A stretch of 64,000 nt of DNA. Origin: a bacterium (GTDB lineage Bacteria; Auribacterota; UBA3054). Each line of letters begins with the position of its first letter. Position 1 is the first letter of the stretch. The position numbers and the translations under genes were made by a program. The notes beneath the pieces are model-generated. The model was not told where the DNA came from, made no database searches, and worked only from the letters and a program-made list of their open reading frames with translations. Below are positions 1 to 64,000 of this stretch, in pieces. The stretch spans positions 248,001-312,000 of the forward strand of contig JAFYXV010000007.1 in the NCBI GenBank assembly GCA_017557885.1, in the 5' to 3' direction.

Positions 1-1
1 G

Positions 2-808
2 AATCACGATACCGTGAGCATGGCGGATTTCGAGGCGGCCAGGGACAAAGTCTGCTTCGGCCGTGAACGCCGCAGCCTTACCATCGACGAAAAGGACCGC
101 AGGATCACCGCGGTGCACGAGAGCGGGCACGCCATCGTGATGGCGCTCTCCAAAAACGGCGACCCGGTCCACAAAGTGACGATCATTCCCCGGGGCCAGG
201 CCCTGGGCGCCACTTTCTCTCTGCCGGAAAAAGACCGCATGCACAGGTCCAAGGCGGAATTGGAGGACATCCTCGTTTCCCTGTACGCCGGCCGGGTGGC
301 GGAGGAGATCGTCTTCGGCGACATCACCGCCGGCGCCAGCAACGACATCAGGCGCGCCACGGAGATCGCCCGGCGCATGGTCTGCGAGTGGGGCATGAGC
401 GACAAGCTCGCCCCCAGAATGTACGGGCAGCGCGAGGAAACGCTTTTCCTCGGCAGGGAAGTCAGCCGCCAGGTTGACTACAGCGACGAGACCGCCAACC
501 TTATCGACTCCGAGATCAACGCCGTTATCGAAAAGGCCAGGAAGGAAGCTTTCCGGATCCTGACCGAGCGAAGAAAAGAACTTGACATTCTTGCCGAGGC
601 GCTTCTGCGCCACGAGACTCTGGATGGCTCCGAAGTGACGGACATCCTGGAAGGGCGCGAACTGGCAAGGGACCTTAAGGCCGAAGAAAAGGCCGAAGCA
701 AAAACTGAAAAACCTGAGGCTGACGCGGAAAGCGAATCTTCCCAGGATGGGTTGGAAAGCCGGGATGCGGAGCCTTCGGCGGGATCCGGCGAGGAAGGGA
801 AGGGCTGA
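2..808 (+). CDS. ftsH: ATP-dependent zinc metalloprotease FtsH, C-terminal part (5' end outside window)
   Basis: Membrane-anchored AAA+ protease that degrades misfolded membrane proteins and regulators. Only the peptidase half is present. The frame is open at the left edge and lacks the AAA module, so this is truncation by the window and not a broken gene. The zinc-binding HESGH (HEXXH) motif is at nt 116-130, and the third-ligand region GASNDIRRATEIARRM follows. The last 40 or so residues are a low-complexity Glu/Lys/Ala/Ser tail, common at FtsH C termini. The stop overlaps the next ATG (TGATG), so folP is translationally coupled. Identification is secure from the motifs and the M41 helical region. 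Confidence 0.95.
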   Translation, partial: NHDTVSMADFEAARDKVCFGRERRSLTIDEKDRRITAVHESGHAIVMALSKNGDPVHKVTIIPRGQALGATFSLPEKDRMHRSKAELEDILVSLYAGRVAEEIVFGDITAGASNDIRRATEIARRMVCEWGMSDKLAPRMYGQREETLFLGREVSRQVDYSDETANLIDSEINAVIEKARKEAFRILTERRKELDILAEALLRHETLDGSEVTDILEGRELARDLKAEEKAEAKTEKPEADAESESSQDGLESRDAEPSAGSGEEGKG

Positions 809-1635
809 TGTACGCCTGGCGCTGGCAAATAAAGGGCAGGAAATTGCGTTTCGATTTCCCTCTGATCGTCGGGATACTTAACCTGACGCCGGATTCCTTT
901 TACAGCCAGAGCCGCTGCGAAGGCCGCTCCAGCGCCCTCAAAAGAGCCAAGCAGCTTGTTGCGGACGGCGCGGACATCCTGGATCTGGGCGCGGAATCCA
1001 CCAGGCCGGGCGCCGCGTTCGTCAGCGAGGAAAAGGAACTGGCCCGCCTCCTGCCGGCTCTCAAAGCCATCAGGGCCGCTTTTCCTGACATTCCGATATC
1101 CATAGACACCAGAAGGGCCGCGGTGGCCAAGGAGGCCCTGGAGGCCGGCGCCGACATCATAAACGACGTCTCTTCCCTGAGCGATCCGTTGATGAAGGAA
1201 GTGGCGGCCCGCTATCTTCCCGGGGTTATACTGACGCACGCTCCCGCGGAACTGGCCAGCGGGGAAAACAGGGACGTTTCCATCGGCGAAGTCAAGAAAT
1301 TTTTAAGGGAGCGAACCTCCCAGGCGGTCGCCTGGGGAGTCCCCAGAGATTCGATAGTCTGGGATCCGGGACTGGGATTTGGCAAAACTACGCAGTCCAA
1401 CTGGCAGCTCCTTATGGACCTGAAGGAGATCTCCTCCGACAATCTAGTGATGTGCGCCGCCTCCCGGAAACGGTTCACCAGAAAGGATCCGGACGCGCCT
1501 GAAGGCCCCGGGAATTCCGGGCTGGAGGGGACCATAAAGGCCAATCTTCTGGCTGTCGAGAACGGCGCCGCCATGCTGAGAGTCCACGACGTGGCGGAGA
1601 TGAAACAAATTTTGAAAGGAGGGTCCCGTGCCTGA
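808..1635 (+). CDS. folP: Dihydropteroate synthase
   Basis: Condenses p-aminobenzoate with hydroxymethyl-dihydropterin pyrophosphate in cytoplasmic folate synthesis. The 275-residue length is normal for the family. Diagnostic motifs are visible: GILNLTPDSFYSQSR near the N terminus, DLGAESTRPGA near residue 60, SIDTRRA near residue 98, INDVSS near residue 118 and WDPGLGFGKT near residue 188. The start overlaps the ftsH stop by one base. The 3' end overlaps the GTG start of the mlaE-like gene by 8 bases. The ftsH-folP order is common in bacteria. Confidence 0.95.
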   Translation: MYAWRWQIKGRKLRFDFPLIVGILNLTPDSFYSQSRCEGRSSALKRAKQLVADGADILDLGAESTRPGAAFVSEEKELARLLPALKAIRAAFPDIPISIDTRRAAVAKEALEAGADIINDVSSLSDPLMKEVAARYLPGVILTHAPAELASGENRDVSIGEVKKFLRERTSQAVAWGVPRDSIVWDPGLGFGKTTQSNWQLLMDLKEISSDNLVMCAASRKRFTRKDPDAPEGPGNSGLEGTIKANLLAVENGAAMLRVHDVAEMKQILKGGSRA

Positions 1636-2716
1636 AAAAGAAGTCAGCACCTGGATCCTCACGGCGGATTTCGATTATCCCGAGTGCCAGAGGATAATCA
1701 GCGCTTACAGGGAGCGCCGCAACATTACGGTCTGCTTTTCCGGAAAATTCGTTAAGACCTGGCCTATCACAAGGTCCGCGATCCTGGCGGACGTTCTGAC
1801 GAAGCTTGAAAAACAGAAGATCGATTGGATCTTCGAGGATATTCCCGAAGAGACGATGCGCTTCATCAAATTCAACAAAGAGCGCAGCGACACCATTACG
1901 GTCGCAAGGGTGGCCAGGGCCGGCAAGCGCCGCATCTACGGCCTGATCGTCAGGACTAACAATTTCCTGAAAATGCTGGTCTATCTCTTCAAGCTGATGC
2001 AGGACATCGTTTACTGGACGGTCTGCGGTCCCTTTATTCCCCACGGCTTCCGTTATTCCAGAACGCTTTACGAGATCACTTCTTGCGGCATGCGCTCAGT
2101 GGGCATCGTGCTTTTGGTCTCCTTCATCATGGGACTCATCCTTGCCATGCAGGGAGGCGCGCAGCTTGAAAGGCTCGGGGCGGCCGTGATGGTCGCCAAG
2201 ATCGTCGGCATGGTGACGGTGAGGGAGATAGGCCCTCTGCTCGCCTCGCTTCTGGTCACGGGCCGCTGCGGTTCCGCCATCACGGCGGAAATAGGCGCCA
2301 TGGTGACGAGCGAGGAAATGGACGCTTTGCGCGCCATGGGCATTTCCATCACGAAATACGTGGTGGTGCCGAAATTCGTGGCGCTGCTTATAATTCTGCC
2401 CTGCCTTACGCTTTTCGCCAACATCGTCTGCATCTACGGCTCCTATATTTTCTCCTATTACCAGCTGGGCGTTTCCACCTACGACTACTTCAACCAGACG
2501 GTCTCCGGCATGCACGTGGGCGACGTTTTCAACGGTCTGGCCAAGAGTCTGGCGGACGCTGTCATCATCGCTTACATCGCGGTCTTCCACGGCCTGACGA
2601 CCAAGGGCGGCGCCGAGGGCATCGGCAGCTCCACCACCAGGAGCGTGGTCGTGACGATCATCTGGATCGCGCTGGCGCACCTTTTCTTCACCATCCTTTT
2701 CTATTACAACCGCTGA
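1628..2716 (+). CDS. mlaE: MlaE-type ABC transporter permease with N-terminal STAS-like extension
   Basis: Inner-membrane permease of an MCE/Mla phospholipid transporter that moves lipids between inner and outer membranes. The N-terminal 100 or so residues are soluble and resemble a STAS/MlaB-like domain. The MlaE core follows, with the hallmark stretch VREIGPLLASLLVTGRCGSA, then AEIGAMVTSEEMDALRAMG and several hydrophobic helices. It starts with GTG inside folP. The gene is directly followed by the ATPase gene, and the MCE and lipoprotein genes complete an operon. An N-terminal STAS-like fusion would explain the lack of a separate mlaB here; that point is inference. Confidence 0.92.
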   Translation: MPEKEVSTWILTADFDYPECQRIISAYRERRNITVCFSGKFVKTWPITRSAILADVLTKLEKQKIDWIFEDIPEETMRFIKFNKERSDTITVARVARAGKRRIYGLIVRTNNFLKMLVYLFKLMQDIVYWTVCGPFIPHGFRYSRTLYEITSCGMRSVGIVLLVSFIMGLILAMQGGAQLERLGAAVMVAKIVGMVTVREIGPLLASLLVTGRCGSAITAEIGAMVTSEEMDALRAMGISITKYVVVPKFVALLIILPCLTLFANIVCIYGSYIFSYYQLGVSTYDYFNQTVSGMHVGDVFNGLAKSLADAVIIAYIAVFHGLTTKGGAEGIGSSTTRSVVVTIIWIALAHLFFTILFYYNR

Positions 2717-3481
2717 ATGGAACACAACGAGAACATAATCGAAGTCAGCAATCTTAAGCTGAGTTTCGACGACCGGGTGATCCTGGACGGCATTTCTTTC
2801 CAGGTGAAGCCCAAGTCCATCTTCGTAATTTTGGGCGGCAGCGGCAGCGGAAAGACGACGATCCTCAGAAATCTTCTGGGGCTCATTAAACCTGATTCCG
2901 GAGACATCAGGATCTTCGGGACGAATATCGTCGGATTAAGCGACGACGAATTGTACGGCGTGAGGAAAAGGATCGGCATGGTCTTCCAGGGCGGCGCGCT
3001 CTTCAACTCCATGACGCTGGGGGAGAACGTGGCGCTTCCTTTGGAAGAATATACGACCTATCCGGCTTCCGTTATCGATTCTATCGTCGACTGGAACCTG
3101 AACCTGGTCGATCTTCTCCACGCGAAGAACCTTCTGCCGGCGCAATTGTCCGGCGGCATGAAGAAGCGCGCTTCCATTGCCAGGGCGCTTTCCATGAATC
3201 CGGAGATGATGTTCTTCGACGAGCACACGACCGGCCTGGATCCGGTGATGGCGGCGGAGCTGGACGAGATCATATTGCGCTTGAAAAAAGAATTGAACAT
3301 CACCGTGGTGGTCGTCACCCACGATATGACGAGCATAAGAAGGATCGCGGACAGCGGCATCATGCTCTACGACGGACACATCATAACGAGAGGAACGCTC
3401 GCGGAAATGGAAGCCAGCAACGACATCAGGGCGATAGAATTTTTCAGAAACCACGAAGCTAAAGAAAAGGAGAAACCTTAA
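2717..3481 (+). CDS. mlaF: MlaF-type ABC transporter ATP-binding protein
   Basis: Cytoplasmic ATPase that powers the Mla/MCE lipid transporter. Visible elements are Walker A GGSGSGKTT, signature LSGGMKKRASIARAL, Walker B with D-loop MMFFDEHTTGLDP, and the switch histidine in VVVTHD. The 254-residue length fits the family. The residue after the catalytic Glu is His where Pro is usual (DEPTTGLDP), which is mild divergence. It begins right after the mlaE stop, and its TAA shares one base with the start of the MCE gene. Confidence 0.95.
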   Translation: MEHNENIIEVSNLKLSFDDRVILDGISFQVKPKSIFVILGGSGSGKTTILRNLLGLIKPDSGDIRIFGTNIVGLSDDELYGVRKRIGMVFQGGALFNSMTLGENVALPLEEYTTYPASVIDSIVDWNLNLVDLLHAKNLLPAQLSGGMKKRASIARALSMNPEMMFFDEHTTGLDPVMAAELDEIILRLKKELNITVVVVTHDMTSIRRIADSGIMLYDGHIITRGTLAEMEASNDIRAIEFFRNHEAKEKEKP

Positions 3482-4491
3482 TGGCGATAAGCAGTTCCGA
3501 TAAAGTGAAGGCCATAATCTTCCTTGTCGTCAGCGCCTTGCTGATGGCGGCCATAATCCTTTCTCTGGTCGGCACCCAGTGGATGAAGCAAAAGGACCAT
3601 TATTACATCGAGTTTTCCGAAAGTTTGGGCGGTCTCTCCACCGGCTCCTCGGTCAGGTTCCACGGCATCAAGGTCGGCAAAGTTGTCAAGATGAACATCG
3701 ACCTTCAGAACCAGATGGGCCTCATCGAAGTGGAAGTCGTGAAGAACACTCCCGTCAAGACGGACTCCATCGCGACCATCGAAGTGGAGTCTTTCGTCAC
3801 CGGCACCAGGTATGTGCAGATCACTCCCGGCAGCGTGGGCGCCGAACTTCTGGAGCCTAACGATCCGGACGTCAAGATCGCCTGCCTGAAATCAGGCTTC
3901 CAGAAGTTCGCCGGCAACATCGTCAATTTGGGCGCCCAGGCGCCGGCCCTGGCGACGAACCTGACCGCCATGTTCAGCCAGCCCAACGCCCAGGCGGTCA
4001 GCGAGATCGTGCAGAAGCAGGTGCCGGTCCTTCTGGAGCATGTCAACGCTTTCTTCGCTTCCCAGAACGCCATGATGATCTCATCCATTCTTGTAAGAGT
4101 GGACAACCTCATCGCCACCAACAGCGCGAGCATCTCCAGCGCGATAGCCGGCTTCAACACTACGATGACCTCCGTGAATTCTATGGTCGAGGAGAACAGG
4201 GAAGTGACAAGGGAACTTCTGAAAAACCTGAGCAGCGCTTCCAAAACTGCGGACGGTCTTCTGAGCGAGAACAGATTGCTTATCTCCAACATTTTGGTAA
4301 AGACCGGAACAAGTCTGGACGAACTGAAGGAAATGATAGGGGAGAGCAGGCAGCCTCTGAGGGAGAGCCTCGAGAAGATAAGCAGCTCCGCTACGCTTGT
4401 TGAGGAATTCGTCTCCGAACTTAAAGATCAACCGTCAATGCTCATTTACGGTAAAGAGCCCCAGAAGGAGGATTGGATCGATGAAGAATAA
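3481..4491 (+). CDS. mlaD: MlaD/MCE-domain substrate-binding protein
   Basis: Periplasmic lipid-binding component anchored by one N-terminal transmembrane helix (about residues 10-30). The MCE domain is seen in YIEFSESLGGLSTGSSVRFHG followed by KVGKVV, then FVTGTRYVQITPG. The C-terminal half is a long amphipathic, coiled-coil-like region rich in Ser, Asn and Leu, as in PqiB/YebT-class and MlaD-like proteins with extended helices. Length is 336 residues. The last 11 bases overlap the start of the lipoprotein gene. Position in the mlaE-F-D operon supports the call. Confidence 0.92.
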   Translation: MAISSSDKVKAIIFLVVSALLMAAIILSLVGTQWMKQKDHYYIEFSESLGGLSTGSSVRFHGIKVGKVVKMNIDLQNQMGLIEVEVVKNTPVKTDSIATIEVESFVTGTRYVQITPGSVGAELLEPNDPDVKIACLKSGFQKFAGNIVNLGAQAPALATNLTAMFSQPNAQAVSEIVQKQVPVLLEHVNAFFASQNAMMISSILVRVDNLIATNSASISSAIAGFNTTMTSVNSMVEENREVTRELLKNLSSASKTADGLLSENRLLISNILVKTGTSLDELKEMIGESRQPLRESLEKISSSATLVEEFVSELKDQPSMLIYGKEPQKEDWIDEE

Positions 4492-5071
4492 TTATTGGCC
4501 GATCATTTGCGCGCTTCTTATTCTAACGGGCTGCGCTTCCAGCGCGCCGAAAACGACCGTTTACACCCTGGAACTGGACAAGTTCGAGGAAACGGTGGTC
4601 GAGGAATCGCTTCCCGTTTCTGTTCTTGTTGAAAATTGCGGCGTAAGGGACGCCTACAAGACTAAGGCGATCGTGGCTTCGCCGGCTCCTTACGAGCTCA
4701 CGAAAAGGGCGAACGCGGAGTGGGCGGAATCGGCGGGCACGCTCCTGAATTCCAGCATCCGGAGTTACCTTTCCCCGCGCTGCGGCAAGGTCCTTCCCCC
4801 GGAATGGAAGAGCCGGATCGCCTACGACTATTCCGTCCTGGTTTATCTTGAGGCCATGACGCAGGTGAAGCGCGGTCAGAATTGGTTCGCGGTCCTGAGG
4901 CTTTCCTACGAAGTGCTTCCCCAAAAAGGCGGAGAGGCCGTCGCTTCCGGCCGCTTCGACAAGGCCCTGCCTTTGGAGGGCGGCAGTCTGGACAATTACG
5001 CCGCGGCCCAGAGCGCCCTTGTCAGGGAGTGGCTTGACGGCCTCTTGAAGTCCCTCCGGGCCAGGCCCTGA
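4481..5071 (+). CDS. ABC-type transport auxiliary lipoprotein (PqiC/DUF330-like)
   Basis: Probable outer-membrane lipoprotein partner of the MCE transporter. The chosen ATG has a good Shine-Dalgarno sequence (AAGGAGG about 8 bases upstream, inside mlaD). It gives a lipoprotein signal peptide with lipobox LILTGC. An earlier in-frame start would bury this signal, so it was rejected. The mature part begins SSAPKTTVYTLELDKF and resembles the auxiliary component family in having a YxL-type motif right after the lipidated Cys and a C-terminal helix with WLDGLLKSL. Length is 196 residues. Function is inferred from family likeness and operon context. Confidence 0.85.
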   Translation: MKNNYWPIICALLILTGCASSAPKTTVYTLELDKFEETVVEESLPVSVLVENCGVRDAYKTKAIVASPAPYELTKRANAEWAESAGTLLNSSIRSYLSPRCGKVLPPEWKSRIAYDYSVLVYLEAMTQVKRGQNWFAVLRLSYEVLPQKGGEAVASGRFDKALPLEGGSLDNYAAAQSALVREWLDGLLKSLRARP

Positions 5072-5077
5072 AAATCG

Positions 5078-5106
5078 TTGTTTTAACGCATGAAACTTGC
5101 TATAAT
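5078..5106 (+). promoter_or_regulatory. Sigma-70-type promoter of the gcvH-gcvPA-gcvPB operon
   Basis: TTGTTT at 5078-5083 and TATAAT at 5101-5106 are separated by 17 bases. TG at 5098-5099 makes an extended -10. The element lies just after the lipoprotein stop and about 60 bases before gcvH. I saw no glycine riboswitch in the short leader. Confidence 0.7.
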
Positions 5107-5165
5107 TCGCTTGAAATATAATTTTACATAATCAATTTCCAACCAACTTCATCTAAGGAGTTACC

Positions 5166-5552
5166 ATGAGCGTTCCCAGCGAACTTTTTTACACCAAAGA
5201 CCATGAATGGGTAAAAGTCGAAGACGGCAAAGCCACCATCGGCATCACCGATTTCGCCCAGCATGAATTAGGCGACATTACCTATGTGGAGCTTCCCAAA
5301 GCCGAATCCACAGTCAGCAAAGGCAACGAGATCGCCACCATCGAATCCGTCAAGGCCGCCAGCGACGTTTACTCTCCCATCACCGGGACCGTGGACGAAG
5401 TCAACGAAAGCCTCGACGCTTCCCCCGACGTCATCAACAGCGACCCCTACGGTGAAGGCTGGATCTGCACCTTGAAGGACATCGTCGTGGACGACCTCAA
5501 CACCCTTATGAACGCTGAACAATACGAGGCCTTCTTAAAGGAAGAGAAGTAA
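5166..5552 (+). CDS. gcvH: Glycine cleavage system H protein
   Basis: Lipoyl-carrying shuttle protein that passes the aminomethyl group between the P, T and L proteins of glycine cleavage. The lipoyl-lysine motif IESVKAASD places the modified lysine at Lys63. The family pattern HEWV, then GITDFAQHELGDITYVELP, then PITGTVDEVNE is complete. Length is 128 residues. The start is preceded by AAGGAG. It is four bases upstream of gcvPA. Confidence 0.97.
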   Translation: MSVPSELFYTKDHEWVKVEDGKATIGITDFAQHELGDITYVELPKAESTVSKGNEIATIESVKAASDVYSPITGTVDEVNESLDASPDVINSDPYGEGWICTLKDIVVDDLNTLMNAEQYEAFLKEEK

Positions 5553-5556
5553 GCAT

Positions 5557-6909
5557 ATGTCAAATTACGGTTTTGTTCCCCACGGCAGCGAAGACCTTTC
5601 CGAGATGCTCGCGGCGGTAGGCGTTTCCAGCGTGGAAGAGCTTTACTCCGCGATCCCTGAGAAACTCAGGATCTCCAAACTCGATCTTCCCGCCGGCATT
5701 TCGGAGTATGAAGTCTCCAAGAAGCTTCACGCTCTCGCCAAGAAAAACACCTCCGACCTGGTCTGCTTCATGGGCGGAGGTTTTTACGATCATTTCATCC
5801 CCGCCGCGGTGGACGCCATCGCTTCCCGCGGGGAATTCACCACCTGCTACACCCCGTATCAGCCCGAAGTGGCCCAGGGAACGCTGCAGACCATGTTCGA
5901 ATTTCAGAGCGGCATGTGCAGGCTCACCGGCATGGAAGTCTCCAACGCTTCCGTTTACGACGGAGGCAGCGCGGTCTTTGAAGCGGCCGCCATGTCCTTC
6001 AGAGTGAACGGCCGCCGCCGCTTTTTGGTGGACGGCGCCATGAACCCCATTTACCGCAACATGCTGGAAAGCTACGCGGCCAATATGAATTTCGAGTTCG
6101 TGGAAGTGGCCCCCAAGGACGGCAAGGCTGACAAGGAAGCCATCGCCGCCCAGCTGGACGACACGGTTTCCGCGGTCATTCTGCAGAACCCCAGCTTCTT
6201 CGGCTGCGTGGACGACTACACCGAGACGGCCGAGGCGGCCCGCAAGGCCGGCGCCCTCTCCATCCTCATCTGCTATCCGCTTTCCCTGGCTTACCTCAAG
6301 ACGCCGGGTGAAATGGGGATCGACATCGCGGTGGGCGACGCCCAGAGCTTAGGTTTGCCCCTGGGTTTCGGCGGCCCTTATCTGGGCTTCATGACCACCT
6401 CCAAGAAACTGGCCCGCAAGATGCCGGGCAGGATCTGCGGCGAAACGCACGACAAGAACGGCAACCGCGGCTTCGTATTGACTCTGCAGGCCAGGGAACA
6501 GCACATCAGAAGAGAGAAGGCCACCTCCAACATCTGCTCCAACCAGAACCTCTGCGCCATCATGGCCACCATTCATCTGGCTTTGATGGGCAAAGAGGGA
6601 CTTTATGAAGCGGCTGAGGAAAGCGCCAAAAACGCTGCCTACGCCCTGAAGAAGCTGACCGCCATTCCCGGCGTGAAAGCCACCTTCTCTTCTCCTTCTT
6701 TCAATGAATTCGCCATCGATCTGCCCAAGCCCGCCTCCAAGGTTTGCGAGAAACTTTTGAAGGTCGGCATCGCCGCGGGCATTCCTCTGGGAGAATTCTT
6801 CCCGGGTATGGAAAACGCCCTTCTGGTGGCTTTGACCGAAAAGCGCACCATCGAAGAGATCGACGCTCTGGCGGCTAAACTTGAAGCGGCTTTAAAGGAG
6901 GAGGACTGA
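5557..6909 (+). CDS. gcvPA: Glycine dehydrogenase (decarboxylating) subunit 1
   Basis: N-terminal half of the split P protein, which acts with GcvPB to decarboxylate glycine. Sequence hallmarks are FMGGGFYDHFIP, FTTCYTPYQPEVAQGTLQ, FEFQSGMCRLTGMEVSNAS and QFxxRREKATSNICSNQNL-like residues near 325. Length is 450 residues, normal for the two-subunit form. It lies between gcvH and gcvPB with almost no spacing. The gcvT gene, usually next to these, is not in the window. Confidence 0.97.
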   Translation: MSNYGFVPHGSEDLSEMLAAVGVSSVEELYSAIPEKLRISKLDLPAGISEYEVSKKLHALAKKNTSDLVCFMGGGFYDHFIPAAVDAIASRGEFTTCYTPYQPEVAQGTLQTMFEFQSGMCRLTGMEVSNASVYDGGSAVFEAAAMSFRVNGRRRFLVDGAMNPIYRNMLESYAANMNFEFVEVAPKDGKADKEAIAAQLDDTVSAVILQNPSFFGCVDDYTETAEAARKAGALSILICYPLSLAYLKTPGEMGIDIAVGDAQSLGLPLGFGGPYLGFMTTSKKLARKMPGRICGETHDKNGNRGFVLTLQAREQHIRREKATSNICSNQNLCAIMATIHLALMGKEGLYEAAEESAKNAAYALKKLTAIPGVKATFSSPSFNEFAIDLPKPASKVCEKLLKVGIAAGIPLGEFFPGMENALLVALTEKRTIEEIDALAAKLEAALKEED

Positions 6910-6911
6910 TT

Positions 6912-8366
6912 ATGAAACTTATCTATGAAGAATCTCTGCCCAAAAGGCGCGGCGTCATTCCCCCGAAGAGCGGAGTGACTTGCGAAACGCTGGTGCCGGC
7001 CAACTGTCGCCGTGGGGAAAAGGCTCCCTTGCCGGAAGTCTCCGAACTGGACGCGGTGCGCCATTACACCAACCTCTCCCGCCTGAACTATTCCGTGGAC
7101 ACGAATTTCTACCCCCTGGGATCCTGCACCATGAAGTACAATCCCAAGGTCAACGAGCAGATCTCCCGCCTGGAAGGCTTCACCGCGCTGCATCCTTATC
7201 TCTCCTTGGTCCCCGGCGGACCTGAAAACGTGCAGGGCGCCCTGGAGACCATTTACGAAACGGAGCAGAAGCTTTGCGAGATCACCGGCATGAAGGCCGT
7301 CACCATGCAGCCCTTCGCGGGCGCCAACGGCGAATTCACCGGCGTCATGCTCATCGCCGCCTATCACAAGGATCACGGCGACGCGAAGAGAAGGCGCATG
7401 CTGATCCCCGACAGCGCCCACGGCACCAACCCCGCCTCCGCCATGATGGCCGGCTTCGAAATCACCGCCATTCCCTCCGACGGGAAGGGCTGGGTTGATC
7501 TGGAAGCCTTGAAAGCGGCCCTGGGCGACGACGTGGCGGGCTTGATGCTCACCGCCCCCAACACGGTGGGCCTTTTTGACAGCAACGTCGGCGAGATCTG
7601 CGATCTGGTCCACAAGGCCGGCGGCCTCATGTACTATGACGGCGCCAATCTGAACGCCATCATGGGTCACGCCCGCCCCGGCGACCTGGGCTTCGACGTG
7701 GTGCACCTCAACATGCACAAGACCTTCTCGACTCCCCACGGCGGCGGCGGCCCCGGCGCCGGAGCGGTTGGCGTCAAGGAAAATCTGGTGCCTTATCTGC
7801 CCACGCCCCGCGTTACCAAGACTGCGGACGGCAAATTCGAAGTGGGCAAGGCCGATTCCACAAAGAGCATGGGACACATCGCGCCCTTCTTCGGCAACTT
7901 CTGCGTCATGCTGAAGGCCTACGCCTACATGCTGCAGCTGGGCGCCGAAGGCATCAGGGAAGCTTCCGGCATGGCGGTCCTGAACGCCAACTACCTGAAA
8001 GCCAGACTGCAGGATACTTTCAAGTTCCCCTTCCAGGATCAGATCTGCATGCACGAGTGCGTCTGCACCTCCGAGTGGCAGCTTGAAAAGAGCGGCGTCA
8101 ACACCCTCGATATCGCCAAGATGCTCCTTGACAGGGGCTATCACGCGCCGACGGTCTATTTCCCGCTCATAGTTCACGAAGCCATCATGATCGAGCCCAC
8201 CGAGACCGAGTCGAAGGAAGTTCTGGACGGCTTCGTGGAATCCATGAAGGAGATCGCCAAGATCACGGAAACCGATCCGGAAGCCTGCCACCGCGCTCCC
8301 GAGAAGACTCCCATAGGGAGGCTGGACGAAGTGGCGGCCGCCAAGAACATGATCCTGAAGGCGTAA
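6912..8366 (+). CDS. gcvPB: Glycine dehydrogenase (decarboxylating) subunit 2
   Basis: Catalytic PLP-bearing half of the split P protein. The PLP lysine is expected at Lys270 in HLNMHKTFSTPHGGGGPG. Further family signatures are FYPLGSCTMKYNPK, MQPFAGANGEF and PDSAHGTNPASA. Length is 484 residues, standard for GcvPB. It follows gcvPA by 2 bases and precedes holA by 6 bases, so holA may be read through from the gcv promoter. Confidence 0.97.
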   Translation: MKLIYEESLPKRRGVIPPKSGVTCETLVPANCRRGEKAPLPEVSELDAVRHYTNLSRLNYSVDTNFYPLGSCTMKYNPKVNEQISRLEGFTALHPYLSLVPGGPENVQGALETIYETEQKLCEITGMKAVTMQPFAGANGEFTGVMLIAAYHKDHGDAKRRRMLIPDSAHGTNPASAMMAGFEITAIPSDGKGWVDLEALKAALGDDVAGLMLTAPNTVGLFDSNVGEICDLVHKAGGLMYYDGANLNAIMGHARPGDLGFDVVHLNMHKTFSTPHGGGGPGAGAVGVKENLVPYLPTPRVTKTADGKFEVGKADSTKSMGHIAPFFGNFCVMLKAYAYMLQLGAEGIREASGMAVLNANYLKARLQDTFKFPFQDQICMHECVCTSEWQLEKSGVNTLDIAKMLLDRGYHAPTVYFPLIVHEAIMIEPTETESKEVLDGFVESMKEIAKITETDPEACHRAPEKTPIGRLDEVAAAKNMILKA

Positions 8367-8372
8367 AACAAG

Positions 8373-9410
8373 ATGGCAGTGCGCAAAAGCAAGACCGAGG
8401 AAGGAATCACTCCGGAAAACTTTGTTTCCCGGCTGGACTCCCTTGACTTCGGGAACTTTTACGTGCTGCTGGGCGAGGACTTCACGCGCGCGGAGCAGTT
8501 TCTTGAGACGCTCCGCGCGCGTCTCGTTCCCGCCGGGACGGAAGATTTCGCCCTGGAAGTGATAACCGTTGACAAAGACCACAACGGCGCGGGCGAAATT
8601 ATCGGCGCCGCGGAGACCCTGCCCTTCATGGGCGGGTTCCGGCTGGTCATCGTGCGCCACGGGGAGGAGCTGGACGCCGCGGCTTTGGAAGCTTTGGGGG
8701 AATACGCCGTAAAAACTTACGAAGAGAAGCGTGAAAACATGCTGCTTGTCATTTGCATGTCCAGTTTGGACAAGCGCCTGAAGTTCACGAAAACTCTCAT
8801 GAAGCTGAACGCCATCATCGACTGCGAACCGGAGCCGATCCGCGATCTTACCGAATACGCGAAAAAGCATTTCAACAAGACTCTTACGCCGGGGGGCGAA
8901 AGAGCTTTTTCCGAGATCGTAGGATCTGACACCAGAAAAGTCGCGGCTGAAATGGAGAAAGTCAGTCTCTACACGGGGGAAAGGGAAGAAATTACCGAGG
9001 AGGACGTCATTGCGATCTGCGCCGACTCCAATATCCAGGACGAGTGGGCGCTCAGAAACTGCCTTTTGTCCGGCGATATGGAGGGGACGCTCTCCGCTCT
9101 GAGAAACCTGCGTTTCGATCCAAGCGGCAGCGAAGAGGGGATCTTCGCGAAGCTGACTTACCTTATGAGCGACCTTCCCGTCATCGCGGAGGCCGCGAAA
9201 AGAGGGGATATGCGCGCGGCGCGCGTCTATCCCGGAAATCCCCGCTATTATGCGATGAAAAATTTCCTGTCCGAATTACCGGTTGAAAAACAAAGGAAGA
9301 TACTGTCCCTTTTGATGTATGAGATGATCGCGTTCCGCGGCAGCAATCTTCCCAAAGACATAATGAACGACCTAGCCTGCATTTCATTGATTATAAGTTA
9401 TGAGAACTAA
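8373..9410 (+). CDS. holA: DNA polymerase III, delta subunit
   Basis: Clamp-loader subunit that opens the beta sliding clamp. The N-terminal region (YVLLGEDFTRAEQFLETLR) replaces the nucleotide-binding loop of other clamp-loader proteins, as is typical of HolA. The middle contains LPFMGGFRLVIVRHGEEL, and the C-terminal collar domain is helical. Length is 345 residues, normal. It overlaps the next gene by 11 bases. Similarity is low-level, as usual for this family, but the pattern is characteristic. Confidence 0.85.
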   Translation: MAVRKSKTEEGITPENFVSRLDSLDFGNFYVLLGEDFTRAEQFLETLRARLVPAGTEDFALEVITVDKDHNGAGEIIGAAETLPFMGGFRLVIVRHGEELDAAALEALGEYAVKTYEEKRENMLLVICMSSLDKRLKFTKTLMKLNAIIDCEPEPIRDLTEYAKKHFNKTLTPGGERAFSEIVGSDTRKVAAEMEKVSLYTGEREEITEEDVIAICADSNIQDEWALRNCLLSGDMEGTLSALRNLRFDPSGSEEGIFAKLTYLMSDLPVIAEAAKRGDMRAARVYPGNPRYYAMKNFLSELPVEKQRKILSLLMYEMIAFRGSNLPKDIMNDLACISLIISYEN

Positions 9411-10857
9411 GATCGAGAAACTTTTCTATCTTCTCAGGTTGGCGGCTGACATTGTTATCGTCCATATTGCTTTCTATTTCGGCTACCACACCTACATGGG
9501 CTTCGGCTTCAAAGACCAGTATCTGGCTGACAACATGAAGTCGATCATCTATTACAATCCCTCGAAGGAGACGCTTTACTTCACTTTGGCGATAGTCTTC
9601 TCCTTGATCCTTGTCACTTACAACGTACTGCGCAAATATTACCGCGGCGACAACAGCATTCTTAACGTCAAGGAATATCAGCATATCATCTCGTCGTATG
9701 TTTTCGCCGCCGTCATGACGTGCGCCTTTTATTTCGTTTATTACATCTATCTGAACAAAACGGAAGGCGGATTCACCGACAAGCTTTTTTCCCGCCGCAT
9801 CTTCTGCTATTCCTTCGCTTACGCTTTCATAATGGTCGTCTGCTTCAGGGCCTTCATGAACTGGCTGATCAGCAAGATGCACAAGAGGGGCATCTTCGTG
9901 AGGAACTGCCTTATCCTGGGCGCCGGCAACAACGGGAAGCTGGTGGCCCGCCGCCTTTTGCGCCACACCGCCCACCATTATCTTCCCGTCTGCTATCTTG
10001 ACGACTACATCCCGAAAGGCACGGAGATAGAAGTCGAGAAGAACGGCTTCAAGCTGAAGGTCGAGGGCACAGTCGACGATCTCGAACGCCTTATAAAAGA
10101 GCTGGACATTACTTCCGTTTTCTTCTGCATGAGCGAAGCGCCGGCGGAAAAGATCTTTTCCGTCATGGATCTCTGTTACTCTTTGAAGGTGCCTTTTTAC
10201 TTTACCCCCAGACTTTACACCATCCCTCAGGTCATAAGGGGCTACGAGATAGCCGGCGTTTATGTTCTCAGCATCATCCATGATTTCACGGTCTCCTGGT
10301 ATTACAATTTTGTCAAGAGAGCTTTCGACATAGTCTTTTCCATTCTGCTCCTTATCCCCGGACTGCCTGTCATGCTTCTCACCGCTTTAGCCATAAAACT
10401 AGACAGCAAAGGCCCGGTCTTCTTTTCCCAGGAGCGCGTAGGCCTGAACGGAAAGAAGTTCATCATGTACAAATTCCGCTCCATGAAGACGGAGGCCAGC
10501 GGTTCGGAACTGAAGCCCAAGGACGGCCGCGATTCCAGGATCACCCGGGTAGGGCACTTCCTGAGGCTGACCAGCCTGGACGAACTTCCCCAGATCCTCA
10601 ATGTTCTCAAGGGCGACATGTCCTTTGTGGGCCCCAGGCCGGAGATGACCTTCATAGTGGACACCTACGACAAATGGCAGAGGCTCAGGCTGAAAGTCAA
10701 GCCCGGCATCACCGGCCTCTGGCAGATCAGCGCGGAGCGCAATCTTCCCATCCACGAGAATCTCGACTACGACATGTATTATCTCCAGGAGCGCTCGCTG
10801 CTTCTGGACGTTGTGATCATTTTCAAGACTTTCTTCTTTGTGGCCAGGGGTATCTGA
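9400..10857 (+). CDS. Polyprenyl-phosphate sugar-1-phosphate transferase (WcaJ/WbaP type)
   Basis: Inner-membrane enzyme that starts exopolysaccharide or O-antigen repeat synthesis by placing a sugar-1-phosphate on undecaprenyl phosphate. The N-terminal half has four to five hydrophobic segments and a CoA-binding-like Rossmann region (ILGAGNNGKLVARRLL near residue 172). The C-terminal catalytic domain shows KRAFDIVFSILLLIPGLP, GPVFFSQERVGLNGKKF, MYKFRSMK, LDELPQILNVLKGDMSFVGP and KPGITGLWQ. Length is 485 residues, as in the WcaJ family. It is followed directly by an O-antigen ligase-like gene, which supports a surface glycan role. Confidence 0.93.
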   Translation: MRTKIEKLFYLLRLAADIVIVHIAFYFGYHTYMGFGFKDQYLADNMKSIIYYNPSKETLYFTLAIVFSLILVTYNVLRKYYRGDNSILNVKEYQHIISSYVFAAVMTCAFYFVYYIYLNKTEGGFTDKLFSRRIFCYSFAYAFIMVVCFRAFMNWLISKMHKRGIFVRNCLILGAGNNGKLVARRLLRHTAHHYLPVCYLDDYIPKGTEIEVEKNGFKLKVEGTVDDLERLIKELDITSVFFCMSEAPAEKIFSVMDLCYSLKVPFYFTPRLYTIPQVIRGYEIAGVYVLSIIHDFTVSWYYNFVKRAFDIVFSILLLIPGLPVMLLTALAIKLDSKGPVFFSQERVGLNGKKFIMYKFRSMKTEASGSELKPKDGRDSRITRVGHFLRLTSLDELPQILNVLKGDMSFVGPRPEMTFIVDTYDKWQRLRLKVKPGITGLWQISAERNLPIHENLDYDMYYLQERSLLLDVVIIFKTFFFVARGI

Positions 10858-10858
10858 G

Positions 10859-13249
10859 ATGATAGGGAAATTACGGCGCTGCGGAGCTCTGGCTCTTTTC
10901 CTCGTTTCTTTCTGCGGCCTTTGGCCGGCGGCGCTTTCCCTTGCTCCGAAGGACGTCAACTACTGTTTCGCCTATCTGGCGGTCCTGGCCTTCGTTTTCC
11001 TTTTCGCCTATTTCATTCCAAAAAGGGCGCTCTTCCTGCTCTGCTTCCTCATGCCCCTGAGCGGGATCTTCTCACGTTTTCTGGAGATCGGCGCGCACCA
11101 GCCTGTCATTTTCCTTTCGCTGTCTTTTTCCCTGGGATACTGGGCCAACAGGCTGGTGACAAGGAAGAGTTCTCCGGTTGACAGCGATCTGAAACTGCCC
11201 CTGCTGCTTCTTATCCTTGTGGGCGTTTCCTCCTCTTTTTGGACCGCGGCTCGCTACGGCAACTTTATCAAGGGCTTTGCCACGCCGTTTTTTTACGACA
11301 GGGTGATCAACACCTCCGGCGTCACGGCTTCCCACGCGCTTAAGGTCACTTTAGTGCACGGCTGCCTTTTCCTTTCGCTGCCGGCCCTTTTCTGGGCTGT
11401 CGCCTCCATACTCGGGGAAATTGATCGGGAGGAGCGCGGGGCGTACGTTCTGAAACTTTTCAAAGTCACGCTTATAGGGCTTCTGCCGGTCTTGGCGTTT
11501 GCCTTTTACCAGCATTTCGTCAACAGTTCCTTCGCTTTCTGGGGCGACCAGAGCTGGCTCAACGAAAACCGCGTTTCCGGCGGCATGTCCGACCCCAACG
11601 CCCTCGGACTTTTCCTGGCTTTGGTAACGCCGTCGGCTCTTTTCTTCGCCTTTAAGGGAAGCTGGAAGGACAAGCTGTTTTTCTTCCCCGTTACCGCGGC
11701 GGCGCTTCTGGCCATGACCTATTCCGGCTCCCGCTCCTCGCTGCTCTTCCTTTTCCTCTGCGCGCTTCTCGCGGCCCTTTTGTTTGTCGCGAGGTATTTA
11801 AAGAAACGCGCCTTCGGGAAAAAGCAGCTGCTGGGGATCCTGGGGATCTTCGTTTTGCTTTTGATATTCGCCGCCACGCTGCCGGCTCTTAAGCTTGATC
11901 CCAATTCCGGAAACCCGGTGATCGCCAGGGTCGCCCGCCAACTCAACCGCCGGAAAAGCGAAAAGGGCATTTCCTTCTTCGACCGGCGGGAGATCCAGTG
12001 GAAGCAGGCCTGGCGTATCTGGAAGGAGTATCCCCTGGAAGGAGTCGGAGTGGGCGCTTTTCCGCTTGAAGTCGTCAATTACAACAGGGAAGCGGGCGAG
12101 GAGACTCCCAGCGACAATCCCTGGAACCAGTACCTGACCTGGGGCGTGGAGCTGGGCGTTTTGGGAACCTTGATCTGGCTCTTCCTGCTTTTCCTTCTCT
12201 TTAGAAAAGCCTCGCCTTCCAAGGCTGTTTCAGAACCTTTTTCGGAGCGGACTGTTCTGGGGATCTGCTTTCTGGCGTTCCTTGCGATCTCTTTCTTCGG
12301 GACGCATCTGAACGCTCCCGAAATATCGGCCCTCGTCGCGCTGCTGCTTTCTTTTTATCTTGCGGGGAAGGACGAAGGGGGAAGCGAGCCTCTCAGGCTA
12401 AGGCATCTTTTCGCCGCCGGGCTTTTCCTGCTAGTCTTGAATTCCATCTACGCCTTCGCGGTCTTCGGCGATCTGGGCGCGCAGGAGCGCCGGGACCGTT
12501 TTTCCCTTTCCAACGACTTCGGCCTTTACGCCAAGGAGCGCTGGCAGGGCAACGCTTTCGAATACCGCTGGAGCGCGCCCCGGGGCGGTATGCTCCTGGA
12601 GATCCCCAAAGGAAAAAGAGTTTTGAAACTTCGCCTGGCTGCGGTCAGGGAGGACGTATCCAGAGCGGATTTCGTGGCGGTCACTTTCTATTACGCCGGG
12701 GAATTTTTGGACACCATCGTTCTGACCGAGCCCGAATGGCAGGAAATAAAGCTGAACATCTTCCCCTGGCTCCCCGACAAAGCCCTTTTGTGCTTCGAAG
12801 TCAGCCGGGTCTGGCATCCTGAATCGGAGACCAGGGACCTGGGCGTCGCCTTTGCGGACGCTTATGAGTTCGAGGAGGATTTTTCCCGCCAGGCCCAGGG
12901 GCTTCTTTGCTACGAGACCAGCGAGAAAGGATTGCTGGCCGTCATGGGCAGGGGCATAAGCTGGCAGCCTTCCAAGAGCAGCACGGTCATCAGGCTGGAT
13001 TTTGAAATGCCCCTCAGGAAACCCCTGGAGCCTTTGAAGCAGACTTACACTCTCTATCAGGGCGACAAGCTCCTGGAAACTTTCGCCTTCCCCTTCGACG
13101 GCGGCACCCACACCTTTGAGAAGACTTTCCCGGACGACGACAGGCGGGCCCTTTCCCTGAGGGCGGAAAAACTTCTGAGGACCAAGATCAAGGGAACGGC
13201 GGCGCCTGTCAAGACCGGCGGACGCATAAGAGCCATAGGAGATTTCTGA
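10859..13249 (+). CDS. O-antigen ligase/polymerase-like membrane protein with C-terminal soluble domain
   Basis: Multispanning inner-membrane protein of about 796 residues. The ATG at 10859 is preferred over an upstream GTG because it sits just after the previous stop and begins a normal N-terminal helix. About a dozen hydrophobic helices fill residues 10-540. The Wzy/WaaL signature region is visible as NRVSGGMSDPNALGLFLAL and later in YPLEGVGVGAFPLEVVNYN and DNPWNQYLTWGVELGVLG. A soluble region of about 230 residues at the C terminus (after residue 560), probably periplasmic, is not typical of simple ligases and is unrecognised. It could be a ligase or a polymerase; context with the sugar transferase favours glycan assembly. 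Confidence 0.8.
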   Translation: MIGKLRRCGALALFLVSFCGLWPAALSLAPKDVNYCFAYLAVLAFVFLFAYFIPKRALFLLCFLMPLSGIFSRFLEIGAHQPVIFLSLSFSLGYWANRLVTRKSSPVDSDLKLPLLLLILVGVSSSFWTAARYGNFIKGFATPFFYDRVINTSGVTASHALKVTLVHGCLFLSLPALFWAVASILGEIDREERGAYVLKLFKVTLIGLLPVLAFAFYQHFVNSSFAFWGDQSWLNENRVSGGMSDPNALGLFLALVTPSALFFAFKGSWKDKLFFFPVTAAALLAMTYSGSRSSLLFLFLCALLAALLFVARYLKKRAFGKKQLLGILGIFVLLLIFAATLPALKLDPNSGNPVIARVARQLNRRKSEKGISFFDRREIQWKQAWRIWKEYPLEGVGVGAFPLEVVNYNREAGEETPSDNPWNQYLTWGVELGVLGTLIWLFLLFLLFRKASPSKAVSEPFSERTVLGICFLAFLAISFFGTHLNAPEISALVALLLSFYLAGKDEGGSEPLRLRHLFAAGLFLLVLNSIYAFAVFGDLGAQERRDRFSLSNDFGLYAKERWQGNAFEYRWSAPRGGMLLEIPKGKRVLKLRLAAVREDVSRADFVAVTFYYAGEFLDTIVLTEPEWQEIKLNIFPWLPDKALLCFEVSRVWHPESETRDLGVAFADAYEFEEDFSRQAQGLLCYETSEKGLLAVMGRGISWQPSKSSTVIRLDFEMPLRKPLEPLKQTYTLYQGDKLLETFAFPFDGGTHTFEKTFPDDDRRALSLRAEKLLRTKIKGTAAPVKTGGRIRAIGDF

Positions 13250-14091
13250 TGCTTTACATCGTAGCGACTCCCTTGGGCAACCTTGAAGACCTTACTCCCA
13301 GAGCCCTGAGGATCTTCCAGGAAGTCGACGCCATCGCGGCGGAGGATACCCGCCACACTATCCAGCTCCTCAGCCACTTCGGTATCCAGAAGCCTCTTTT
13401 CGCTTTCCACCAGCACAATGAAAGGGAGGCGACCGAACAGCTGATAGAAAAACTTACAAAGGGACAGAACATCGCCCTTGTCTCAGACGCCGGCTATCCC
13501 TGCGTCTCTGACGCCGGAAGCTATCTCACGCAAACCCTCCGCGACAGAAACATTCCCTACACCTGCCTACCGGGCGCCTGCGCGGTGGAAACGGCTCTCG
13601 TCCTCTCCGGATTGCCAACGGAGACTTACACTTTCCTAGGTTTCCTCCCCAGGGAAGGCAAGGAAAGAGAGCAAGCTTTCAAAAAAATAGAAAACGCCGA
13701 AGAAACAGCGATCGTTTTCGAAAGCCCCCTGAGAATAATTAAGCTCATAAAAGATCTCAAGCCCTATCTTAAGGAAAGAAAGGTCTCTCTTCTCAGGGAA
13801 ATGACCAAGATCCACGAAGAGTGCGTAAGGGGTACTGCGGAAGAAGTCTTAACTGAACTTGAATCCAGAGCTGAGATAAAAGGGGAGTGCGTCCTTGTAA
13901 TAGAAGGCGGAAAGAAAGAGAAAGTTGAAAACAACTCCCAAGCCCTTACAATTGACGACGCCGTCAGGAAAGTTCTTCTTCTCAAAAAGAAAGCGGATCT
14001 TTCGCTCTCCCAGGCCGCACAGGCCGTGGCCCTTATTACCGACTACAACAGAAAAGAGCTCTACAAAAAAGCCCTGGACGAGGAAGAATGA
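13249..14091 (+). CDS. rsmI: 16S rRNA (cytidine-1402-2'-O)-methyltransferase
   Basis: SAM-dependent enzyme that methylates C1402 in the ribosomal decoding centre. The N-terminal LYIVATPLGNLEDLTPRAL, AAEDTRHTIQLL, VSDAGYPCVSDAG and FLGFLPREGKERE motifs are characteristic. Length is 280 residues. It begins with TGATG overlap on the previous gene and overlaps the next gene by 4 bases. Base composition here is more AT-rich than in the neighbouring genes. Confidence 0.96.
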   Translation: MLYIVATPLGNLEDLTPRALRIFQEVDAIAAEDTRHTIQLLSHFGIQKPLFAFHQHNEREATEQLIEKLTKGQNIALVSDAGYPCVSDAGSYLTQTLRDRNIPYTCLPGACAVETALVLSGLPTETYTFLGFLPREGKEREQAFKKIENAEETAIVFESPLRIIKLIKDLKPYLKERKVSLLREMTKIHEECVRGTAEEVLTELESRAEIKGECVLVIEGGKKEKVENNSQALTIDDAVRKVLLLKKKADLSLSQAAQAVALITDYNRKELYKKALDEEE

Positions 14092-14534
14092 GCGAACCGC
14101 CCCTTGAAACTGACAAGATCTATCGCCAGGAAACCGGAACGGTGGTCTCGATCAGCAGCGACGGCCGCGCCGTGGTAAGATTGAGCCGCACCAAAGCCTG
14201 CGAATTCTGCGGCCAGTGTTCCGTCAGCAAAGAAGACGGCATGATGGAACTCCAGGCGGACATTCCCGAAGACGAGGATATAAAAGTCAACGATTCCGTC
14301 GCTCTTTTAAAAAAGCCCGGCTTCCAAACAAAAGCCATCGCGCTTCTTCTCCTGTCGCCTTTATTAGGCCTGCTTCTGGGAGCGGGCATTGGATATATCC
14401 TTTTTCCCCGAAACGAGGCTCTGGAGGCCTTTGCGGCGCTCCTGGGGCTCTTCGCAGCCTTCATCGTGTCCGTTGCGATAGTAAGGAAGAAAAAATATCA
14501 CCGCGGCTCCGGCCTAACCTTAAAAAAATTATGA
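14088..14534 (+). CDS. RseC/MucC-family (SoxR-reducing type) membrane protein
   Basis: Small inner-membrane protein of 148 residues. The N-terminal region TGTVVSISSDGRAVVRLSR followed by CEFCGQC gives the Cys cluster typical of RseC/MucC and the Rsx-associated family. Two transmembrane helices follow (residues 84-108 and 112-128), then a basic tail. Family members affect sigma-E signalling or reduce SoxR, but neither partner is visible in this window, so the exact role is open. The stop overlaps the next start (ATGA). Confidence 0.8.
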   Translation: MSEPPLETDKIYRQETGTVVSISSDGRAVVRLSRTKACEFCGQCSVSKEDGMMELQADIPEDEDIKVNDSVALLKKPGFQTKAIALLLLSPLLGLLLGAGIGYILFPRNEALEAFAALLGLFAAFIVSVAIVRKKKYHRGSGLTLKKL

Positions 14535-15277
14535 AAAGATTCCTTCTTCTTCTGCTCGCCGCCCTGCTTTTGGCGCCGCTTTGCGCCCTGGCCGTAAGGT
14601 ATCCCAGGCCCAATTACCGGAAGTTTGAGAAAACAAAGCAGGTGACGAAAAAAGTCCCGGCCAACGAAGCGACCACCAATCTCTTCACCTACCAAATGAT
14701 ATCTCCCGTGCCCACCGAGGTCTACAACAGGATGCTCGGCAAATCTTTTCCCAAGGGCTGCCAGTTTGACATTAAGCAGCTCACTTATCTCACTTTTAAG
14801 CACTACGGTTTCGACGGCAAGGTGTACACGGGCGAAATGGTGGTGAACAAGGCGATAGCGAAGCCTGTCTTGAAAATTTTCCGCAAGCTTTTCGAACAAA
14901 AATACCAGATAGAAAAAATAAAGCTCATCGACGATTTCGGCGCCAACGACGCAAACAGCATGAAGGCGAACAACACTTCCTGTTTCTGCTACAGAAAAAT
15001 AGCCGGTTCCGACAAACTATCCAAGCACTCCCTGGGGCTGGCCATCGATATAAATCCGCTTTACAATCCCTGCGTTTCCTTAATTGACGGAGTGATCTCA
15101 AAAGTGGAACCCATTGAAGGAAAACCTTTCATGGTAAGAGACAACAGGGATCCCCGGCGCATAAAAAAAGGCGACGTTGTTTACAAGGCTTTTACGGAAA
15201 ACGGCTTCGTTTGGGGAGGGGACTGGGAAAATCCGCTTGATTTCCAACATTTCGAGTACAAAGTAAACCTCGAATAG
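14531..15277 (+). CDS. Secreted M15-type D-Ala-D-Ala carboxypeptidase-like protein
   Basis: The chosen ATG at 14531 overlaps the preceding stop and gives a clean signal peptide (KRFLLLLLAALLLAPLCALA). An upstream extension in the same frame would read over the RseC-like gene and was rejected. Near the C terminus the M15 zinc motifs are seen: SKHSLGLAIDINP (SxHxxGxAxD) near residue 170 and DFQHFEY (HxE-type) at the end. Family members trim peptidoglycan stem peptides in the periplasm. Length is 248 residues. The start is preceded by an A-rich TAAAAAAATT and no Shine-Dalgarno sequence. Confidence 0.85.
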   Translation: MKRFLLLLLAALLLAPLCALAVRYPRPNYRKFEKTKQVTKKVPANEATTNLFTYQMISPVPTEVYNRMLGKSFPKGCQFDIKQLTYLTFKHYGFDGKVYTGEMVVNKAIAKPVLKIFRKLFEQKYQIEKIKLIDDFGANDANSMKANNTSCFCYRKIAGSDKLSKHSLGLAIDINPLYNPCVSLIDGVISKVEPIEGKPFMVRDNRDPRRIKKGDVVYKAFTENGFVWGGDWENPLDFQHFEYKVNLE

Positions 15278-15374
15278 ATACAGTCAAAAGTTTGTAAAAT
15301 CAAGCGCATCGAAATATGCCAAGCTTGAAGGACTTGGAAGGCCGGCGATTTTTGTAGATTTGCTTTTTTCCCCC

Positions 15375-15404
15375 TTGCTCTTGTAAAATATTCAATGACA
15401 TAAT
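15375..15404 (+). promoter_or_regulatory. Possible promoter for the PEP-CTERM/SUMF1 gene
   Basis: TTGCTC at 15375-15380 and CATAAT at 15399-15404 are 18 bases apart in the 196-base gap before 15474. The match is moderate. Nothing else is recognisable in the gap. Confidence 0.3.
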
Positions 15405-15473
15405 CATAACGCTTATTCGCTGCGCCTTTTTTATAGACGTTGCCGCAACTTTAACCAATAAACCGAAAAAATT

Positions 15474-17315
15474 ATGCGCGGAAAAATTTTCTTCCTGGCC
15501 TTCCTGGTCTGCGGCGTGACTTTAGCGGCTGAACTTTGGTCTGACACTTTTGAATTTTCCGGAGCGGCTGTCGATCCCTCTGAAACAACAGTCATTTATC
15601 CCGCGGGCGGTTACCAGAGCAATTCTGCCACTCCCTTGCCTTACAACAGCGGCTGGGCCAAGGGCAACCCTGAATCCATTGAAATTTTTTATATAAACGA
15701 AGAAGATGATTCCTTGAGAGGCGTGATCTACTATCAGGAATCTGCTTCGCCATCCCAGGGCGTCGCGTATTGGGACTATATTGGAACGGATCCGGCCGAT
15801 ATCCCCAGGAACGACACTTATACCATCTTTGAATCCGTTCTGAGCGACTATGAAGAAATCCTGATGTGTCGTTCCGTCACGATCGTTCCGGAACCGGCTG
15901 CCGCTTTGCTTTTGGTTTTAGCGGGAGCTTTTTTCATGAGAAAAAGAATAAAAGGCCTTTTGGTCGGCCTTTTGGCGGTCACGGCCGTAAGCGCTTTCTC
16001 AGCGGAAGTAACTTCCGTCAGCTGCTACCAGGCTCTGCCCTTCAACAACAAGGTCGTCATCAACTACACGCTTTCCAAAACGACTGAAAAGGTCACGCCT
16101 GTCTTTACGGTTTCTTTTGCCGGCAAATATGATGATGGCGAACCCTTCGACCTTGAAGACAACGGCACCATTACCGGCGACGGCGCGGCGGGCATCGTGC
16201 TGGGGGAAGGCAGCAAGCAAGCCGTTTGGACTCCCGGAGGCAGTCTCGCCGAAGTGTCCACTTCCACAATGCAGGTGAAAGTGGCGGCGGTGGATGTCAC
16301 CGGGGAGGCAACCTATTTGAAACTGGATCTCTCCAGCTATAAAATGACTAACAGCGCTCTCGGTCCTGAAAATCCCAATTACGATCCCGAAGATCCTGAA
16401 AGCGGCAGGTTCTTGTCCATAAATTGCAAGACTTCCGAAATATGGTTCAGAAGAGTCGAACCGGGCACTTTCACTATGGGAAGCGATGTGAATGAAGTTG
16501 GCAGACCAACGGACAAAAGTGTTATAGATTATGAGACCGGAGGAAGGCACATTGTCAACAGTGAAACCGAGCATTCAGTGACCATTACCAAGGCTTTTTA
16601 CCTTGCTGTTTTTGAAACAACGCAGGACCAGTACGAGACCATTGTCTGCGAGAATCCTTCAAGATGGCGTTCCCATCTTGCCGAGGGCGAAACGCAGGAG
16701 GCGAGGCCTGTTGATTATGTTTCATATTCTGATATCAGAGGAGTAAACGAGGGAGCTACATGGCCCGAACAAACCGATTACCGGGTGGACGACTACACTT
16801 TCTTCGGAATAATTCGTGAGTCAACCGGCGCCGGCATTATTTTTGATCTGCCCACCGAGGCTCAGTGGGAAATGGCCTGCCGCGATAAAGGCGACGGAAG
16901 CTATGTGGGCAGCAGCAGATGGAGTGATGATTCCGTTTTCACCATGACCGCAGATGCCAAGAATACGGACGATAACCTTGAAAATGTTGCCTGGTACGCA
17001 AACAACACTAAAGTATCTTCTACTTATCCTTCCCACGAGGTCGGCCGTAAAAAACCCAACGGTATCGGTCTTTATGATATGCTCGGCAATGCCATGGAAT
17101 GGTGCCTGGACTGGTCGAAAACGTATATTGTGCCGTATGATTTGGATCCGGTCGGCCCGCCCTATGATGAAAGCAACGAAGGCCAGAGCCGCAGGAAACG
17201 CGGAGGTTCCGCCCAACAAAATGCCGCTAATTGCCGTATAGCTCAGAGGTCAAACGGAAGGCCTAATGACAAAAATCAAAACTGCGGTTTCCGCATTGCC
17301 ATTCAGGCAAGATAA
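15474..17315 (+). CDS. Two-part secreted protein: PEP-CTERM module fused to signal peptide plus SUMF1 (FGE-sulfatase-like) domain
   Basis: The 613-residue protein has an unusual order. Residues 1-19 are a signal peptide and 20-137 a small module (ELWSDTFEFSGAAVD). Residues 138-158 form a PEP-CTERM-type sorting signal (VPEPAAALLLVLAGAFFMRK). Without a break, residues 155-177 (MRKRIKGLLVGLLAVTAVSA) look like a second signal peptide. An Ig-like domain of about 100 residues follows (TSVSCYQALPFNNKVVINYT). Residues 320-613 are a SUMF1/EgtB-type domain (VEPGTFTMGSD, PTEAQWEMACR, GNAMEWCLDW, RGGS, CGFRIA). I could not align a paired Cys active site like that of true formylglycine-generating enzymes, so a structural or binding role is possible. 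The start lacks a Shine-Dalgarno sequence (CCGAAAAAATTATG). A homologous arrangement occurs at 60130. Confidence 0.8.
   Translation: MRGKIFFLAFLVCGVTLAAELWSDTFEFSGAAVDPSETTVIYPAGGYQSNSATPLPYNSGWAKGNPESIEIFYINEEDDSLRGVIYYQESASPSQGVAYWDYIGTDPADIPRNDTYTIFESVLSDYEEILMCRSVTIVPEPAAALLLVLAGAFFMRKRIKGLLVGLLAVTAVSAFSAEVTSVSCYQALPFNNKVVINYTLSKTTEKVTPVFTVSFAGKYDDGEPFDLEDNGTITGDGAAGIVLGEGSKQAVWTPGGSLAEVSTSTMQVKVAAVDVTGEATYLKLDLSSYKMTNSALGPENPNYDPEDPESGRFLSINCKTSEIWFRRVEPGTFTMGSDVNEVGRPTDKSVIDYETGGRHIVNSETEHSVTITKAFYLAVFETTQDQYETIVCENPSRWRSHLAEGETQEARPVDYVSYSDIRGVNEGATWPEQTDYRVDDYTFFGIIRESTGAGIIFDLPTEAQWEMACRDKGDGSYVGSSRWSDDSVFTMTADAKNTDDNLENVAWYANNTKVSSTYPSHEVGRKKPNGIGLYDMLGNAMEWCLDWSKTYIVPYDLDPVGPPYDESNEGQSRRKRGGSAQQNAANCRIAQRSNGRPNDKNQNCGFRIAIQAR
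15923..15938 (+). promoter_or_regulatory. Candidate internal ribosome binding site and start codon (Met155 of the PEP-CTERM/SUMF1 gene)
   Basis: GGGAG at 15923-15927 is 8 bases before ATG 15936-15938. This Met begins MRKRIKGLLVGLLAVTAVSA, a complete signal peptide. Initiation here would give a normal secreted SUMF1 protein of 459 residues. The role is inferred; only the spacing and sequence are observed. Confidence 0.4.
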
Positions 17316-17351
17316 TAATTAGAGTTCAGGCAATATTTTGAGATCAATCAA

Positions 17352-17383
17352 CTTCCCCGGGAGAGATCCCGGGGGAGTTTTTT
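17352..17383 (+). terminator. Rho-independent terminator
   Basis: Stem CTTCCCCGGGA (17352-17362), loop GAGA, stem TCCCGGGGGAG (17367-17377), then a run of six T. It closes the PEP-CTERM/SUMF1 transcript. Confidence 0.9.
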
Positions 17384-17436
17384 GTTGGGGTGATTTCTGG
17401 CTGGGAGGCCGGCGTGTGCCATTTTTCGTTTCCTTA

Positions 17437-17445
17437 TGCTAAAAT
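17437..17445 (+). promoter_or_regulatory. Extended -10 promoter element of the leuB-asd-mscS group
   Basis: TGCTAAAAT (TG at 17437, TAAAAT at 17440-17445) follows the terminator and sits about 30 bases before the leuB-like start. No good -35 is visible, which is acceptable for an extended -10 promoter. Confidence 0.45.
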
Positions 17446-17476
17446 AAAATATTAATCAAAAAAATAAGGAAATGAA

Positions 17477-18568
17477 ATGAAAGAAGTTAAACGAGTGGCT
17501 GTTATTCCCGGCGACGGCACCGGACCGGAAGTAATAGGCGAAGGGCTTAAGGTCATCAAGGCTGTCAGCGGCAGTCTGGGCTGCGACATTGAGTTCAAGC
17601 ATTTTGATTTCGGCGGCGAAAGGTACATGCGCACCGGCGAGACTCTGCCGGAGGGCGCCATTGAGGAACTGAAGACTTTCGACGCCATTTATCTCGGCGC
17701 GATCGGGCATCCGGATATCAAGCCCGGCATTCTTGAGAAAGGCATTCTTTTGAAGCTCAGGTTCGAGCTGGACCAGTATATCAACTTGAGGCCGGTCAGA
17801 TTGTTCCCGGGCGTGGAGACGCCCTTGAAGGGGAAAGGTCCGGATGACATCGATTACACGGTGGTTCGTGAAAATTCCGGCGACGTTTATACCGGCATGG
17901 GCGGCGCCATGATGGTCGGCACCAAGGACGAAGTCGCCACGCAGGTCATGGCGTATTCCAGAAAGCAGGTTGACCGCTGCCTGCGCTACGCGTTTGAATA
18001 TGCCCGCAAGTACGGCAAGGCGGCCCGCGGCAAAGCTGACAAGAGCAAACTGGCGCTGGTCGGCAAGTCCAACGTTCTGACTTACGTTTTCGACATGTGG
18101 AACAGGGCCTTCGCCGAGATAGGTGAAGAGTATCCCGACATCAAGCGCGAGTATTATCATGTGGACGCCACCACGCTGTATCAGGTGGCCACGCCGGAAA
18201 TGTTCGACGTCGTGGTGACGACGAATCTGTTCGGCGACATCATCACGGACCTGGCGGCCATCACCCAGGGCGGCCTGGGCGTGGCGGCGGGCGGCAACCT
18301 GAATCCGGAAGGCGTTTCGATGTTCGAGCCCATCGGCGGCACGGCGCCCATGTGGACTGGCCAAAACAAGATCAATCCCTTGGCGGCCATCTGGTCCGGC
18401 GCGATGCTCCTGCAGAGCCTCGGAGAGGAAAAGGTCGGCGACGCGATCGTCGAGGCGATCGGCGACACTACGCCTAAGATGAAGAGCATGGCGGCGGGGC
18501 AAATGGGCTTCTCCACTACGGAAGTGGGGGACATGGTCGCGGAAGCCGCTTTGAAGAGATTAAGCTAA
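17477..18568 (+). CDS. leuB: 3-isopropylmalate dehydrogenase family protein
   Basis: NAD-dependent beta-decarboxylating dehydrogenase. The N-terminal VAVIPGDGTGPEVIGEGLKV, the substrate-binding LRFELDQYINLRPVRLFPG, VRENSGDVYTG, and NLFGDIITDLAA are family hallmarks. The Leu-rich substrate loop (ILLKLRFELDQYINLRP) fits LeuB, the leucine-synthesis enzyme, better than isocitrate dehydrogenase. A separate icd is present at 37960. The tartrate/malate dehydrogenase branch cannot be excluded. No leuACD is adjacent, and asd follows after 19 bases. Length is 363 residues. Confidence 0.82.
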   Translation: MKEVKRVAVIPGDGTGPEVIGEGLKVIKAVSGSLGCDIEFKHFDFGGERYMRTGETLPEGAIEELKTFDAIYLGAIGHPDIKPGILEKGILLKLRFELDQYINLRPVRLFPGVETPLKGKGPDDIDYTVVRENSGDVYTGMGGAMMVGTKDEVATQVMAYSRKQVDRCLRYAFEYARKYGKAARGKADKSKLALVGKSNVLTYVFDMWNRAFAEIGEEYPDIKREYYHVDATTLYQVATPEMFDVVVTTNLFGDIITDLAAITQGGLGVAAGGNLNPEGVSMFEPIGGTAPMWTGQNKINPLAAIWSGAMLLQSLGEEKVGDAIVEAIGDTTPKMKSMAAGQMGFSTTEVGDMVAEAALKRLS

Positions 18569-18587
18569 AAAAAGGAGTTATCGACAT

Positions 18588-19586
18588 ATGAAAAGAGTTG
18601 CCATAGCCGGCGCCACCGGCGCCGTTGGTACGGAAATGCTGAAGACCCTGGAGAAGAGAAATTTTCCGGTGTCCAGTTTGAAATTATTGGCTTCCGAGAG
18701 ATCCGTGGGAAGAAAGCTTGTTTTCCGCGGGAAAGAGATCGCGGTGGAATTGCTGCGCCCGGAAGCTTTCAACGATGTGGACATCGTTTTGTCTTCCACT
18801 TCCGGCACGCTGTCGAAGCAGTTCTCTCCGGCGGCGGTGGAGAGAGGCGCCGTGGTGGTTGACAATACCTCCGCGTTCAGAATGGATCCCAACGTTCCTC
18901 TGGTCGTTCCGGAAGTGAATCCCGAGGACATCAAGTGGCACAAGGGCATCATCGCGAACCCGAACTGCTCGACGATCATCGCCAACGTTCCCTTGTTCCC
19001 GATCTACAAGAAATTCGGCCTGAAGAGATTCGTCAGCTGCACTTATCAGGCGGTCTCCGGCGCCGGCGCCTGGGGCATCGAGGAATTGAGAGAGCAGACG
19101 AAAGCTTATCTTGCGGGCGAACCTATAGTCAAGAACAAATTCCCGCACCAGATCGCCTTCAACGTCTTCTCGCACAATTCGGCCATCGGTCCGGACGGCT
19201 TCAACGAGGAAGAGGCGAAGATGATCAGGGAGACCAGGAAGATCTTCCACGACGATTCCATCACCATCAGCGCGACCTGCGTAAGAGTCCCGGTCTTCCG
19301 GGCGCACACTGAAGCGCTGCACTGCGAGCTCAAGGAGAAGGCTACGCCGGATGAGATCCGTGAACTTCTCTCCACGGCTCCCGGCGTCAAGGTAATAGAC
19401 GACGTTGCAGGGAATCACTTCCCGATGCCCATCGAATCCACGGAAGAGTACGATGTGCGCGTCGGCAGGATCCGCACGGACTATCTCTTCGACAACGGAA
19501 TAGCGATGCTTGTTTCGGGCGACCAGCTTCTGAAGGGCGCCGCTTTCAACGCCGTTCAGATCGCGGAATTGCTTTTGAATCTTTAA
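18588..19586 (+). CDS. asd: Aspartate-semialdehyde dehydrogenase
   Basis: NADPH-dependent reduction of aspartyl-phosphate to aspartate semialdehyde, the branch point for Lys, Met, Thr and diaminopimelate. The Rossmann start is RVAIAGATGAVGTEML. The catalytic Cys127 lies in NPNCSTI. SGAGAWGIEEL and the His region RVPVFRAHTEAL are typical. Length is 332 residues. A Shine-Dalgarno sequence AAAGGAG precedes the start. Confidence 0.96.
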   Translation: MKRVAIAGATGAVGTEMLKTLEKRNFPVSSLKLLASERSVGRKLVFRGKEIAVELLRPEAFNDVDIVLSSTSGTLSKQFSPAAVERGAVVVDNTSAFRMDPNVPLVVPEVNPEDIKWHKGIIANPNCSTIIANVPLFPIYKKFGLKRFVSCTYQAVSGAGAWGIEELREQTKAYLAGEPIVKNKFPHQIAFNVFSHNSAIGPDGFNEEEAKMIRETRKIFHDDSITISATCVRVPVFRAHTEALHCELKEKATPDEIRELLSTAPGVKVIDDVAGNHFPMPIESTEEYDVRVGRIRTDYLFDNGIAMLVSGDQLLKGAAFNAVQIAELLLNL

Positions 19587-19607
19587 CCAACATAAAAGGA
19601 AAAAATT

Positions 19608-20168
19608 ATGCAGGAAACCAACACCTTCACGACGGCTGGCGCTCAGCTGAGAGCCCTCGTTGACATCCCCGGCGCTCCCGGCTGGGTGGACATGCTCGTT
19701 CTCATCCTGGGCTTGATCTTCGCGACGATCATCATCAATCTGATCATTACCTTGATCGGCAACATCATTGCGAGCTTCAGGCCGCACAAACGCACGGTCA
19801 TCAGTTTGGTCGTGGTGGTCTTCCACGTTCTCATGTGGCTGATCTTCATCACGGTCTGCATGACCGTCATCGGCGTCGATTTCGTTCCGCTGCTGGCTTG
19901 CCTGGGCGTCGGCGGCATCTCCATCGGCATTGCGTTGAAGGATTCCATCGCCAGCCTGATGGCCGGCATCACGCTTATCGTGGGTGAAGTCTTCGTGATC
20001 GGCGACGTCATCAACGTGGCCGGCGTGGAAGGCGAAGTGGAAGAGATCACCATCCGCTACACAAAGCTTTTGGCGGGCGGCGAAAGGATCTACGTTCCGA
20101 ACCTTTCCATCGTCAACTCCATCGTGGTCCTCAAGAAGTCCGTCAGGCTTCCTCAACCCAAAGCGTGA
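19608..20168 (+). CDS. Minimal mechanosensitive channel, MscS family
   Basis: Small inner-membrane channel of 186 residues, well below the 286 of E. coli MscS. Two hydrophobic segments (about 27-55 and 64-90) precede the pore helix region LLACLGVGGISIGIALKDSIASLMAG. The beta-domain start GEVFVIGDVINVAGVEGEVEEITIRYT is clear, but the large C-terminal alpha/beta cage is missing. Family members release solutes on hypo-osmotic shock. The protein ends naturally (PKA-stop), so a short form is more likely than a truncation. Confidence 0.85.
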   Translation: MQETNTFTTAGAQLRALVDIPGAPGWVDMLVLILGLIFATIIINLIITLIGNIIASFRPHKRTVISLVVVVFHVLMWLIFITVCMTVIGVDFVPLLACLGVGGISIGIALKDSIASLMAGITLIVGEVFVIGDVINVAGVEGEVEEITIRYTKLLAGGERIYVPNLSIVNSIVVLKKSVRLPQPKA

Positions 20169-20183
20169 TCTGATTTCGCGGGC

Positions 20184-21155
20184 ATGGCCGATCTAAAGAA
20201 CGAGTTCAGCTGGTCTTTCAGTCAGGCGCGGGATTTCTCGGCCTGCCCGCGAAAGTATTATTGGCAAAGATACGGTTCCTGGGGCGGCTGGGAGGAAATT
20301 GCTCCAAACAAGGTCAAGACCGCCTACCGCCTGAAGCAAATGAAGAACCGTTACGCCCTGGTGGGGCTCGCCGTCGACAAGGCCGTGAAAGAGGCCCTTG
20401 CCAGGATCAAAGCCGGGGAAGAGGTGACCTTCGAGGAGGCTTACAAGACCGCCAGGGATCATCTCGTGAAAGCCTGGTACGAGCACAAGTCCAAAATGTG
20501 GGAAAAGAATCCCAAGAAATACACCTGCATCAAGGACCTCTATTACTCGGAGTTTTTGATGGACGACGAGGAATCCCGCCAGGCCTGGGGATCCTTCATC
20601 AAGGAGAGGCTGACTGTCTGCCTGGAGAATTTCTTCGGCATGATCCTCCCCAAAATAAGGCCTTACCTTGAAAGGGGAGAGCTTGTTCCCATAGGCCAGG
20701 GGGATTTCGAGTCGGACAGTTTCGCCATTGGCGGTCTCAAGATCTTCGCCGCGCCGGATTCCGTCATAAAGACCGAGGACACATTTTTGATCATCGACTG
20801 GAAGACCGGGAAGCCGCAGCAGTATTACGACTACCAGGTGAGAGTTTACGGCATCTGGGCCCAGATGAAGCACGACGTTCCCGCCGATATGATCGAGCTG
20901 GCCCTGGCTTATCTGCCGGACGGCACGTGGAAAACCGTACCCTACGACGAGGACATCGCCCGCGAGGCCTTCGATTTCATCAGGGAAAATGTGGAGGATA
21001 TGAGCGACAAGCTCAAGGGAAGGGACATTGCTCTCAACGAGCCCCTAAACATGAAGGAATTCGAACAGACCGACAGACTGGAGACCTGCGCGCAGTGCAA
21101 TTTCATGGAGCTTTGCCAGCGGCAGTTCGCTCTAGCTTCAAAGGAACAGTTCTGA
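20184..21155 (+). CDS. PD-(D/E)XK nuclease with predicted 4Fe-4S cluster (Cas4/AddB-like)
   Basis: RecB-family nuclease fold of 323 residues. Visible motifs in order are FSACPRKYY (Cys21), GGLKIFAAPD (GxxD), LIIDWKTGKP (DxK) and YQVRVYG (QxxxY-like). A C-terminal CAQCNFMELC gives Cys302, Cys305 and Cys311. One N-terminal Cys plus a C-x2-C-x5-C cluster is the arrangement of Cas4 and AddB iron-sulfur nucleases. No CRISPR array or cas gene is nearby, so a repair or unknown role is more likely. It follows the mscS gene by 15 bases and precedes the acyltransferase by 1 base. Confidence 0.85.
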   Translation: MADLKNEFSWSFSQARDFSACPRKYYWQRYGSWGGWEEIAPNKVKTAYRLKQMKNRYALVGLAVDKAVKEALARIKAGEEVTFEEAYKTARDHLVKAWYEHKSKMWEKNPKKYTCIKDLYYSEFLMDDEESRQAWGSFIKERLTVCLENFFGMILPKIRPYLERGELVPIGQGDFESDSFAIGGLKIFAAPDSVIKTEDTFLIIDWKTGKPQQYYDYQVRVYGIWAQMKHDVPADMIELALAYLPDGTWKTVPYDEDIAREAFDFIRENVEDMSDKLKGRDIALNEPLNMKEFEQTDRLETCAQCNFMELCQRQFALASKEQF

Positions 21156-21156
21156 G

Positions 21157-22107
21157 ATGGAAAAGGAAAAAAAGAAGAAAAAACGCAGCTTCATGAGCAG
21201 ACATCCGAGGATCCGCTCCGCGGCCTACGGGATGTACGCTCTCCTTTTCTGCGCCCTGGGCATCCTGATGTTCCCCCTGGGCCTTATTCCCAGAGCCTGG
21301 ACCTACAAGCTGGGACGTTTCATTGGGCTGCATATCACTTATTTCGTCATCAGGCGCAAGTGCTTTTTGAATTTCTTTTGGGCCTACGGGGACAGGATGA
21401 ACGAGAAGAGGGCGCGCGCACTGACGAAAAAAGTGGCGGTGAACCTTACTTACAGCGTCCTGGACTGCTTTTATCTCTGGGTCTTCAAATGGCGTTACAG
21501 AAAGTACGATCCGGTGGAGGAGTGGAGCGACTGGTCGGTTGTCAGCAAAAGCATGGAGGCGGGCCACGGCGTCGTCGTGGCCACGGCGCACTATCATTGC
21601 TTCGAGGTCATGCCGGTGCATTTCTGCTATACGCGCCAGGGCTTCGACGGAGGCGTGATCGCCCGCACCTTCCCGTCGCCGCTGGCCGTCAGGATCTACA
21701 CCTGGCTCAGGAAGCGCTACAACATCCTTTCCTTTTACAGCGACGCGAAAAGCATCATCAGGACTTTGAAGAGCGGAAAAGTGGTGGGAGTTCTTCCCGA
21801 TCTTTACGCCAAGAGGAAATACAAAGTGCCGACCACCTTCTACGGCAAGCCGACGACCACCTTCGACATTCATTTCAGGGTGGCGGCTCTTTGCGACTGC
21901 CCGGTGGTGCCGGCTTTTTTGATGCGCAAGAAAAGAACCCCCTGGAAATACGGCTTGCTTTTTTACGATCCGATCGTTCTTCCCAAGAAGCCCAGCGAGG
22001 AGCTGGTGGACCAGTGCGTGCAGAAGCTTTCCCTGGTCTTCGAATATCACATGCGCCGTTATCCCACGGGCTGGATCTGGTTCCACAACAAATGGCGGAT
22101 CTTTTAA
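21157..22107 (+). CDS. LpxL/HtrB-family lipid A acyltransferase-like protein
   Basis: Membrane-bound acyltransferase of 316 residues. The N terminus is strongly basic (EKEKKKKKR), followed by one transmembrane helix near residues 28-45. The catalytic HX4E motif is HYHCFE (His145, Glu150), matching the LpxL/LpxM His/Glu pair. VVGVLPDLYAKR and the C-terminal HMRRYPTGWIWFHNKW (YPxxWxWxHxRW-like) are family signatures. It likely adds a secondary acyl chain to lipid A or a related lipid. Confidence 0.85.
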   Translation: MEKEKKKKKRSFMSRHPRIRSAAYGMYALLFCALGILMFPLGLIPRAWTYKLGRFIGLHITYFVIRRKCFLNFFWAYGDRMNEKRARALTKKVAVNLTYSVLDCFYLWVFKWRYRKYDPVEEWSDWSVVSKSMEAGHGVVVATAHYHCFEVMPVHFCYTRQGFDGGVIARTFPSPLAVRIYTWLRKRYNILSFYSDAKSIIRTLKSGKVVGVLPDLYAKRKYKVPTTFYGKPTTTFDIHFRVAALCDCPVVPAFLMRKKRTPWKYGLLFYDPIVLPKKPSEELVDQCVQKLSLVFEYHMRRYPTGWIWFHNKWRIF

Positions 22108-22119
22108 CCTTCTTTACGG

Positions 22120-22125
22120 TATAAT
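22120..22125 (+). promoter_or_regulatory. -10 element upstream of manC
   Basis: A perfect TATAAT lies in the short AT-rich gap before manC. No convincing -35 hexamer is seen at 16-18 bases upstream. Confidence 0.35.
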
Positions 22126-22145
22126 TAATTAAGGATAAAATCTTT

Positions 22146-23231
22146 ATGGCGGAAACAAAGAACAGTTTGGTCGCGGTCTGCGTCATGGCAGGCGGAATAG
22201 GGGAGCGCTTCTGGCCTCTCTCCAGGATCATGCGTCCCAAACAGCTCCTTGCCATTACCGGAGAGGAGACCATGCTCAGGAAGACGGTCTCCCGCCATCA
22301 GGCCATCGCCTCCCCGGAAAACATTTACATCGTGACCACCGGCGCCCAGGCGGATCTGATCAGGAAGGAGATCAAGGAACTGCCCTTCGGGAACGTGATC
22401 CCCGAGCCCTGCGGCCGCAACACCGCCCCCTGCGTGGCGCTGGGAGCCGCGCTGCTCTACAAAAAAGATCCCGGGAGCGTCATGGTGGTGGTCTCCTCCG
22501 ACCATTACATCCCCGACGTCCAGGATTATGTGGAGACGATCAGGGACGCCGTCGCTCTGGCCAGGCAGGAGAACGCCCTGGTGACCGTGGGCGTCGTTCC
22601 CCGTTACCCTGAAACGGGCTACGGCTACATCAAGGGCGAAACTGAGATCGCTTATCCGGGCGGCACCAAAGCCTGGCGGGTATCCCATTTTCTGGAAAAA
22701 CCGCCGCTGGAAGTGGCCGAGAAACTTTACAAGGCCCCCGGCTATTTCTGGAACGCCGGCATGTTCGTTTTCCAGACCAGGGATATCCTGAAAGCGTTCG
22801 AGGAATTCATGCCGGAATCCTGGAAAGATCTGGAAGATATCATCGCGAAGGCCGGAACGGCGGGGGAGAGGGAAGCCATAGAGAATTACTACCGCAGCGT
22901 CCCCAAGATCTCCATCGACAACGCGGTCATGGAGAAAGCCTCCAACGTGGCGGTCTGCGCCGCTTCCTTCAAATGGAACGACGTGGGCAGCTGGACCTCC
23001 GCCTCCCAGCATTGGCCGGAGGATGAGAAATCCAACCGCCTGAGAGGGGAGGTGAAGCTTCTGGAGACCAGCGACTGCATTGTCGGCAACTACGCCGAAG
23101 GCTTGGTGGGCGTAATCGGTTTGAAAGACGTGGTCGTCATAAGGACCGCGGACGCGACGCTGGTCTGCGCCAGGGACAAAGTTCAGGACGTCAAGAAAAT
23201 TTTGGGAGACCTCGACGAGAAGTACCGCTGA
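22146..23231 (+). CDS. manC: Mannose-1-phosphate guanylyltransferase
   Basis: Makes GDP-mannose for surface glycans. The nucleotidyltransferase motif GGIGERFWPLSRIMRPKQLL is near residue 17. PEPCGRNTAP, SSDHYIPD, FLEKPPLEVAEKL and YFWNAGMFVF follow in the expected order. Length is 361 residues, so it is the monofunctional form without the PMI domain. The stop overlaps the ruvX start by one base. Confidence 0.95.
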   Translation: MAETKNSLVAVCVMAGGIGERFWPLSRIMRPKQLLAITGEETMLRKTVSRHQAIASPENIYIVTTGAQADLIRKEIKELPFGNVIPEPCGRNTAPCVALGAALLYKKDPGSVMVVVSSDHYIPDVQDYVETIRDAVALARQENALVTVGVVPRYPETGYGYIKGETEIAYPGGTKAWRVSHFLEKPPLEVAEKLYKAPGYFWNAGMFVFQTRDILKAFEEFMPESWKDLEDIIAKAGTAGEREAIENYYRSVPKISIDNAVMEKASNVAVCAASFKWNDVGSWTSASQHWPEDEKSNRLRGEVKLLETSDCIVGNYAEGLVGVIGLKDVVVIRTADATLVCARDKVQDVKKILGDLDEKYR

Positions 23232-23701
23232 TGCGCATTTTGGCAGTTGACATAGGCACGGTGAGAACAGGGCTCGCTATCTCGGACCCCTTGGGTCTGA
23301 CGGCCCAGCCTTTGCCAACGGTCCAGGGCGGCAGCCCGAAGGTCAACGCCAGGATCATCCTGGACCTTGTTTTAAAATACGCAACGGAACCGGACGAAAA
23401 GCGCCGGGTGGGAACGGTCCTCTTGGGGAACCCCGTCCTGCTGAACGGAAAGCCCGGCGAAAAGAGCAAAGATTCGGAGGAATGCGCCAGGCTCCTGAGG
23501 GAGTATCTTAAGCAGAAGCTTGATTATCCCGTGGAGGTCCTGCTGAGGGACGAGCGCCTCACTTCCGTGGCGGCGGAGCGCTTCATGATCCAGGGCGACG
23601 CCCGCAGGGACCGCAGGAAGGAAAAGAAAGACCAGGTGGCGGCTCAGCTTATATTGGAGAATTATCTTGAGAGTAAAAGATATGAAAAGCAGAATTGCTA
23701 A
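23231..23701 (+). CDS. ruvX: RuvX/YqgF-family RNase H-fold nuclease
   Basis: Putative Holliday junction resolvase also implicated in 16S rRNA 5'-end maturation. The RNase H-fold start ILAVDIGTVRTGLAISDP carries the first catalytic Asp. VLLRDERLTSVAAERFM and the DQVAAQLILENYL end carry the other acidic residues. Length is 156 residues. Its 3' end overlaps the start of a lipoprotein gene. Confidence 0.93.
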   Translation: MRILAVDIGTVRTGLAISDPLGLTAQPLPTVQGGSPKVNARIILDLVLKYATEPDEKRRVGTVLLGNPVLLNGKPGEKSKDSEECARLLREYLKQKLDYPVEVLLRDERLTSVAAERFMIQGDARRDRRKEKKDQVAAQLILENYLESKRYEKQNC

Positions 23702-24179
23702 ACTGTCCGCGCTTTTTGTATCCCTGCTGCTGGGAGGGTGCATGCTGCCGAGAATGTTCGTGGCGGCCTTCATTCCTTTCCAGCGTTTCATGATCTGGGG
23801 CGCGGCCATGGCCGCCCGCTACGGGGCGCCTCTGGTCATGCTCATGGTGGACGCCTCGCCCTCCGCCGCGCCTTCCTTCGGCCCGGCGGACGAGCTGCGG
23901 GAGCCGTATTATTACGAAGAGAAGATCGCTCCTGAAATGCTCGGGAGGGAGAAACTGGCGAAGGTTTACATTATCGATTACCGGCAAACGGAGGAGAGCG
24001 ATTACGCCGATTTCCTGAGGGAAGCCGCAGGACGCGGGCAGAGCGTCAGCCTGGCGCCGCTGGGAACGGAAGAGGAGGCTCTGGAAACGGAAAGCTTGCT
24101 TGCGGCGATCGGCGTGGAAACGGAACGGGGGTTTCCGAAAAAGGATGCGAAAAACGAAGGACCAGAAGGTGAGTTATGA
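23682..24179 (+). CDS. Hypothetical lipoprotein
   Basis: The ATG at 23682 gives a lipoprotein signal peptide with lipobox LLLGGC. A TTG 15 bases earlier is possible but less likely. The 165-residue product is Pro/Glu-rich, with no recognised domain. The start overlaps ruvX by 20 bases, and the stop overlaps the next ATG (ATGA). Function is unknown; translational coupling suggests it acts with the following SNase-like protein. Confidence 0.6.
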   Translation: MKSRIAKLSALFVSLLLGGCMLPRMFVAAFIPFQRFMIWGAAMAARYGAPLVMLMVDASPSAAPSFGPADELREPYYYEEKIAPEMLGREKLAKVYIIDYRQTEESDYADFLREAAGRGQSVSLAPLGTEEEALETESLLAAIGVETERGFPKKDAKNEGPEGEL

Positions 24180-25198
24180 GATTTTTCTTCTTCCTAGTGT
24201 TTTTGGCCGTCGTCGGCATGTTCGTCTTGTACAAGTATCAGGAAAGCCACCCTTCCAAAGGGCTTTTCAATTATGATTTCAACGAAAAGACCCAGGAGCA
24301 GGAAAAGAAACCTTCCTATTACCGCGTGCTGAACGTCTTCAGCGGAACGGATTTCATGCTTCTGCGGGACAACGTGGAAACGCAGTATTTCAGCCTGGTC
24401 GACCTGGACTGCCCTTACCCGGATCCCAAAAGGAACGATCCCAAGATCTGGGACGACACGAAAAGCCGGGAAGAGCTTGCCAAGATAGGCCAGGAAGCTT
24501 TGGATTTCTCAAAAGCCCAGCTTCAGGCCATTGGCGCTTTCAGGGCTTCCGCCAGAAAGAAAGGCGAAATGAAAGGCCTGCTTTATCTTCAGGGCGACAT
24601 CTCGCTGACAAACGGCTCCTCCCTGGCAAGGGAGCTGATCCTCAGGGGCTTGGCCAGCGGCAAAAAGGACGCTTTGGTAAGTTATCAGAGCTACGAGGAA
24701 CAGGCCAGGAAGGAGGAGAAGGGCCTTTGGCGGCACAGGCTGCCTTTGGAGAGCAGGATCAAGATAGACGCCTTTATCGGCGAGAAAGTTTTGGATTTTT
24801 CCACCCACAACCAGAAGGCTTCCATGAGCAAGGAAATTTTGGAATCCGTGGCCAGTGAGGAAAAAGCCGTGGTGGTCAGTTTGAATGTCGATATCGCCCC
24901 GCCTATCACCAGGGAGTATGAATTCGAGGTCAAATGCAGTTTCATGATGGAGGAGATCGCCGGGATCTCCGACAGCACTCAGGCGGACGCCAGATCGTTC
25001 AGGGAGATCGAGCGCAAAGACGAGCGCTTTTTAGTGACCGATCCCCAGACCAATCTTACCATCCGTTCCTCCAGTTACGAAATGAGCAACATCCGGAGAG
25101 GCGGGAGACAATTCAGGCAGGGCTTTTTCTGCAGTTCCTGCACCTGCACCATCTTGCTGGACGGCGTGGAGATAAAAAAGGAGAACAAGATATTTTAG
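24176..25198 (+). CDS. Membrane-anchored SNase-like (thermonuclease fold) protein, probably catalytically degenerate
   Basis: A single N-terminal helix (residues 3-18) anchors a periplasmic domain. Residues 45-185 follow the staphylococcal nuclease pattern: VLNVFSGTDFMLLRDN, then the VDLDCPYPDP region, then GSSLARELILRGLAS and YEEQARKEEKGLWRH. The Arg and Glu of the normal active site (RLxGIDxPE) are replaced in FSLVDLDCPYP, so nuclease activity is doubtful. The C-terminal 140 residues are unrecognised and contain a late Cys pair (CSSCTC). Length is 340 residues. Confidence 0.65.
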   Translation: MRFFFFLVFLAVVGMFVLYKYQESHPSKGLFNYDFNEKTQEQEKKPSYYRVLNVFSGTDFMLLRDNVETQYFSLVDLDCPYPDPKRNDPKIWDDTKSREELAKIGQEALDFSKAQLQAIGAFRASARKKGEMKGLLYLQGDISLTNGSSLARELILRGLASGKKDALVSYQSYEEQARKEEKGLWRHRLPLESRIKIDAFIGEKVLDFSTHNQKASMSKEILESVASEEKAVVVSLNVDIAPPITREYEFEVKCSFMMEEIAGISDSTQADARSFREIERKDERFLVTDPQTNLTIRSSSYEMSNIRRGGRQFRQGFFCSSCTCTILLDGVEIKKENKIF

Positions 25199-25316
25199 GG
25201 ATCTTACGGCTGGTTGCAATTCAGCAAAAAACGGATATTTCCTTTTGACATTCCGAAAGCAAGATTGGTTTTGATAGAATAGCAAAGTGAAAATTTTAAG
25301 ATGAAACGGTGCGTCT

Positions 25317-28300
25317 ATGAGAAGAGCTTTTGACATTTCATTCGCCAGGCCGAGGGGCGTAGCCCTTCTGGCCGTCTTAACTGTTCTGACGGTCCTGAGT
25401 TTGCTGGCCGGCAGTTTTGCTGTTTCCATCTCCATCGATGAAAGCGCGTCCCGCCAGACCCAGGCCGAACTGGCTTTGAGGATGCTTTACCAAAGCGGCG
25501 CCGCTCATGTGAAATCCTCCCTTATGGCCGCCGCCCTCTCCGACACCGGAAGCCCCGGCGAAATGCTGTCCCAGACCAAGGCTCTGCAGCCGGCCACGAA
25601 AGACGGCTTCGGCCCCTGGGTCTATGTTAAGAACGAAAACGGCGACGCCATCGGCCGCTACCGCGTGAAGGTGGAGGACGAGGCCGCGAAACTGAACATC
25701 AACAAAGCTTACCTGATCGAAAAATCCAAAGGCTCCGGCTGGGATACCGGCGAGATCTCCATAACGGAAGCCCTGGGCGTTTCGCCCGTGGCCGCCAAGA
25801 CCATCCTGAACTATAAATACGGCCAGGACGGCGTTCCCGGCGACCGCGGCGACGACGACCGCAACAACGCGCTTCTGATGACGGACGGTCTGGACAACAA
25901 CGCCAACGGCATCATCGACGAATATGACGAAGGCGTGAACGACCCCGGAGAATATCTGGCTTCGCGCCCCAGGGGCGACGACAGAGCCTTCACGACTCTG
26001 AGGGAAGTCATGCCCTTCCTTTTGCAGTCCGACAATTTCAAGAGGCTCAGCGAAGCGAGCCAGGAATACGCCGTCAGGGAACTCTACCGCAGGGCCACGC
26101 TGCATTCCGTGGACATGCCCGGATCTAAGACGCTGCCCACCGACGCCCCCTCCGAGATCAACAGCATCACCGGCGCCGAGCTGCGCCGCCGCCTGAACAC
26201 CATGCGCCGTCCCGTGGAAGGCCAGTCCCGCGCCAGAAACCAGCTGGCGGCCAACATGATCGACTACCGCGACGAGAACCACGTCATGACGACCTTGGGC
26301 AGCGACATTTACGGCGCCGAGGCCATTTGTTTCAACGAAGTTTTGGCCAACGAAGACTCCATGACCTTCTGGGTGAGGGACTCCTCGGCCACCGACGGTC
26401 TGGTGAGAGACTGGGTGCACGCCAACTATTGGCGCGACCAGTACGCCTCCAAGGACAACACCCGCCTTATGCACTGCCCGCTGTGGTACTACTGCTGCAT
26501 AACCGACAAGGTCATCAACCACAAGCTGTTCTGGCACCACTCCGTGAGGATGAACAGCACCTGGAAACTCATAGTCTCGGCCGGCAACACCTCCGAAGGC
26601 CACATAGACGTCCACTCCGGCACCTTCACCATGCCGGACGGCCCCGGCGAAGCCCAGTCCTCCGCCAACCCGCGTTTCCTTAACTGCGACGGCGACGCCT
26701 GGGGCGGATCCAACCCCAGCCAAAGCTACCGCGACACCTACATGAAGCTGATCAAAATGATGGAGCGCCGCGGCAAGACCCAGTCCGGACACATGAAGTT
26801 CGAGGACGACATGTTCAAGAACATGTATGCCGTCTTCTGGGGCTGGCGCGGCAGCAAGCAGCTCGGACAGTTCAAGGTGACCAGCTCCACCGGTCACAAG
26901 ATCAAGATCAACAACAACGAAGTCAACTCCGGCAAGCTGCTCTCCTCCCTCTGCACCGAGAACGAGATCACCAACGGCGCTTCTCTGGCCGTGACTTTCC
27001 TGGCCTGGTCCCAGGGCATCTCAGCCATTCTCCCCAGAGTCAACTGGTATCATTCCGTGCGCCGCCCCGAGGGCGTCGGACGCTATTACAAAGTTCTTGT
27101 GACAAACGACCCGGTGGACTCCTTCAAGGGCTACAACTGCCGCACCCTTGGCGTGACTGGCAAGCCCTCCAGCAACAAGCTTATCCTGGAAGAGGAGAAG
27201 GCCTGGGAATACAAGGACGGCAAGCCCCAGAAGATCGACTCCACGGGCTGGATGGACGTCATTGTGAAATCCAGCGAAAAGGTCAAGCACGATACCAAGC
27301 AATACCAGTCCCTGGGCTACATCAGGCTCATAGCGCCCGAGGTGGTGGAGATGTATAACGCCTCCGAGACCGCGGTCTCCCTGGCCAACTGGAAAGTCGT
27401 CTGCAACACCGGTACCATGGCCACCGAGATCGGCAACATCAAAAGAACGACTTATTACGACAAGAGGTCCGGCGGCCGCATCATCGACGACAACCCCGCG
27501 GTGATGCCGAGAAGCCACTTCTATCTCGTCAACGACGCCGAGCTGTTCGACATGCGCTACGGCAACGGCGACCAGCTCTGGGGTTCCGCCGCCACGGAAG
27601 AGATCCCGGTCTTCGAGATGGACAGCAAACACTGGGGCATCTCCTTCAAGCTAAAAAGAGTTGACTCCGACCAGACAGACTTTTATTTCTACATCGACTC
27701 CGGACACACGGTCCTCGACAAGAAGCTTTTCCAGGGCGAGTCCATAAGGCTGGTCTATGAAGGCGAGGAAAACGACCCCCGCTCCTGGCACGGCAGGATC
27801 TTCCCCCTTATGTGGTGGGAAGATGAAAAAGGCCGCCGCATCAGGGTCTGGAACGAATACGCCCGCTACACCGTCAACAAGCCTCCCGTCAGGAACTGCG
27901 AAGTCATGTTCCTCGGTCTTCCGGCCCGCGGCGGCATCGTCTCCCTGACGCTGAAAAACGAATACAACCAGGTGACGGCCCGTACCGTGGAATACGGCTC
28001 CGTGGAAGTTGAGGAAAAAGGCTACAGCACGGAAAAAGAGGACCCCACCCATTACAAGTGGGTGAAAAGGGCCACGCCCACCATCGGCGGCACCGAGAAC
28101 CTAGCCTTGAACACCGCCATGCGCGGCAAGAAAGACAGGCCCACCTGGATCAAGAACGGTCCCTTCGGCAGCGTGGCTGAGATGGGCAATGTCAGGACCG
28201 CAAAGGACTTTGAGAACCTTGGCACCGCCGGGGGAGAAGCTTCCGGCAAACTCAACATCGCGAACCTTTCCGACTATTTCTGCGTCGGCTCCCTCAGGCT

Positions 28301-29405
28301 GAACGCCGTGGACGGCAACGTGGAGATGAAAGGCTGGGATTCGGCCAAATACGAAGTCAGCCGTTTCGACGCCTCCATGGTCGGCGTCAAGGACGCCAGA
28401 TGGGAGATCGACCAGTGGAAGGGCCACACCCTGCGTTACCTGACCGGCCCCTTGAGAGGCGAATCCTTCGCCATCCACGGCAACAACGCCAAAAGCTTGA
28501 CCTTGGTGACCGAAGACAACAAGAACAGTCCGCGCTCGGTGCCCAAGAGACTTTTGAACAAGCCTAACAAGGGCGACGAATTCTGCATCGGGCCCGGCTA
28601 TCTGACGCCTTTGTGCTTCACCAGACAGGCCAACCAGGAAGGCGAGTGGACATGGCACGACGCCATCCCCGTCAAGGGCACCTACAACCTCTACGTTTAC
28701 GGCCTCAACGACGCCATCTCCACCACGGAATTCCTGGAAGAAAACTACAACTCTTCCCTGGACGTGGATCTCTGGAATTACACGGAAGGGAAGTGGGACA
28801 ACCTCTGCAAACGCAAAAAATACTCCAAGGAGGACAGCTTCCTGGCCGGCACCATCACCCCGGACAATATTTCCGGAAACGGCGACATCAAGATGCGCCT
28901 GACTTCCCACGACGTGGTGGACAACACCAAGATGCTGGAAGCCGCCAAGGGCCGTATTCCCCAGCCTTTCCGCACGGGCTACGCCTGGTTCAACTACATT
29001 ATGATAAGTCCTGTTCCGGTACTGGGCCGCGTGAATTTCAACACCGCTTCCAAGGAGCTTCTGGCGGCCATGCCGGGCATCAATATGACGCTTGCCAAAA
29101 ACATCAGCGAAGGTCTTGACGAAAACGGCAAGCCCACCCTGAAGCCCTACAAGGAGCCCTCCGACATCCTTAAAGTCAAGGGCATGAAGCTTGAGAATTA
29201 CAAGCGTTTCTCCAACCTGATCTGCATAGACTCCTACGTTTACACCGCCAAGATCGAAGCCGAGCTTTTCGATGACATCGACCACGACGGCACTTACACT
29301 CCGGAGATAGACAAGCAGACCGCCGTGGGACTGCGCCATTACATTTTAAAGAGCAACCCGGGTTCGGACATCGAACACTGCGTGGAAGAATTGGAGGAAT
29401 TCTAA
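25317..29405 (+). CDS. Giant GspK-like (general secretion pathway K) protein
   Basis: The N terminus has a basic stretch and then a hydrophobic helix (GVALLAVLTVLTVLSLLAGS), like a minor pseudopilin. A YRVKVEDEAAKLNINKA segment matches the GspK start. Near the C terminus, GRVNFNTASKELLAAMPGI plus a helix-hairpin-helix region is typical of GspK. At 1362 residues it is about four times the usual length. Inserts include Asp/Asn-rich Ca-binding-like loops (DGLDNNANGIIDEYDEG) and a region near residue 672 (APEVVEMYNASETAVSLANW) that resembles a lamin-tail domain. It probably caps the secretion pseudopilus encoded at 33-38 and 52-56 kb. It is followed by thioredoxin. Confidence 0.75.
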   Translation: MRRAFDISFARPRGVALLAVLTVLTVLSLLAGSFAVSISIDESASRQTQAELALRMLYQSGAAHVKSSLMAAALSDTGSPGEMLSQTKALQPATKDGFGPWVYVKNENGDAIGRYRVKVEDEAAKLNINKAYLIEKSKGSGWDTGEISITEALGVSPVAAKTILNYKYGQDGVPGDRGDDDRNNALLMTDGLDNNANGIIDEYDEGVNDPGEYLASRPRGDDRAFTTLREVMPFLLQSDNFKRLSEASQEYAVRELYRRATLHSVDMPGSKTLPTDAPSEINSITGAELRRRLNTMRRPVEGQSRARNQLAANMIDYRDENHVMTTLGSDIYGAEAICFNEVLANEDSMTFWVRDSSATDGLVRDWVHANYWRDQYASKDNTRLMHCPLWYYCCITDKVINHKLFWHHSVRMNSTWKLIVSAGNTSEGHIDVHSGTFTMPDGPGEAQSSANPRFLNCDGDAWGGSNPSQSYRDTYMKLIKMMERRGKTQSGHMKFEDDMFKNMYAVFWGWRGSKQLGQFKVTSSTGHKIKINNNEVNSGKLLSSLCTENEITNGASLAVTFLAWSQGISAILPRVNWYHSVRRPEGVGRYYKVLVTNDPVDSFKGYNCRTLGVTGKPSSNKLILEEEKAWEYKDGKPQKIDSTGWMDVIVKSSEKVKHDTKQYQSLGYIRLIAPEVVEMYNASETAVSLANWKVVCNTGTMATEIGNIKRTTYYDKRSGGRIIDDNPAVMPRSHFYLVNDAELFDMRYGNGDQLWGSAATEEIPVFEMDSKHWGISFKLKRVDSDQTDFYFYIDSGHTVLDKKLFQGESIRLVYEGEENDPRSWHGRIFPLMWWEDEKGRRIRVWNEYARYTVNKPPVRNCEVMFLGLPARGGIVSLTLKNEYNQVTARTVEYGSVEVEEKGYSTEKEDPTHYKWVKRATPTIGGTENLALNTAMRGKKDRPTWIKNGPFGSVAEMGNVRTAKDFENLGTAGGEASGKLNIANLSDYFCVGSLRLNAVDGNVEMKGWDSAKYEVSRFDASMVGVKDARWEIDQWKGHTLRYLTGPLRGESFAIHGNNAKSLTLVTEDNKNSPRSVPKRLLNKPNKGDEFCIGPGYLTPLCFTRQANQEGEWTWHDAIPVKGTYNLYVYGLNDAISTTEFLEENYNSSLDVDLWNYTEGKWDNLCKRKKYSKEDSFLAGTITPDNISGNGDIKMRLTSHDVVDNTKMLEAAKGRIPQPFRTGYAWFNYIMISPVPVLGRVNFNTASKELLAAMPGINMTLAKNISEGLDENGKPTLKPYKEPSDILKVKGMKLENYKRFSNLICIDSYVYTAKIEAELFDDIDHDGTYTPEIDKQTAVGLRHYILKSNPGSDIEHCVEELEEF

Positions 29406-29725
29406 TGAGCGGATTACCCCTTACCAACGATAATTTCGAAGCGGAAGCCCTGAACTTTGAGGGCGCTGTCATAATCGATTTCTGGGCCACCTGGTGCGGC
29501 CCCTGCAAGGCTTTCATGCCCATCGTGGAAGCTTTCGCCAAGGAGCATCCCGAGATCAAATTCTGCACCGTCAACGTGGACGACGCGCCCGAGATCGCGG
29601 AACGCTATGAAATCATGAGCATACCGACTTTGGTATTCCTTAAAGGTGGGGAGCTGAAAGAGATCTCCGTCGGCTCCCTTCCTCCCAAAGTACTCGCGGA
29701 AAAAGCTGAAAAAGCCTTCGCATGA
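29405..29725 (+). CDS. trxA: Thioredoxin
   Basis: Cytoplasmic disulfide reductase of 106 residues. The active site WCGPCK (Cys31, Cys34) and the cis-Pro region IMSIPTLVFLKGG are intact, with no signal peptide. It overlaps the GspK-like stop by one base and the next gene by 4 bases. Confidence 0.95.
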   Translation: MSGLPLTNDNFEAEALNFEGAVIIDFWATWCGPCKAFMPIVEAFAKEHPEIKFCTVNVDDAPEIAERYEIMSIPTLVFLKGGELKEISVGSLPPKVLAEKAEKAFA

Positions 29726-30795
29726 CAGAACTGATAAAAGATTTATGGCCGTCAATTCTGACGGCCTTTTTTGTAAGCGCCTTCGTCTCCCGGCTGCTAG
29801 CGGTCATTGTTGTTAAACGCGGCAAATCTGCTCCGACTCGAACTGGCGGCAGCATGCCGCTTACCGGTGGAATCGGTGTCTTTCTTGGCTACTTTTTAGG
29901 ATTGATCGTTCTTTTTATTAAATCCAATTTGCGTGGACTAGTTGGCATTGGCTTCTTACTGATCTTTTTTATTTGGTTTTTCATAGCAGTTTTTCCTTAT
30001 TTTATTCTCGGAACACTTGACGATATTTTTCACTTTAAGCCTTTTCAAAAACTTTCTTTGCATTTTATTATTATTTTTATTCAGTTTTTTTTATTTAATC
30101 TTTTTGAAACAGAATTTTCTTGTTGTGGTGTGAAAGAGATTGTTGTTCAAAATCTTTTTTTAGTAACAGCTCTTTTCTTTTTCAGCAATTCTTACAATTT
30201 TCTCGATAATGCCGACGGGCATTGCGCCTCTGCCGTGCTTGGGCTTACTTTCGCTTTGCTTTTCGTATTGAAAAAGCCAGACGAATGCAGTTGTGTCCCC
30301 CTTCTTTTGTCCTTCGCTGTTCTGGGCTTCCTTGTTTGGAATTTCCCAGCAAAACCGGTGCTTTATCTGGGCGACGCCGGCAGCCTTTTTCTGGGGGCCT
30401 GTGCTCCAGCTTTGATTTTTCTGTTTGTTATTGGGCCAATGCAATGGGATAAAATAGCGAATGTTATTCCAGGAATATTTACAGCTGTTATTCTTCTTGC
30501 GTTTCCTCTGTACGACACCTGCGCGGTTATGCTTCTGAGGGTGCTGAGAGGGCAGAATCCGACGATAGGGGGACAGGACCATTATTCGCATCGCTTGATG
30601 CGCGGGGGCTTTCCCCTGTGGCTCGTAAATCTTATCGCTTTTACGGCAGCGGGCATCCTGCCGGTGGTATTCTTAAAGCTCCCTGAGGGAGCGGTCTATT
30701 TCGGCCCGATTGCGATTTGGGCGTTTTTACTTTTCCTCGACGTTCTGGCGGCCTTTTTGCGAAAAAGGGGAGAAGGGGAGCCTGAGCTCTCCTAA
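29722..30795 (+). CDS. WecA/MraY-family undecaprenyl-phosphate sugar-1-phosphate transferase (GT4 superfamily)
   Basis: Polytopic membrane enzyme of 357 residues with about ten helices. GGSMPLTGGIGVFLGYFLGL, LGTLDDIF, NSYNFLDNADGHCAS and the cytoplasmic HRLMRGGF motif place it in this superfamily, closer to WecA-like than to MraY. It probably loads a sugar-phosphate on undecaprenyl phosphate for glycan synthesis. The stretch 29881-30200 is much richer in A and T than the flanks and uses different codons, which suggests a recombinant patch. Confidence 0.85.
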   Translation: MTELIKDLWPSILTAFFVSAFVSRLLAVIVVKRGKSAPTRTGGSMPLTGGIGVFLGYFLGLIVLFIKSNLRGLVGIGFLLIFFIWFFIAVFPYFILGTLDDIFHFKPFQKLSLHFIIIFIQFFLFNLFETEFSCCGVKEIVVQNLFLVTALFFFSNSYNFLDNADGHCASAVLGLTFALLFVLKKPDECSCVPLLLSFAVLGFLVWNFPAKPVLYLGDAGSLFLGACAPALIFLFVIGPMQWDKIANVIPGIFTAVILLAFPLYDTCAVMLLRVLRGQNPTIGGQDHYSHRLMRGGFPLWLVNLIAFTAAGILPVVFLKLPEGAVYFGPIAIWAFLLFLDVLAAFLRKRGEGEPELS

Positions 30796-30808
30796 AAGGG
30801 CCTCTTTT

Positions 30809-30840
30809 GCCCCGTTCATTGACTTTTCGGGGCTTATTTT
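30809..30840 (+). terminator. Possible terminator after the WecA-like gene
   Basis: GCCCCG (30809-30814) pairs with CGGGGC (30828-30833) across a 13-base loop, followed by TTATTTTAT. It overlaps the -35 region of the next promoter. Confidence 0.5.
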
Positions 30841-30847
30841 ATATCAT
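30819..30847 (+). promoter_or_regulatory. Sigma-70-type promoter for the TIM-barrel/rpsP/trmD/rplS group
   Basis: TTGACT at 30819-30824 and TATCAT at 30842-30847 are 17 bases apart. Start of transcription is expected near 30854, leaving a leader of about 105 bases. Confidence 0.65.
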
Positions 30848-30853
30848 TTCTAA

Positions 30854-30958
30854 TAAGTTTTATACCGTGGAAAAATATCTCCGGCGGCGCGAGTCAGCAC
30901 ACGGGTCCCCAATGGTTTTGGGGAGACGCGATCCAACCGGATTATCCAATGAGGAACA
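30854..30958 (+). other. Structured untranslated leader, family not recognised
   Basis: Between the promoter and ATG 30959 the RNA is GC-rich. It contains a 7-bp hairpin, TCCCCAA (30906-30912), loop TGGTT, TTGGGGA (30918-30924). It does not match a riboswitch or the SRP RNA core that I know. A regulatory leader is possible. Confidence 0.4.
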
Positions 30959-31801
30959 ATGAAACTAGGATTAACTACCGCAAGTTTCAACGCGGCCATT
31001 TCAGGCGGCCGCATGAATTTGGTGAAGATCATCGAATTCGCCGGCGGAGCCGGTTTTGAAGGCCTGGAGATCATCAACGCAAAAGGCCCCTGGCCCAAGG
31101 ACATCAGCGACGACATCAAAGTCAACCTGGTCCGTATGCGCGAGAAAAAGCAGCGTTACTTCGCCTACGGCGTAAGCTTCGACCTGGCTTTCTCCGACGA
31201 CACCAAGAGATGGCGCATGATGAACAAAGTCAGGGAAGCGATCCTTTTGGCTTCCGTTACCAACGTCAGCAACGTTACCCTTTACGGCTGCCTGGCGGAA
31301 GAGGAAGCGACTTTTGAAGAACGCAAGGACGTTCTCGTAAAGACCATCAAGGACTGCCTCGACCTGGCCGAAATGAAGCATGTGACGCTTTGCCTGGCCA
31401 ACGACAATCCCAAACTCAGCAAGACCGCCAATCTGAAGGCTGTCTGCGAAGAAGTGAATTCTCCCTCCTTCAAGCTCTGCCTTGACCTGGCCGAGATCGC
31501 TCTGAACGACGAGGATCCCGTGGAAGCGCTCAAGACTCTGGCTCCCTTTGTGGCCGAAGTCCTGGCGACCGACGTCAAGGAAGCGGAAGAAGGCTCCGCC
31601 AACGCCGTCGCTACTCCTTCCGGCAAGAAGCTGGAAAACTGCGTGGCCGGCGAAGGCATCGTCCCGCTGTCCGGCGTCATCGCCCTTCTGCGTCAGCTTT
31701 CCTTCGAAGGTTTCGTCAGCGTTTGCTACAAGGGCTACGAGGAACCCGTGGTCGGCGTGGAACGCTGCGCTGTCAATCTCAAGAAACTTTTGAGCGAATA
31801 A
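30959..31801 (+). CDS. Sugar phosphate isomerase/epimerase-like TIM-barrel protein
   Basis: 280-residue protein resembling the xylose isomerase-like AP endonuclease 2 family. The start KLGLTTASFNAAISG, then AGGAGFEGLEIINAKGPWP, then a FxKLCLDLAEI-like strand, and LRQLSFEGFVSVCYKGYEEP near the end fit the fold. The usual metal-binding Glu in the central strand appears as VTLCLANDN, so the metal site may be altered. The substrate cannot be named. It is 14 bases upstream of rpsP. Confidence 0.65.
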   Translation: MKLGLTTASFNAAISGGRMNLVKIIEFAGGAGFEGLEIINAKGPWPKDISDDIKVNLVRMREKKQRYFAYGVSFDLAFSDDTKRWRMMNKVREAILLASVTNVSNVTLYGCLAEEEATFEERKDVLVKTIKDCLDLAEMKHVTLCLANDNPKLSKTANLKAVCEEVNSPSFKLCLDLAEIALNDEDPVEALKTLAPFVAEVLATDVKEAEEGSANAVATPSGKKLENCVAGEGIVPLSGVIALLRQLSFEGFVSVCYKGYEEPVVGVERCAVNLKKLLSE

Positions 31802-31815
31802 CGAGGTGAAAATAT

Positions 31816-32109
31816 ATGGCAACTAAAATCAGATTAAGAAGAACCGGCACGACCAATCTTGCCACCTTCCGTATCGTCGCCGCCGACGAGCGCTCCCCCA
31901 GGGACGGTCGTTTCCTTGAAACGTTGGGCTCCTACGACCCCAGGAAAGAAGGCGACGAGAAAGTTCAGCTGAACGTTGAACGCGCCCAGTATTGGGTGAA
32001 CGTCGGCGCCCAGGTGACTCCGAAAGCCATTGCGCTTTTGAAGTCCAAAGGCGTCGTATTCCCGAGCAAGGCCACCAAGAAAGCGAAAGCGGCCGAGCCC
32101 AAGGAATAA
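31816..32109 (+). CDS. rpsP: 30S ribosomal protein S16
   Basis: Small-subunit protein of 97 residues with the family start KIRLRRTGTTNLATFRIV and the downstream LETLGSYDPRK and WVNVGAQVTPKA motifs. GAGGTG lies 8 bases upstream of the start. The rimM gene, normally between rpsP and trmD, is absent here. Confidence 0.97.
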   Translation: MATKIRLRRTGTTNLATFRIVAADERSPRDGRFLETLGSYDPRKEGDEKVQLNVERAQYWVNVGAQVTPKAIALLKSKGVVFPSKATKKAKAAEPKE

Positions 32110-32145
32110 GGACTTTTTGTCCCAGTGTAAGTTTTTGATCTTTGT

Positions 32146-32838
32146 ATGAAAATCGATGTGCTGACTCTTTTCGTGGATTCCCTGAAGGCGTATCTCAGCG
32201 AGAACATTGCCGGAAGGGCCATGGAAGCGGGTCTTTTGGAAGTGGGGCTTCACGATTTCCGCGAATACACCCACGACCGCCATCGCACGGTTGATGATTC
32301 GCCCTACGGCGGGGGACCGGGAATGCTATTGAAGCCCGCCCCCATCTTCGAGGCCCTGGACGATCTGGACCTCTGGAAGGCTCACAAGATCTTCCTGACT
32401 CCCAGCGGCAGGCCCTTCGACCACCAGACGGCTTTAAGGCTCTCGCAACACGACCATCTCATGATCCTCTGCGGTCATTACGAAGGCGTGGACCAGAGAG
32501 TGAGGGACGTCATGGACGAGGAGATCTCGATAGGGGATTACGTCCTGAGCAACGGCTCGGTGGCCGCCATGGTCATCATAGACGCCGTCACCAGGCTGAT
32601 CCCGGGGACTCTCGGGAATCAGGAAAGCGCCGAGAACGATTCCTTCTGCGACGGGCTTCTGGAGTTTCCCCAGTACACCAGGCCGGAGGAATACCGCGGG
32701 CAGAAAGTCCCGGAGGTGCTTTTAAGCGGCAATCATCAGCTCATCGCCAAATGGAGAAGGGAAAAGCAGCTGGAACTTACCAGGGAGCGACGCCCGGACC
32801 TTTTGGAAAAAATGCAGGATCAGAAGAAAGATAATTAA
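32146..32838 (+). CDS. trmD: tRNA (guanine-37-N1)-methyltransferase
   Basis: SPOUT methyltransferase that makes m1G37 and so prevents frameshifting. [27 protein letters not shown] and the trefoil-knot [19 protein letters not shown] are characteristic. Length is 230 residues. No Shine-Dalgarno sequence is visible upstream (TTTTTGATCTTTGT). Confidence 0.97.
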
Positions 32839-32875
32839 CACTTTCTCCCAAAGAGAAAAAACATAAACGAAAACT

Positions 32876-33229
32876 ATGAGTAAATTAATTGAAAAAATCC
32901 CAGGACAGAAAAGAGCGGAAGCTCTCGTGCCTTTCCGCGTCGGCGACACCGTCAAGGTGAACCAGAAGATCCGTGAAGGCGACAAAGAGCGCATTCAGGT
33001 TTTCCAGGGCGTCGTCATAGCCCGTCAGGGCAGCGGCGCCGGCGAGACCTTCACCGTGCGCAAGATCTCTTTCGGCGTGGGCGTCGAGCGCGTCTATCCC
33101 GTCAACTCCCCCAACGTGGTGAGTGTGGAAGTCGTGAGAGAAGGCGCCGTCCGTCGCGCGCGTCTCTACTACCTGCGCGGCAGAGTCGGCAAAGCTGCCA
33201 AGATCTCTGAGAAACGTCGCGTCAACTGA
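32876..33229 (+). CDS. rplS: 50S ribosomal protein L19
   Basis: Large-subunit protein of 117 residues at the subunit interface. [53 protein letters not shown] and the [18 protein letters not shown] ending are diagnostic. The leader is A-rich without a Shine-Dalgarno sequence. Confidence 0.97.
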
Positions 33230-33240
33230 GCGCGAGAAAG

Positions 33241-33273
33241 GGCCCCAAACGCCGCTTAGCCGGCGCTGGGGCC
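33241..33273 (+). terminator. Strong hairpin after rplS
   Basis: GGCCCCA (33241-33247) pairs with TGGGGCC (33267-33273), enclosing a second GCCG/CGGC stem. The following T tract is poor (TAACTCTTTAAT), so termination may be incomplete. Confidence 0.65.
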
Positions 33274-33300
33274 TAACTCTTTAATCCCCCTGAAAAAATT

Positions 33301-35016
33301 ATGGCATCTGAAGATCTTATTCTGGATATTCTGCTTGAGCAAGGCAAAATAAAACAGGAGAACATTGATAAGTGTCGCGACAATCTGGGCGTCAGAGCCT
33401 CCACCATGCTGGAGCTTCTGTGCCTTGACGGCGTTATCAAGGAAGAGGACTTGGTGGCCTTCCTGGTCGATTATCTTTCCGTCCCTTCCGTCGCCCTCGC
33501 CGACCACACCATTCCTCCTGAAGTGATCCAGTGCGTTCCCGGCGAATTCGTCCGCAACAACCACATCATGCCCTTTAAGCTGGAGAACAACACTCTGACC
33601 GTCGGCATGGTGAACCCCATGGACGTTGACGTCGTTGACAACCTGACTGTTGAACTAAACAAGAACCCCCAGACCCAGGGCATTTCCGTCGAGACCGCTA
33701 TCGCCGGCCCCATCGACATTCAGAATGCCATAGACCTTTACTACCGCGGGCAGCAGTTCGAAACGGCTGTCAGTGAGGCTGAGGAAGGGGACTACAGCGA
33801 AGCGCTGAAAGGGATCGGCAACATCTCCGGCGGCGAGGGCGAGGACGAGGCGCCTATCATTCGTTTCGTCTCCGCCATCATCACCCAGGCCTACCGCATG
33901 CGCGCTTCCGATATTCACATTGAGCCTCTTGAAAAGCGCATTCGTATCCGCTACCGCATCGACGGCGTTTTGAAAGAGATGGAATCGCCTCCCAAGAGGC
34001 TGCAGGGCCCCATCATGTCGCGTTTGAAAATCATGTCCGGCATGAACATGGCTGAACGCAGGATCCCTCAGGACGGCCGTATTAAATTCAAAGTCGACAA
34101 GGTGGTGCTGGACCTGCGCGTCTCCAACCTCCCCGGCACGCACGGCGAATCGGTGGTCATGCGTATTCTGGACAAATCCTCCCTGATGCTCGGCCTTTCC
34201 GAACTGGGCTTCCTGGATGAGGACGAGAACACCTTCCGTCATCTGATCAGCATGCCTAACGGCGTTCTTCTGGTCACGGGCCCGACAGGTTCCGGCAAGA
34301 CCACGACGCTTTACGGCTGCTTGAACTTCCTCAATAAACCGGACGTCAAGCTGATCACCGTGGAAGACCCCGTGGAATACATGCTGGGCGGCATCAACCA
34401 GGTCCAGGTGAACGACGAGATCAACTTCACCTTCAGCCACGCCCTCCGTTCCATTCTGCGTCAGGCCCCGAACATCATCATGGTGGGCGAGATCCGAGAC
34501 AGAGTGACGGCCGAGATCGCCACCCAGGCGTCCCTGACCGGACACCTGGTGTTCTCGACGCTGCACACCAACGACGCGCCTTCCGCCATCACCCGTTTGA
34601 TCGATATGGGCGTGAAGCCCTTCCTGGTGGCGACTTCCGTCATCGGCGTCATGGCCCAGCGTCTCGCCCGTACCGTCTGCAAGAACTGCGCCTGCGAGTA
34701 CGTTCCGGATCCCCAGGTCTGCAAAGTGATGCACCTCTCCGACGAATACATCAAGTCTCACAAATGGATCCATGGCGCCGGCTGTGAAGTTTGCAACGGC
34801 ACCGGTTACAAAGGACGTAAAGGTCTCTTCGAGATCATGGTCGTGACTGACTCCATCCGCCGTCTGGTCTATGAGTGCGTGCCGGCCAACGACATCCGCG
34901 CCGAAGCCAGGAAAAACGGCATGGCCACGCTGCGCGAGGACGGTCTTAAGAAAGCCGAACGCGGCATCACCACGCTGGAGGAAGTCCTGCGTATAACCGC
35001 GGTCGACGAGGCCTAA
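33301..35016 (+). CDS. GspE/PilB-type secretion ATPase, first copy
   Basis: Cytoplasmic hexameric ATPase that drives pseudopilus or pilus assembly. The N-terminal MshEN domain (LILDILLEQGKIKQENID) is followed by the ASDIHIEPLEKRIRIRYRID box, Walker A GPTGSGKTTTLYG and the His box TGHLVFSTLHTNDAPS. A C-terminal Cys4 zinc site follows (CKNC, CEVC). The Walker B segment reads RQAPNIIMVGEIRD (residues 387-400), where the family norm is RQDPD. Length is 571 residues. It is 15 bases upstream of a second copy. The start has an A-rich CTGAAAAAATT leader. Confidence 0.92.
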   Translation: MASEDLILDILLEQGKIKQENIDKCRDNLGVRASTMLELLCLDGVIKEEDLVAFLVDYLSVPSVALADHTIPPEVIQCVPGEFVRNNHIMPFKLENNTLTVGMVNPMDVDVVDNLTVELNKNPQTQGISVETAIAGPIDIQNAIDLYYRGQQFETAVSEAEEGDYSEALKGIGNISGGEGEDEAPIIRFVSAIITQAYRMRASDIHIEPLEKRIRIRYRIDGVLKEMESPPKRLQGPIMSRLKIMSGMNMAERRIPQDGRIKFKVDKVVLDLRVSNLPGTHGESVVMRILDKSSLMLGLSELGFLDEDENTFRHLISMPNGVLLVTGPTGSGKTTTLYGCLNFLNKPDVKLITVEDPVEYMLGGINQVQVNDEINFTFSHALRSILRQAPNIIMVGEIRDRVTAEIATQASLTGHLVFSTLHTNDAPSAITRLIDMGVKPFLVATSVIGVMAQRLARTVCKNCACEYVPDPQVCKVMHLSDEYIKSHKWIHGAGCEVCNGTGYKGRKGLFEIMVVTDSIRRLVYECVPANDIRAEARKNGMATLREDGLKKAERGITTLEEVLRITAVDEA

Positions 35017-35031
35017 TTAGGAGATTGATTT

Positions 35032-36726
35032 ATGGCATTTGATATTGAAACTTTAGGTCAAGCTTTAATAGATCAGGGCACCGCGACTCAGGAACAGATC
35101 ACCGCGGCCATGCAGGAAGCGACCGCCAACGGCGTTCCCATCGAAGTCGTTCTTTCCCAGAAGAACATAGCGACTTTGGAACAGATCCACGAAGCGGTCT
35201 CCATGGCTTACGGCATGCCCTTCGTCTCCCTTGATTACAAGCATATTCCGGAAGACGTCCTCGATCTCGTCACGCCTTCCTCCGCGGAACTCTACCGCGC
35301 CATACCTTATAAACGCGAGGAAAACGGCTCTGTCTGCGTGGCGATGGCCGACTTGGAAAACCTTTCCGCCGTCGATACCCTGCGCTACAACCTGGGCGTG
35401 GACGTGACTCCCGCCCTGACCACCGACGACCAGATCGAAGCGGTCCTGGAAGGCTACTATAGAAAGAAAGCCGAATCCCTGGACGAACTGATCAACGACC
35501 TGGCGGCCCTGAGGCCCGAGGAACTGGCGGAAGACGAAAATTCCGCGCAGAATCAGAGCGGACCTGTGGTCAAGCTTCTGGAACTCATTCTGGTCCAGGC
35601 GGTGAAAGACGGCGCTTCCGACGTGCACTTCGAGCCTTTCGAAGACGTCTTCAAGATCCGCTACCGCGTGGACGGCTCTCTTTACGAACTCGTTCCGCCG
35701 CCCAAGACGCTGGCTCCGGCCCTGGCCTCCCGTATCAAAGTTATGGCCGGCCTTAAGATCGCCGAGCGCCGTCTTCCCCAGGACGGCCGTATCACGGCCC
35801 GCATCGCCGGCCGCCAGATCGACCTGCGCGTTTCCACGCTGCCCACCATGTTCGGCGAATCCGTCGTGGTGCGAATCCTGGACCGCGAAGCGGTGAAACT
35901 CGATCTGCACAACCTCGGTCTTGAAGACGACGTGCGCGAGAAACTGACGGAGATCGTTTTGAGGCCGAACGGCATCGTGCTGGTGACCGGGCCTACCGGC
36001 TGCGGCAAGACCACCACGCTTTACGCCTGCCTGGCCCGCATCAACGACATCGAATCGAAAGTGATCACCACCGAAGACCCGGTGGAATACGACGTGGAAG
36101 GCGTCGTGCAGGTGCCTATCAACGAAGCGGTCGGCCTTACTTACGCCAGATCCCTTCGTTCCATCCTGCGCCAGGACCCCGACCGAATCATGGTGGGGGA
36201 GATCCGCGACCTTGAGACCACCCAGATCGCTATTCAGGCGTCCCTTACGGGACACTTGGTGCTTTCAACGCTGCACACCAACGACGCGCCGACCACCATC
36301 ACCCGTCTCATCGATATGGGCACCGAGCCCTTCCTTATCGGCTCCACCCTCCAGTGCGTGGTGGCTCAGCGACTCATCAGGAAGATCTGCCCCTTCTGCA
36401 AGACGGAATACAAGCCCACGCCGGAAGAGCTGAAGCGCCTGGATCCCCAGCACCCCGACGCCTACGGCGACGTTACGTTCTACCACGGCACCGGCTGCCC
36501 GCACTGCAACAATTCTGGCTACCGCGGCCGTACCGGCATCTACGAGATGCTCGAGATAAACGACGAACTGCGCGACATGATCAACGACCGCGCGCCGGCC
36601 ACCGCATTGCGCGACAAGGCCCGCGAACACGGCATGAGATCTTTGCGCGAGGACGGCATATTGAAGATCAAGCGCGGCATCACGACGATCTCTGAAGTCT
36701 GCCGCAGCACCATCGCCCACGGTTAA
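35032..36726 (+). CDS. GspE/PilB-type secretion ATPase, second copy
   Basis: Paralogue of the preceding gene, 564 residues. It has the MshEN N-terminal domain, ASDVHFEPFEDVFKIRYRVD, Walker A GPTGCGKTTTLYA, the canonical RQDPDRIMVGEIRD (from residue 380), TGHLVLSTLHTNDAP and a zinc site with CPFC and CPHC. All catalytic residues look intact, so this is the better candidate for the main motor. A Shine-Dalgarno sequence TAGGAG precedes the start. It is followed by the GspF/PilC gene. Confidence 0.93.
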   Translation: MAFDIETLGQALIDQGTATQEQITAAMQEATANGVPIEVVLSQKNIATLEQIHEAVSMAYGMPFVSLDYKHIPEDVLDLVTPSSAELYRAIPYKREENGSVCVAMADLENLSAVDTLRYNLGVDVTPALTTDDQIEAVLEGYYRKKAESLDELINDLAALRPEELAEDENSAQNQSGPVVKLLELILVQAVKDGASDVHFEPFEDVFKIRYRVDGSLYELVPPPKTLAPALASRIKVMAGLKIAERRLPQDGRITARIAGRQIDLRVSTLPTMFGESVVVRILDREAVKLDLHNLGLEDDVREKLTEIVLRPNGIVLVTGPTGCGKTTTLYACLARINDIESKVITTEDPVEYDVEGVVQVPINEAVGLTYARSLRSILRQDPDRIMVGEIRDLETTQIAIQASLTGHLVLSTLHTNDAPTTITRLIDMGTEPFLIGSTLQCVVAQRLIRKICPFCKTEYKPTPEELKRLDPQHPDAYGDVTFYHGTGCPHCNNSGYRGRTGIYEMLEINDELRDMINDRAPATALRDKAREHGMRSLREDGILKIKRGITTISEVCRSTIAHG

Positions 36727-36771
36727 AAAGAAAAAAACAATTAATATTGATTTCATAAATCGGAGGAAATC

Positions 36772-37893
36772 ATGAGCACTGCTCCAAAAAAGAAAGGTAA
36801 ATTCGGCGACATCCGCATCGGCGGCCTGAAAAAGGCCACTGTGGCTGACATCGCTCTGTTTACGCGCCAGCTGGCCACTCTTCTGGACGCCGGCCTTCCG
36901 CTGGTCAGAAGTATCAGACTGCTTCAACAGCAGCAGCCCCCCGGAACCCAGCTTGGCTCCGTTCTGAAAGAAGTCGTGGCCGGCGTGGAAAGCGGCAAAA
37001 CTTTCTCGGACTCCCTTTCCAAGTTCCCGAAAGTCTTCGACGCCCTGTTCGTCAACATGGTGAGAGCCGGCGAAGCCGGCGGCGTCATCGAGACCGTTTT
37101 GAACCGTCTGGCGGACTTCAGCGAAAAGAGCGAAAAGTTGAAAAAGCGCGTGAAAGGCGCCATGACCTATCCTATCGTCATTTTGACCATCGCTTTGCTG
37201 GTCTGCGTGCTCTTGCTTGTCTTCGTCATTCCTAAATTCCAGGGCATGTTCGAACAGCAGGGCAACAAGATGCCTTGGATCACCCAGACTTTGATCGACC
37301 TCTCCCACGGAGTGGTAAGCATCTTCACCAGCCCCATCAAGCTGATCATCGCCGCGGCGGTCATCTTCTGCCTTGTCACGATCTGGAAAGCCGTCAAGCG
37401 TTCCAAAGCCGGCGCGTATATGATCGACCGCTTCCTTATTTCGGCGCCCGTATTCGGCACTCTTATAAGAAAGTCCATCATCGCCCGCTTCACGCGTACC
37501 CTTGGCACACTTCTCAACGCCGGCGTGCCCATTCTGCAGGCTCTTGACATCGTTAAAGACGCCGTGGGCAACCTGGTGGTCGCCAAAGTCATCAACAACG
37601 TGCACGCCTCCATCAAGGAGGGCGGATCGGTTACCGAGCCGCTCGCCGAATCCGGCATCTTCGACGGCATGGTGACGGGCATGCTGAGCGTCGGTGAAGA
37701 AACCGGCACGATGGCGCCCATGCTTCTCCGTATCGCAGACACCTACGACGACGACGTGGACTCCGCGGTGGACAGCCTGTCCTCCATCATCGAGCCGTTG
37801 CTGATCGTCTTCCTGGCCTTGATCGTCGGTACCATCGTTATCGCGATGTTCTTGCCGATGACCGCCATGTTGAAAGGCGTCGGCGGCGTGTAA
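36772..37893 (+). CDS. GspF/PilC-type inner-membrane platform protein
   Basis: Polytopic platform that couples the ATPase to pilin polymerisation. Two T2SSF domains are visible. The first begins DIALFTRQLATLLDAGLPLVRS, and the second IARFTRTLGTLLNAGVPILQAL. Each is followed by hydrophobic helices, and the protein ends with IVGTIVIAMFLPMTAMLKGV. Length is 373 residues, slightly short of the usual 400. A terminator follows. Confidence 0.95.
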   Translation: MSTAPKKKGKFGDIRIGGLKKATVADIALFTRQLATLLDAGLPLVRSIRLLQQQQPPGTQLGSVLKEVVAGVESGKTFSDSLSKFPKVFDALFVNMVRAGEAGGVIETVLNRLADFSEKSEKLKKRVKGAMTYPIVILTIALLVCVLLLVFVIPKFQGMFEQQGNKMPWITQTLIDLSHGVVSIFTSPIKLIIAAAVIFCLVTIWKAVKRSKAGAYMIDRFLISAPVFGTLIRKSIIARFTRTLGTLLNAGVPILQALDIVKDAVGNLVVAKVINNVHASIKEGGSVTEPLAESGIFDGMVTGMLSVGEETGTMAPMLLRIADTYDDDVDSAVDSLSSIIEPLLIVFLALIVGTIVIAMFLPMTAMLKGVGGV

Positions 37894-37910
37894 TCACCAT
37901 CCGGCCAATG

Positions 37911-37947
37911 AAAAAGCGGCCGCCCCACCGGGCGGTCGCTTTTTTTG
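37911..37947 (+). terminator. Rho-independent terminator after the gspE-gspE-gspF group
   Basis: AGCGGCCGCCC (37915-37925), loop CACC, GGGCGGTCGCT (37930-37940), then eight T. An A run upstream extends the stem. Confidence 0.93.
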
Positions 37948-37959
37948 AAAAGGAGCGAA

Positions 37960-39159
37960 ATGACTAAGATCAAGATGACCACTCCCCTGGTGGAGATGGA
38001 CGGCGACGAGATGACCAGAGTGATCTGGAAACTCATCAAGGACATCCTCATACTCCCTTACGTCGATTTGAATACGGAGTATTACGACCTGGGGTTGGAA
38101 AACAGGGAGAAGACCAAAGACGAAGTGACCGTGGCGGCGGCTTTGGCCAACAAGAAATACGGCGTGGCGGTCAAATGCGCCACCATAACTCCCAACGCCG
38201 CCAGGGTGCAGGAATACAACCTTACGGAAATGTGGAAGTCGCCCAACGGCACCATCAGGGCCATCCTTGACGGCACGGTCTTCAGGACGCCCATACTGGT
38301 CAAAGGCGTCGTTCCCTATATTTCCAGCTGGAAAAAGCCCATCACCATCGCCCGCCACGCCTACGGCGACATCTATAAGAACAGCGAGATGATAACCGAG
38401 GAAGGCGACAAGGCGGAGCTCGTGGTGACAGGCAAGGACGGCAAGGAAAGAAGGCAGCTCATCCATAAATTCGACGGCCCGGGCATCATCCAGGGCGTCC
38501 ACAACACGGACCGTTCCATCAGGAATTTCGCCAAGACCTGCTTTAATTTTGCCCTGGAAAAACGCGAGGACCTCTGGTTCGCCGCCAAGGACACTATCTC
38601 CAAAAAGTACGACCACCGCTTCAAGGACATCTTCAGCGAGATCTTCGAGGAGGAGGGCTACAAGGAGAAGTTCGCGGAAAGTGGAATAGAATACTTCTAC
38701 ACGCTCATCGACGACGCGGTGGCCCGCGTCGTGAGATCCGAGGGCGGCTACATCTGGGGCTGCAAGAACTACGACGGCGACGTTTTCTCTGATTTCATCG
38801 CCACGGCCTTCGGAAGCCTGGCCATGATGACCTCCGTTCTGGTCTCGCCGGAAGGCGCTTATGAATACGAGGCGGCCCACGGCACGGTGCAGCGTCACTA
38901 TTACAAGCACCTCAAGGGCGAATCTACTTCCACCAATTCCGTGGCGACCATCTTCGCCTGGAGCGGGGCTTTGAGGAAGAGGGGAGAGCTGGACCGCAAC
39001 GAAGAATTGGTGAAGTTCGCCAATAAACTGGAGGAGGCGACCATAGCCGTTATAGAGAGCGGAAGGATGACCAAGGATCTCTGCCTGGTCTCCACTCTGA
39101 AGGATAAGACGCCTCTCAACACCGAGGAATTCCTGCTGGCCGTGAGGGATGCGCTCTAA
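37960..39159 (+). CDS. icd: Isocitrate dehydrogenase (NADP-type, eukaryotic-like subfamily)
   Basis: Oxidative decarboxylation of isocitrate to 2-oxoglutarate in the TCA cycle. The ATG at 37960 follows AAGGAG with good spacing; an in-frame TTG 15 bases earlier lies in the terminator and is rejected. [51 protein letters not shown] and [14 protein letters not shown] are hallmarks of the homodimeric NADP class. Length is 399 residues. Confidence 0.96.
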
Positions 39160-39178
39160 TGCCTGAGCGTTTCCCTCA

Positions 39179-39224
39179 AGGCTTTTCCAGGGAGGAGGCC
39201 CCCTCCCTTGATTTTGAAAAGCCT
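39179..39224 (+). terminator. Long hairpin after icd, possible terminator
   Basis: An outer stem AGGCTTTTC (39179-39187) pairs with GAAAAGCCT (39216-39224). Inside it AGGGAGG (39189-39195) pairs with CCTCCCT (39202-39208). The T-rich stretch lies inside the outer stem, so two mutually exclusive folds are possible. Confidence 0.6.
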
Positions 39225-39262
39225 ATTTGATAACATAAGTGAACCTAATTTGGGAAGCAAAC

Positions 39263-39526
39263 ATGCGATTTATCGTAGTACTTTTAGTCCTGACCATACT
39301 AGGTGTCTTCGCTATCCTAACTTTCCAGCCCGTCAGTTTGGAGCTGAAGGAGCTTGAACTAAAGGAGCAGCAGAAGACCGAAGAGGCCAACGCTTTGAGA
39401 AAAGAAAACGAAGAGCTGAAAAAGGAACTGCATCTTTTGAAGCACAACAAATTCTATCTTGAAAAGTTCGCCAGGGAAAACTTCGGATTAAGCAAGACAA
39501 ACGAATTGATCTTTAAATTCGATTAG
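39263..39526 (+). CDS. FtsB/DivIC-like septum formation initiator
   Basis: Short membrane protein of 87 residues with one transmembrane helix (residues 3-20), then a coiled coil rich in Leu, Glu and Lys. It ends FARENFGLSKTNELIFKF, matching the conserved end of the family (AREnlGm...E). It is predicted to join the divisome. An upstream in-frame GTG would add eight polar residues before the helix and is less likely. Confidence 0.8.
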   Translation: MRFIVVLLVLTILGVFAILTFQPVSLELKELELKEQQKTEEANALRKENEELKKELHLLKHNKFYLEKFARENFGLSKTNELIFKFD

Positions 39527-39533
39527 CAGTGAT

Positions 39534-39610
<77 letters not shown>

Positions 39611-39617
39611 AATATTC

Positions 39618-39694
39618 GGCGGAGTAGCTCAGTTGGTCAGAGCAGCGGAATCATAATCCGCGTGTCGTGGGTTCGACTCCCTCCTCCGCTACCA
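39618..39694 (+). tRNA. tRNA-Met (CAT anticodon, elongator; tRNA-Ile2 not excluded)
   Basis: A full 77-base cloverleaf with encoded CCA. Acceptor GGCGGAG pairs with CTCCGCT, with a G:U at 1:72. The anticodon loop is ATCATAA. CAT-anticodon genes may also be lysidine-modified Ile tRNAs, and sequence alone here does not settle it. Confidence 0.92.
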
Positions 39695-39700
39695 AAACTT

Positions 39701-39727
39701 AAAAGCGGTCCTTCGGGCCGCTTTTTT
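39701..39727 (+). terminator. Rho-independent terminator after the tRNA pair
   Basis: AAAAGCGGTCC, a short TTC-type loop, then GGGCCGCTTTTTT. The stem contains one G:U pair. Confidence 0.9.
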
Positions 39728-39778
39728 CTTTTTCGTTTTTTCCTACGGCGTATGAGCGCTTTTCGCCTTTTTCTTCCC

Positions 39779-39807
39779 TTGACACTATGCGCTCATTTCC
39801 ATAAAAT
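39779..39807 (+). promoter_or_regulatory. Strong sigma-70-type promoter of the DHH phosphoesterase gene
   Basis: TTGACA (39779-39784), 17-base spacer, TAAAAT (39802-39807). The expected start of transcription, about 39813-39816, is only 2-5 bases before ATG 39818. Confidence 0.8.
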
Positions 39808-39817
39808 AATAATAATA

Positions 39818-40858
39818 ATGAAATATGGTAATTCACACTTCAGCAACCTGCTGCGCGGCGAGAGGACCGCGGAAAAGCTCTCCCGGCTTTACTCGCTTCT
39901 GAAAAACGACGACAGGCTGGCCATCTTGATGTACGGCGAGCCCGATCCGGACTCCCTTGCCTCCGCCTGGGCCCTTATGGAGCTCCTGAAGGGCCGTCTG
40001 GGGGAGTGCGTCATCATATCCTTGGAGCACATAAAGAGGCAGCAGAACCAGATCTTCGCCCGCAAACTGAAGATACCCTTCCAGATCCAGCATGAAGTGG
40101 AGTGGGAGAAATACACCAAGTTCGCGCTGGTGGACGCCCAGCCGGATTTCTTCAAGCCGCCCCTTCCCATTTCCTTCGACATAATAATCGACCATCATCC
40201 CAAGAAGGGGAATTATCCCTTCAAGTTTTCCGACATCCGGCCGCGCTACGGCTCCACCGCCACCATCTTGCTGGAGTATCTCGTGACGGCGCAGATGCCT
40301 TTGGGGAAAAAGCTGGCCACAGCTCTGTGCTACGGCCTCAGCACCGACACCGACGACCTTGTGAGAGGCGTTTCGCCCCAGGACGTGGCGGCCCTCGGGC
40401 TTCTGAAGCCCAGGACGGACACGGCGCTGCTGCATTCCCTTGAGCTGGCGGAGATCCCCAGGTCTTACGTGCCTTATTTCACGGAAGCCCTGCAGCTGGT
40501 CCAGACCGGCGGGCTCTGCCCCGTAGTCTGTTTTTCCAAAGTGCCCTCCCCGGACGTCTGCGTGCACATCGCCGACTTTCTCTCCCAGTTCACCTCCATG
40601 AAATGGGTGGCCGTGGGCGGCATGTGCGGGCCCACTCTGCACGTGGTGCTGAGGGAGAGCGCCATCGGCGCGGACGTTGGCAAGATCGCCAGGCTGCGCC
40701 TGTCGCACTTGGGCAGCGCCGGCGGCCACAAGGGCAAATCCAGGGCCGCCATCCCCAGGGAAAAGGTGGAGGAGATCCTGGGCAAGGAGCCCTCCGACCA
40801 GGCTTTGACGGAATGGCTCAGGACCATCCTGAGGCAGAGCAAATCGAAAAGACAATAA
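39818..40858 (+). CDS. DHH/DHHA1-family phosphoesterase (NrnA-like)
   Basis: Predicted to degrade nano-RNA or 3'-phosphoadenosine phosphate. The DHH motif is in FDIIIDHHPKKG near residue 120, with DPDSLASAWAL near residue 45. RYGSTATILLEYL and LCYGLSTDTDDL follow. The DHHA1 end has LGSAGGHKGKSRAAIP, the GGHxxA-type motif. Length is 346 residues. The ATG lies in ATAATAATAATG without a Shine-Dalgarno sequence and almost at the predicted transcription start, so the message is probably leaderless. Longer in-frame extensions run back through the tRNA and are rejected. Confidence 0.85.
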   Translation: MKYGNSHFSNLLRGERTAEKLSRLYSLLKNDDRLAILMYGEPDPDSLASAWALMELLKGRLGECVIISLEHIKRQQNQIFARKLKIPFQIQHEVEWEKYTKFALVDAQPDFFKPPLPISFDIIIDHHPKKGNYPFKFSDIRPRYGSTATILLEYLVTAQMPLGKKLATALCYGLSTDTDDLVRGVSPQDVAALGLLKPRTDTALLHSLELAEIPRSYVPYFTEALQLVQTGGLCPVVCFSKVPSPDVCVHIADFLSQFTSMKWVAVGGMCGPTLHVVLRESAIGADVGKIARLRLSHLGSAGGHKGKSRAAIPREKVEEILGKEPSDQALTEWLRTILRQSKSKRQ

Positions 40859-40886
40859 AAAGGCAAAATAAATTTTAAGGAGAATT

Positions 40887-43325
40887 ATGGCCAATCGCGG
40901 ACTTATCGTCGTGGAATCGCCTTCCAAGATCAAGACTATCCATCAGATCGTAGGGAACAAGTACGTCATCAAAGCGACGGTGGGGCACATTATGGAAATG
41001 CCGAAATCCCGCCTGGGCGTGGACGTGGAGGAAGGGTTCAAAGTGACGCTGAAGCCCATCAAAGGGAAGAGCAATATCATAAGCGATCTTAAGAAAGCCG
41101 CTCAGGAAGCGGGTGAAGTTTTCCTGGCCACCGACCCCGACAGGGAAGGGGAAGCCATTGCCGAGCACGTTTACGGTATTCTGCCCCATGGCAAAAGGAT
41201 CCACCGCATCATGTTCAACGCCATCACGCCCTCCGAGATCAACAACGCCCTGGGCAATCCCACCACCATCAACCTGAAAAGGGTGGACGCCCAGAAAGCC
41301 AGGAGAGCCATCGACCGCCTGATCGGGTACCTGCTTTCCCCGGAAGCCTCCTACTACATGGGGGAGAAAAACTTTTCCGTAGGCCGCGTCCAAAGCCCCG
41401 CTTTGGGACTCATCGTGGAAAGGGAAAGGGAGATCGAGAATTTCAAGCCTACGCCCTACTGGCTCATCAAGGCGGATTACGCCGCGGGCGGCCAGATCTT
41501 CACGGCCCAGCTGAAGCAGGGCCGGGTGGAGGACGAAGCGGAGGCTCAGAGGATCTACGAACAGCTCAAAGCCGCCAAAAGCAGCATCGTCAAGGCGGTG
41601 GAGAAATCTGAAGTTTCCCGCAACCCCATGCCGCCTTTTATCACCTCCACTTTCCAGAGAGCGGCTTTCCGGGCCTACCACTTCAATCCCAAGACGGCCA
41701 TGGAGCTGGCCCAGGTCCTTTACCAGGGCGTGGAGATAAAAGGCCGCCAGGTGGCTTTGATCACTTATATGCGCACGGACTCCACCAGGATCTCCAAAGA
41801 GGGCATGGACATGGCCCAGAAACAGATCGAACGCATGTACGGCGAGCAGTATTACCAGCGCCGCTTCTACAAGAGCTCCAAGGGCGCCCAGGACGCCCAC
41901 GAGGCCATTCGTCCGGCGCATCCGGAGATCACTCCCGAATCCGTCAAGGATTCCCTGAGCGACCCCTGCTACAAGATCTACAGCCTTATCTACAAGCGCT
42001 GGCTGGCCTCCCAGATGAAGCCCGCCGTTTATGACAAGACCAAGGCGCTCATCGATTCCGACGGCGTGGAAATGGAAGCGGAGGGAAAAGTTTTGAAATT
42101 CGAAGGCTTCCTGAAAGCTTACGGCTACGACCTCAGCGAAGACGAAGGCGAAAGCGAAGACACCCAGCTGCCGCCCCTCAGCGAGAACGACAGCCTGGAA
42201 ATGACGGAAGCCTACTGCGAGCGTAAGGAAACGCAGCCGCCGCCCCGCTACAACAGCGGCTCTTTGGTGGAGAAGCTGGAGAAGCTCAACATCGGACGTC
42301 CCTCCACCTACGCCACTATCGTGGACAAGATCCAGGAAAGGCAGTATGTGGAGGAGCTCAGGCCCAAGCGGGAGTTCAAGCCCACGGAAAGGGGCTTCAG
42401 GCTCTACGACTATCTCAAGGAAAAACGCCCGCTGGTCATGAACTACGACTACACGGCGGACCTGGAGAAGGATCTGGACGAGATCGAGGAAGGGGAGAAG
42501 GATTACCAGACGGTCATGGAAAAACTCTTCACGCCTCTCAAGGAAGTCTATTCCAACCAGTCCGGGTTCGCTGTCAGCAAACCCACCATGAAGCAGCTGG
42601 ACATGGCCGCCAGGCTGGCCGCCGCCTGCAAGAAGGAGATCCCGGAAAGCGCCCTCGTAAACGCCAAGGAGCTTTCCAAGTGGATCGACGAGACCAAGGA
42701 AGCAGGCGGCTCGGCGCTGGTTCTGCCCCCCAGCGAAAAGCAGCTGGCTTACGCTGAAAAGCTCTCATTGGACACCGGGCTGCCGATAACCGACGAAATG
42801 CGTCTCTCCGCCGAGAAGATCTCCAGCTTCATCGACACCGCTTCCAAGATCCTCGAGCACAACCTGAAGATGGCCATGCGTCCTCTGAAGATCAAATACG
42901 TTGTTGACGAGGAGCAGCACACCAAGGAATTCGGCGTCATAAACATCGTTGGCATCATCGACGAGAAGGACAAGAAGGCCGTCGGCCTGAAGACCGGGGC
43001 CAGCCAGGTCACCTGGATCCCCAGGAGCCAGATCACGCTTCTTGGCGACGACTCCGTCACATTGAAGAGCGAGTGGGCGGTGGGCATGTTCATCGAGAAG
43101 AAGCCCCAGGCTTCCCGCTTCGGGAAAGGCAAAGGAGCCAAGGCCGGCGCCAGGAAGACCGCCGGCAGAAAGGGTGCGGCGAAAAAGGAGGACGCCGGGG
43201 AAACGTCCGCCAGGAAACCCGCGGCAAAAAAGCCGGCCGCGAAAAAGGCCGCCGCGGAAAAAACTCCCGCCAAGAAGCCCGCGGCCAGGAAGACAGCCGC
43301 GAAGAAGCCCGCCAAGAAGGCCTGA
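40887..43325 (+). CDS. topA: DNA topoisomerase I with Lys/Ala-rich tail
   Basis: Type IA topoisomerase that relaxes negative supercoils. The Toprim domain shows LIVVESPSKIKTI and ATDPDREGEAIA. The catalytic Tyr294 is in LITYMRTDSTRIS. After about residue 560 the usual Cys4 zinc ribbons are missing. Instead there are two related helical modules (SKPTMKQLDMAARLAAACKK and LPPSEKQLAYAEKLSLDTGL, each with a KxxSxxID ending), then a beta-type region. The histone H1-like tail is rich in KKPAAKK. Length is 812 residues. AAGGAG precedes the start. Confidence 0.95.
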   Translation: MANRGLIVVESPSKIKTIHQIVGNKYVIKATVGHIMEMPKSRLGVDVEEGFKVTLKPIKGKSNIISDLKKAAQEAGEVFLATDPDREGEAIAEHVYGILPHGKRIHRIMFNAITPSEINNALGNPTTINLKRVDAQKARRAIDRLIGYLLSPEASYYMGEKNFSVGRVQSPALGLIVEREREIENFKPTPYWLIKADYAAGGQIFTAQLKQGRVEDEAEAQRIYEQLKAAKSSIVKAVEKSEVSRNPMPPFITSTFQRAAFRAYHFNPKTAMELAQVLYQGVEIKGRQVALITYMRTDSTRISKEGMDMAQKQIERMYGEQYYQRRFYKSSKGAQDAHEAIRPAHPEITPESVKDSLSDPCYKIYSLIYKRWLASQMKPAVYDKTKALIDSDGVEMEAEGKVLKFEGFLKAYGYDLSEDEGESEDTQLPPLSENDSLEMTEAYCERKETQPPPRYNSGSLVEKLEKLNIGRPSTYATIVDKIQERQYVEELRPKREFKPTERGFRLYDYLKEKRPLVMNYDYTADLEKDLDEIEEGEKDYQTVMEKLFTPLKEVYSNQSGFAVSKPTMKQLDMAARLAAACKKEIPESALVNAKELSKWIDETKEAGGSALVLPPSEKQLAYAEKLSLDTGLPITDEMRLSAEKISSFIDTASKILEHNLKMAMRPLKIKYVVDEEQHTKEFGVINIVGIIDEKDKKAVGLKTGASQVTWIPRSQITLLGDDSVTLKSEWAVGMFIEKKPQASRFGKGKGAKAGARKTAGRKGAAKKEDAGETSARKPAAKKPAAKKAAAEKTPAKKPAARKTAAKKPAKKA

Positions 43326-43334
43326 AAGCGATAA

Positions 43335-44453
43335 ATGACGGAAGAATTTAAAATCAAAGCGGAACGCTACGAAAGGATCAGGAACATTTTTTTCCTATCC
43401 GATCAGATCTTCCTTCTTCTCTTTCTGGCCTTGCTGCTTTTCGGAGGCGGAAACTGCCTTTCCCTGCGCTGCTGGGGCTGGGTCCAAAATGTTTGCAAAG
43501 CGAACTTCTGGCTTTCCACGGCGCTTTTCGTTTTGATTTTCGAAGCCGCGTATCTTCTTTTCTCCCTGCCTTACGAATACCTGAAGGACTACAGGGTGGA
43601 ATTGAAGTTCGACCTGACGAACCAGACCGCTTTCGGCTGGCTCTTGGATTTCGTGAAAAGCTCTTTGCTTTCCGTTTTGCTTTTGCTGGCGGCTTTTCTT
43701 TTCTGCTACGCTTCCATGCGCTATTTCGGGAAACTTTGGTTCCTGGCCGCCGGCGCCGGCTGGATAGTTTTGCAGATCGTTCTGGGAATGCTTTTCCCGG
43801 TTCTGATCCTGCCGCTTTTCTACAAGAGCGAGGAACTGAAGGAGCATCCCTGCAAGGAGGAGCTCCTGAAGCTCATAGACAAAGCGGGCCTCAAGATCAC
43901 AGGACTGTACAGGCTCGACATGTCGGAGAAGACCAAGAAGGCCAACGCCATGCTCTGCGGCTTGGGCGCCACCAGGAGGGTGATGCTCTCCGACGCGCTT
44001 CTCGAGTATCCTCCCGAGGAGATCGTGGCGATAATGGCCCACGAGATCGGGCATTACAAAGGGCGCCACATCTGGAAACTGGCGGCTTTGCACACGGCCT
44101 TGATATTGCTGGGGCTTTTTCTGATCTCGCAGGTGCTTTGGTGGTATTGCGGAAAATTCGGCCTGGATTTTTACGAGGCGGGAACGCTTCCCGTTTTCGT
44201 GGCGGCCTTTTCCCTTTGGCAGCTTGTCGTTATGCCTGTTACAAACGGCTTCTCAAGGAAATGCGAATCCGAGGCGGACGCTTTCGCCCTGAGGCACGCG
44301 GACAATCTGGCTTTCGCCTCCGCCCTCAGGCGCTTGGCGGAGGAAAACCTGGCCGTCATGGAAGTTTCGCGCCTGGTTGAAATATTTTTATACAGCCATC
44401 CCGCGATCGGCAAACGAATAGGGATGGCGGAAAATTGGAAAGGTAATTTATGA
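43335..44453 (+). CDS. M48-family zinc metalloprotease (Ste24-like)
   Basis: Integral membrane protease of 372 residues with about six helices. The zinc motif HEIGH is at residues 236-240 (MAHEIGHYKGRH), and the distal Glu is in KCESEADAFAL. The N-terminal region YEYLKDYRVELKFDLTNQTA matches the CAAX-protease/Ste24 branch. It probably handles membrane protein quality control. It overlaps the hisS start by 4 bases. Confidence 0.92.
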   Translation: MTEEFKIKAERYERIRNIFFLSDQIFLLLFLALLLFGGGNCLSLRCWGWVQNVCKANFWLSTALFVLIFEAAYLLFSLPYEYLKDYRVELKFDLTNQTAFGWLLDFVKSSLLSVLLLLAAFLFCYASMRYFGKLWFLAAGAGWIVLQIVLGMLFPVLILPLFYKSEELKEHPCKEELLKLIDKAGLKITGLYRLDMSEKTKKANAMLCGLGATRRVMLSDALLEYPPEEIVAIMAHEIGHYKGRHIWKLAALHTALILLGLFLISQVLWWYCGKFGLDFYEAGTLPVFVAAFSLWQLVVMPVTNGFSRKCESEADAFALRHADNLAFASALRRLAEENLAVMEVSRLVEIFLYSHPAIGKRIGMAENWKGNL

Positions 44454-45715
44454 ACGAGATCCAATCCCTCAGGGGCACAGTCGACATTCTCCCGCCTCAG
44501 AGTTCCCTTTGGAACGAAGTGGAGCGCAAGGTCAGGGAACACTTCGAACGCTACGGCTACGAGAACATCAGGACGCCCATAATCGAGCAGAGCGAACTTT
44601 TCATGCGTTCCATCGGAGAAGACACCGACATCGTGGAAAAGGAGATGTACACCTTCAGCGACAGGAAGGGGAGAAGCGTCACGCTTCGCCCGGAAGGCAC
44701 GGCCTGCGTCGTCAGGGCGGCCCTGCAGCACGAGCTCCTTGGCCAGAAGATCAGGAAGTTCTACTACATGGGCCCCATGTTCCGTTACGAAAGGCCCCAG
44801 GCCGGCCGCCAGCGCCAGTTCCATCAGCTGGGTGTCGAGATGTTCGGCACCTACAGTCCGCTTGCGGACGCCGAGACGATCTCCATGATGGTGAGACTGT
44901 TCGAAATGCTCGGGCTTAAAGGCGTTTCCGTGAACATCAACACGCTCGGCGACAAGGAGAGCCTGGAAAAATACCGCGGCGTCTTAAGGGAAAGAGCCAG
45001 AGCCAACTTCGACAAGTTCTGCCCCGACTGCCAGCGCCGGCTGGAAAGGAACGTTCTTCGTCTTCTGGACTGCAAGGTTCCCTCTTGCCAGGAGATCTTC
45101 AAGAACGATCTGCCCAGCATCAAGGACTGTCTTTCCGACGAGGCGAAATTGCATTACGAGACCGTTCTGAAAACGCTGGACGACATGGGCATCAGTTATG
45201 TCGAGAAGCCCCAGCTGGTGAGGGGACTGGACTACTACACCCACACCATTTTCGAAGTGACGCACAATTCCCTGGGCTCCCAGGACGCCCTGGGCGGCGG
45301 CGGACGCTACAACGACCTCGTCGAAAGCATGGGCGGCAGCCCCACGGGCGCCGTGGGCTTCGCCATCGGAGAGGAAAGGCTGATGATCGCGCTTGCCGCT
45401 ATCAAGAAGGCAGAGGAGAGCGTTCCCGCAACGGATCTCTTCATGGTCTCCATGGACGAAGAGGCGATAGAGGAGAACCTGGTGCTCTCCGACGCGCTGC
45501 GCACGCTTGGCGTTTCCGTCGCTGTGCTGCCTGAGAAGGCTTCCGTCAAATCCCAGTTCCGCCAGGCCAACGCCTCGATGTCTCCCTATGTCCTCATAAG
45601 GGGAGGGGACGAAAGGGCGAAGGGCGTCTGGAATCTCAAGGACATGAAGAACAGCACCCAGAGAGAAGTAACCAAGGAAGAGGCCCTGGCTTTCTTCAAG
45701 GAGAAAATTAAATGA
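44450..45715 (+). CDS. hisS: Histidyl-tRNA synthetase
   Basis: Class II aminoacyl-tRNA synthetase of 421 residues. LRGTVDILPPQSSLWNEVE at the start, motif 2 YYMGPMFRYERPQAGRQRQF, the histidine-A loop LVRGLDYYTHTIFEV, and motif 3 GAVGFAIGEERL are clear. The C-terminal anticodon-binding domain is present. The stop overlaps the next start by 4 bases. Confidence 0.97.
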   Translation: MNEIQSLRGTVDILPPQSSLWNEVERKVREHFERYGYENIRTPIIEQSELFMRSIGEDTDIVEKEMYTFSDRKGRSVTLRPEGTACVVRAALQHELLGQKIRKFYYMGPMFRYERPQAGRQRQFHQLGVEMFGTYSPLADAETISMMVRLFEMLGLKGVSVNINTLGDKESLEKYRGVLRERARANFDKFCPDCQRRLERNVLRLLDCKVPSCQEIFKNDLPSIKDCLSDEAKLHYETVLKTLDDMGISYVEKPQLVRGLDYYTHTIFEVTHNSLGSQDALGGGGRYNDLVESMGGSPTGAVGFAIGEERLMIALAAIKKAEESVPATDLFMVSMDEEAIEENLVLSDALRTLGVSVAVLPEKASVKSQFRQANASMSPYVLIRGGDERAKGVWNLKDMKNSTQREVTKEEALAFFKEKIK

Positions 45716-46359
45716 ACAGATCCAGGCTAACCAACATTATTCTGACGACCATCCTTGTCATCGGCGTAGCCATCCTGGTCACGCAAATGCAGAACGCCAA
45801 GGAAAAGCGCAATATGAAGGGCGCGGAATACGAGACCGCCGCCCCGGAGATGAAGTCGGATTTTAAGGGCGCCCTGGACGTCGTCTTCTCCAGGAAGAGC
45901 GTCAGGCATTACACCGAGCAGGAAGTCGAGAGCGACAAGCTTTTGACGCTCGTAAAAGCCGGCATGGCGGCGCCCACGGCCATGAACCGTCAGCCCTGGT
46001 CCTTCATCATCGTGACCAACATGACGCAGGTCGCGCCGATAAACGACATGCCTGGGCTGATGATGCTTAAAAAAGCCAAGGCGGCCATCCTTGTCCTCGG
46101 CAAGAAGGACGAGAAGTTCTGGCAGCAGGACTGCTCCGCCGCTACGGAAAACATTCTCATCGCCGCCGAAGCAATGGGCTTGGGAGCCGTCTGGTGCGCG
46201 GGATATCCCATGACGGACCGGTTGGCGAAATACAAAGAGCTTTTCAACTACGGCGACGAATACGAAGTCCTTTCGCTGATCTCCATCGGCTACCCCACGG
46301 GGGAAGAAGAGCCCAAGGACAAATTCAAAGAGGAAAAGATCCACTGGAACCGCTGGTAA
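45712..46359 (+). CDS. Membrane-anchored nitroreductase-family flavoprotein
   Basis: 215 residues. The nitroreductase core begins FSRKSVRHYTEQEV, with GMAAPTAMNRQPWSFIIV for FMN binding and later IAAEAMGLGAVWCAGYP. An N-terminal transmembrane segment (residues 8-24) places the flavin domain outside the cytoplasm or at the membrane, which is unusual for this mostly cytoplasmic family. The substrate is unknown. It overlaps hisS by 4 bases. Confidence 0.82.
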   Translation: MNRSRLTNIILTTILVIGVAILVTQMQNAKEKRNMKGAEYETAAPEMKSDFKGALDVVFSRKSVRHYTEQEVESDKLLTLVKAGMAAPTAMNRQPWSFIIVTNMTQVAPINDMPGLMMLKKAKAAILVLGKKDEKFWQQDCSAATENILIAAEAMGLGAVWCAGYPMTDRLAKYKELFNYGDEYEVLSLISIGYPTGEEEPKDKFKEEKIHWNRW

Positions 46360-46362
46360 AGA

Positions 46363-48039
46363 ATGCTTCGCCCCAAGTTGCTGATCCCTTTGCTGCTTTT
46401 GGCAGCCTATCTTTTCCTTGAAGCCGCTTATCTGGCCGGGAAAAGGCTTGCGCCGGATTACCCCGACATCAGGAAAGCCGAAATCGGGGATCCGGCCGCC
46501 GTCGCGAAAGGGCGGACAACTTATCAGTTCTATCCTTTGGACGTTCCCAAGAAAGGGAAGGCGTTCGTAACTTTCTACGGAGAACTGAAGGGCAACGCGG
46601 AAAAACTGCCCAAGATGAACTTTGAGCTGCTGACGGAGGAGGAGAAGGACGCGCTTTTCAGCGACGACGCGTCTTTCGCGCATTTCAACAAGGCCTTCGC
46701 CAAAAGCACCCAGATCGAGCACACCGCTTTCAAAAGGCGGCGTTTTTGCAGGCTCAGCAGGATCGTCCCCCGGCCCGGCCGCTATTACCTGGGGGTGAGC
46801 TTTGTCGCGCCCACGACGCTGAAAGGGGAAAGGCTCTTTTTCTTTTCCACGAACATCGTTGAGAAGATAAAAAGCTTCTGGCCCTACGGGCTGCTTTTCG
46901 TCCGCAATTTCGTAATAGCCTGCATAGTGTTTTTCTTCGCTTTCGCGCTTTTCCTTAGGGTTGGTAGATTTTGGCGTTTCGCGGTGGCCTTCTTATCCTG
47001 CGGCGTTATTGCCTTCATTGCAGCCGCCACTCCCGCAAACGTTTTTTATTCCGCCATCGGCGGTCCCAAAGGCCGGGACCTTGTGTTGAAAGAGGTAATG
47101 AAAGAGGTCAGGCAGGGCGGCGAAGTGGTCAAGATCCCGGTTGAGGAATGCGCGCCCTTTGCGGCCGCTTTTGTCAAGGTCAAAGGCCGGGCGCTGGACC
47201 CCGAAGACCACGCACTGGTTTACACCGACCTTTACAAGGCGCCCTCCTACGACGACTCCAGCACGGAGAATCTTATGACTTTCTTCGGAAAGGGGAGCGA
47301 AGCGCTGGAATATGTTTTCGATACGGCGCACTGCTTTGTCAAGGATATTTCATTGCGCTTCTGGCACGAGGGCAGGGGAGGCGCGGCATTTATTGAGAGC
47401 GTCCGCCTGACGGAAGCCAAGCTGCCTTCGGGCCTGATGAAGGGCCTTCTCAGCGCGGCCCAGTTCTTCTGGCCCTGCTTTTGGGCCTTTTGGTTCTCCC
47501 TGTTTCTGACGGCCTGTTTCTGCGAGGTCTATTTCAAGCGGAATTTTTATTCCAAGCTGGCTGCTTTCATTCTGGCTGTCGTCGCCCTGACGATCCTTAT
47601 GACTCCCATTTATACCTTCGGTTTCCGGGAGCCTATGAGGCAGACTACGGACACGCGCTTCCTTCTCGGCTTGCGGCCGCTTTCCTTTTACGCGCTGATC
47701 TGGAGCAACGAACCCCAGCCGGACATCCTTCCCGAGGAGCTTGAGGCCCCCATGTCCGGCAGCATGACCGTGGCTTCCTTCAACGATCATGTCCTGGGTG
47801 CCCGCGCCGACATTTATCCGGACGGCCGGGACACCTTCCTGCGTTTCTTTACCCGGGAATTCAGCAACATCAGGATCAATCTGCAGCGGGAGCTCGTAGT
47901 GCTGAAGGGCCTGCGCTTGGTGAGGCTCAACAGCGCTTACCTTGTGCTTAGGCTGTTCGCCTGGCTCTGGCTTTTCGCGCTTATCCTGGGTTCCCTTTAC
48001 CGGGCCCTGGCATTGGTCTTCAAGAGGAGCGGGGCATGA
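46363..48039 (+). CDS. Unknown polytopic membrane protein
   Basis: 558 residues with no recognised domain. Hydrophobic helices occur near residues 5-25, 180-205, 208-228, 365-385, 395-415 and at the C terminus (LFAWLWLFALILGSLYRALA). Between them lie two soluble regions of about 140 residues that are probably periplasmic. The stop overlaps the following glycosyltransferase start (ATGA), so the two are likely co-expressed and may act together in envelope glycan transfer. That link is inference only. Confidence 0.6.
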   Translation: MLRPKLLIPLLLLAAYLFLEAAYLAGKRLAPDYPDIRKAEIGDPAAVAKGRTTYQFYPLDVPKKGKAFVTFYGELKGNAEKLPKMNFELLTEEEKDALFSDDASFAHFNKAFAKSTQIEHTAFKRRRFCRLSRIVPRPGRYYLGVSFVAPTTLKGERLFFFSTNIVEKIKSFWPYGLLFVRNFVIACIVFFFAFALFLRVGRFWRFAVAFLSCGVIAFIAAATPANVFYSAIGGPKGRDLVLKEVMKEVRQGGEVVKIPVEECAPFAAAFVKVKGRALDPEDHALVYTDLYKAPSYDDSSTENLMTFFGKGSEALEYVFDTAHCFVKDISLRFWHEGRGGAAFIESVRLTEAKLPSGLMKGLLSAAQFFWPCFWAFWFSLFLTACFCEVYFKRNFYSKLAAFILAVVALTILMTPIYTFGFREPMRQTTDTRFLLGLRPLSFYALIWSNEPQPDILPEELEAPMSGSMTVASFNDHVLGARADIYPDGRDTFLRFFTREFSNIRINLQRELVVLKGLRLVRLNSAYLVLRLFAWLWLFALILGSLYRALALVFKRSGA

Positions 48040-50297
48040 AGAAGTTCTTCGCCATCCTGAAAAAAGCCTGGCCCTATTTGCTGCTCCTGGCGCTTTTTTC
48101 CTTCGCCTTCTACCTGCGCTTCTACCACATTTCCTGGCGCGGCATGACCTACGACGAATGTCTGACGGAGGAAAGATCGCACTGGACCCTCTGGCATCTC
48201 TGGCGGTTTTACATCACCAGCCGCGCCCCCGTCAACGCCTTGATCTATTATGCCGACGGGCATCTTTTCTCGTTCTTCTGCAAGACCGACGTTTTGCGGG
48301 AGTGGCAGATCAGGCTCCCCTCGGCTGTTTTCAGCCTGCTGACGGTGCCGCTTTTCTTCCTGCTGGGCAAGCGCCTCAGGGATTGCTGGACCGGGCTGAT
48401 GCTGGCCGCCTTCGGCACGGTCTCCTTTTTGCTGCTTACCCATGCCAGGGAAGCGCGCTATTATTCCTTCGTCTGCTTCTTCACCACCTGGCTTCTCATC
48501 GAAGCCGTCTCCATAATCAAGAAGGCCCCCGGCGGCAGGGATTCCCTGAGGGATTACGCCCTGTACGCGCTGGCGGCCCTCGGCGGCATGGGATCCCACC
48601 AGGGTTTTTACATTCTCTTCGCTTTCTCAAATGTTTTTCTCTGCCTTTACGCTTTCTCTCCGCTTGTTCTCCTGGCCTGGGAAAAGAGAAGGGAATTCGG
48701 AAAGATCGGCTTCAGAGGATCTTTGGAACATCTCAGCGAGGACTTCGAGGTCTTTTACCAGAAGTTTATCCTGCTGGTTCTGCCCTGCCTGACCTACTGT
48801 TATCAGTTCCTCCAGGTGACGGGCGCGGACAAGCCCTACACCCCCACCGGCCGCGGAAGCGCCCATCTGATCCCGGAGCTTTCCTTCTCGGTGGTAGGGG
48901 GCATCTGCGAAAGGCTTTGGGTCGGCGCGCCCTTCGCCCACGTCGTTTTGTATCTTTCCATCGCGGCGTTCGTTCTTTTGCTTTTCACCAAAGCAAGGCT
49001 GGCGGCGGTCTATTGTTTCTTTGTCAAGGTCTCCACTTTCGTCCTGCTTAGGATCGTGACGCAGCGCTTCACTTACGAACAGTTCCGGGACAAGTACATC
49101 ATCTTCGTCCTGCTCATCGACATGGTCCTTCTGACTTTGGCCTTGAGCTATTTGGCGGAATGGGCCTGGCTTCTTTTCGGAAGGCTTGTTTTTAAAAGCC
49201 GGGAAAGGCGCGAACTCATCGCCTCCTGGGGGCGGGCTTTCTCTCTGATCGGCTTCGCGCTCCTCATATGCCGCGAGGGGTATGCCTATGCGGGATCCGA
49301 GAAGCTTTTCGACGAGCAGCTGGAAGGCGTGCGCTATGTCTTCGATTATCTGGAGACCGCCTACAGACCTGGCGACATCATTATTTACCAGGCCGAGCCG
49401 AACTCCTGGATCCACAAGAACTGCCTCTACGAGCAGAGCCTCAGGCCCAGCGCCAAGAACTGGGTGCTCAAGGAATCCATTTATCTGCCCTTCATGGAAG
49501 ACTGCATCAAAAAGCAGGGAAGCTACGTCTGGTGGATCCTGATGTACAGGCCTTTGAACGGTTTCAAACCGTATTTTTACCACGACATGCGGGCTTTCGG
49601 ATCCGACGCGGACGACAAGAACGCCATGGTGATGTGCCGCTCCGCGGAGAAGATCAACAATCTGGCGGACGTCATGTACCTTACCCTCGAATTGTTCCGC
49701 TGGACCGACCTGCACCGTCACATACAATACGAGAATCACCTGATCAACAGGGGATTGAAGATCGTTGGCTACAAGGACGCGGTCTTCACTAACCTTATCG
49801 CCAGGACTGTCGAGAACTCCAAGGTCTATACTCCCACGGTGGGGGATGTTTTGAAAGATCCCAATCTTGAATTTTACGCCTACCGTCTCGTAAACGAGTG
49901 GTACGCCGGAATGAAATCCGGGCAGATGGAGAAAAAGCCCGTTCTCATCACGTCTTTGGAAAGAGCCGTCTATGATTATCTGAGCAGCTGCGCCGCCCAT
50001 AATCTCCCCAAGGAGGAGAAGAGCCGCATCGTGCTTCTGAAACTGGAGAACGGCTGGTGGTATTACGACAGGATCTACCGCTTTACCTTCGAAGAATTCA
50101 AGCGTCCGTATATTGAGCCGAACGTTTTGGAGCAATACATGACCTTAGAAGACATTTACAAGCGAAGAGCCCGTTTAGACGCGGCCTATCTTACGCTCAA
50201 TCCCGACATGGCGAAGGATTGGAACAAACTTTTAAAACGCGCGCGCAGCGATTACAACGAGAAGAAAAATGCCAAAAAATTACAAAATAATCCCTGA
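48036..50297 (+). CDS. GT-C fold glycosyltransferase (PMT/ArnT-like)
   Basis: 753-residue membrane protein. The N-terminal region FYLRFYHISWRGMTYDECLT carries the Asp/Glu after the first helix that marks GT-C lipid-linked sugar transferases. VLREWQIRLPSAVFSLLTVP is typical of family GT39/GT83. About ten helices are followed by a soluble C-terminal region of about 300 residues, longer than usual. It probably moves a sugar from a polyprenyl carrier to a periplasmic acceptor. The last 29 bases overlap the next gene. Confidence 0.78.
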   Translation: MKKFFAILKKAWPYLLLLALFSFAFYLRFYHISWRGMTYDECLTEERSHWTLWHLWRFYITSRAPVNALIYYADGHLFSFFCKTDVLREWQIRLPSAVFSLLTVPLFFLLGKRLRDCWTGLMLAAFGTVSFLLLTHAREARYYSFVCFFTTWLLIEAVSIIKKAPGGRDSLRDYALYALAALGGMGSHQGFYILFAFSNVFLCLYAFSPLVLLAWEKRREFGKIGFRGSLEHLSEDFEVFYQKFILLVLPCLTYCYQFLQVTGADKPYTPTGRGSAHLIPELSFSVVGGICERLWVGAPFAHVVLYLSIAAFVLLLFTKARLAAVYCFFVKVSTFVLLRIVTQRFTYEQFRDKYIIFVLLIDMVLLTLALSYLAEWAWLLFGRLVFKSRERRELIASWGRAFSLIGFALLICREGYAYAGSEKLFDEQLEGVRYVFDYLETAYRPGDIIIYQAEPNSWIHKNCLYEQSLRPSAKNWVLKESIYLPFMEDCIKKQGSYVWWILMYRPLNGFKPYFYHDMRAFGSDADDKNAMVMCRSAEKINNLADVMYLTLELFRWTDLHRHIQYENHLINRGLKIVGYKDAVFTNLIARTVENSKVYTPTVGDVLKDPNLEFYAYRLVNEWYAGMKSGQMEKKPVLITSLERAVYDYLSSCAAHNLPKEEKSRIVLLKLENGWWYYDRIYRFTFEEFKRPYIEPNVLEQYMTLEDIYKRRARLDAAYLTLNPDMAKDWNKLLKRARSDYNEKKNAKKLQNNP

Positions 50298-51954
50298 GCC
50301 GAAACGCATCGTTTACGGCGACAAGAGCTACTCCATCAAAAGGCCCCTGAGCGAAAGATTCCGCACCGAGATCGCGGCCGCCTGGCACGATTTCCCCCAT
50401 ACGGCGGAAAAGGTGCTTCAGGACAACGGGATCAAGATCCGCTTTTTCGAAGTGCCCAACATGGCGAAAAACGCCTACGCCATCAAGGTGACGGAAAACG
50501 GCGTGCTGGTCTCGGCCGGCGGCCACGAAGGCCTTTGCGGCGCCTTCCAGACATTCCTGAAGATCCTGGACGAGACCACCGACAGGATCAGCTGCATGGA
50601 GATAGAGGACGAGCCGGACTGCCAGCTGAGAGCTTTTCATCTCGACCTTTCGGTCTATAACTACAAGATCGAATACGTCAGGAATCTTCTTGACAAGCTG
50701 GCGGCCTTGAAATACAACGCCGTCATCATCGACTACCGGGGCATGTTCCCTTATTCGCTGCCCTACGCCTCCGCTTTCTACGGCTACAGCATCGAGCAGG
50801 TCTCCCGGATGGTGGGATATGCCAGAAGGCTTGGCATATCCGTTATTCCGCTTCTGCCGGTCTTGCGGAGCGTGAATTTCATCTGGGATCTGGAGCCCTA
50901 CATATGGATCTCCGATCTGCCGGAAGTGAAAAACGACCGCTTGGCCAAGATCAGGACGGAATTGCCGGAGGCCAGGGACCTTATGAAAGGCCTCTGCCGG
51001 GATCTGGCCAAAGCCCACAGCGGGCAGTACGTCTTCCTTGATTTCGCCGGCCGGGAGGAGGACAACTCCTTCACTCAGGAGCTGAGCAAAGATCAGGAGG
51101 AATACGCGCTGGAACTCTGCGAAGTTCTCAAGGAGGAGGGTAAGCTGCCGGCGACCTGGTCCGACATCCTGAACGGCGACCTTTTGGACAAATGGCCAAA
51201 GGGCGGCGCGGTTTTGATGCGCGACAACCGCGAGCTTGACAGCGCTGACCGTTTCAAGAAGGCCGGCCAAACGGTCTGGAACACTTATTACGCGCTTTCT
51301 TTCCCCGCCACGGAGGTCAGCATCCGGCTGAAATCCCATCTCCAGGCCCTCTGGAGTATCAAGCAGGACAGGGACGAGCAGGGCGGCGTGGTCCTGGCCT
51401 ACAGCAGCCACAACGGGCAGAGGCTCGACACGCCCCTGGCGCCGCAGCTTATGCAGGGCGCCATGCGCATGCCCATCGTCCTGGCCTGGGAGGCCGTTTA
51501 CAGGGCGGGGGCGCTTCTGTGGCGCAAGTCTTCCACGGAGGAAAGCCTTAAGGAAGGCTGGCCGATCTTCTACTTCGGGTCCGAGAACGAAAAAGTCAAA
51601 GAGTTCTCCTCCTACATGGAAAATTTCCATCTTTCGGACTCCGACGACTATCCCAAGGCCACCAAGGAGCTCATGAAGATGGCGGAAGCCCTGAAGCCCC
51701 ATATCCAGAGGGATATGCTCGACCTTGTCTATTTCTACGCCCGCTACCGCCTCTACAACCGCTACATCGACCAGCAGTTCTCCCGCCGCCGGGAGATAAT
51801 GCACGTGGACAAAGTCATAGCCGCCACCAAGGAGATGCACAAGATCTGGCAGAGCGCCATGAAGGACAAGCTGCCCCTGGAGACCACCAGCATCATGCAG
51901 CGCTACCTTTTCGGCTATGTGGAGGAGCTGGTCAGGAGGGCCGTGAAACGCTGA
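50269..51954 (+). CDS. Degenerate GH20-like (beta-hexosaminidase-fold) protein
   Basis: 561 residues without a signal peptide. The N-terminal 110 residues look like the GH20b domain that precedes the catalytic barrel (ending SAGGHEGLCGAFQTFLKIL). Then LRAFHLDLSVYNYKIEYVRN and KLAALKYNAVIIDYRGMFPY match the start of a GH20 TIM barrel. The catalytic Asp-Glu pair of GH20 (GGDE) is not found; the likely position reads FLDFAGREED. An inactive or altered enzyme is therefore possible. It overlaps the glycosyltransferase gene by 29 bases. Confidence 0.6.
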   Translation: MPKNYKIIPEPKRIVYGDKSYSIKRPLSERFRTEIAAAWHDFPHTAEKVLQDNGIKIRFFEVPNMAKNAYAIKVTENGVLVSAGGHEGLCGAFQTFLKILDETTDRISCMEIEDEPDCQLRAFHLDLSVYNYKIEYVRNLLDKLAALKYNAVIIDYRGMFPYSLPYASAFYGYSIEQVSRMVGYARRLGISVIPLLPVLRSVNFIWDLEPYIWISDLPEVKNDRLAKIRTELPEARDLMKGLCRDLAKAHSGQYVFLDFAGREEDNSFTQELSKDQEEYALELCEVLKEEGKLPATWSDILNGDLLDKWPKGGAVLMRDNRELDSADRFKKAGQTVWNTYYALSFPATEVSIRLKSHLQALWSIKQDRDEQGGVVLAYSSHNGQRLDTPLAPQLMQGAMRMPIVLAWEAVYRAGALLWRKSSTEESLKEGWPIFYFGSENEKVKEFSSYMENFHLSDSDDYPKATKELMKMAEALKPHIQRDMLDLVYFYARYRLYNRYIDQQFSRRREIMHVDKVIAATKEMHKIWQSAMKDKLPLETTSIMQRYLFGYVEELVRRAVKR

Positions 51955-52044
51955 ATAAGGAGGGGAGAGGCGGTCGGGCGGCATCTATGCAGGCTGCGCC
52001 CCGCAACGCCCCGAAAAGGGCATCGCGGCCGTTTCCCTCCGTCC

Positions 52045-52073
52045 TTGACAATAAAAAGTCGTTTGACTATAAT
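52045..52073 (+). promoter_or_regulatory. Perfect consensus sigma-70 promoter of rpsU
   Basis: TTGACA (52045-52050), 17-base spacer, TATAAT (52068-52073). It lies about 90 bases upstream of rpsU in an AT-rich stretch. Confidence 0.9.
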
Positions 52074-52162
52074 TTTAAACGATTATTTTTACCCTACCAT
52101 AGGCGCGAAGTGCGCTTATGGGAGAGGGAATCAGTATATTCATTCATATCCGAGAGGAATAC

Positions 52163-52357
52163 GTGTTAACAGTTACGGTTCGTAAAAACGAAACAGTTGA
52201 CAAGGCGATCCGTCGCCTGAAAAAGAAAGTCGATCGCGAAGGCGTTCTCAAGATCGTGAAACAGCACAAAGAATACGAGAAGCCCAGCGAGAAAAAACTG
52301 CGCAAGCAGAAAGCCGCCCGCCGCAACGCTCACCGCCTGATGAAGCTTTACCGCTAA
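52163..52357 (+). CDS. rpsU: 30S ribosomal protein S21
   Basis: 64-residue basic protein of the small subunit that helps mRNA start selection. The GTG at 52163 is chosen because GAGAGGA lies just upstream and the product then begins MLTVTVRKNETVDKAIRRLK, the normal S21 N terminus. A longer frame from an upstream ATG adds 15 residues not seen in S21. The C-terminal KPSEKKLRKQKAARRNAHR is typical. Confidence 0.95.
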   Translation: MLTVTVRKNETVDKAIRRLKKKVDREGVLKIVKQHKEYEKPSEKKLRKQKAARRNAHRLMKLYR

Positions 52358-52389
52358 GTCACGCCGAGCCTCCAGCGGGAAGCGAGGTT

Positions 52390-52698
52390 ATGATGTTTCC
52401 CAAGCAAAACAACTACAATCCCAGCGAAAAGCTGATCCTGACGAAAAAGATCCTCTGCGAGTGCAAGCTTTTCTACGTCGATTACAAAGAGAACAAGCGG
52501 GGCCGTTTCCTGAAGATAAGCGAAAAGGACTCCCTTACGAAACGCACGATAATCGTGCCGGCGGAAGCCATAGGACAATTGGCCGAGATACTCGCTGAGA
52601 TCGTAAAGATGGGGGACATAGAACCTCGAACCGGGCTGCCTGAGGAATCAAAGCCCGCGGAAGAGGCGGTTCCCTTTGAAAGCAGCAGCGAGCAATAA
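52390..52698 (+). CDS. PUR-alpha-like (DUF3276-type) nucleic-acid-binding protein
   Basis: 102 residues. The central part ILCECKLFYVDYKENKRGRF, then LKISEKDS and RTIIVPAEAIGQLAEILAEI, follows the single PUR repeat seen in small bacterial PUR-alpha proteins. These bind single-stranded DNA or RNA. The C-terminal tail is acidic. It sits 32 bases after rpsU and is probably co-transcribed. Two adjacent ATG codons are available; GAGG precedes both. Confidence 0.7.
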   Translation: MMFPKQNNYNPSEKLILTKKILCECKLFYVDYKENKRGRFLKISEKDSLTKRTIIVPAEAIGQLAEILAEIVKMGDIEPRTGLPEESKPAEEAVPFESSSEQ

Positions 52699-52720
52699 CA
52701 AAAAAAGACGAGAGTGCCAA

Positions 52721-53287
52721 ATGAAATACAGTGTCAGCAAGGGTTTCACCCTGATAGAAATTCTGGTGGTCATAAGCGTTATCGGCATCCTTTCGACGCT
52801 TTCCGTAGGCGTCGCCACCGTTGCCAAGGCCCGCATCAAGACCTCGGCGGCGGAAGCTGTCATCCAGCGCCTTGAGTTGGCTCTCAGTCAGTACAAGAAC
52901 GACTTCGGCTGCTATCCGCCCACCGGCAACGATCCCAACGACAACTCCATCATGGTCGGCTGCCTGACCGGCGACCTTAACGGCGACGGCAAATACACCG
53001 GCGACGAAGGCGACATCCCCGCCAACCATCCCCGCTGGAAAAAACCCTACATCATGATCGACAAGAGCTTCCCCGTCAGAGGCGGAAAACTCATGGATCC
53101 CTGGGACGTTCCTTACCGCTACTGGGAAAACCAGAGGGAATGCCCGAGGTGCCCCTACAACGGAAATATGTATCTTCTGTACTCCTGCGGCCCCGACAAC
53201 AAGGCCACGGAAGGCAGCAGAGACGAAGTCATTGATTTTGGCGCCGACTTCAACCGCGACAACATCATTAACTGGGTCATCGAATGA
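52721..53287 (+). CDS. Prepilin-like protein, GspG type, with Ca-binding-like loop
   Basis: 188 residues. The type III signal is MKYSVSKGFTLIEILVVISV, with Gly8 at cleavage and Glu5 of the mature protein. ATG 52721 is chosen so that the leader is short and basic; an upstream TTG-type extension was rejected. The globular part contains DLNGDGKYTGDEGD, an EF-hand-like loop, and CGPDNKATEGS near the end, like the Ca site of GspG pseudopilins. It is the first of five prepilin genes in a row. Confidence 0.88.
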   Translation: MKYSVSKGFTLIEILVVISVIGILSTLSVGVATVAKARIKTSAAEAVIQRLELALSQYKNDFGCYPPTGNDPNDNSIMVGCLTGDLNGDGKYTGDEGDIPANHPRWKKPYIMIDKSFPVRGGKLMDPWDVPYRYWENQRECPRCPYNGNMYLLYSCGPDNKATEGSRDEVIDFGADFNRDNIINWVIE

Positions 53288-53313
53288 TCAATCAATAAAT
53301 TGAGGAGTAAAGC

Positions 53314-53796
53314 ATGAAACGCATCCAAGGTTTTACCTTAATCGAACTTCTGGTCGTCATCGCCATCATCGGCGTTCTTAGCACGCTGGGCGGCGCCGGC
53401 GCTTCCATGGTCCAGAAACAGGCCAAAAAAACTCAGACAGCCACGATCATGCAGAATGTTTCCATGGCGCTTGAAGCTTACAAGACCGACATGGGCGTTT
53501 ATCCCCAGACCGACGACGCCAAGGAGATCTCCAACGCTCTGACCGGCTTTACGGATGAGCCGGACAAACGCGACGACAAATATTACAAGAACCCCAACTG
53601 GAAGGGCCCCTATTACACCACCGATCCCAAGTCCTTCTATCACCGCCAGAATAACCAGGCCGTGGCTGACGCCTGGGGAAATCCTCTGAATTTCAACATC
53701 CTGGCTCCGAAGCTCAACCCCTATAAGTTCGACATGTGGTCCAGCGGCCCCGACGGCAACAACGACCAGGGCTTGAAAGACGACGTCAGACCGTAA
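53314..53796 (+). CDS. Prepilin-like protein, GspG type (probable major pseudopilin)
   Basis: 160 residues. Leader MKRIQG and mature start FTLIELLVVIAIIGVLSTL are the classic GspG pattern. The C-terminal region WGNPLNFNILAP and WSSGPDGNNDQGLKDDV carries the conserved Ca-loop residues of GspG. A Shine-Dalgarno GAGGAG precedes the start. The prototypical size and sequence make it the best candidate for the main filament subunit. Confidence 0.92.
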   Translation: MKRIQGFTLIELLVVIAIIGVLSTLGGAGASMVQKQAKKTQTATIMQNVSMALEAYKTDMGVYPQTDDAKEISNALTGFTDEPDKRDDKYYKNPNWKGPYYTTDPKSFYHRQNNQAVADAWGNPLNFNILAPKLNPYKFDMWSSGPDGNNDQGLKDDVRP

Positions 53797-53820
53797 AACA
53801 ATAAAGAGACTTTTAGCGCA

Positions 53821-54432
53821 ATGAACGAAAATCGTCCTAGATACAGCGGTTTCACGCTGATGGAACTTCTGGTGGTGATCGGCATCATCGGCGCCATCAG
53901 CTCCATCGGCGTGGTCAGCTTCGCCGCGGTCGGCCGCAACATGCGCATCGAAAGCGCGGCCAACGCAATTAAGGACCGTATCTTCTACGCCAGGACCTCG
54001 GCCATCACGCAGAGGCGCAAGTTCGCCATCCGCATGACCGTGACGCCCACCCGCAAAGTCTGGAAGCTTCAGACCTTCGACAGCGGAGCCGACAACGTTA
54101 TCGATTACGAGAACGACCTCACGATCGACACCAGGCCCTACTATCTGGATCACCGCCTGAACATCAAGGCCGATCCTCCCATCGAGATAGAGTTCTCCCC
54201 GGAAGGCGGCATCATCTACGCTTCCCACAATCCTATTATTATAGAGGACAAGACGGAGCCCCAGGAGATCTGGGAGATCCCGGTGCAGATCTACAAAGCG
54301 GCCGGAATTGCGCGCGTAAAGCCCATCAACCGCATCTTCCCCGAAGACAATAAGCCCAAACAGCAGACAGCCGCCGAAGACAAGTCGGTGGATAACGAAG
54401 ACGCCGCGTTCGAGGCCTTAGGACTTGACTAA
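53821..54432 (+). CDS. Prepilin-like minor pseudopilin, GspH type
   Basis: 203 residues. Leader MNENRPRYSG is followed by FTLMELLVVIGIIGAISSIG. The stretch RIESAANAIKDRIFYARTSAITQRR is typical of GspH/FimT (the ARxxAxxxR region). The C-terminal 40 residues are polar and charged. Its stop shares one base with the next start. Confidence 0.85.
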   Translation: MNENRPRYSGFTLMELLVVIGIIGAISSIGVVSFAAVGRNMRIESAANAIKDRIFYARTSAITQRRKFAIRMTVTPTRKVWKLQTFDSGADNVIDYENDLTIDTRPYYLDHRLNIKADPPIEIEFSPEGGIIYASHNPIIIEDKTEPQEIWEIPVQIYKAAGIARVKPINRIFPEDNKPKQQTAAEDKSVDNEDAAFEALGLD

Positions 54433-55037
54433 TGAAAAACATTAAGACATACGGTTTCAGCTTGATCGAGATCATGGCCGCCCTGGCCATATTGTCAATC
54501 GGCATGAGCAGTATCATGGCGGTCTTTCCGGCCGGTATGGAATCCTTCCGGAAAGCCAGGGACAATACGGTCCTGGCGAATCTGATGCGTTCCAAAGTCA
54601 GCGAGCTGACCTACGAACTGGGAAGCCCTGTGGGCCGCGGCGACAACGCCACCAGGATCGCCCAGCATTACCTGAAGGCCGACACCGCTTTCGCCCGCTA
54701 CATGTCCGAGGACGACAAGAACAAGCGCGTCTCCCATCCCGTGATCGTCTCCGAGGTTTACCCCTTCGAACAGAACCCCCGCTATTTCTGGCAGTACACT
54801 GTCCATGACATCGGCAGGGAAGGCGACACCAAGATCGGCGAGAAAGGCGTCAAGGGCGTTTTCTTCCAGATTGAAATGAACGTTTACGACCGTTCCCAGA
54901 TCAAGGAAGAGCTCATTCCGTTGGAACATTCCGTTGTCAAGGAAGACCAGGTCAACAAACCGATCCTGCGCCAGATCTTCCGCGTGCATAACCCCTATCC
55001 TGCCATAAACTATGGAAAGAACGCTAAGAAGAAATAA
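54432..55037 (+). CDS. Prepilin-like minor pseudopilin, GspI/PilV type
   Basis: 201 residues. Leader MKNIKTYG and mature FSLIEIMAALAILSIGMSSI carry the conserved Glu5. The following AVFPAGMESFRKARDNTVLANLM is like the GspI helix. It overlaps the next gene by 26 bases. Confidence 0.82.
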   Translation: MKNIKTYGFSLIEIMAALAILSIGMSSIMAVFPAGMESFRKARDNTVLANLMRSKVSELTYELGSPVGRGDNATRIAQHYLKADTAFARYMSEDDKNKRVSHPVIVSEVYPFEQNPRYFWQYTVHDIGREGDTKIGEKGVKGVFFQIEMNVYDRSQIKEELIPLEHSVVKEDQVNKPILRQIFRVHNPYPAINYGKNAKKK

Positions 55038-55728
55038 AAGAGCCCTGGGTTTCACGCTGATTGAAATTCTGGTTTCTCTTGGCGTCTTAGGGATCCTTAT
55101 GTCCTCCCTTATGGTGGCCTTCCGCTCGACTTTCGACACGGTCACGGAAACGCAGCTGAGGGCGGAAATGAACCAGAACGTCCGTTCCGTCATGGACCAG
55201 CTTAACAGGGAGCTTTCCCAGGCGCTGGTCAACAACAACCGCCCCGTGGGCGAGCAGATCTATTTCCAGATCAAGCAGCTCAGCCCCGACCAGTCGGTCC
55301 TCAGGTTCGGCTGCACCACCGAGCGCGGCATGAAGGAACTGGCTTACGCCATGAAGCAGGTCAAGATCGACGACCAGCCCCAGTGGCCCGACTACGAACT
55401 GATGCGTATGCAGAAGGACAAAGGCATGTGGAACTTCAACGACCCCAAGAACTGGCCGGAGTTCAACATGGACAACAACGAGGAAGTCGAGCCCTTTGCC
55501 TTCGACATAATAAGTTTCCGCGTCCTCTATTGGAGCACCAAGAACAGCCGCTTCGTGGCCGGCAACTGGGACTCCTTCCAGAGAAACGGCATGCCGCCCA
55601 AGGTCCGCATAATCCTGAAATCCATCCCCCGTTCGGACGCGAAAAAAGGCTTGACGACCAAGACCATGGCGGAGCTTTCCGGCGTGGAGGAACACAAGAT
55701 CGATATCATGCTGCCTCAGGCGATGTGA
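55012..55728 (+). CDS. Prepilin-like minor pseudopilin, GspJ type
   Basis: 238 residues. Leader MERTLRRNKRALG is followed by FTLIEILVSLGVLGILMSSL. The stretch RAEMNQNVRSVMDQLNRELS resembles GspJ, and the globular part ends with a VRIILKSIPRSD beta strand typical of PilW/GspJ proteins. With the G, H and I types before it and the GspK-like gene at 25317, the minor pseudopilin set is complete but split. Confidence 0.85.
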   Translation: MERTLRRNKRALGFTLIEILVSLGVLGILMSSLMVAFRSTFDTVTETQLRAEMNQNVRSVMDQLNRELSQALVNNNRPVGEQIYFQIKQLSPDQSVLRFGCTTERGMKELAYAMKQVKIDDQPQWPDYELMRMQKDKGMWNFNDPKNWPEFNMDNNEEVEPFAFDIISFRVLYWSTKNSRFVAGNWDSFQRNGMPPKVRIILKSIPRSDAKKGLTTKTMAELSGVEEHKIDIMLPQAM

Positions 55729-55736
55729 TAAAAGTT

Positions 55737-55742
55737 TATAAT
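55737..55742 (+). promoter_or_regulatory. -10 element before the TIGR04073-like gene
   Basis: TATAAT lies 39 bases upstream of the start at 55781. No clear -35 is present. Confidence 0.3.
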
Positions 55743-55780
55743 GTATTAATCAACACTTAAAACTCAACCAGGAGTAAAAA

Positions 55781-56185
55781 ATGAAAAAAAGCATGTTAGT
55801 AGCCATCGCGGCCCTTCTTTTGGTAGGTACCGTCACAGCCGCTGAAGTCAGCTCTTTGAGCGATGAGGCCAATATGTCCCGCACCGCCAACACCGCTGAT
55901 CTTTTCGGCACCAAATGGGGCTTCAAGATGACCCGCGGTTTGGTCAATGTTGCTACTTGCTGGCTGGAACTTCCCCGCTGCATCTATACGGAATCCGCTA
56001 ACAACGCTTACCTCGGCCCCGTCGAAGGTTTCTTCAAAGGCATCTTCCTGACCGGCGTCCGCGCCGTTGCCGGAACCTTGGATTTCGCGACCCTCGGCTC
56101 TGTGGACGACATGTACAGCACCTACGAAGTCACCTCCATCCCTTACTTCGTCTGGCAGAAGTGGGATCAGCAGGAAAGAGACTAA
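55781..56185 (+). CDS. Exosortase system-associated protein, TIGR04073-like
   Basis: 134 residues with a clear signal peptide (MKKSMLVAIAALLLVGTVTA). The core KMTRGLVNVATCWLELPRCI, then GPVEGFFKGIFLTGVRAVAGTLDFAT, matches the small secreted family often found in PEP-CTERM/exosortase genomes of the PVC group. Its role is unknown. The start follows CAGGAG. Its presence agrees with the four PEP-CTERM-type proteins in this window. Confidence 0.8.
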   Translation: MKKSMLVAIAALLLVGTVTAAEVSSLSDEANMSRTANTADLFGTKWGFKMTRGLVNVATCWLELPRCIYTESANNAYLGPVEGFFKGIFLTGVRAVAGTLDFATLGSVDDMYSTYEVTSIPYFVWQKWDQQERD

Positions 56186-56202
56186 TAGATCGCATTAGAA
56201 AT

Positions 56203-56273
56203 AACCTCGTGGTGTAATGGCAGCACAAGAGTTTTTGGTACTCTCGGTCTAGGTTCAAATCCTGGCGGGGTTG
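56203..56273 (+). tRNA. tRNA-Gln (TTG anticodon)
   Basis: Acceptor AACCTCG pairs with CGGGGTT with a U:G pair inside. The anticodon arm is AGAGT/TTTTGGT/ACTCT. The T arm contains GGTTCAAATCC. Discriminator G73 is followed by CA, so a full CCA is not encoded, unlike the two Met tRNAs at 39.5 kb. Confidence 0.9.
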
Positions 56274-56282
56274 CATGAAGCA

Positions 56283-56305
56283 TGACATCAGTCAAGCTGA
56301 TGTCA
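56283..56305 (+). other. Perfect 9-bp inverted repeat between tRNA-Gln and secG
   Basis: TGACATCAG (56283-56291), loop TCAAG, CTGATGTCA (56297-56305). It is not followed by T residues. It could guide tRNA 3' processing or affect secG expression. Confidence 0.6.
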
Positions 56306-56332
56306 AATGGCTTCTATACTCAAAGGAAATTT

Positions 56333-56767
56333 ATGTTATATATTCTGGTACTGGTCCTCTTAGTGATCGTCAGCGTCTGCCTTGTGGGCGTAGTTCTTCT
56401 GCAGTCCGGCAAAGGCAACAACCTGACCAACGCTTTCGAGAGCGAAGCGACCTTTGGCAACCGTTCAGGCGACGTGCTCACCAAGAGCACCATGGTCCTG
56501 GCGGTCTCCTTCATCGTGCTGTGCCTTTTGGCCACCATCCTCTACAAGCAGGGGACATCCTCCGTCTTCAAGACGGTGGCGGCCCCGGCTCGCCAGACGG
56601 AGAGCAACATGAGATCCATGGCTCAGCAGGAAGCTGACGAAGCTGCCGCCGCAGCCGCAGCCGCCGCTGCGACCGCCGAAGAATCCTCCGCCGCCGCGGA
56701 AGCGACTCCCGAGGAAACGAAGGACGCAGCCCCCGCTGAAGAAGCCGCTGAAAAGACGGCCGAGTAA
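56333..56767 (+). CDS. secG: Preprotein translocase subunit SecG
   Basis: Sec translocon subunit of 144 residues. The ATG at 56333 follows AAAGGAA; an upstream in-frame ATG lies in the hairpin and is rejected. Two transmembrane helices (residues 1-22 and 52-72) flank LLQSGKGNNLTNAFE, the conserved SecG loop. The C-terminal tail is unusually rich in Ala and Glu. It is next to a tRNA gene and ends with a terminator. Confidence 0.92.
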   Translation: MLYILVLVLLVIVSVCLVGVVLLQSGKGNNLTNAFESEATFGNRSGDVLTKSTMVLAVSFIVLCLLATILYKQGTSSVFKTVAAPARQTESNMRSMAQQEADEAAAAAAAAAATAEESSAAAEATPEETKDAAPAEEAAEKTAE

Positions 56768-56783
56768 GCTATGCGTTAATCAT

Positions 56784-56816
56784 AAAAAGACGCGCTTCGT
56801 GCGCGTCTTTTTTTTT
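56784..56816 (+). terminator. Rho-independent terminator after secG
   Basis: GACGCGC (56789-56795), loop TTCGT, GCGCGTC (56801-56807), flanked by A and T runs with nine T after the stem. Confidence 0.95.
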
Positions 56817-56821
56817 ACTTA

Positions 56822-58372
56822 ATGAGGAAAATGAAAAAAACATTCCTTTTAGCGGCTGCCCTTGCGGCCGCCTCCTTGGCCAACGCCGGCACGGCGGTGA
56901 TATGGCAGGATGATTTTGAATCCTATACTTCCGGATCCTTCGCCGGTCAGGGAAACGCGGAGGTAATGCAGTCAACCGTCAACTGCATCGGCGAGAAGCC
57001 CGCCCCCGGCGAAGTCATGATAAGCCAGGACGGCAAAAACAAAGTTTTGAAACTCAACAAAAAATGGGCTCCTTCCGGAGTGACAAGACCGGAGCTTGAC
57101 CGCGGCGTCAGAGTCCCAATAGATTGGGGCGGCACAGCCTATGACCCTGAAACAGAGAGCACGATCCTTATAAAGGGAAAAGTTAAGATCCCCGAGGGCG
57201 GCGGTTACGCTGAGATCAGATTGGTGACGAAGGACGACGAGCCGATCCTTCGCTTTACACCGCATTCCTCCGATTACAAGACTTACATCTACAACATCGA
57301 CCACGACCATTCCGTCAACGGCAGCGCGGCCAACGCCAACCATCCTGTCTTTTCCAACTGCAGCTACCCCAGGACCTGGTATCCGACGGAGTCGGCTGTC
57401 AAATACGATGTTTGGTGTGACTTTGAACTGGAGATCAACTGCCGGACCGCCACGGTCAACTATTACACTATAACTGACAACAACGGTTTTGAATTCACCG
57501 GAATCAGGATCTGCCATCTTCCCAACATGCTGGAACGCCCTGAATACGTCGAATTCACCGCCGTCGGCAACGGCTTTGATCTCAACAGGACCGGAGCCTC
57601 CTTTGACGACCTGGAGGTCACTTACAGCTGGCCAGAAACGCCTGACGAGTGGGAAACGCTTTACGAGGACGATTTTCAGTCTTATGAATTGGGCGAATCG
57701 CTGACCGAAGCAAACGAAAATTATCAAAGGCTGGGGGACTGGCAGGAGTTCAGCGATCTTATTGCCACCAATGAATTCATGGGCGAAACCAAATTCGCTC
57801 TCCTCTACATGGGCCAACCCGGCGACGGCCTCTTTCCCAAAGACGGCATATTCCTCAATATCCCTGAGGAAGATCTGCCCGACGTGGGGGAGAAGATCCG
57901 CCTGACAGTAAAGGCCTATGTTCCCGACAACGGTTACTGGAATATGTTCCGTTTGAAAGACGTGCCCTTGGCGACCTACGGCATCCATTCCGCCACCATC
58001 TGGTTCGCCACCTTCGGGGGCAATGATTTCGAGCCCCGCTACGACGGCTGCGAAAGGGCTTTCTATAAAAACGACATGACCACCTCTATAACGCTCCTGC
58101 GCCAGGAAGACGGCTATTATCTCCTCCGGACGGATCTTCTTACCCCCGAGGCTCCGAAAACGCGTTTAACGACGGAATGGCTCGATTATTACCCGGAATG
58201 CCTGGGCGACGAGCTGGACAATGCTGCCATCCAGCTCCAGGGCTGGAACAATTTCAACGGCCGCTACATTTATCTGCACAGCCTGAAGCTTGAGCGCACC
58301 GTTCCGGAACCGGCCTTCGCGTCGCTCCTCTGCCTTGTTCTTTTCGCAGTGTCAGGAAGGCGCCGGCAATAA
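56822..58372 (+). CDS. Secreted PEP-CTERM protein with two related beta-type modules (paralogue 1)
   Basis: 516 residues. A signal peptide (KKTFLLAAALAAASLANAG) starts the protein, and VPEPAFASLLCLVLFAVSGRRR ends it: a PEP motif, hydrophobic helix and basic tail. Two internal modules begin alike, WQDDFESYTSGSFAGQG near residue 28 and YEDDFQSYELGESL near residue 280. This implies an internal duplication, perhaps of a jelly-roll fold. No catalytic motif was seen. An in-frame ATG 9 bases downstream is an alternative start. The gene begins right after the secG terminator, so its promoter is unclear. It is 67 bases from paralogue 2. Confidence 0.8.
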   Translation: MRKMKKTFLLAAALAAASLANAGTAVIWQDDFESYTSGSFAGQGNAEVMQSTVNCIGEKPAPGEVMISQDGKNKVLKLNKKWAPSGVTRPELDRGVRVPIDWGGTAYDPETESTILIKGKVKIPEGGGYAEIRLVTKDDEPILRFTPHSSDYKTYIYNIDHDHSVNGSAANANHPVFSNCSYPRTWYPTESAVKYDVWCDFELEINCRTATVNYYTITDNNGFEFTGIRICHLPNMLERPEYVEFTAVGNGFDLNRTGASFDDLEVTYSWPETPDEWETLYEDDFQSYELGESLTEANENYQRLGDWQEFSDLIATNEFMGETKFALLYMGQPGDGLFPKDGIFLNIPEEDLPDVGEKIRLTVKAYVPDNGYWNMFRLKDVPLATYGIHSATIWFATFGGNDFEPRYDGCERAFYKNDMTTSITLLRQEDGYYLLRTDLLTPEAPKTRLTTEWLDYYPECLGDELDNAAIQLQGWNNFNGRYIYLHSLKLERTVPEPAFASLLCLVLFAVSGRRRQ

Positions 58373-58375
58373 TTC

Positions 58376-58410
58376 GCAAATTTGCAAATCAGTTTGCCTT
58401 TTGTTAAGAT
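58376..58410 (+). promoter_or_regulatory. Overlapping inverted repeats and putative promoter before paralogue 2
   Basis: The palindrome GCAAATTTGC (58376-58385) overlaps GCAAA-TCAG-TTTGC (58384-58397). A -35-like TTGCAA (58382-58387) lies in the repeats and TAAGAT (58405-58410) follows after 17 bases. The layout resembles an operator over a promoter. Confidence 0.4.
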
Positions 58411-58439
58411 AAACGAAACAAAACAAGCGAGGTAACACA

Positions 58440-59972
58440 ATGCGCAGCAAACTAATTCTTTTGGCTTTCATCGCAACTGGCGCGATCTTCGCCGGAACCC
58501 ACGTCCTTTGGCAAGACGATTTTGAATCTTACAACCTTGGAAAGTGGCTCGGTCAGGGCGACACGGAAGTTATGCATTCCAGCGTCAACTGCGAAGGCGA
58601 AGAGCCGGTGGAAGGCGAAGTGGACATAACAAACGACGGCGACAACTGGATCCTTCATCTCGGCAGGAAGAAAACCGCCGCCGGAGTCGAATACCCTAAA
58701 ATGGACCGCGGCGTCAGGATCCCTCTCGATTGGGGACGCCTTGATTACAATCAGGGCAAAAACGCCAAGATAAAGATCGCAGGCAAGACCAGGATCCCGG
58801 AAGGCAACGGCTACGCCGAGATCAGGCTTACCACCAGGGACGACAAGCCCATACTGCGCTTCACTCCGCATTCCTCCGACTACAAGACCTACTTCTATAA
58901 CCACAACTCCACTCTTAACGCTTCAGCCGCCAACGCTGGCAATACGTATTGGAAAAATTCGGATTCCGGCAGGACCTGGTATCACACCACCAACGCCGTT
59001 GTCATGAGCACCTGGTGCTTTTTTGAGATCGAAATAGACTGCGACCTGGCCCAGGTCGAATCCTACTACATCAAAGCTCTTGACGACAGCGGATTCGAAT
59101 ATGTCGGCCGCAGGATCTGCCATCTGCGTTACATGAATGAACGTCCTGAGTACGTAGAATTCACGGCCGTTGGCAACACTTTCGATGCCGCAAGAGACGG
59201 CGCTGATTTTGACGATCTCCAGGTGCTCTACATATACGAATCAGATGAAGAGGAATGGGAGACCATTTACGAAGACTTCTTCCAACAGTACGAACCGGGA
59301 GAATCTCTGACGGGACAACAAACTCTCTACAAGAGATTGGGCAGCTGGGAACAGTACACCGACAATATCGAGACCAACGAATTGGGCATTTACGTCGCCC
59401 GCCTCTTCATGGGCAAGCCCGGCGACAACGAATTCCCCAAGGACGGCATAGCCATGGATTTCCCGACCAACACCGTTTTTGAGCCCGGCCAGAAGCTGCG
59501 CCTGACCGCCACTTATTATGTGCCCGACAACGGCTGCTGGACCATGTTCAGGAAAGGGGATACGCCGGTCGCGACCTACGGCTTCCACTCCGCCACCAAG
59601 TGGTTCACGACCTGGAGCACCAACGAGTTCGAACCGCGCTACGACGGCTCGGAAAGATACGTTTACAGGCACTACATCACCACCGCCATAACGCTGGCTT
59701 ACGACGAGGAAGGACCGTACCTTGAGCGCGTCGATCTCCATAGCGACGAGGAAGACGCAACCAGCTGGAGCTTCAACTGGCCCAGCTACTACAACACGCA
59801 CCTTCCGGACGTTCCAGACAACATCGCCATACAGGTCCAGGGCTGGAAAAATTTTGACGGACGCTACGTCCTTCTCAGTTACCTTAGTCTTGAGCAGACC
59901 GTCGCGATCCCGGAGCCTGCGTTCCTGGGCTTTATTGCCCTGGTCATCGCGGCTTTTCTTAGAAAACGCTGA
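58440..59972 (+). CDS. Secreted PEP-CTERM protein with two related beta-type modules (paralogue 2)
   Basis: 510 residues, clearly homologous over its length to the preceding gene. Shared segments include WQDDFESYNLGKWLGQGD, DRGVRIPLDWG and ILRFTPHSSDYKTYFYN. The signal peptide is at the N terminus, and IPEPAFLGFIALVIAAFLRKR is the C-terminal PEP-CTERM signal. GAGG precedes the start by 8 bases. The tandem copy suggests local duplication followed by divergence. Function is unknown; surface display is likely. Confidence 0.82.
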   Translation: MRSKLILLAFIATGAIFAGTHVLWQDDFESYNLGKWLGQGDTEVMHSSVNCEGEEPVEGEVDITNDGDNWILHLGRKKTAAGVEYPKMDRGVRIPLDWGRLDYNQGKNAKIKIAGKTRIPEGNGYAEIRLTTRDDKPILRFTPHSSDYKTYFYNHNSTLNASAANAGNTYWKNSDSGRTWYHTTNAVVMSTWCFFEIEIDCDLAQVESYYIKALDDSGFEYVGRRICHLRYMNERPEYVEFTAVGNTFDAARDGADFDDLQVLYIYESDEEEWETIYEDFFQQYEPGESLTGQQTLYKRLGSWEQYTDNIETNELGIYVARLFMGKPGDNEFPKDGIAMDFPTNTVFEPGQKLRLTATYYVPDNGCWTMFRKGDTPVATYGFHSATKWFTTWSTNEFEPRYDGSERYVYRHYITTAITLAYDEEGPYLERVDLHSDEEDATSWSFNWPSYYNTHLPDVPDNIAIQVQGWKNFDGRYVLLSYLSLEQTVAIPEPAFLGFIALVIAAFLRKR

Positions 59973-59998
59973 ACGCCCTGAATATCAGGCATTGAGCT

Positions 59999-60032
59999 AA
60001 ACCATACCGGCGCAAGCCGGTATGGTTTTTTT
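59999..60032 (+). terminator. Rho-independent terminator after paralogue 2
   Basis: AAACCATACCGGC (59999-60011), loop GCAA, GCCGGTATGGTTT (60016-60028), then more T to 60032. Confidence 0.95.
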
Positions 60033-60054
60033 ATGCGCTAAAAACATTAAGCCA

Positions 60055-60083
60055 TTTTTTTTTTTTTGTCGTTTTAGTACAAT
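60055..60083 (+). promoter_or_regulatory. Poly-T tract of 13 bases and -10 element before the GH127 gene
   Basis: Thirteen T occupy 60055-60067. TACAAT (60078-60083) is a good -10. A 17-base spacer would put the -35 inside the T tract. Length changes of the tract could alter promoter strength. Confidence 0.45.
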
Positions 60084-60129
60084 TCGGTCTGGTTTTTAAA
60101 ATCAATTTAATCCATAAATTTAAGGACTC

Positions 60130-63100
60130 ATGAAAAGACTAGGTTCCTTTGCTCTTCTGGCGTTTTTCGCGCTTTCGGCGCTTGCGTCCGGCAAGTGGTC
60201 CGAAGGTTTTGCTTTCGACGGCTCCGTCATTGACGAGGAGGCGGTCGTGACTTTGCTGCCGACGGACGAATTGTCCTGCCGCAGCGAGGCCGCTCCCTGG
60301 GACGCGACTTACCTTTCCATCGCGGTCGTCGGCGCCGTTGACACCAACGTTATGGCGGCTATCTATGAGAACGAATCTCCTGACGGATCGGAGACGACCT
60401 GCAAATGGGATTACACCGATCCTATGTATGAGGATTTCACCGCGGATCAGGAATACGTTTTAATAAAGACCATCATGGCGGGCGAAGATTATGTGACGTT
60501 CGGCCGCCTGATAGAGATCCTTCCCGAACCTTCTTTTCTTTTCTTAATGCTTTTTGGGGGCCTTCTGCTTATGCGTCGCAAAATTAAAAGCCTGCTCGTC
60601 GTTCTTTTGGTGTTTGCAGTGGCGGATGCTTACGCCGAGGGTTCTGTGACGGCCATAAAGTGCCAGCAGGACTGGCCCTTCAGCGGAAAAGTCATCATCA
60701 ATTACACTGTGCAGTCCGAGACTGAAGATCCCAGGTTCGACGTCAAGTTCTACGGTTCCGTGGACGACGGCGATTCGGTCTTTGAGCTTACGGAGAAGGG
60801 GACGCTTGAAAAGGACGGCGCCAACGGTACCCTGAAGGGAACGGGCAGTTTCGTCACGATCTGGAATCCCGATGCCTCCTTGGGAGAAGTTAAGATCGAC
60901 AACATGATCATTAAAGTTGACGTTGAGGAAAAAGAGAAGAAGGCTATGCGCACCAATTGCGACTGCTTGGATCCCGCCGGATATCTGGGCGAATTAATCA
61001 ACAATAACATCGAAGTCTGGCAGACCAAAGCCTACGGCGACAATCCCAATATTATAGAAGCCATCGCCAAGGCCAACGGCGTTTTGACGCTGGATTCGCT
61101 TTTCGGCCGCGACTGGTTCGGCGTGGACACCTATTACGACATCAACCTGAAGCCCCTCAACAATACGAACGTTTTGAGCTTCACCATGATCAAGACTGGG
61201 CTGCCTTCCGGCACCTTCGACCGTGATATTCTTTATGGCAACGATCCTAAGGCTGACAGTGACTGGACGGGCGCCACAGACCTTCTTGTCGCTATCGACG
61301 CGGGGCAGATGACGGAATCCTTCCGCCTGAGAGTGGCTTTCGAAGAGCAGGTCGTGGGCAGGGAATCCTTCGAACTGAAGAACGGCGCCGCCGTAAAATA
61401 TTATCACGCGGTGGACGGCGTTATGACTTCCGCAGTCGTTTCCGCCGACGGTTCCGGCTACGTGACGCTGCCCGCCGGCTTGAAGGGCTATCTCGCTCTG
61501 CCTCTCAATACGACGACTTTCCAGCGCTACTGGTCCGAGAACGCCAACAATCAGATGGACCTTGGAAAAGTAGGTCAGTTCCAGCTCAGTTTGAGAGGCA
61601 GCAACAACGACCTTAACAATACGCTTTACCTCAGCAGGTTCCTGGTCGCCGGGCCGTCTTTTGCCGAGACTACGCCCGCCGGCCTTCCTTTCGCGTCTGT
61701 CAAATCTATCTGGACCTACGAGGGTCTCTGGCCCAAGAGCGCTTACTCCAGCAGCATCGTCATTTGGTACGGCGAGTTCGTAGGAAAGCTTTTGACCGGC
61801 ATGGCTTTCAACTACAGAGTGGCCCAGAGGGAAGACCTTAGGGAAGCGGCCTTCACTATAATCAACGCGCTGGCTGACGCCCAGGGCGAAGACGGCTACC
61901 TTGGCGTCTTCAGAGACAGCGCCAGATTTGCCATCGACGCCAACAACTGGGACCTCTGGGACCACTATCACGCCATCGTGGGCCTTCTGGAATGGTACAA
62001 GATGACCGGCAACGAAACGGCCTTCAACGTCGCCAAGAAAGCCATCGACCTTATCTACGACACCTTCCATGAAAGAAGCTATCTGGTCGGCGGCGGCTTC
62101 GAGACCAACCGGGGCATCGCCCACGGCTACGCCCTGATGTACCAGGTCACCAAGGACAAGAAATACTTGGACGAAGCGGAGCGCATTATCAAAGAGGACT
62201 GCCAGGAAGACAACGGCTGGTACGAATGCGCCAAGAACGGCAGGGATTTCTACACCTCCAACTGCAACCGCTGGGAGATACTTCACATGATCATGACGCT
62301 GGGCATCCTCTATGAGGAAACGCACAACGCGGAGTATCTCCTGGTATTGAAGAACGTCTATGAATCGATCCTGAAGACCGACATCCACAACACCGGCGGC
62401 TTCACCACCAACGAAGGCGCCCAGGGCGACCCGTACCTGAACGGCGTTATAGAGACCTGCTGCACCATCGCCTGGACGGCTTTCGTGACGGAGTACTACA
62501 GGCAATCACCCAGCGTCGCTCTCATCGACGAGATCGAGCGCTCTTACTTCAACGGCGTATTGGGAAGCCTCCTGGACGACTGCCACTACTGCACCTACAA
62601 CACGCCTATGAACACCGCCAACGGCATGAACGGCTACGACGGCAAGCGCGTGCCCTCCCAGAAGGACATCTCCTTCCAATATAACAACGGTTCGCCTGAT
62701 ATGAACTGCTGCCAGGCCAACATCGCCAGAGGCCTCGGCCAGGTCGCCGAATGGGCCTCCGTCACCGACGGCGAGAGACTGTATCTCAACTACTACGGCC
62801 CCTGCTTCCTCAGGTCAAGCTTCAACGGCGCCGAGGTCATTCTGAAGCAGGAGACCTCTTATCCCGCCGATGGCCAGGTCAGCCTGACTGTCATCTACGA
62901 ATCCGAGGGCGTACTTCCGCTTAGCCTCCGCGTCCCCAAATGGGCGGAAGGCTCCACGGCGACCTTGCCTGACGGCTCCACGGTTACCCTCACTCCGGGA
63001 ACCTACCTCGACGTTGACTGCCGCAACGAAGACACCATCATTATTGTCTTCAACATGCCCTGGACATTTTTGAAGGGCAAAAAAGACCAGGCCGGCTATT

Positions 63101-63366
63101 ACTCCGTGTTCCGCGGCCCCATCCTCTTCGCCATAGAGGGCGGCGACAGCTCCAAGGAGCTCAGCTATTCCGCCATTACGGAAGCTAGTAAGAGCGAGCG
63201 CACGGACAAAAAGATCCACATCAACTTTGATGTGGAGACGGAAAGCGGAACGGTCCAGCTTGTGGACTTCGCCAGCGCCGGCAAATACAACGGCGCCACG
63301 ACGCCCGCCGCCTACAGGTCCTGGCTCAAGGTGAAGGACGTTCCCAGCTCAACAAAGGCTGAATAA
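60130..63366 (+). CDS. Two-part secreted protein: PEP-CTERM module fused to signal peptide plus GH127-like enzyme
   Basis: 1078 residues. Order: signal peptide 1-19; small module 20-130, like that at 15474 (GKWSEGFAFDGSVID); PEP-CTERM-type signal 131-151 (LPEPSFLFLMLFGGLLLM, then RRK). A second signal peptide follows at 148-169 (MRRKIKSLLVVLLVFAVADA), then an Ig-like domain near 170-265 and a beta-rich region to about 540. The GH127 helical barrel starts near WYGEFVGKLLTGMAFNYR. Key residues of beta-L-arabinofuranosidases are present: Glu775 and Cys777 in IETCCTIAW, and Cys860-Cys861 in NCCQANIARG, the expected Zn/nucleophile set. It probably trims arabinose-containing plant glycans. AAGGA precedes the start. 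Confidence 0.82.
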   Translation: MKRLGSFALLAFFALSALASGKWSEGFAFDGSVIDEEAVVTLLPTDELSCRSEAAPWDATYLSIAVVGAVDTNVMAAIYENESPDGSETTCKWDYTDPMYEDFTADQEYVLIKTIMAGEDYVTFGRLIEILPEPSFLFLMLFGGLLLMRRKIKSLLVVLLVFAVADAYAEGSVTAIKCQQDWPFSGKVIINYTVQSETEDPRFDVKFYGSVDDGDSVFELTEKGTLEKDGANGTLKGTGSFVTIWNPDASLGEVKIDNMIIKVDVEEKEKKAMRTNCDCLDPAGYLGELINNNIEVWQTKAYGDNPNIIEAIAKANGVLTLDSLFGRDWFGVDTYYDINLKPLNNTNVLSFTMIKTGLPSGTFDRDILYGNDPKADSDWTGATDLLVAIDAGQMTESFRLRVAFEEQVVGRESFELKNGAAVKYYHAVDGVMTSAVVSADGSGYVTLPAGLKGYLALPLNTTTFQRYWSENANNQMDLGKVGQFQLSLRGSNNDLNNTLYLSRFLVAGPSFAETTPAGLPFASVKSIWTYEGLWPKSAYSSSIVIWYGEFVGKLLTGMAFNYRVAQREDLREAAFTIINALADAQGEDGYLGVFRDSARFAIDANNWDLWDHYHAIVGLLEWYKMTGNETAFNVAKKAIDLIYDTFHERSYLVGGGFETNRGIAHGYALMYQVTKDKKYLDEAERIIKEDCQEDNGWYECAKNGRDFYTSNCNRWEILHMIMTLGILYEETHNAEYLLVLKNVYESILKTDIHNTGGFTTNEGAQGDPYLNGVIETCCTIAWTAFVTEYYRQSPSVALIDEIERSYFNGVLGSLLDDCHYCTYNTPMNTANGMNGYDGKRVPSQKDISFQYNNGSPDMNCCQANIARGLGQVAEWASVTDGERLYLNYYGPCFLRSSFNGAEVILKQETSYPADGQVSLTVIYESEGVLPLSLRVPKWAEGSTATLPDGSTVTLTPGTYLDVDCRNEDTIIIVFNMPWTFLKGKKDQAGYYSVFRGPILFAIEGGDSSKELSYSAITEASKSERTDKKIHINFDVETESGTVQLVDFASAGKYNGATTPAAYRSWLKVKDVPSSTKAE
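60556..60573 (+). promoter_or_regulatory. Candidate internal ribosome binding site and start codon (Met148 of the GH127 gene)
   Basis: GGGGG (60556-60560) is 10 bases before ATG 60571-60573. This Met begins MRRKIKSLLVVLLVFAVADA, a full signal peptide. The Shine-Dalgarno match is weaker than in the 15474 gene. Confidence 0.3.
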
Positions 63367-63421
63367 AAAATTTCAACACTAAAATAATAAACCTATTAAC
63401 CCACAACAATAAGATCAAATC

Positions 63422-64000
63422 ATGAAGAAATTTAATCTTTTTCTCTCACTGATTCTCTTAGCCTCCTTTGCGCTGGCTGACAGCACTGTAACGCTTGTCG
63501 ATCTGGATTTTGAAGATTGCTCTGAAGGCGCGGCTCTCGGCCAGAAAGACATGGTCGCTTCGCCCGCTACCCAGAAAGGAGCGGTCAGCACCGACGGCGC
63601 GACTATCGAAACGGTCGAAGGCAACAAGGTCCTTAAGATCAACCAGGTTGGCGACTGCCAGCAGCAGCAGGGCATTGCCATTCCCATCGACGATTCCGAA
63701 GTCGAACTGGAACCCGGCAATTACCTCAATGTCAGCTTCAAACGTTGTCAGAACCCCGGCCAGGATCTTTCGGAATGCCGCGTTTTGGCCAACTATTCCG
63801 ATACTGACACCGGCAACAACTACAAGCGCCCGGTCGTCAATTTCGAGAGCACCGGAAACGGTCAGGACTTCGTGAACCAGGGCCTGGAACTTAATTACAC
63901 CAGGGATTCCGGCATCACGACTTCCTTCAGGAATTGCATCGAAGAGGGTGCTTGGCAGGATTATTTCCTCTCCATGGAGCTTGCCACCGGTCTGGTGGAA
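63422..64000 (+). CDS. Secreted protein of the PEP-CTERM island, 3' end outside window
   Basis: 193 codons are visible with no stop. The signal peptide is KKFNLFLSLILLASFALADS. The mature start VDLDFEDCSEGAALGQKD resembles the DFESYxxGxxxGQG module start of the two paralogues at 56822 and 58440, followed by KVLKINQVGDCQQQQG. It is likely a third, more distant member, and its C-terminal sorting signal would lie beyond the edge. The 55-base leader is very AT-rich with no Shine-Dalgarno sequence. Confidence 0.7.
   Translation, partial: MKKFNLFLSLILLASFALADSTVTLVDLDFEDCSEGAALGQKDMVASPATQKGAVSTDGATIETVEGNKVLKINQVGDCQQQQGIAIPIDDSEVELEPGNYLNVSFKRCQNPGQDLSECRVLANYSDTDTGNNYKRPVVNFESTGNGQDFVNQGLELNYTRDSGITTSFRNCIEEGAWQDYFLSMELATGLVE

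Follow-up and report, generated by a model that had tools for sequence, protein, structure and literature searches.

An internal PEP-CTERM signal that runs into a second signal peptide probably marks precursors of two exported proteins in a genus of rumen bacteria

Haft et al. (2006, PMC1569441) found PEP-CTERM signals close to the C terminus in virtually all cases and suspected that the few with long tails do not function, since these are more variable. One gene in the stretch of DNA that we analysed, hereafter the window (64,000 nucleotides, positions 248,001 to 312,000 of contig JAFYXV010000007.1, from a bacterium of the Auribacterota), carries such a signal in the middle of a long open reading frame. 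Does this gene make one protein or two, and if two, do they arise by cleavage of a precursor or by a second start of translation? The 613-residue protein is made of an N-terminal signal peptide (SP1), domain A, VPEPAAALLLVLAGAFFMRKRIK, a second hydrophobic stretch ending in AVSAFSA, domain B, and a SUMF1 domain, in this order (Table 1). VPEPAAALLLVLAGAFFMRK and MRKRIKGLLVGLLAVTAVSAFSA adjoin in the single reading frame.

The initial annotation had described the junction as the usual C terminus of an exosortase substrate that continues directly into a second signal peptide (SP2). Our analysis confirms this description. The PEP-CTERM signal is complete (the PEP motif, a 14-residue hydrophobic stretch, and RKR) and runs in frame into SP2, which ends in Ala. 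The profile TIGR02595 (NCBIfam PEP_CTERM, cut-off of 16 bits) matches residues 138-158 with 16.3 bits in the whole protein, 19.8 bits in its first 165 residues, and 22.1 bits in the genome scan. As in other PEP-CTERM substrates, there is an N-terminal signal peptide, read from the sequence at residues 1-19. Yet 455 residues follow the PEP-CTERM match, and we therefore class the protein not as an ordinary PEP-CTERM protein but merely as the bearer of the same signal at an internal position. Judged by its motifs, SP2 has the features of a substrate of Sec and signal peptidase I, i.e., a basic n-region, a hydrophobic core, and small residues at -3 and -1; it is internal in this protein and N-terminal in split homologues. 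The AlphaFold model of the whole protein was poor (pLDDT of 39.6). A model of the module built with 17 sequences (pLDDT of 70.5) contains two beta-sandwich domains and a helix after PEP, and its comparison with solved structures returned only generic Ig/FnIII-like matches.

Table 1. Features of the fused gene and of the second fused copy, in positions of the window.
Feature	Position	Strand	Remarks
Whole fused open reading frame, 613 residues	15474..17315	+	SP1, domain A, internal PEP-CTERM, SP2, domain B, SUMF1; full-length orthologue (L095) at 92%
N-terminal signal peptide SP1, residues 1-19	15474..15530	+	Putative cleavage after VTLAA, judged by eye from the sequence
Domain A, beta-sandwich (Ig/FnIII-like), without Pfam match	15531..15884	+	Profile search and predicted structure
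PEP motif, residues 139-141	15888..15896	+	Invariant in 93/93 fused copies; TIGR02595 match
14-residue hydrophobic stretch of the PEP-CTERM signal, residues 142-155	15897..15938	+	Length of 14-16 in 93/93
GGGAG and ATG (Met155), candidate internal ribosome site	15923..15938	+	Not conserved in the family
Second, internal signal peptide SP2, residues 155-177	15936..16004	+	Predicted signal-peptidase site after A177 (or A174)
Basic loop RKRIK, common to the PEP-CTERM signal and SP2	15939..15953	+	At least 3/8 residues basic in 93/93
Domain B, beta-sandwich, without Pfam match	16005..16343	+	Also at the head of separate SUMF1 genes, which have a signal peptide of their own
SUMF1/FGE-like domain (PF03781)	16455..17300	+	Profile match
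Second fused copy, GH127-type domain in place of SUMF1	60130..63366	+	PEP-CTERM match at 60523-60582
Internal signal peptide MRRKIKSLLVVLLVFAVADAYA of the second copy	60571..60636	+	Sequence

The search of the bacterium's own genome with the 613-residue protein retrieved other relatives, of full or nearly full length, in which the parts are fused in the same way. In total, 13 genes of this genome have an internal PEP-CTERM signal (12 from the PEP-CTERM scan and one, L028, found by homology). They all align as one homologous module, in which SP1, domain A, PEP and its transmembrane stretch, the basic loop, SP2, and domain B are followed by a C-terminal domain X. The part after SP2 thus bears differing C-terminal domains: SUMF1 in ten genes, Cthe_2159 in two (L027 and L028), and a GH127-type domain in one. 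The latter gene is the second copy of the window; its C-terminal part is beta-L-arabinofuranosidase-like. The genome has about 43 C-terminal PEP-CTERM matches (0-8 residues after the match) and 12 with more than 400 residues after it. Internal and terminal signals score alike (medians of 17.45 and 17.6 bits, Mann-Whitney p=0.72). Some of the ordinary PEP-CTERM genes form a tandem cluster with near-identical tails (L029, G000 C7:214000-227000).

The fused module was present in all eight genomes of the genus that we examined, in roughly ten stop-free copies each, which gave 93 distinct fused copies from eight separate assemblies. The named records of the genus are metagenome-assembled genomes (MAGs) from the rumen, omasum, and reticulum. 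Given the 13 genes of one genome and the 93 distinct copies over the eight, the arrangement is beyond chance. The module was not matched at 1e-20 in seven other genomes of the order. Outside the genus, we found no strong match among 44 genomes of the phylum, with a single weak one in G011 (8.7e-10).

The genus also encodes the two halves in separate genes. We found 14 operon-like pairs in which a PEP-CTERM gene for domain A precedes a gene for domain B and SUMF1 at a distance of -4 to +30 nt. The first gene stops right after the PEP motif, the transmembrane stretch, and the basic residues, whereas the second opens with its own signal peptide. When split and fused forms were aligned together, the gene boundary of the former coincided with the basic loop of the latter. 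Hence, other genes of the genus encode the two halves as separate chains. The trees of domain B and of domains A and B together imply two to three changes between fused and separate forms. A single fused clade was not rejected (AU test, p=0.43), so that the data allow for one event or for several, in either direction.

Such separate-gene versions among relatives could suggest that an assembly or base-calling error joined two genes in our contig, and the initial annotation had indeed raised the possibility that the parts are separate in related genomes and that the fusion stems from read errors. We reject this explanation, to which we attach practically no weight. The frame is free of stop codons in all 93 fused copies from the separate assemblies, and an orthologue from the isolate RGIG8200 (L095) is 92% identical over the full length of the protein. 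In this orthologue pair the dN/dS is 0.20 overall, with purifying selection spanning both halves of the frame.

At the junction, PEP is kept in all aligned fused copies (93/93), the hydrophobic stretch up to the first basic residue has 14-16 residues in every one of them, and at least three of the eight residues of the loop are always basic. The hydrophobic columns adjoining the motif vary freely. At the end of SP2, the predicted -1 position is occupied by Ala in 92 of the 93 copies (90 in the alignment column, plus the two orthologues, in which the aligner had placed a gap; only L133 lacks it). The -3 residue is mostly A, V, L, G, S, or T, and the commonest residues at +1 are D and E. The orthologue pair has 0 nonsynonymous changes from PEP through the first transmembrane stretch to RKRIKG, and many changes in the core of SP2, where hydrophobicity is retained. 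A constant motif followed by a core that drifts yet remains hydrophobic is the pattern expected of a sorting signal and then a signal peptide. Common ancestry could explain part of the conservation of PEP, although thinning at 85% identity leaves 47 fused lineages and PEP is found in all of them.

Both enzymes that could act on these motifs are encoded in the genome. There is one signal peptidase I and one exosortase (PF09721, E 9.8e-37, 691 residues). The latter has the motifs PCSGL, NSLRI, and FHEYPG, which presumably hold the catalytic Cys, Arg, and His. The exosortase gene (L063:6843-8918, reverse strand) seems to combine an exosortase with a C-terminal half that is EpsI-like. By eye, its neighbours are genes for a YbbR-like protein and for orotidine-phosphate decarboxylase, and it is not part of an obvious polysaccharide locus.

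The best reading of these data, which we hold with moderate confidence, is that the gene encodes a secretory precursor of two products, cut by signal peptidase and by exosortase. In this rumen genus, one translated chain would probably be cut into two separate exported proteins. The architecture, its conservation, the split counterparts, and the presence of both enzymes are observed; the two cuts, their order, the topology, and the fates of the products we infer. SP1 would thread domain A through the Sec channel, until the hydrophobic stretch of the PEP-CTERM signal halts in the membrane with the RKR loop on the inside. This loop would have a double role, anchoring the PEP-CTERM signal on the cytoplasmic side and providing the n-region of SP2, which would set off export a second time. 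Signal peptidase I would cut behind the final Ala of SP2 and free domain B with its SUMF1 or other X domain. Exosortase would cut at the internal PEP and sort domain A to the surface, like the ordinary PEP-CTERM proteins of the genome, leaving a two-helix hairpin as a remnant in the membrane. For this, the enzyme would have to accept a signal with a second membrane segment downstream. The fusion may ensure that the two products are made in equal amounts and at the same site.

The chain might instead be cut by signal peptidase alone. Domain B and SUMF1 would then be released, domain A would remain anchored by the two-helix hairpin, and the PEP motif would not be used for cleavage. The near-constant Ala at -1 and the composition of SP2, which is that of a cleavable signal peptide, fit this possibility as well, but it leaves an invariant PEP beside residues that drift freely, internal signals that score like terminal ones, and split A genes that end as ordinary exosortase substrates. 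We regard it as unlikely. Still less probable, in our view, is a single intact membrane protein in which neither site is cut, with domain A and the B-X part both outside and a helical hairpin between them. The frame is certainly open throughout, and the AlphaFold models place, with low to moderate confidence, a helix or hydrophobic segments between two beta domains. Yet both cleavage motifs are conserved, the hydrophobic stretches have lengths typical of sorting signals and signal peptides, and it is clear from the split pairs that each part can function as a chain of its own. None of the motif residues would be required in a plain membrane hairpin, and their conservation thus counts in favour of cleavage.

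The initial annotation had proposed that one gene may yield two secreted proteins, either by cleavage of a precursor or by internal initiation at Met155. The former has good, if indirect, support from the motifs kept in 92 or 93 of the 93 copies and from the split pairs; the latter is not supported as the mechanism. The sequence at Met155 is as had been reported, with an ATG at 15936 and GGGAG at 15923-15927, 8 nt upstream, and both are kept in the 92% orthologue. The second copy of the window also has an ATG at its junction. Among the 93 copies, however, these are the only three genes (that at 15474-17315, L095, and the second copy of the window) with an ATG within -2 to +1 codons of where the basic loop begins, and any of ATG, GTG, or TTG is found there in only 14. 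A Shine-Dalgarno-like motif precedes 60 of the 313 internal in-frame ATGs of the window at a similar distance, i.e., a background of 19%, and synonymous changes around the site occur at an unremarkable rate (rank 123 of the 585 windows compared). With an ATG in just three copies, internal initiation cannot be the mechanism shared by the family, and we consider it very improbable as the source of a second protein from the same mRNA. Initiation at Met155 could add some product in the gene at 15474-17315 alone.

In the gene studied here, PF03781 matches residues 328-609 (E 4e-27 for the whole protein), which gives the second product the SUMF1/FGE fold that it shares with the variable protein 1 of Treponema denticola and with formylglycine-generating enzymes (FGE). 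The former is the nearest solved structure (2y3c, E 8e-23), ahead of human FGE (1.8e-11). In the alignment to the human SUMF1 entry 2aft, unlike in FGE, Cys is found at only one of the two positions that we take to be the active-site cysteines. With one of them missing, catalysis is unlikely, and the domain is probably a binding domain. The T. denticola protein is a surface protein noted for its diversification. We looked for a diversity-generating retroelement tied to the SUMF1 domains and rejected the idea, as the genome gave no match to the reverse transcriptase profile RVT_1. There are dozens of SUMF1 copies in the genome. Some are in tandem, with up to four domains in a frame of 1768 residues that has B-like domains in between and no internal signal peptides (L009:11551-16854, G000 C3, about 22050-27350); tandem SUMF1 domains are also found in L013, L015, L019, and L021.

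More generally, the data tilt us slightly towards the idea that this lineage uses polyproteins in which an exosortase signal and a signal peptide are merged at the junction. Two membrane proteases would split each of them into a beta domain sorted to the surface and a separate exported protein, either an enzyme or lectin-like, and the lineage would have re-used this expression device repeatedly and in many copies. If the two-product reading is true, automatic annotation treats two mature proteins as one in about a dozen genes of each genome of the genus. Our literature search found no paper on bacterial PEP-CTERM polyproteins.

The family resembles the known PEP-CTERM/exosortase (EpsH) substrates in having a signal peptide, PEP, a hydrophobic stretch of about 14 residues, a basic cluster, an exosortase in the genome, and many terminal examples. 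It differs from them in that the signal is internal and followed by several hundred residues. The long-tailed cases described by Haft et al. were more variable, and here the opposite is observed, with an internal motif that never changes. Annotation and searches treat PEP-CTERM signals as C-terminal tags. The existence of a family of many copies, in which an invariant signal lies inside the protein and is fused to a second signal peptide, argues that bacterial exosortases can work on internal signals. Precursors with an internal signal peptide have a bacterial precedent in FbcH, the cytochrome b/c1 precursor of Bradyrhizobium, which signal peptidase splits in two at this peptide. Unlike the genes described here, FbcH is not known to carry a sorting signal at its junction or to undergo a second, exosortase-type cut.

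The closest experimental precedent is HVO_0405 of Haloferax volcanii. In PMC7157517 and PMC9263693, its central signal is reported, by experiment, to be cut by the archaeosortase ArtA (Abdul Halim 2017), and PMC7157517 describes it as a fusion of two formerly separate genes. Like our genes, it is a two-gene fusion with a central tripartite signal (motif, hydrophobic stretch, and basic residues), which an enzyme with an exosortase-like role cuts, as we propose for the bacterial signal. HVO_0405 is archaeal, has a PGF motif, and is a single strain-specific fusion, for which these papers mention no second signal peptide after the signal; ours is a bacterial family, sampled in 93 copies, whose basic tail is at the same time part of a signal peptide. 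As HVO_0405 does for archaeosortase, this family offers an assay with two products for a class of enzymes whose cleavage chemistry is poorly known in bacteria.
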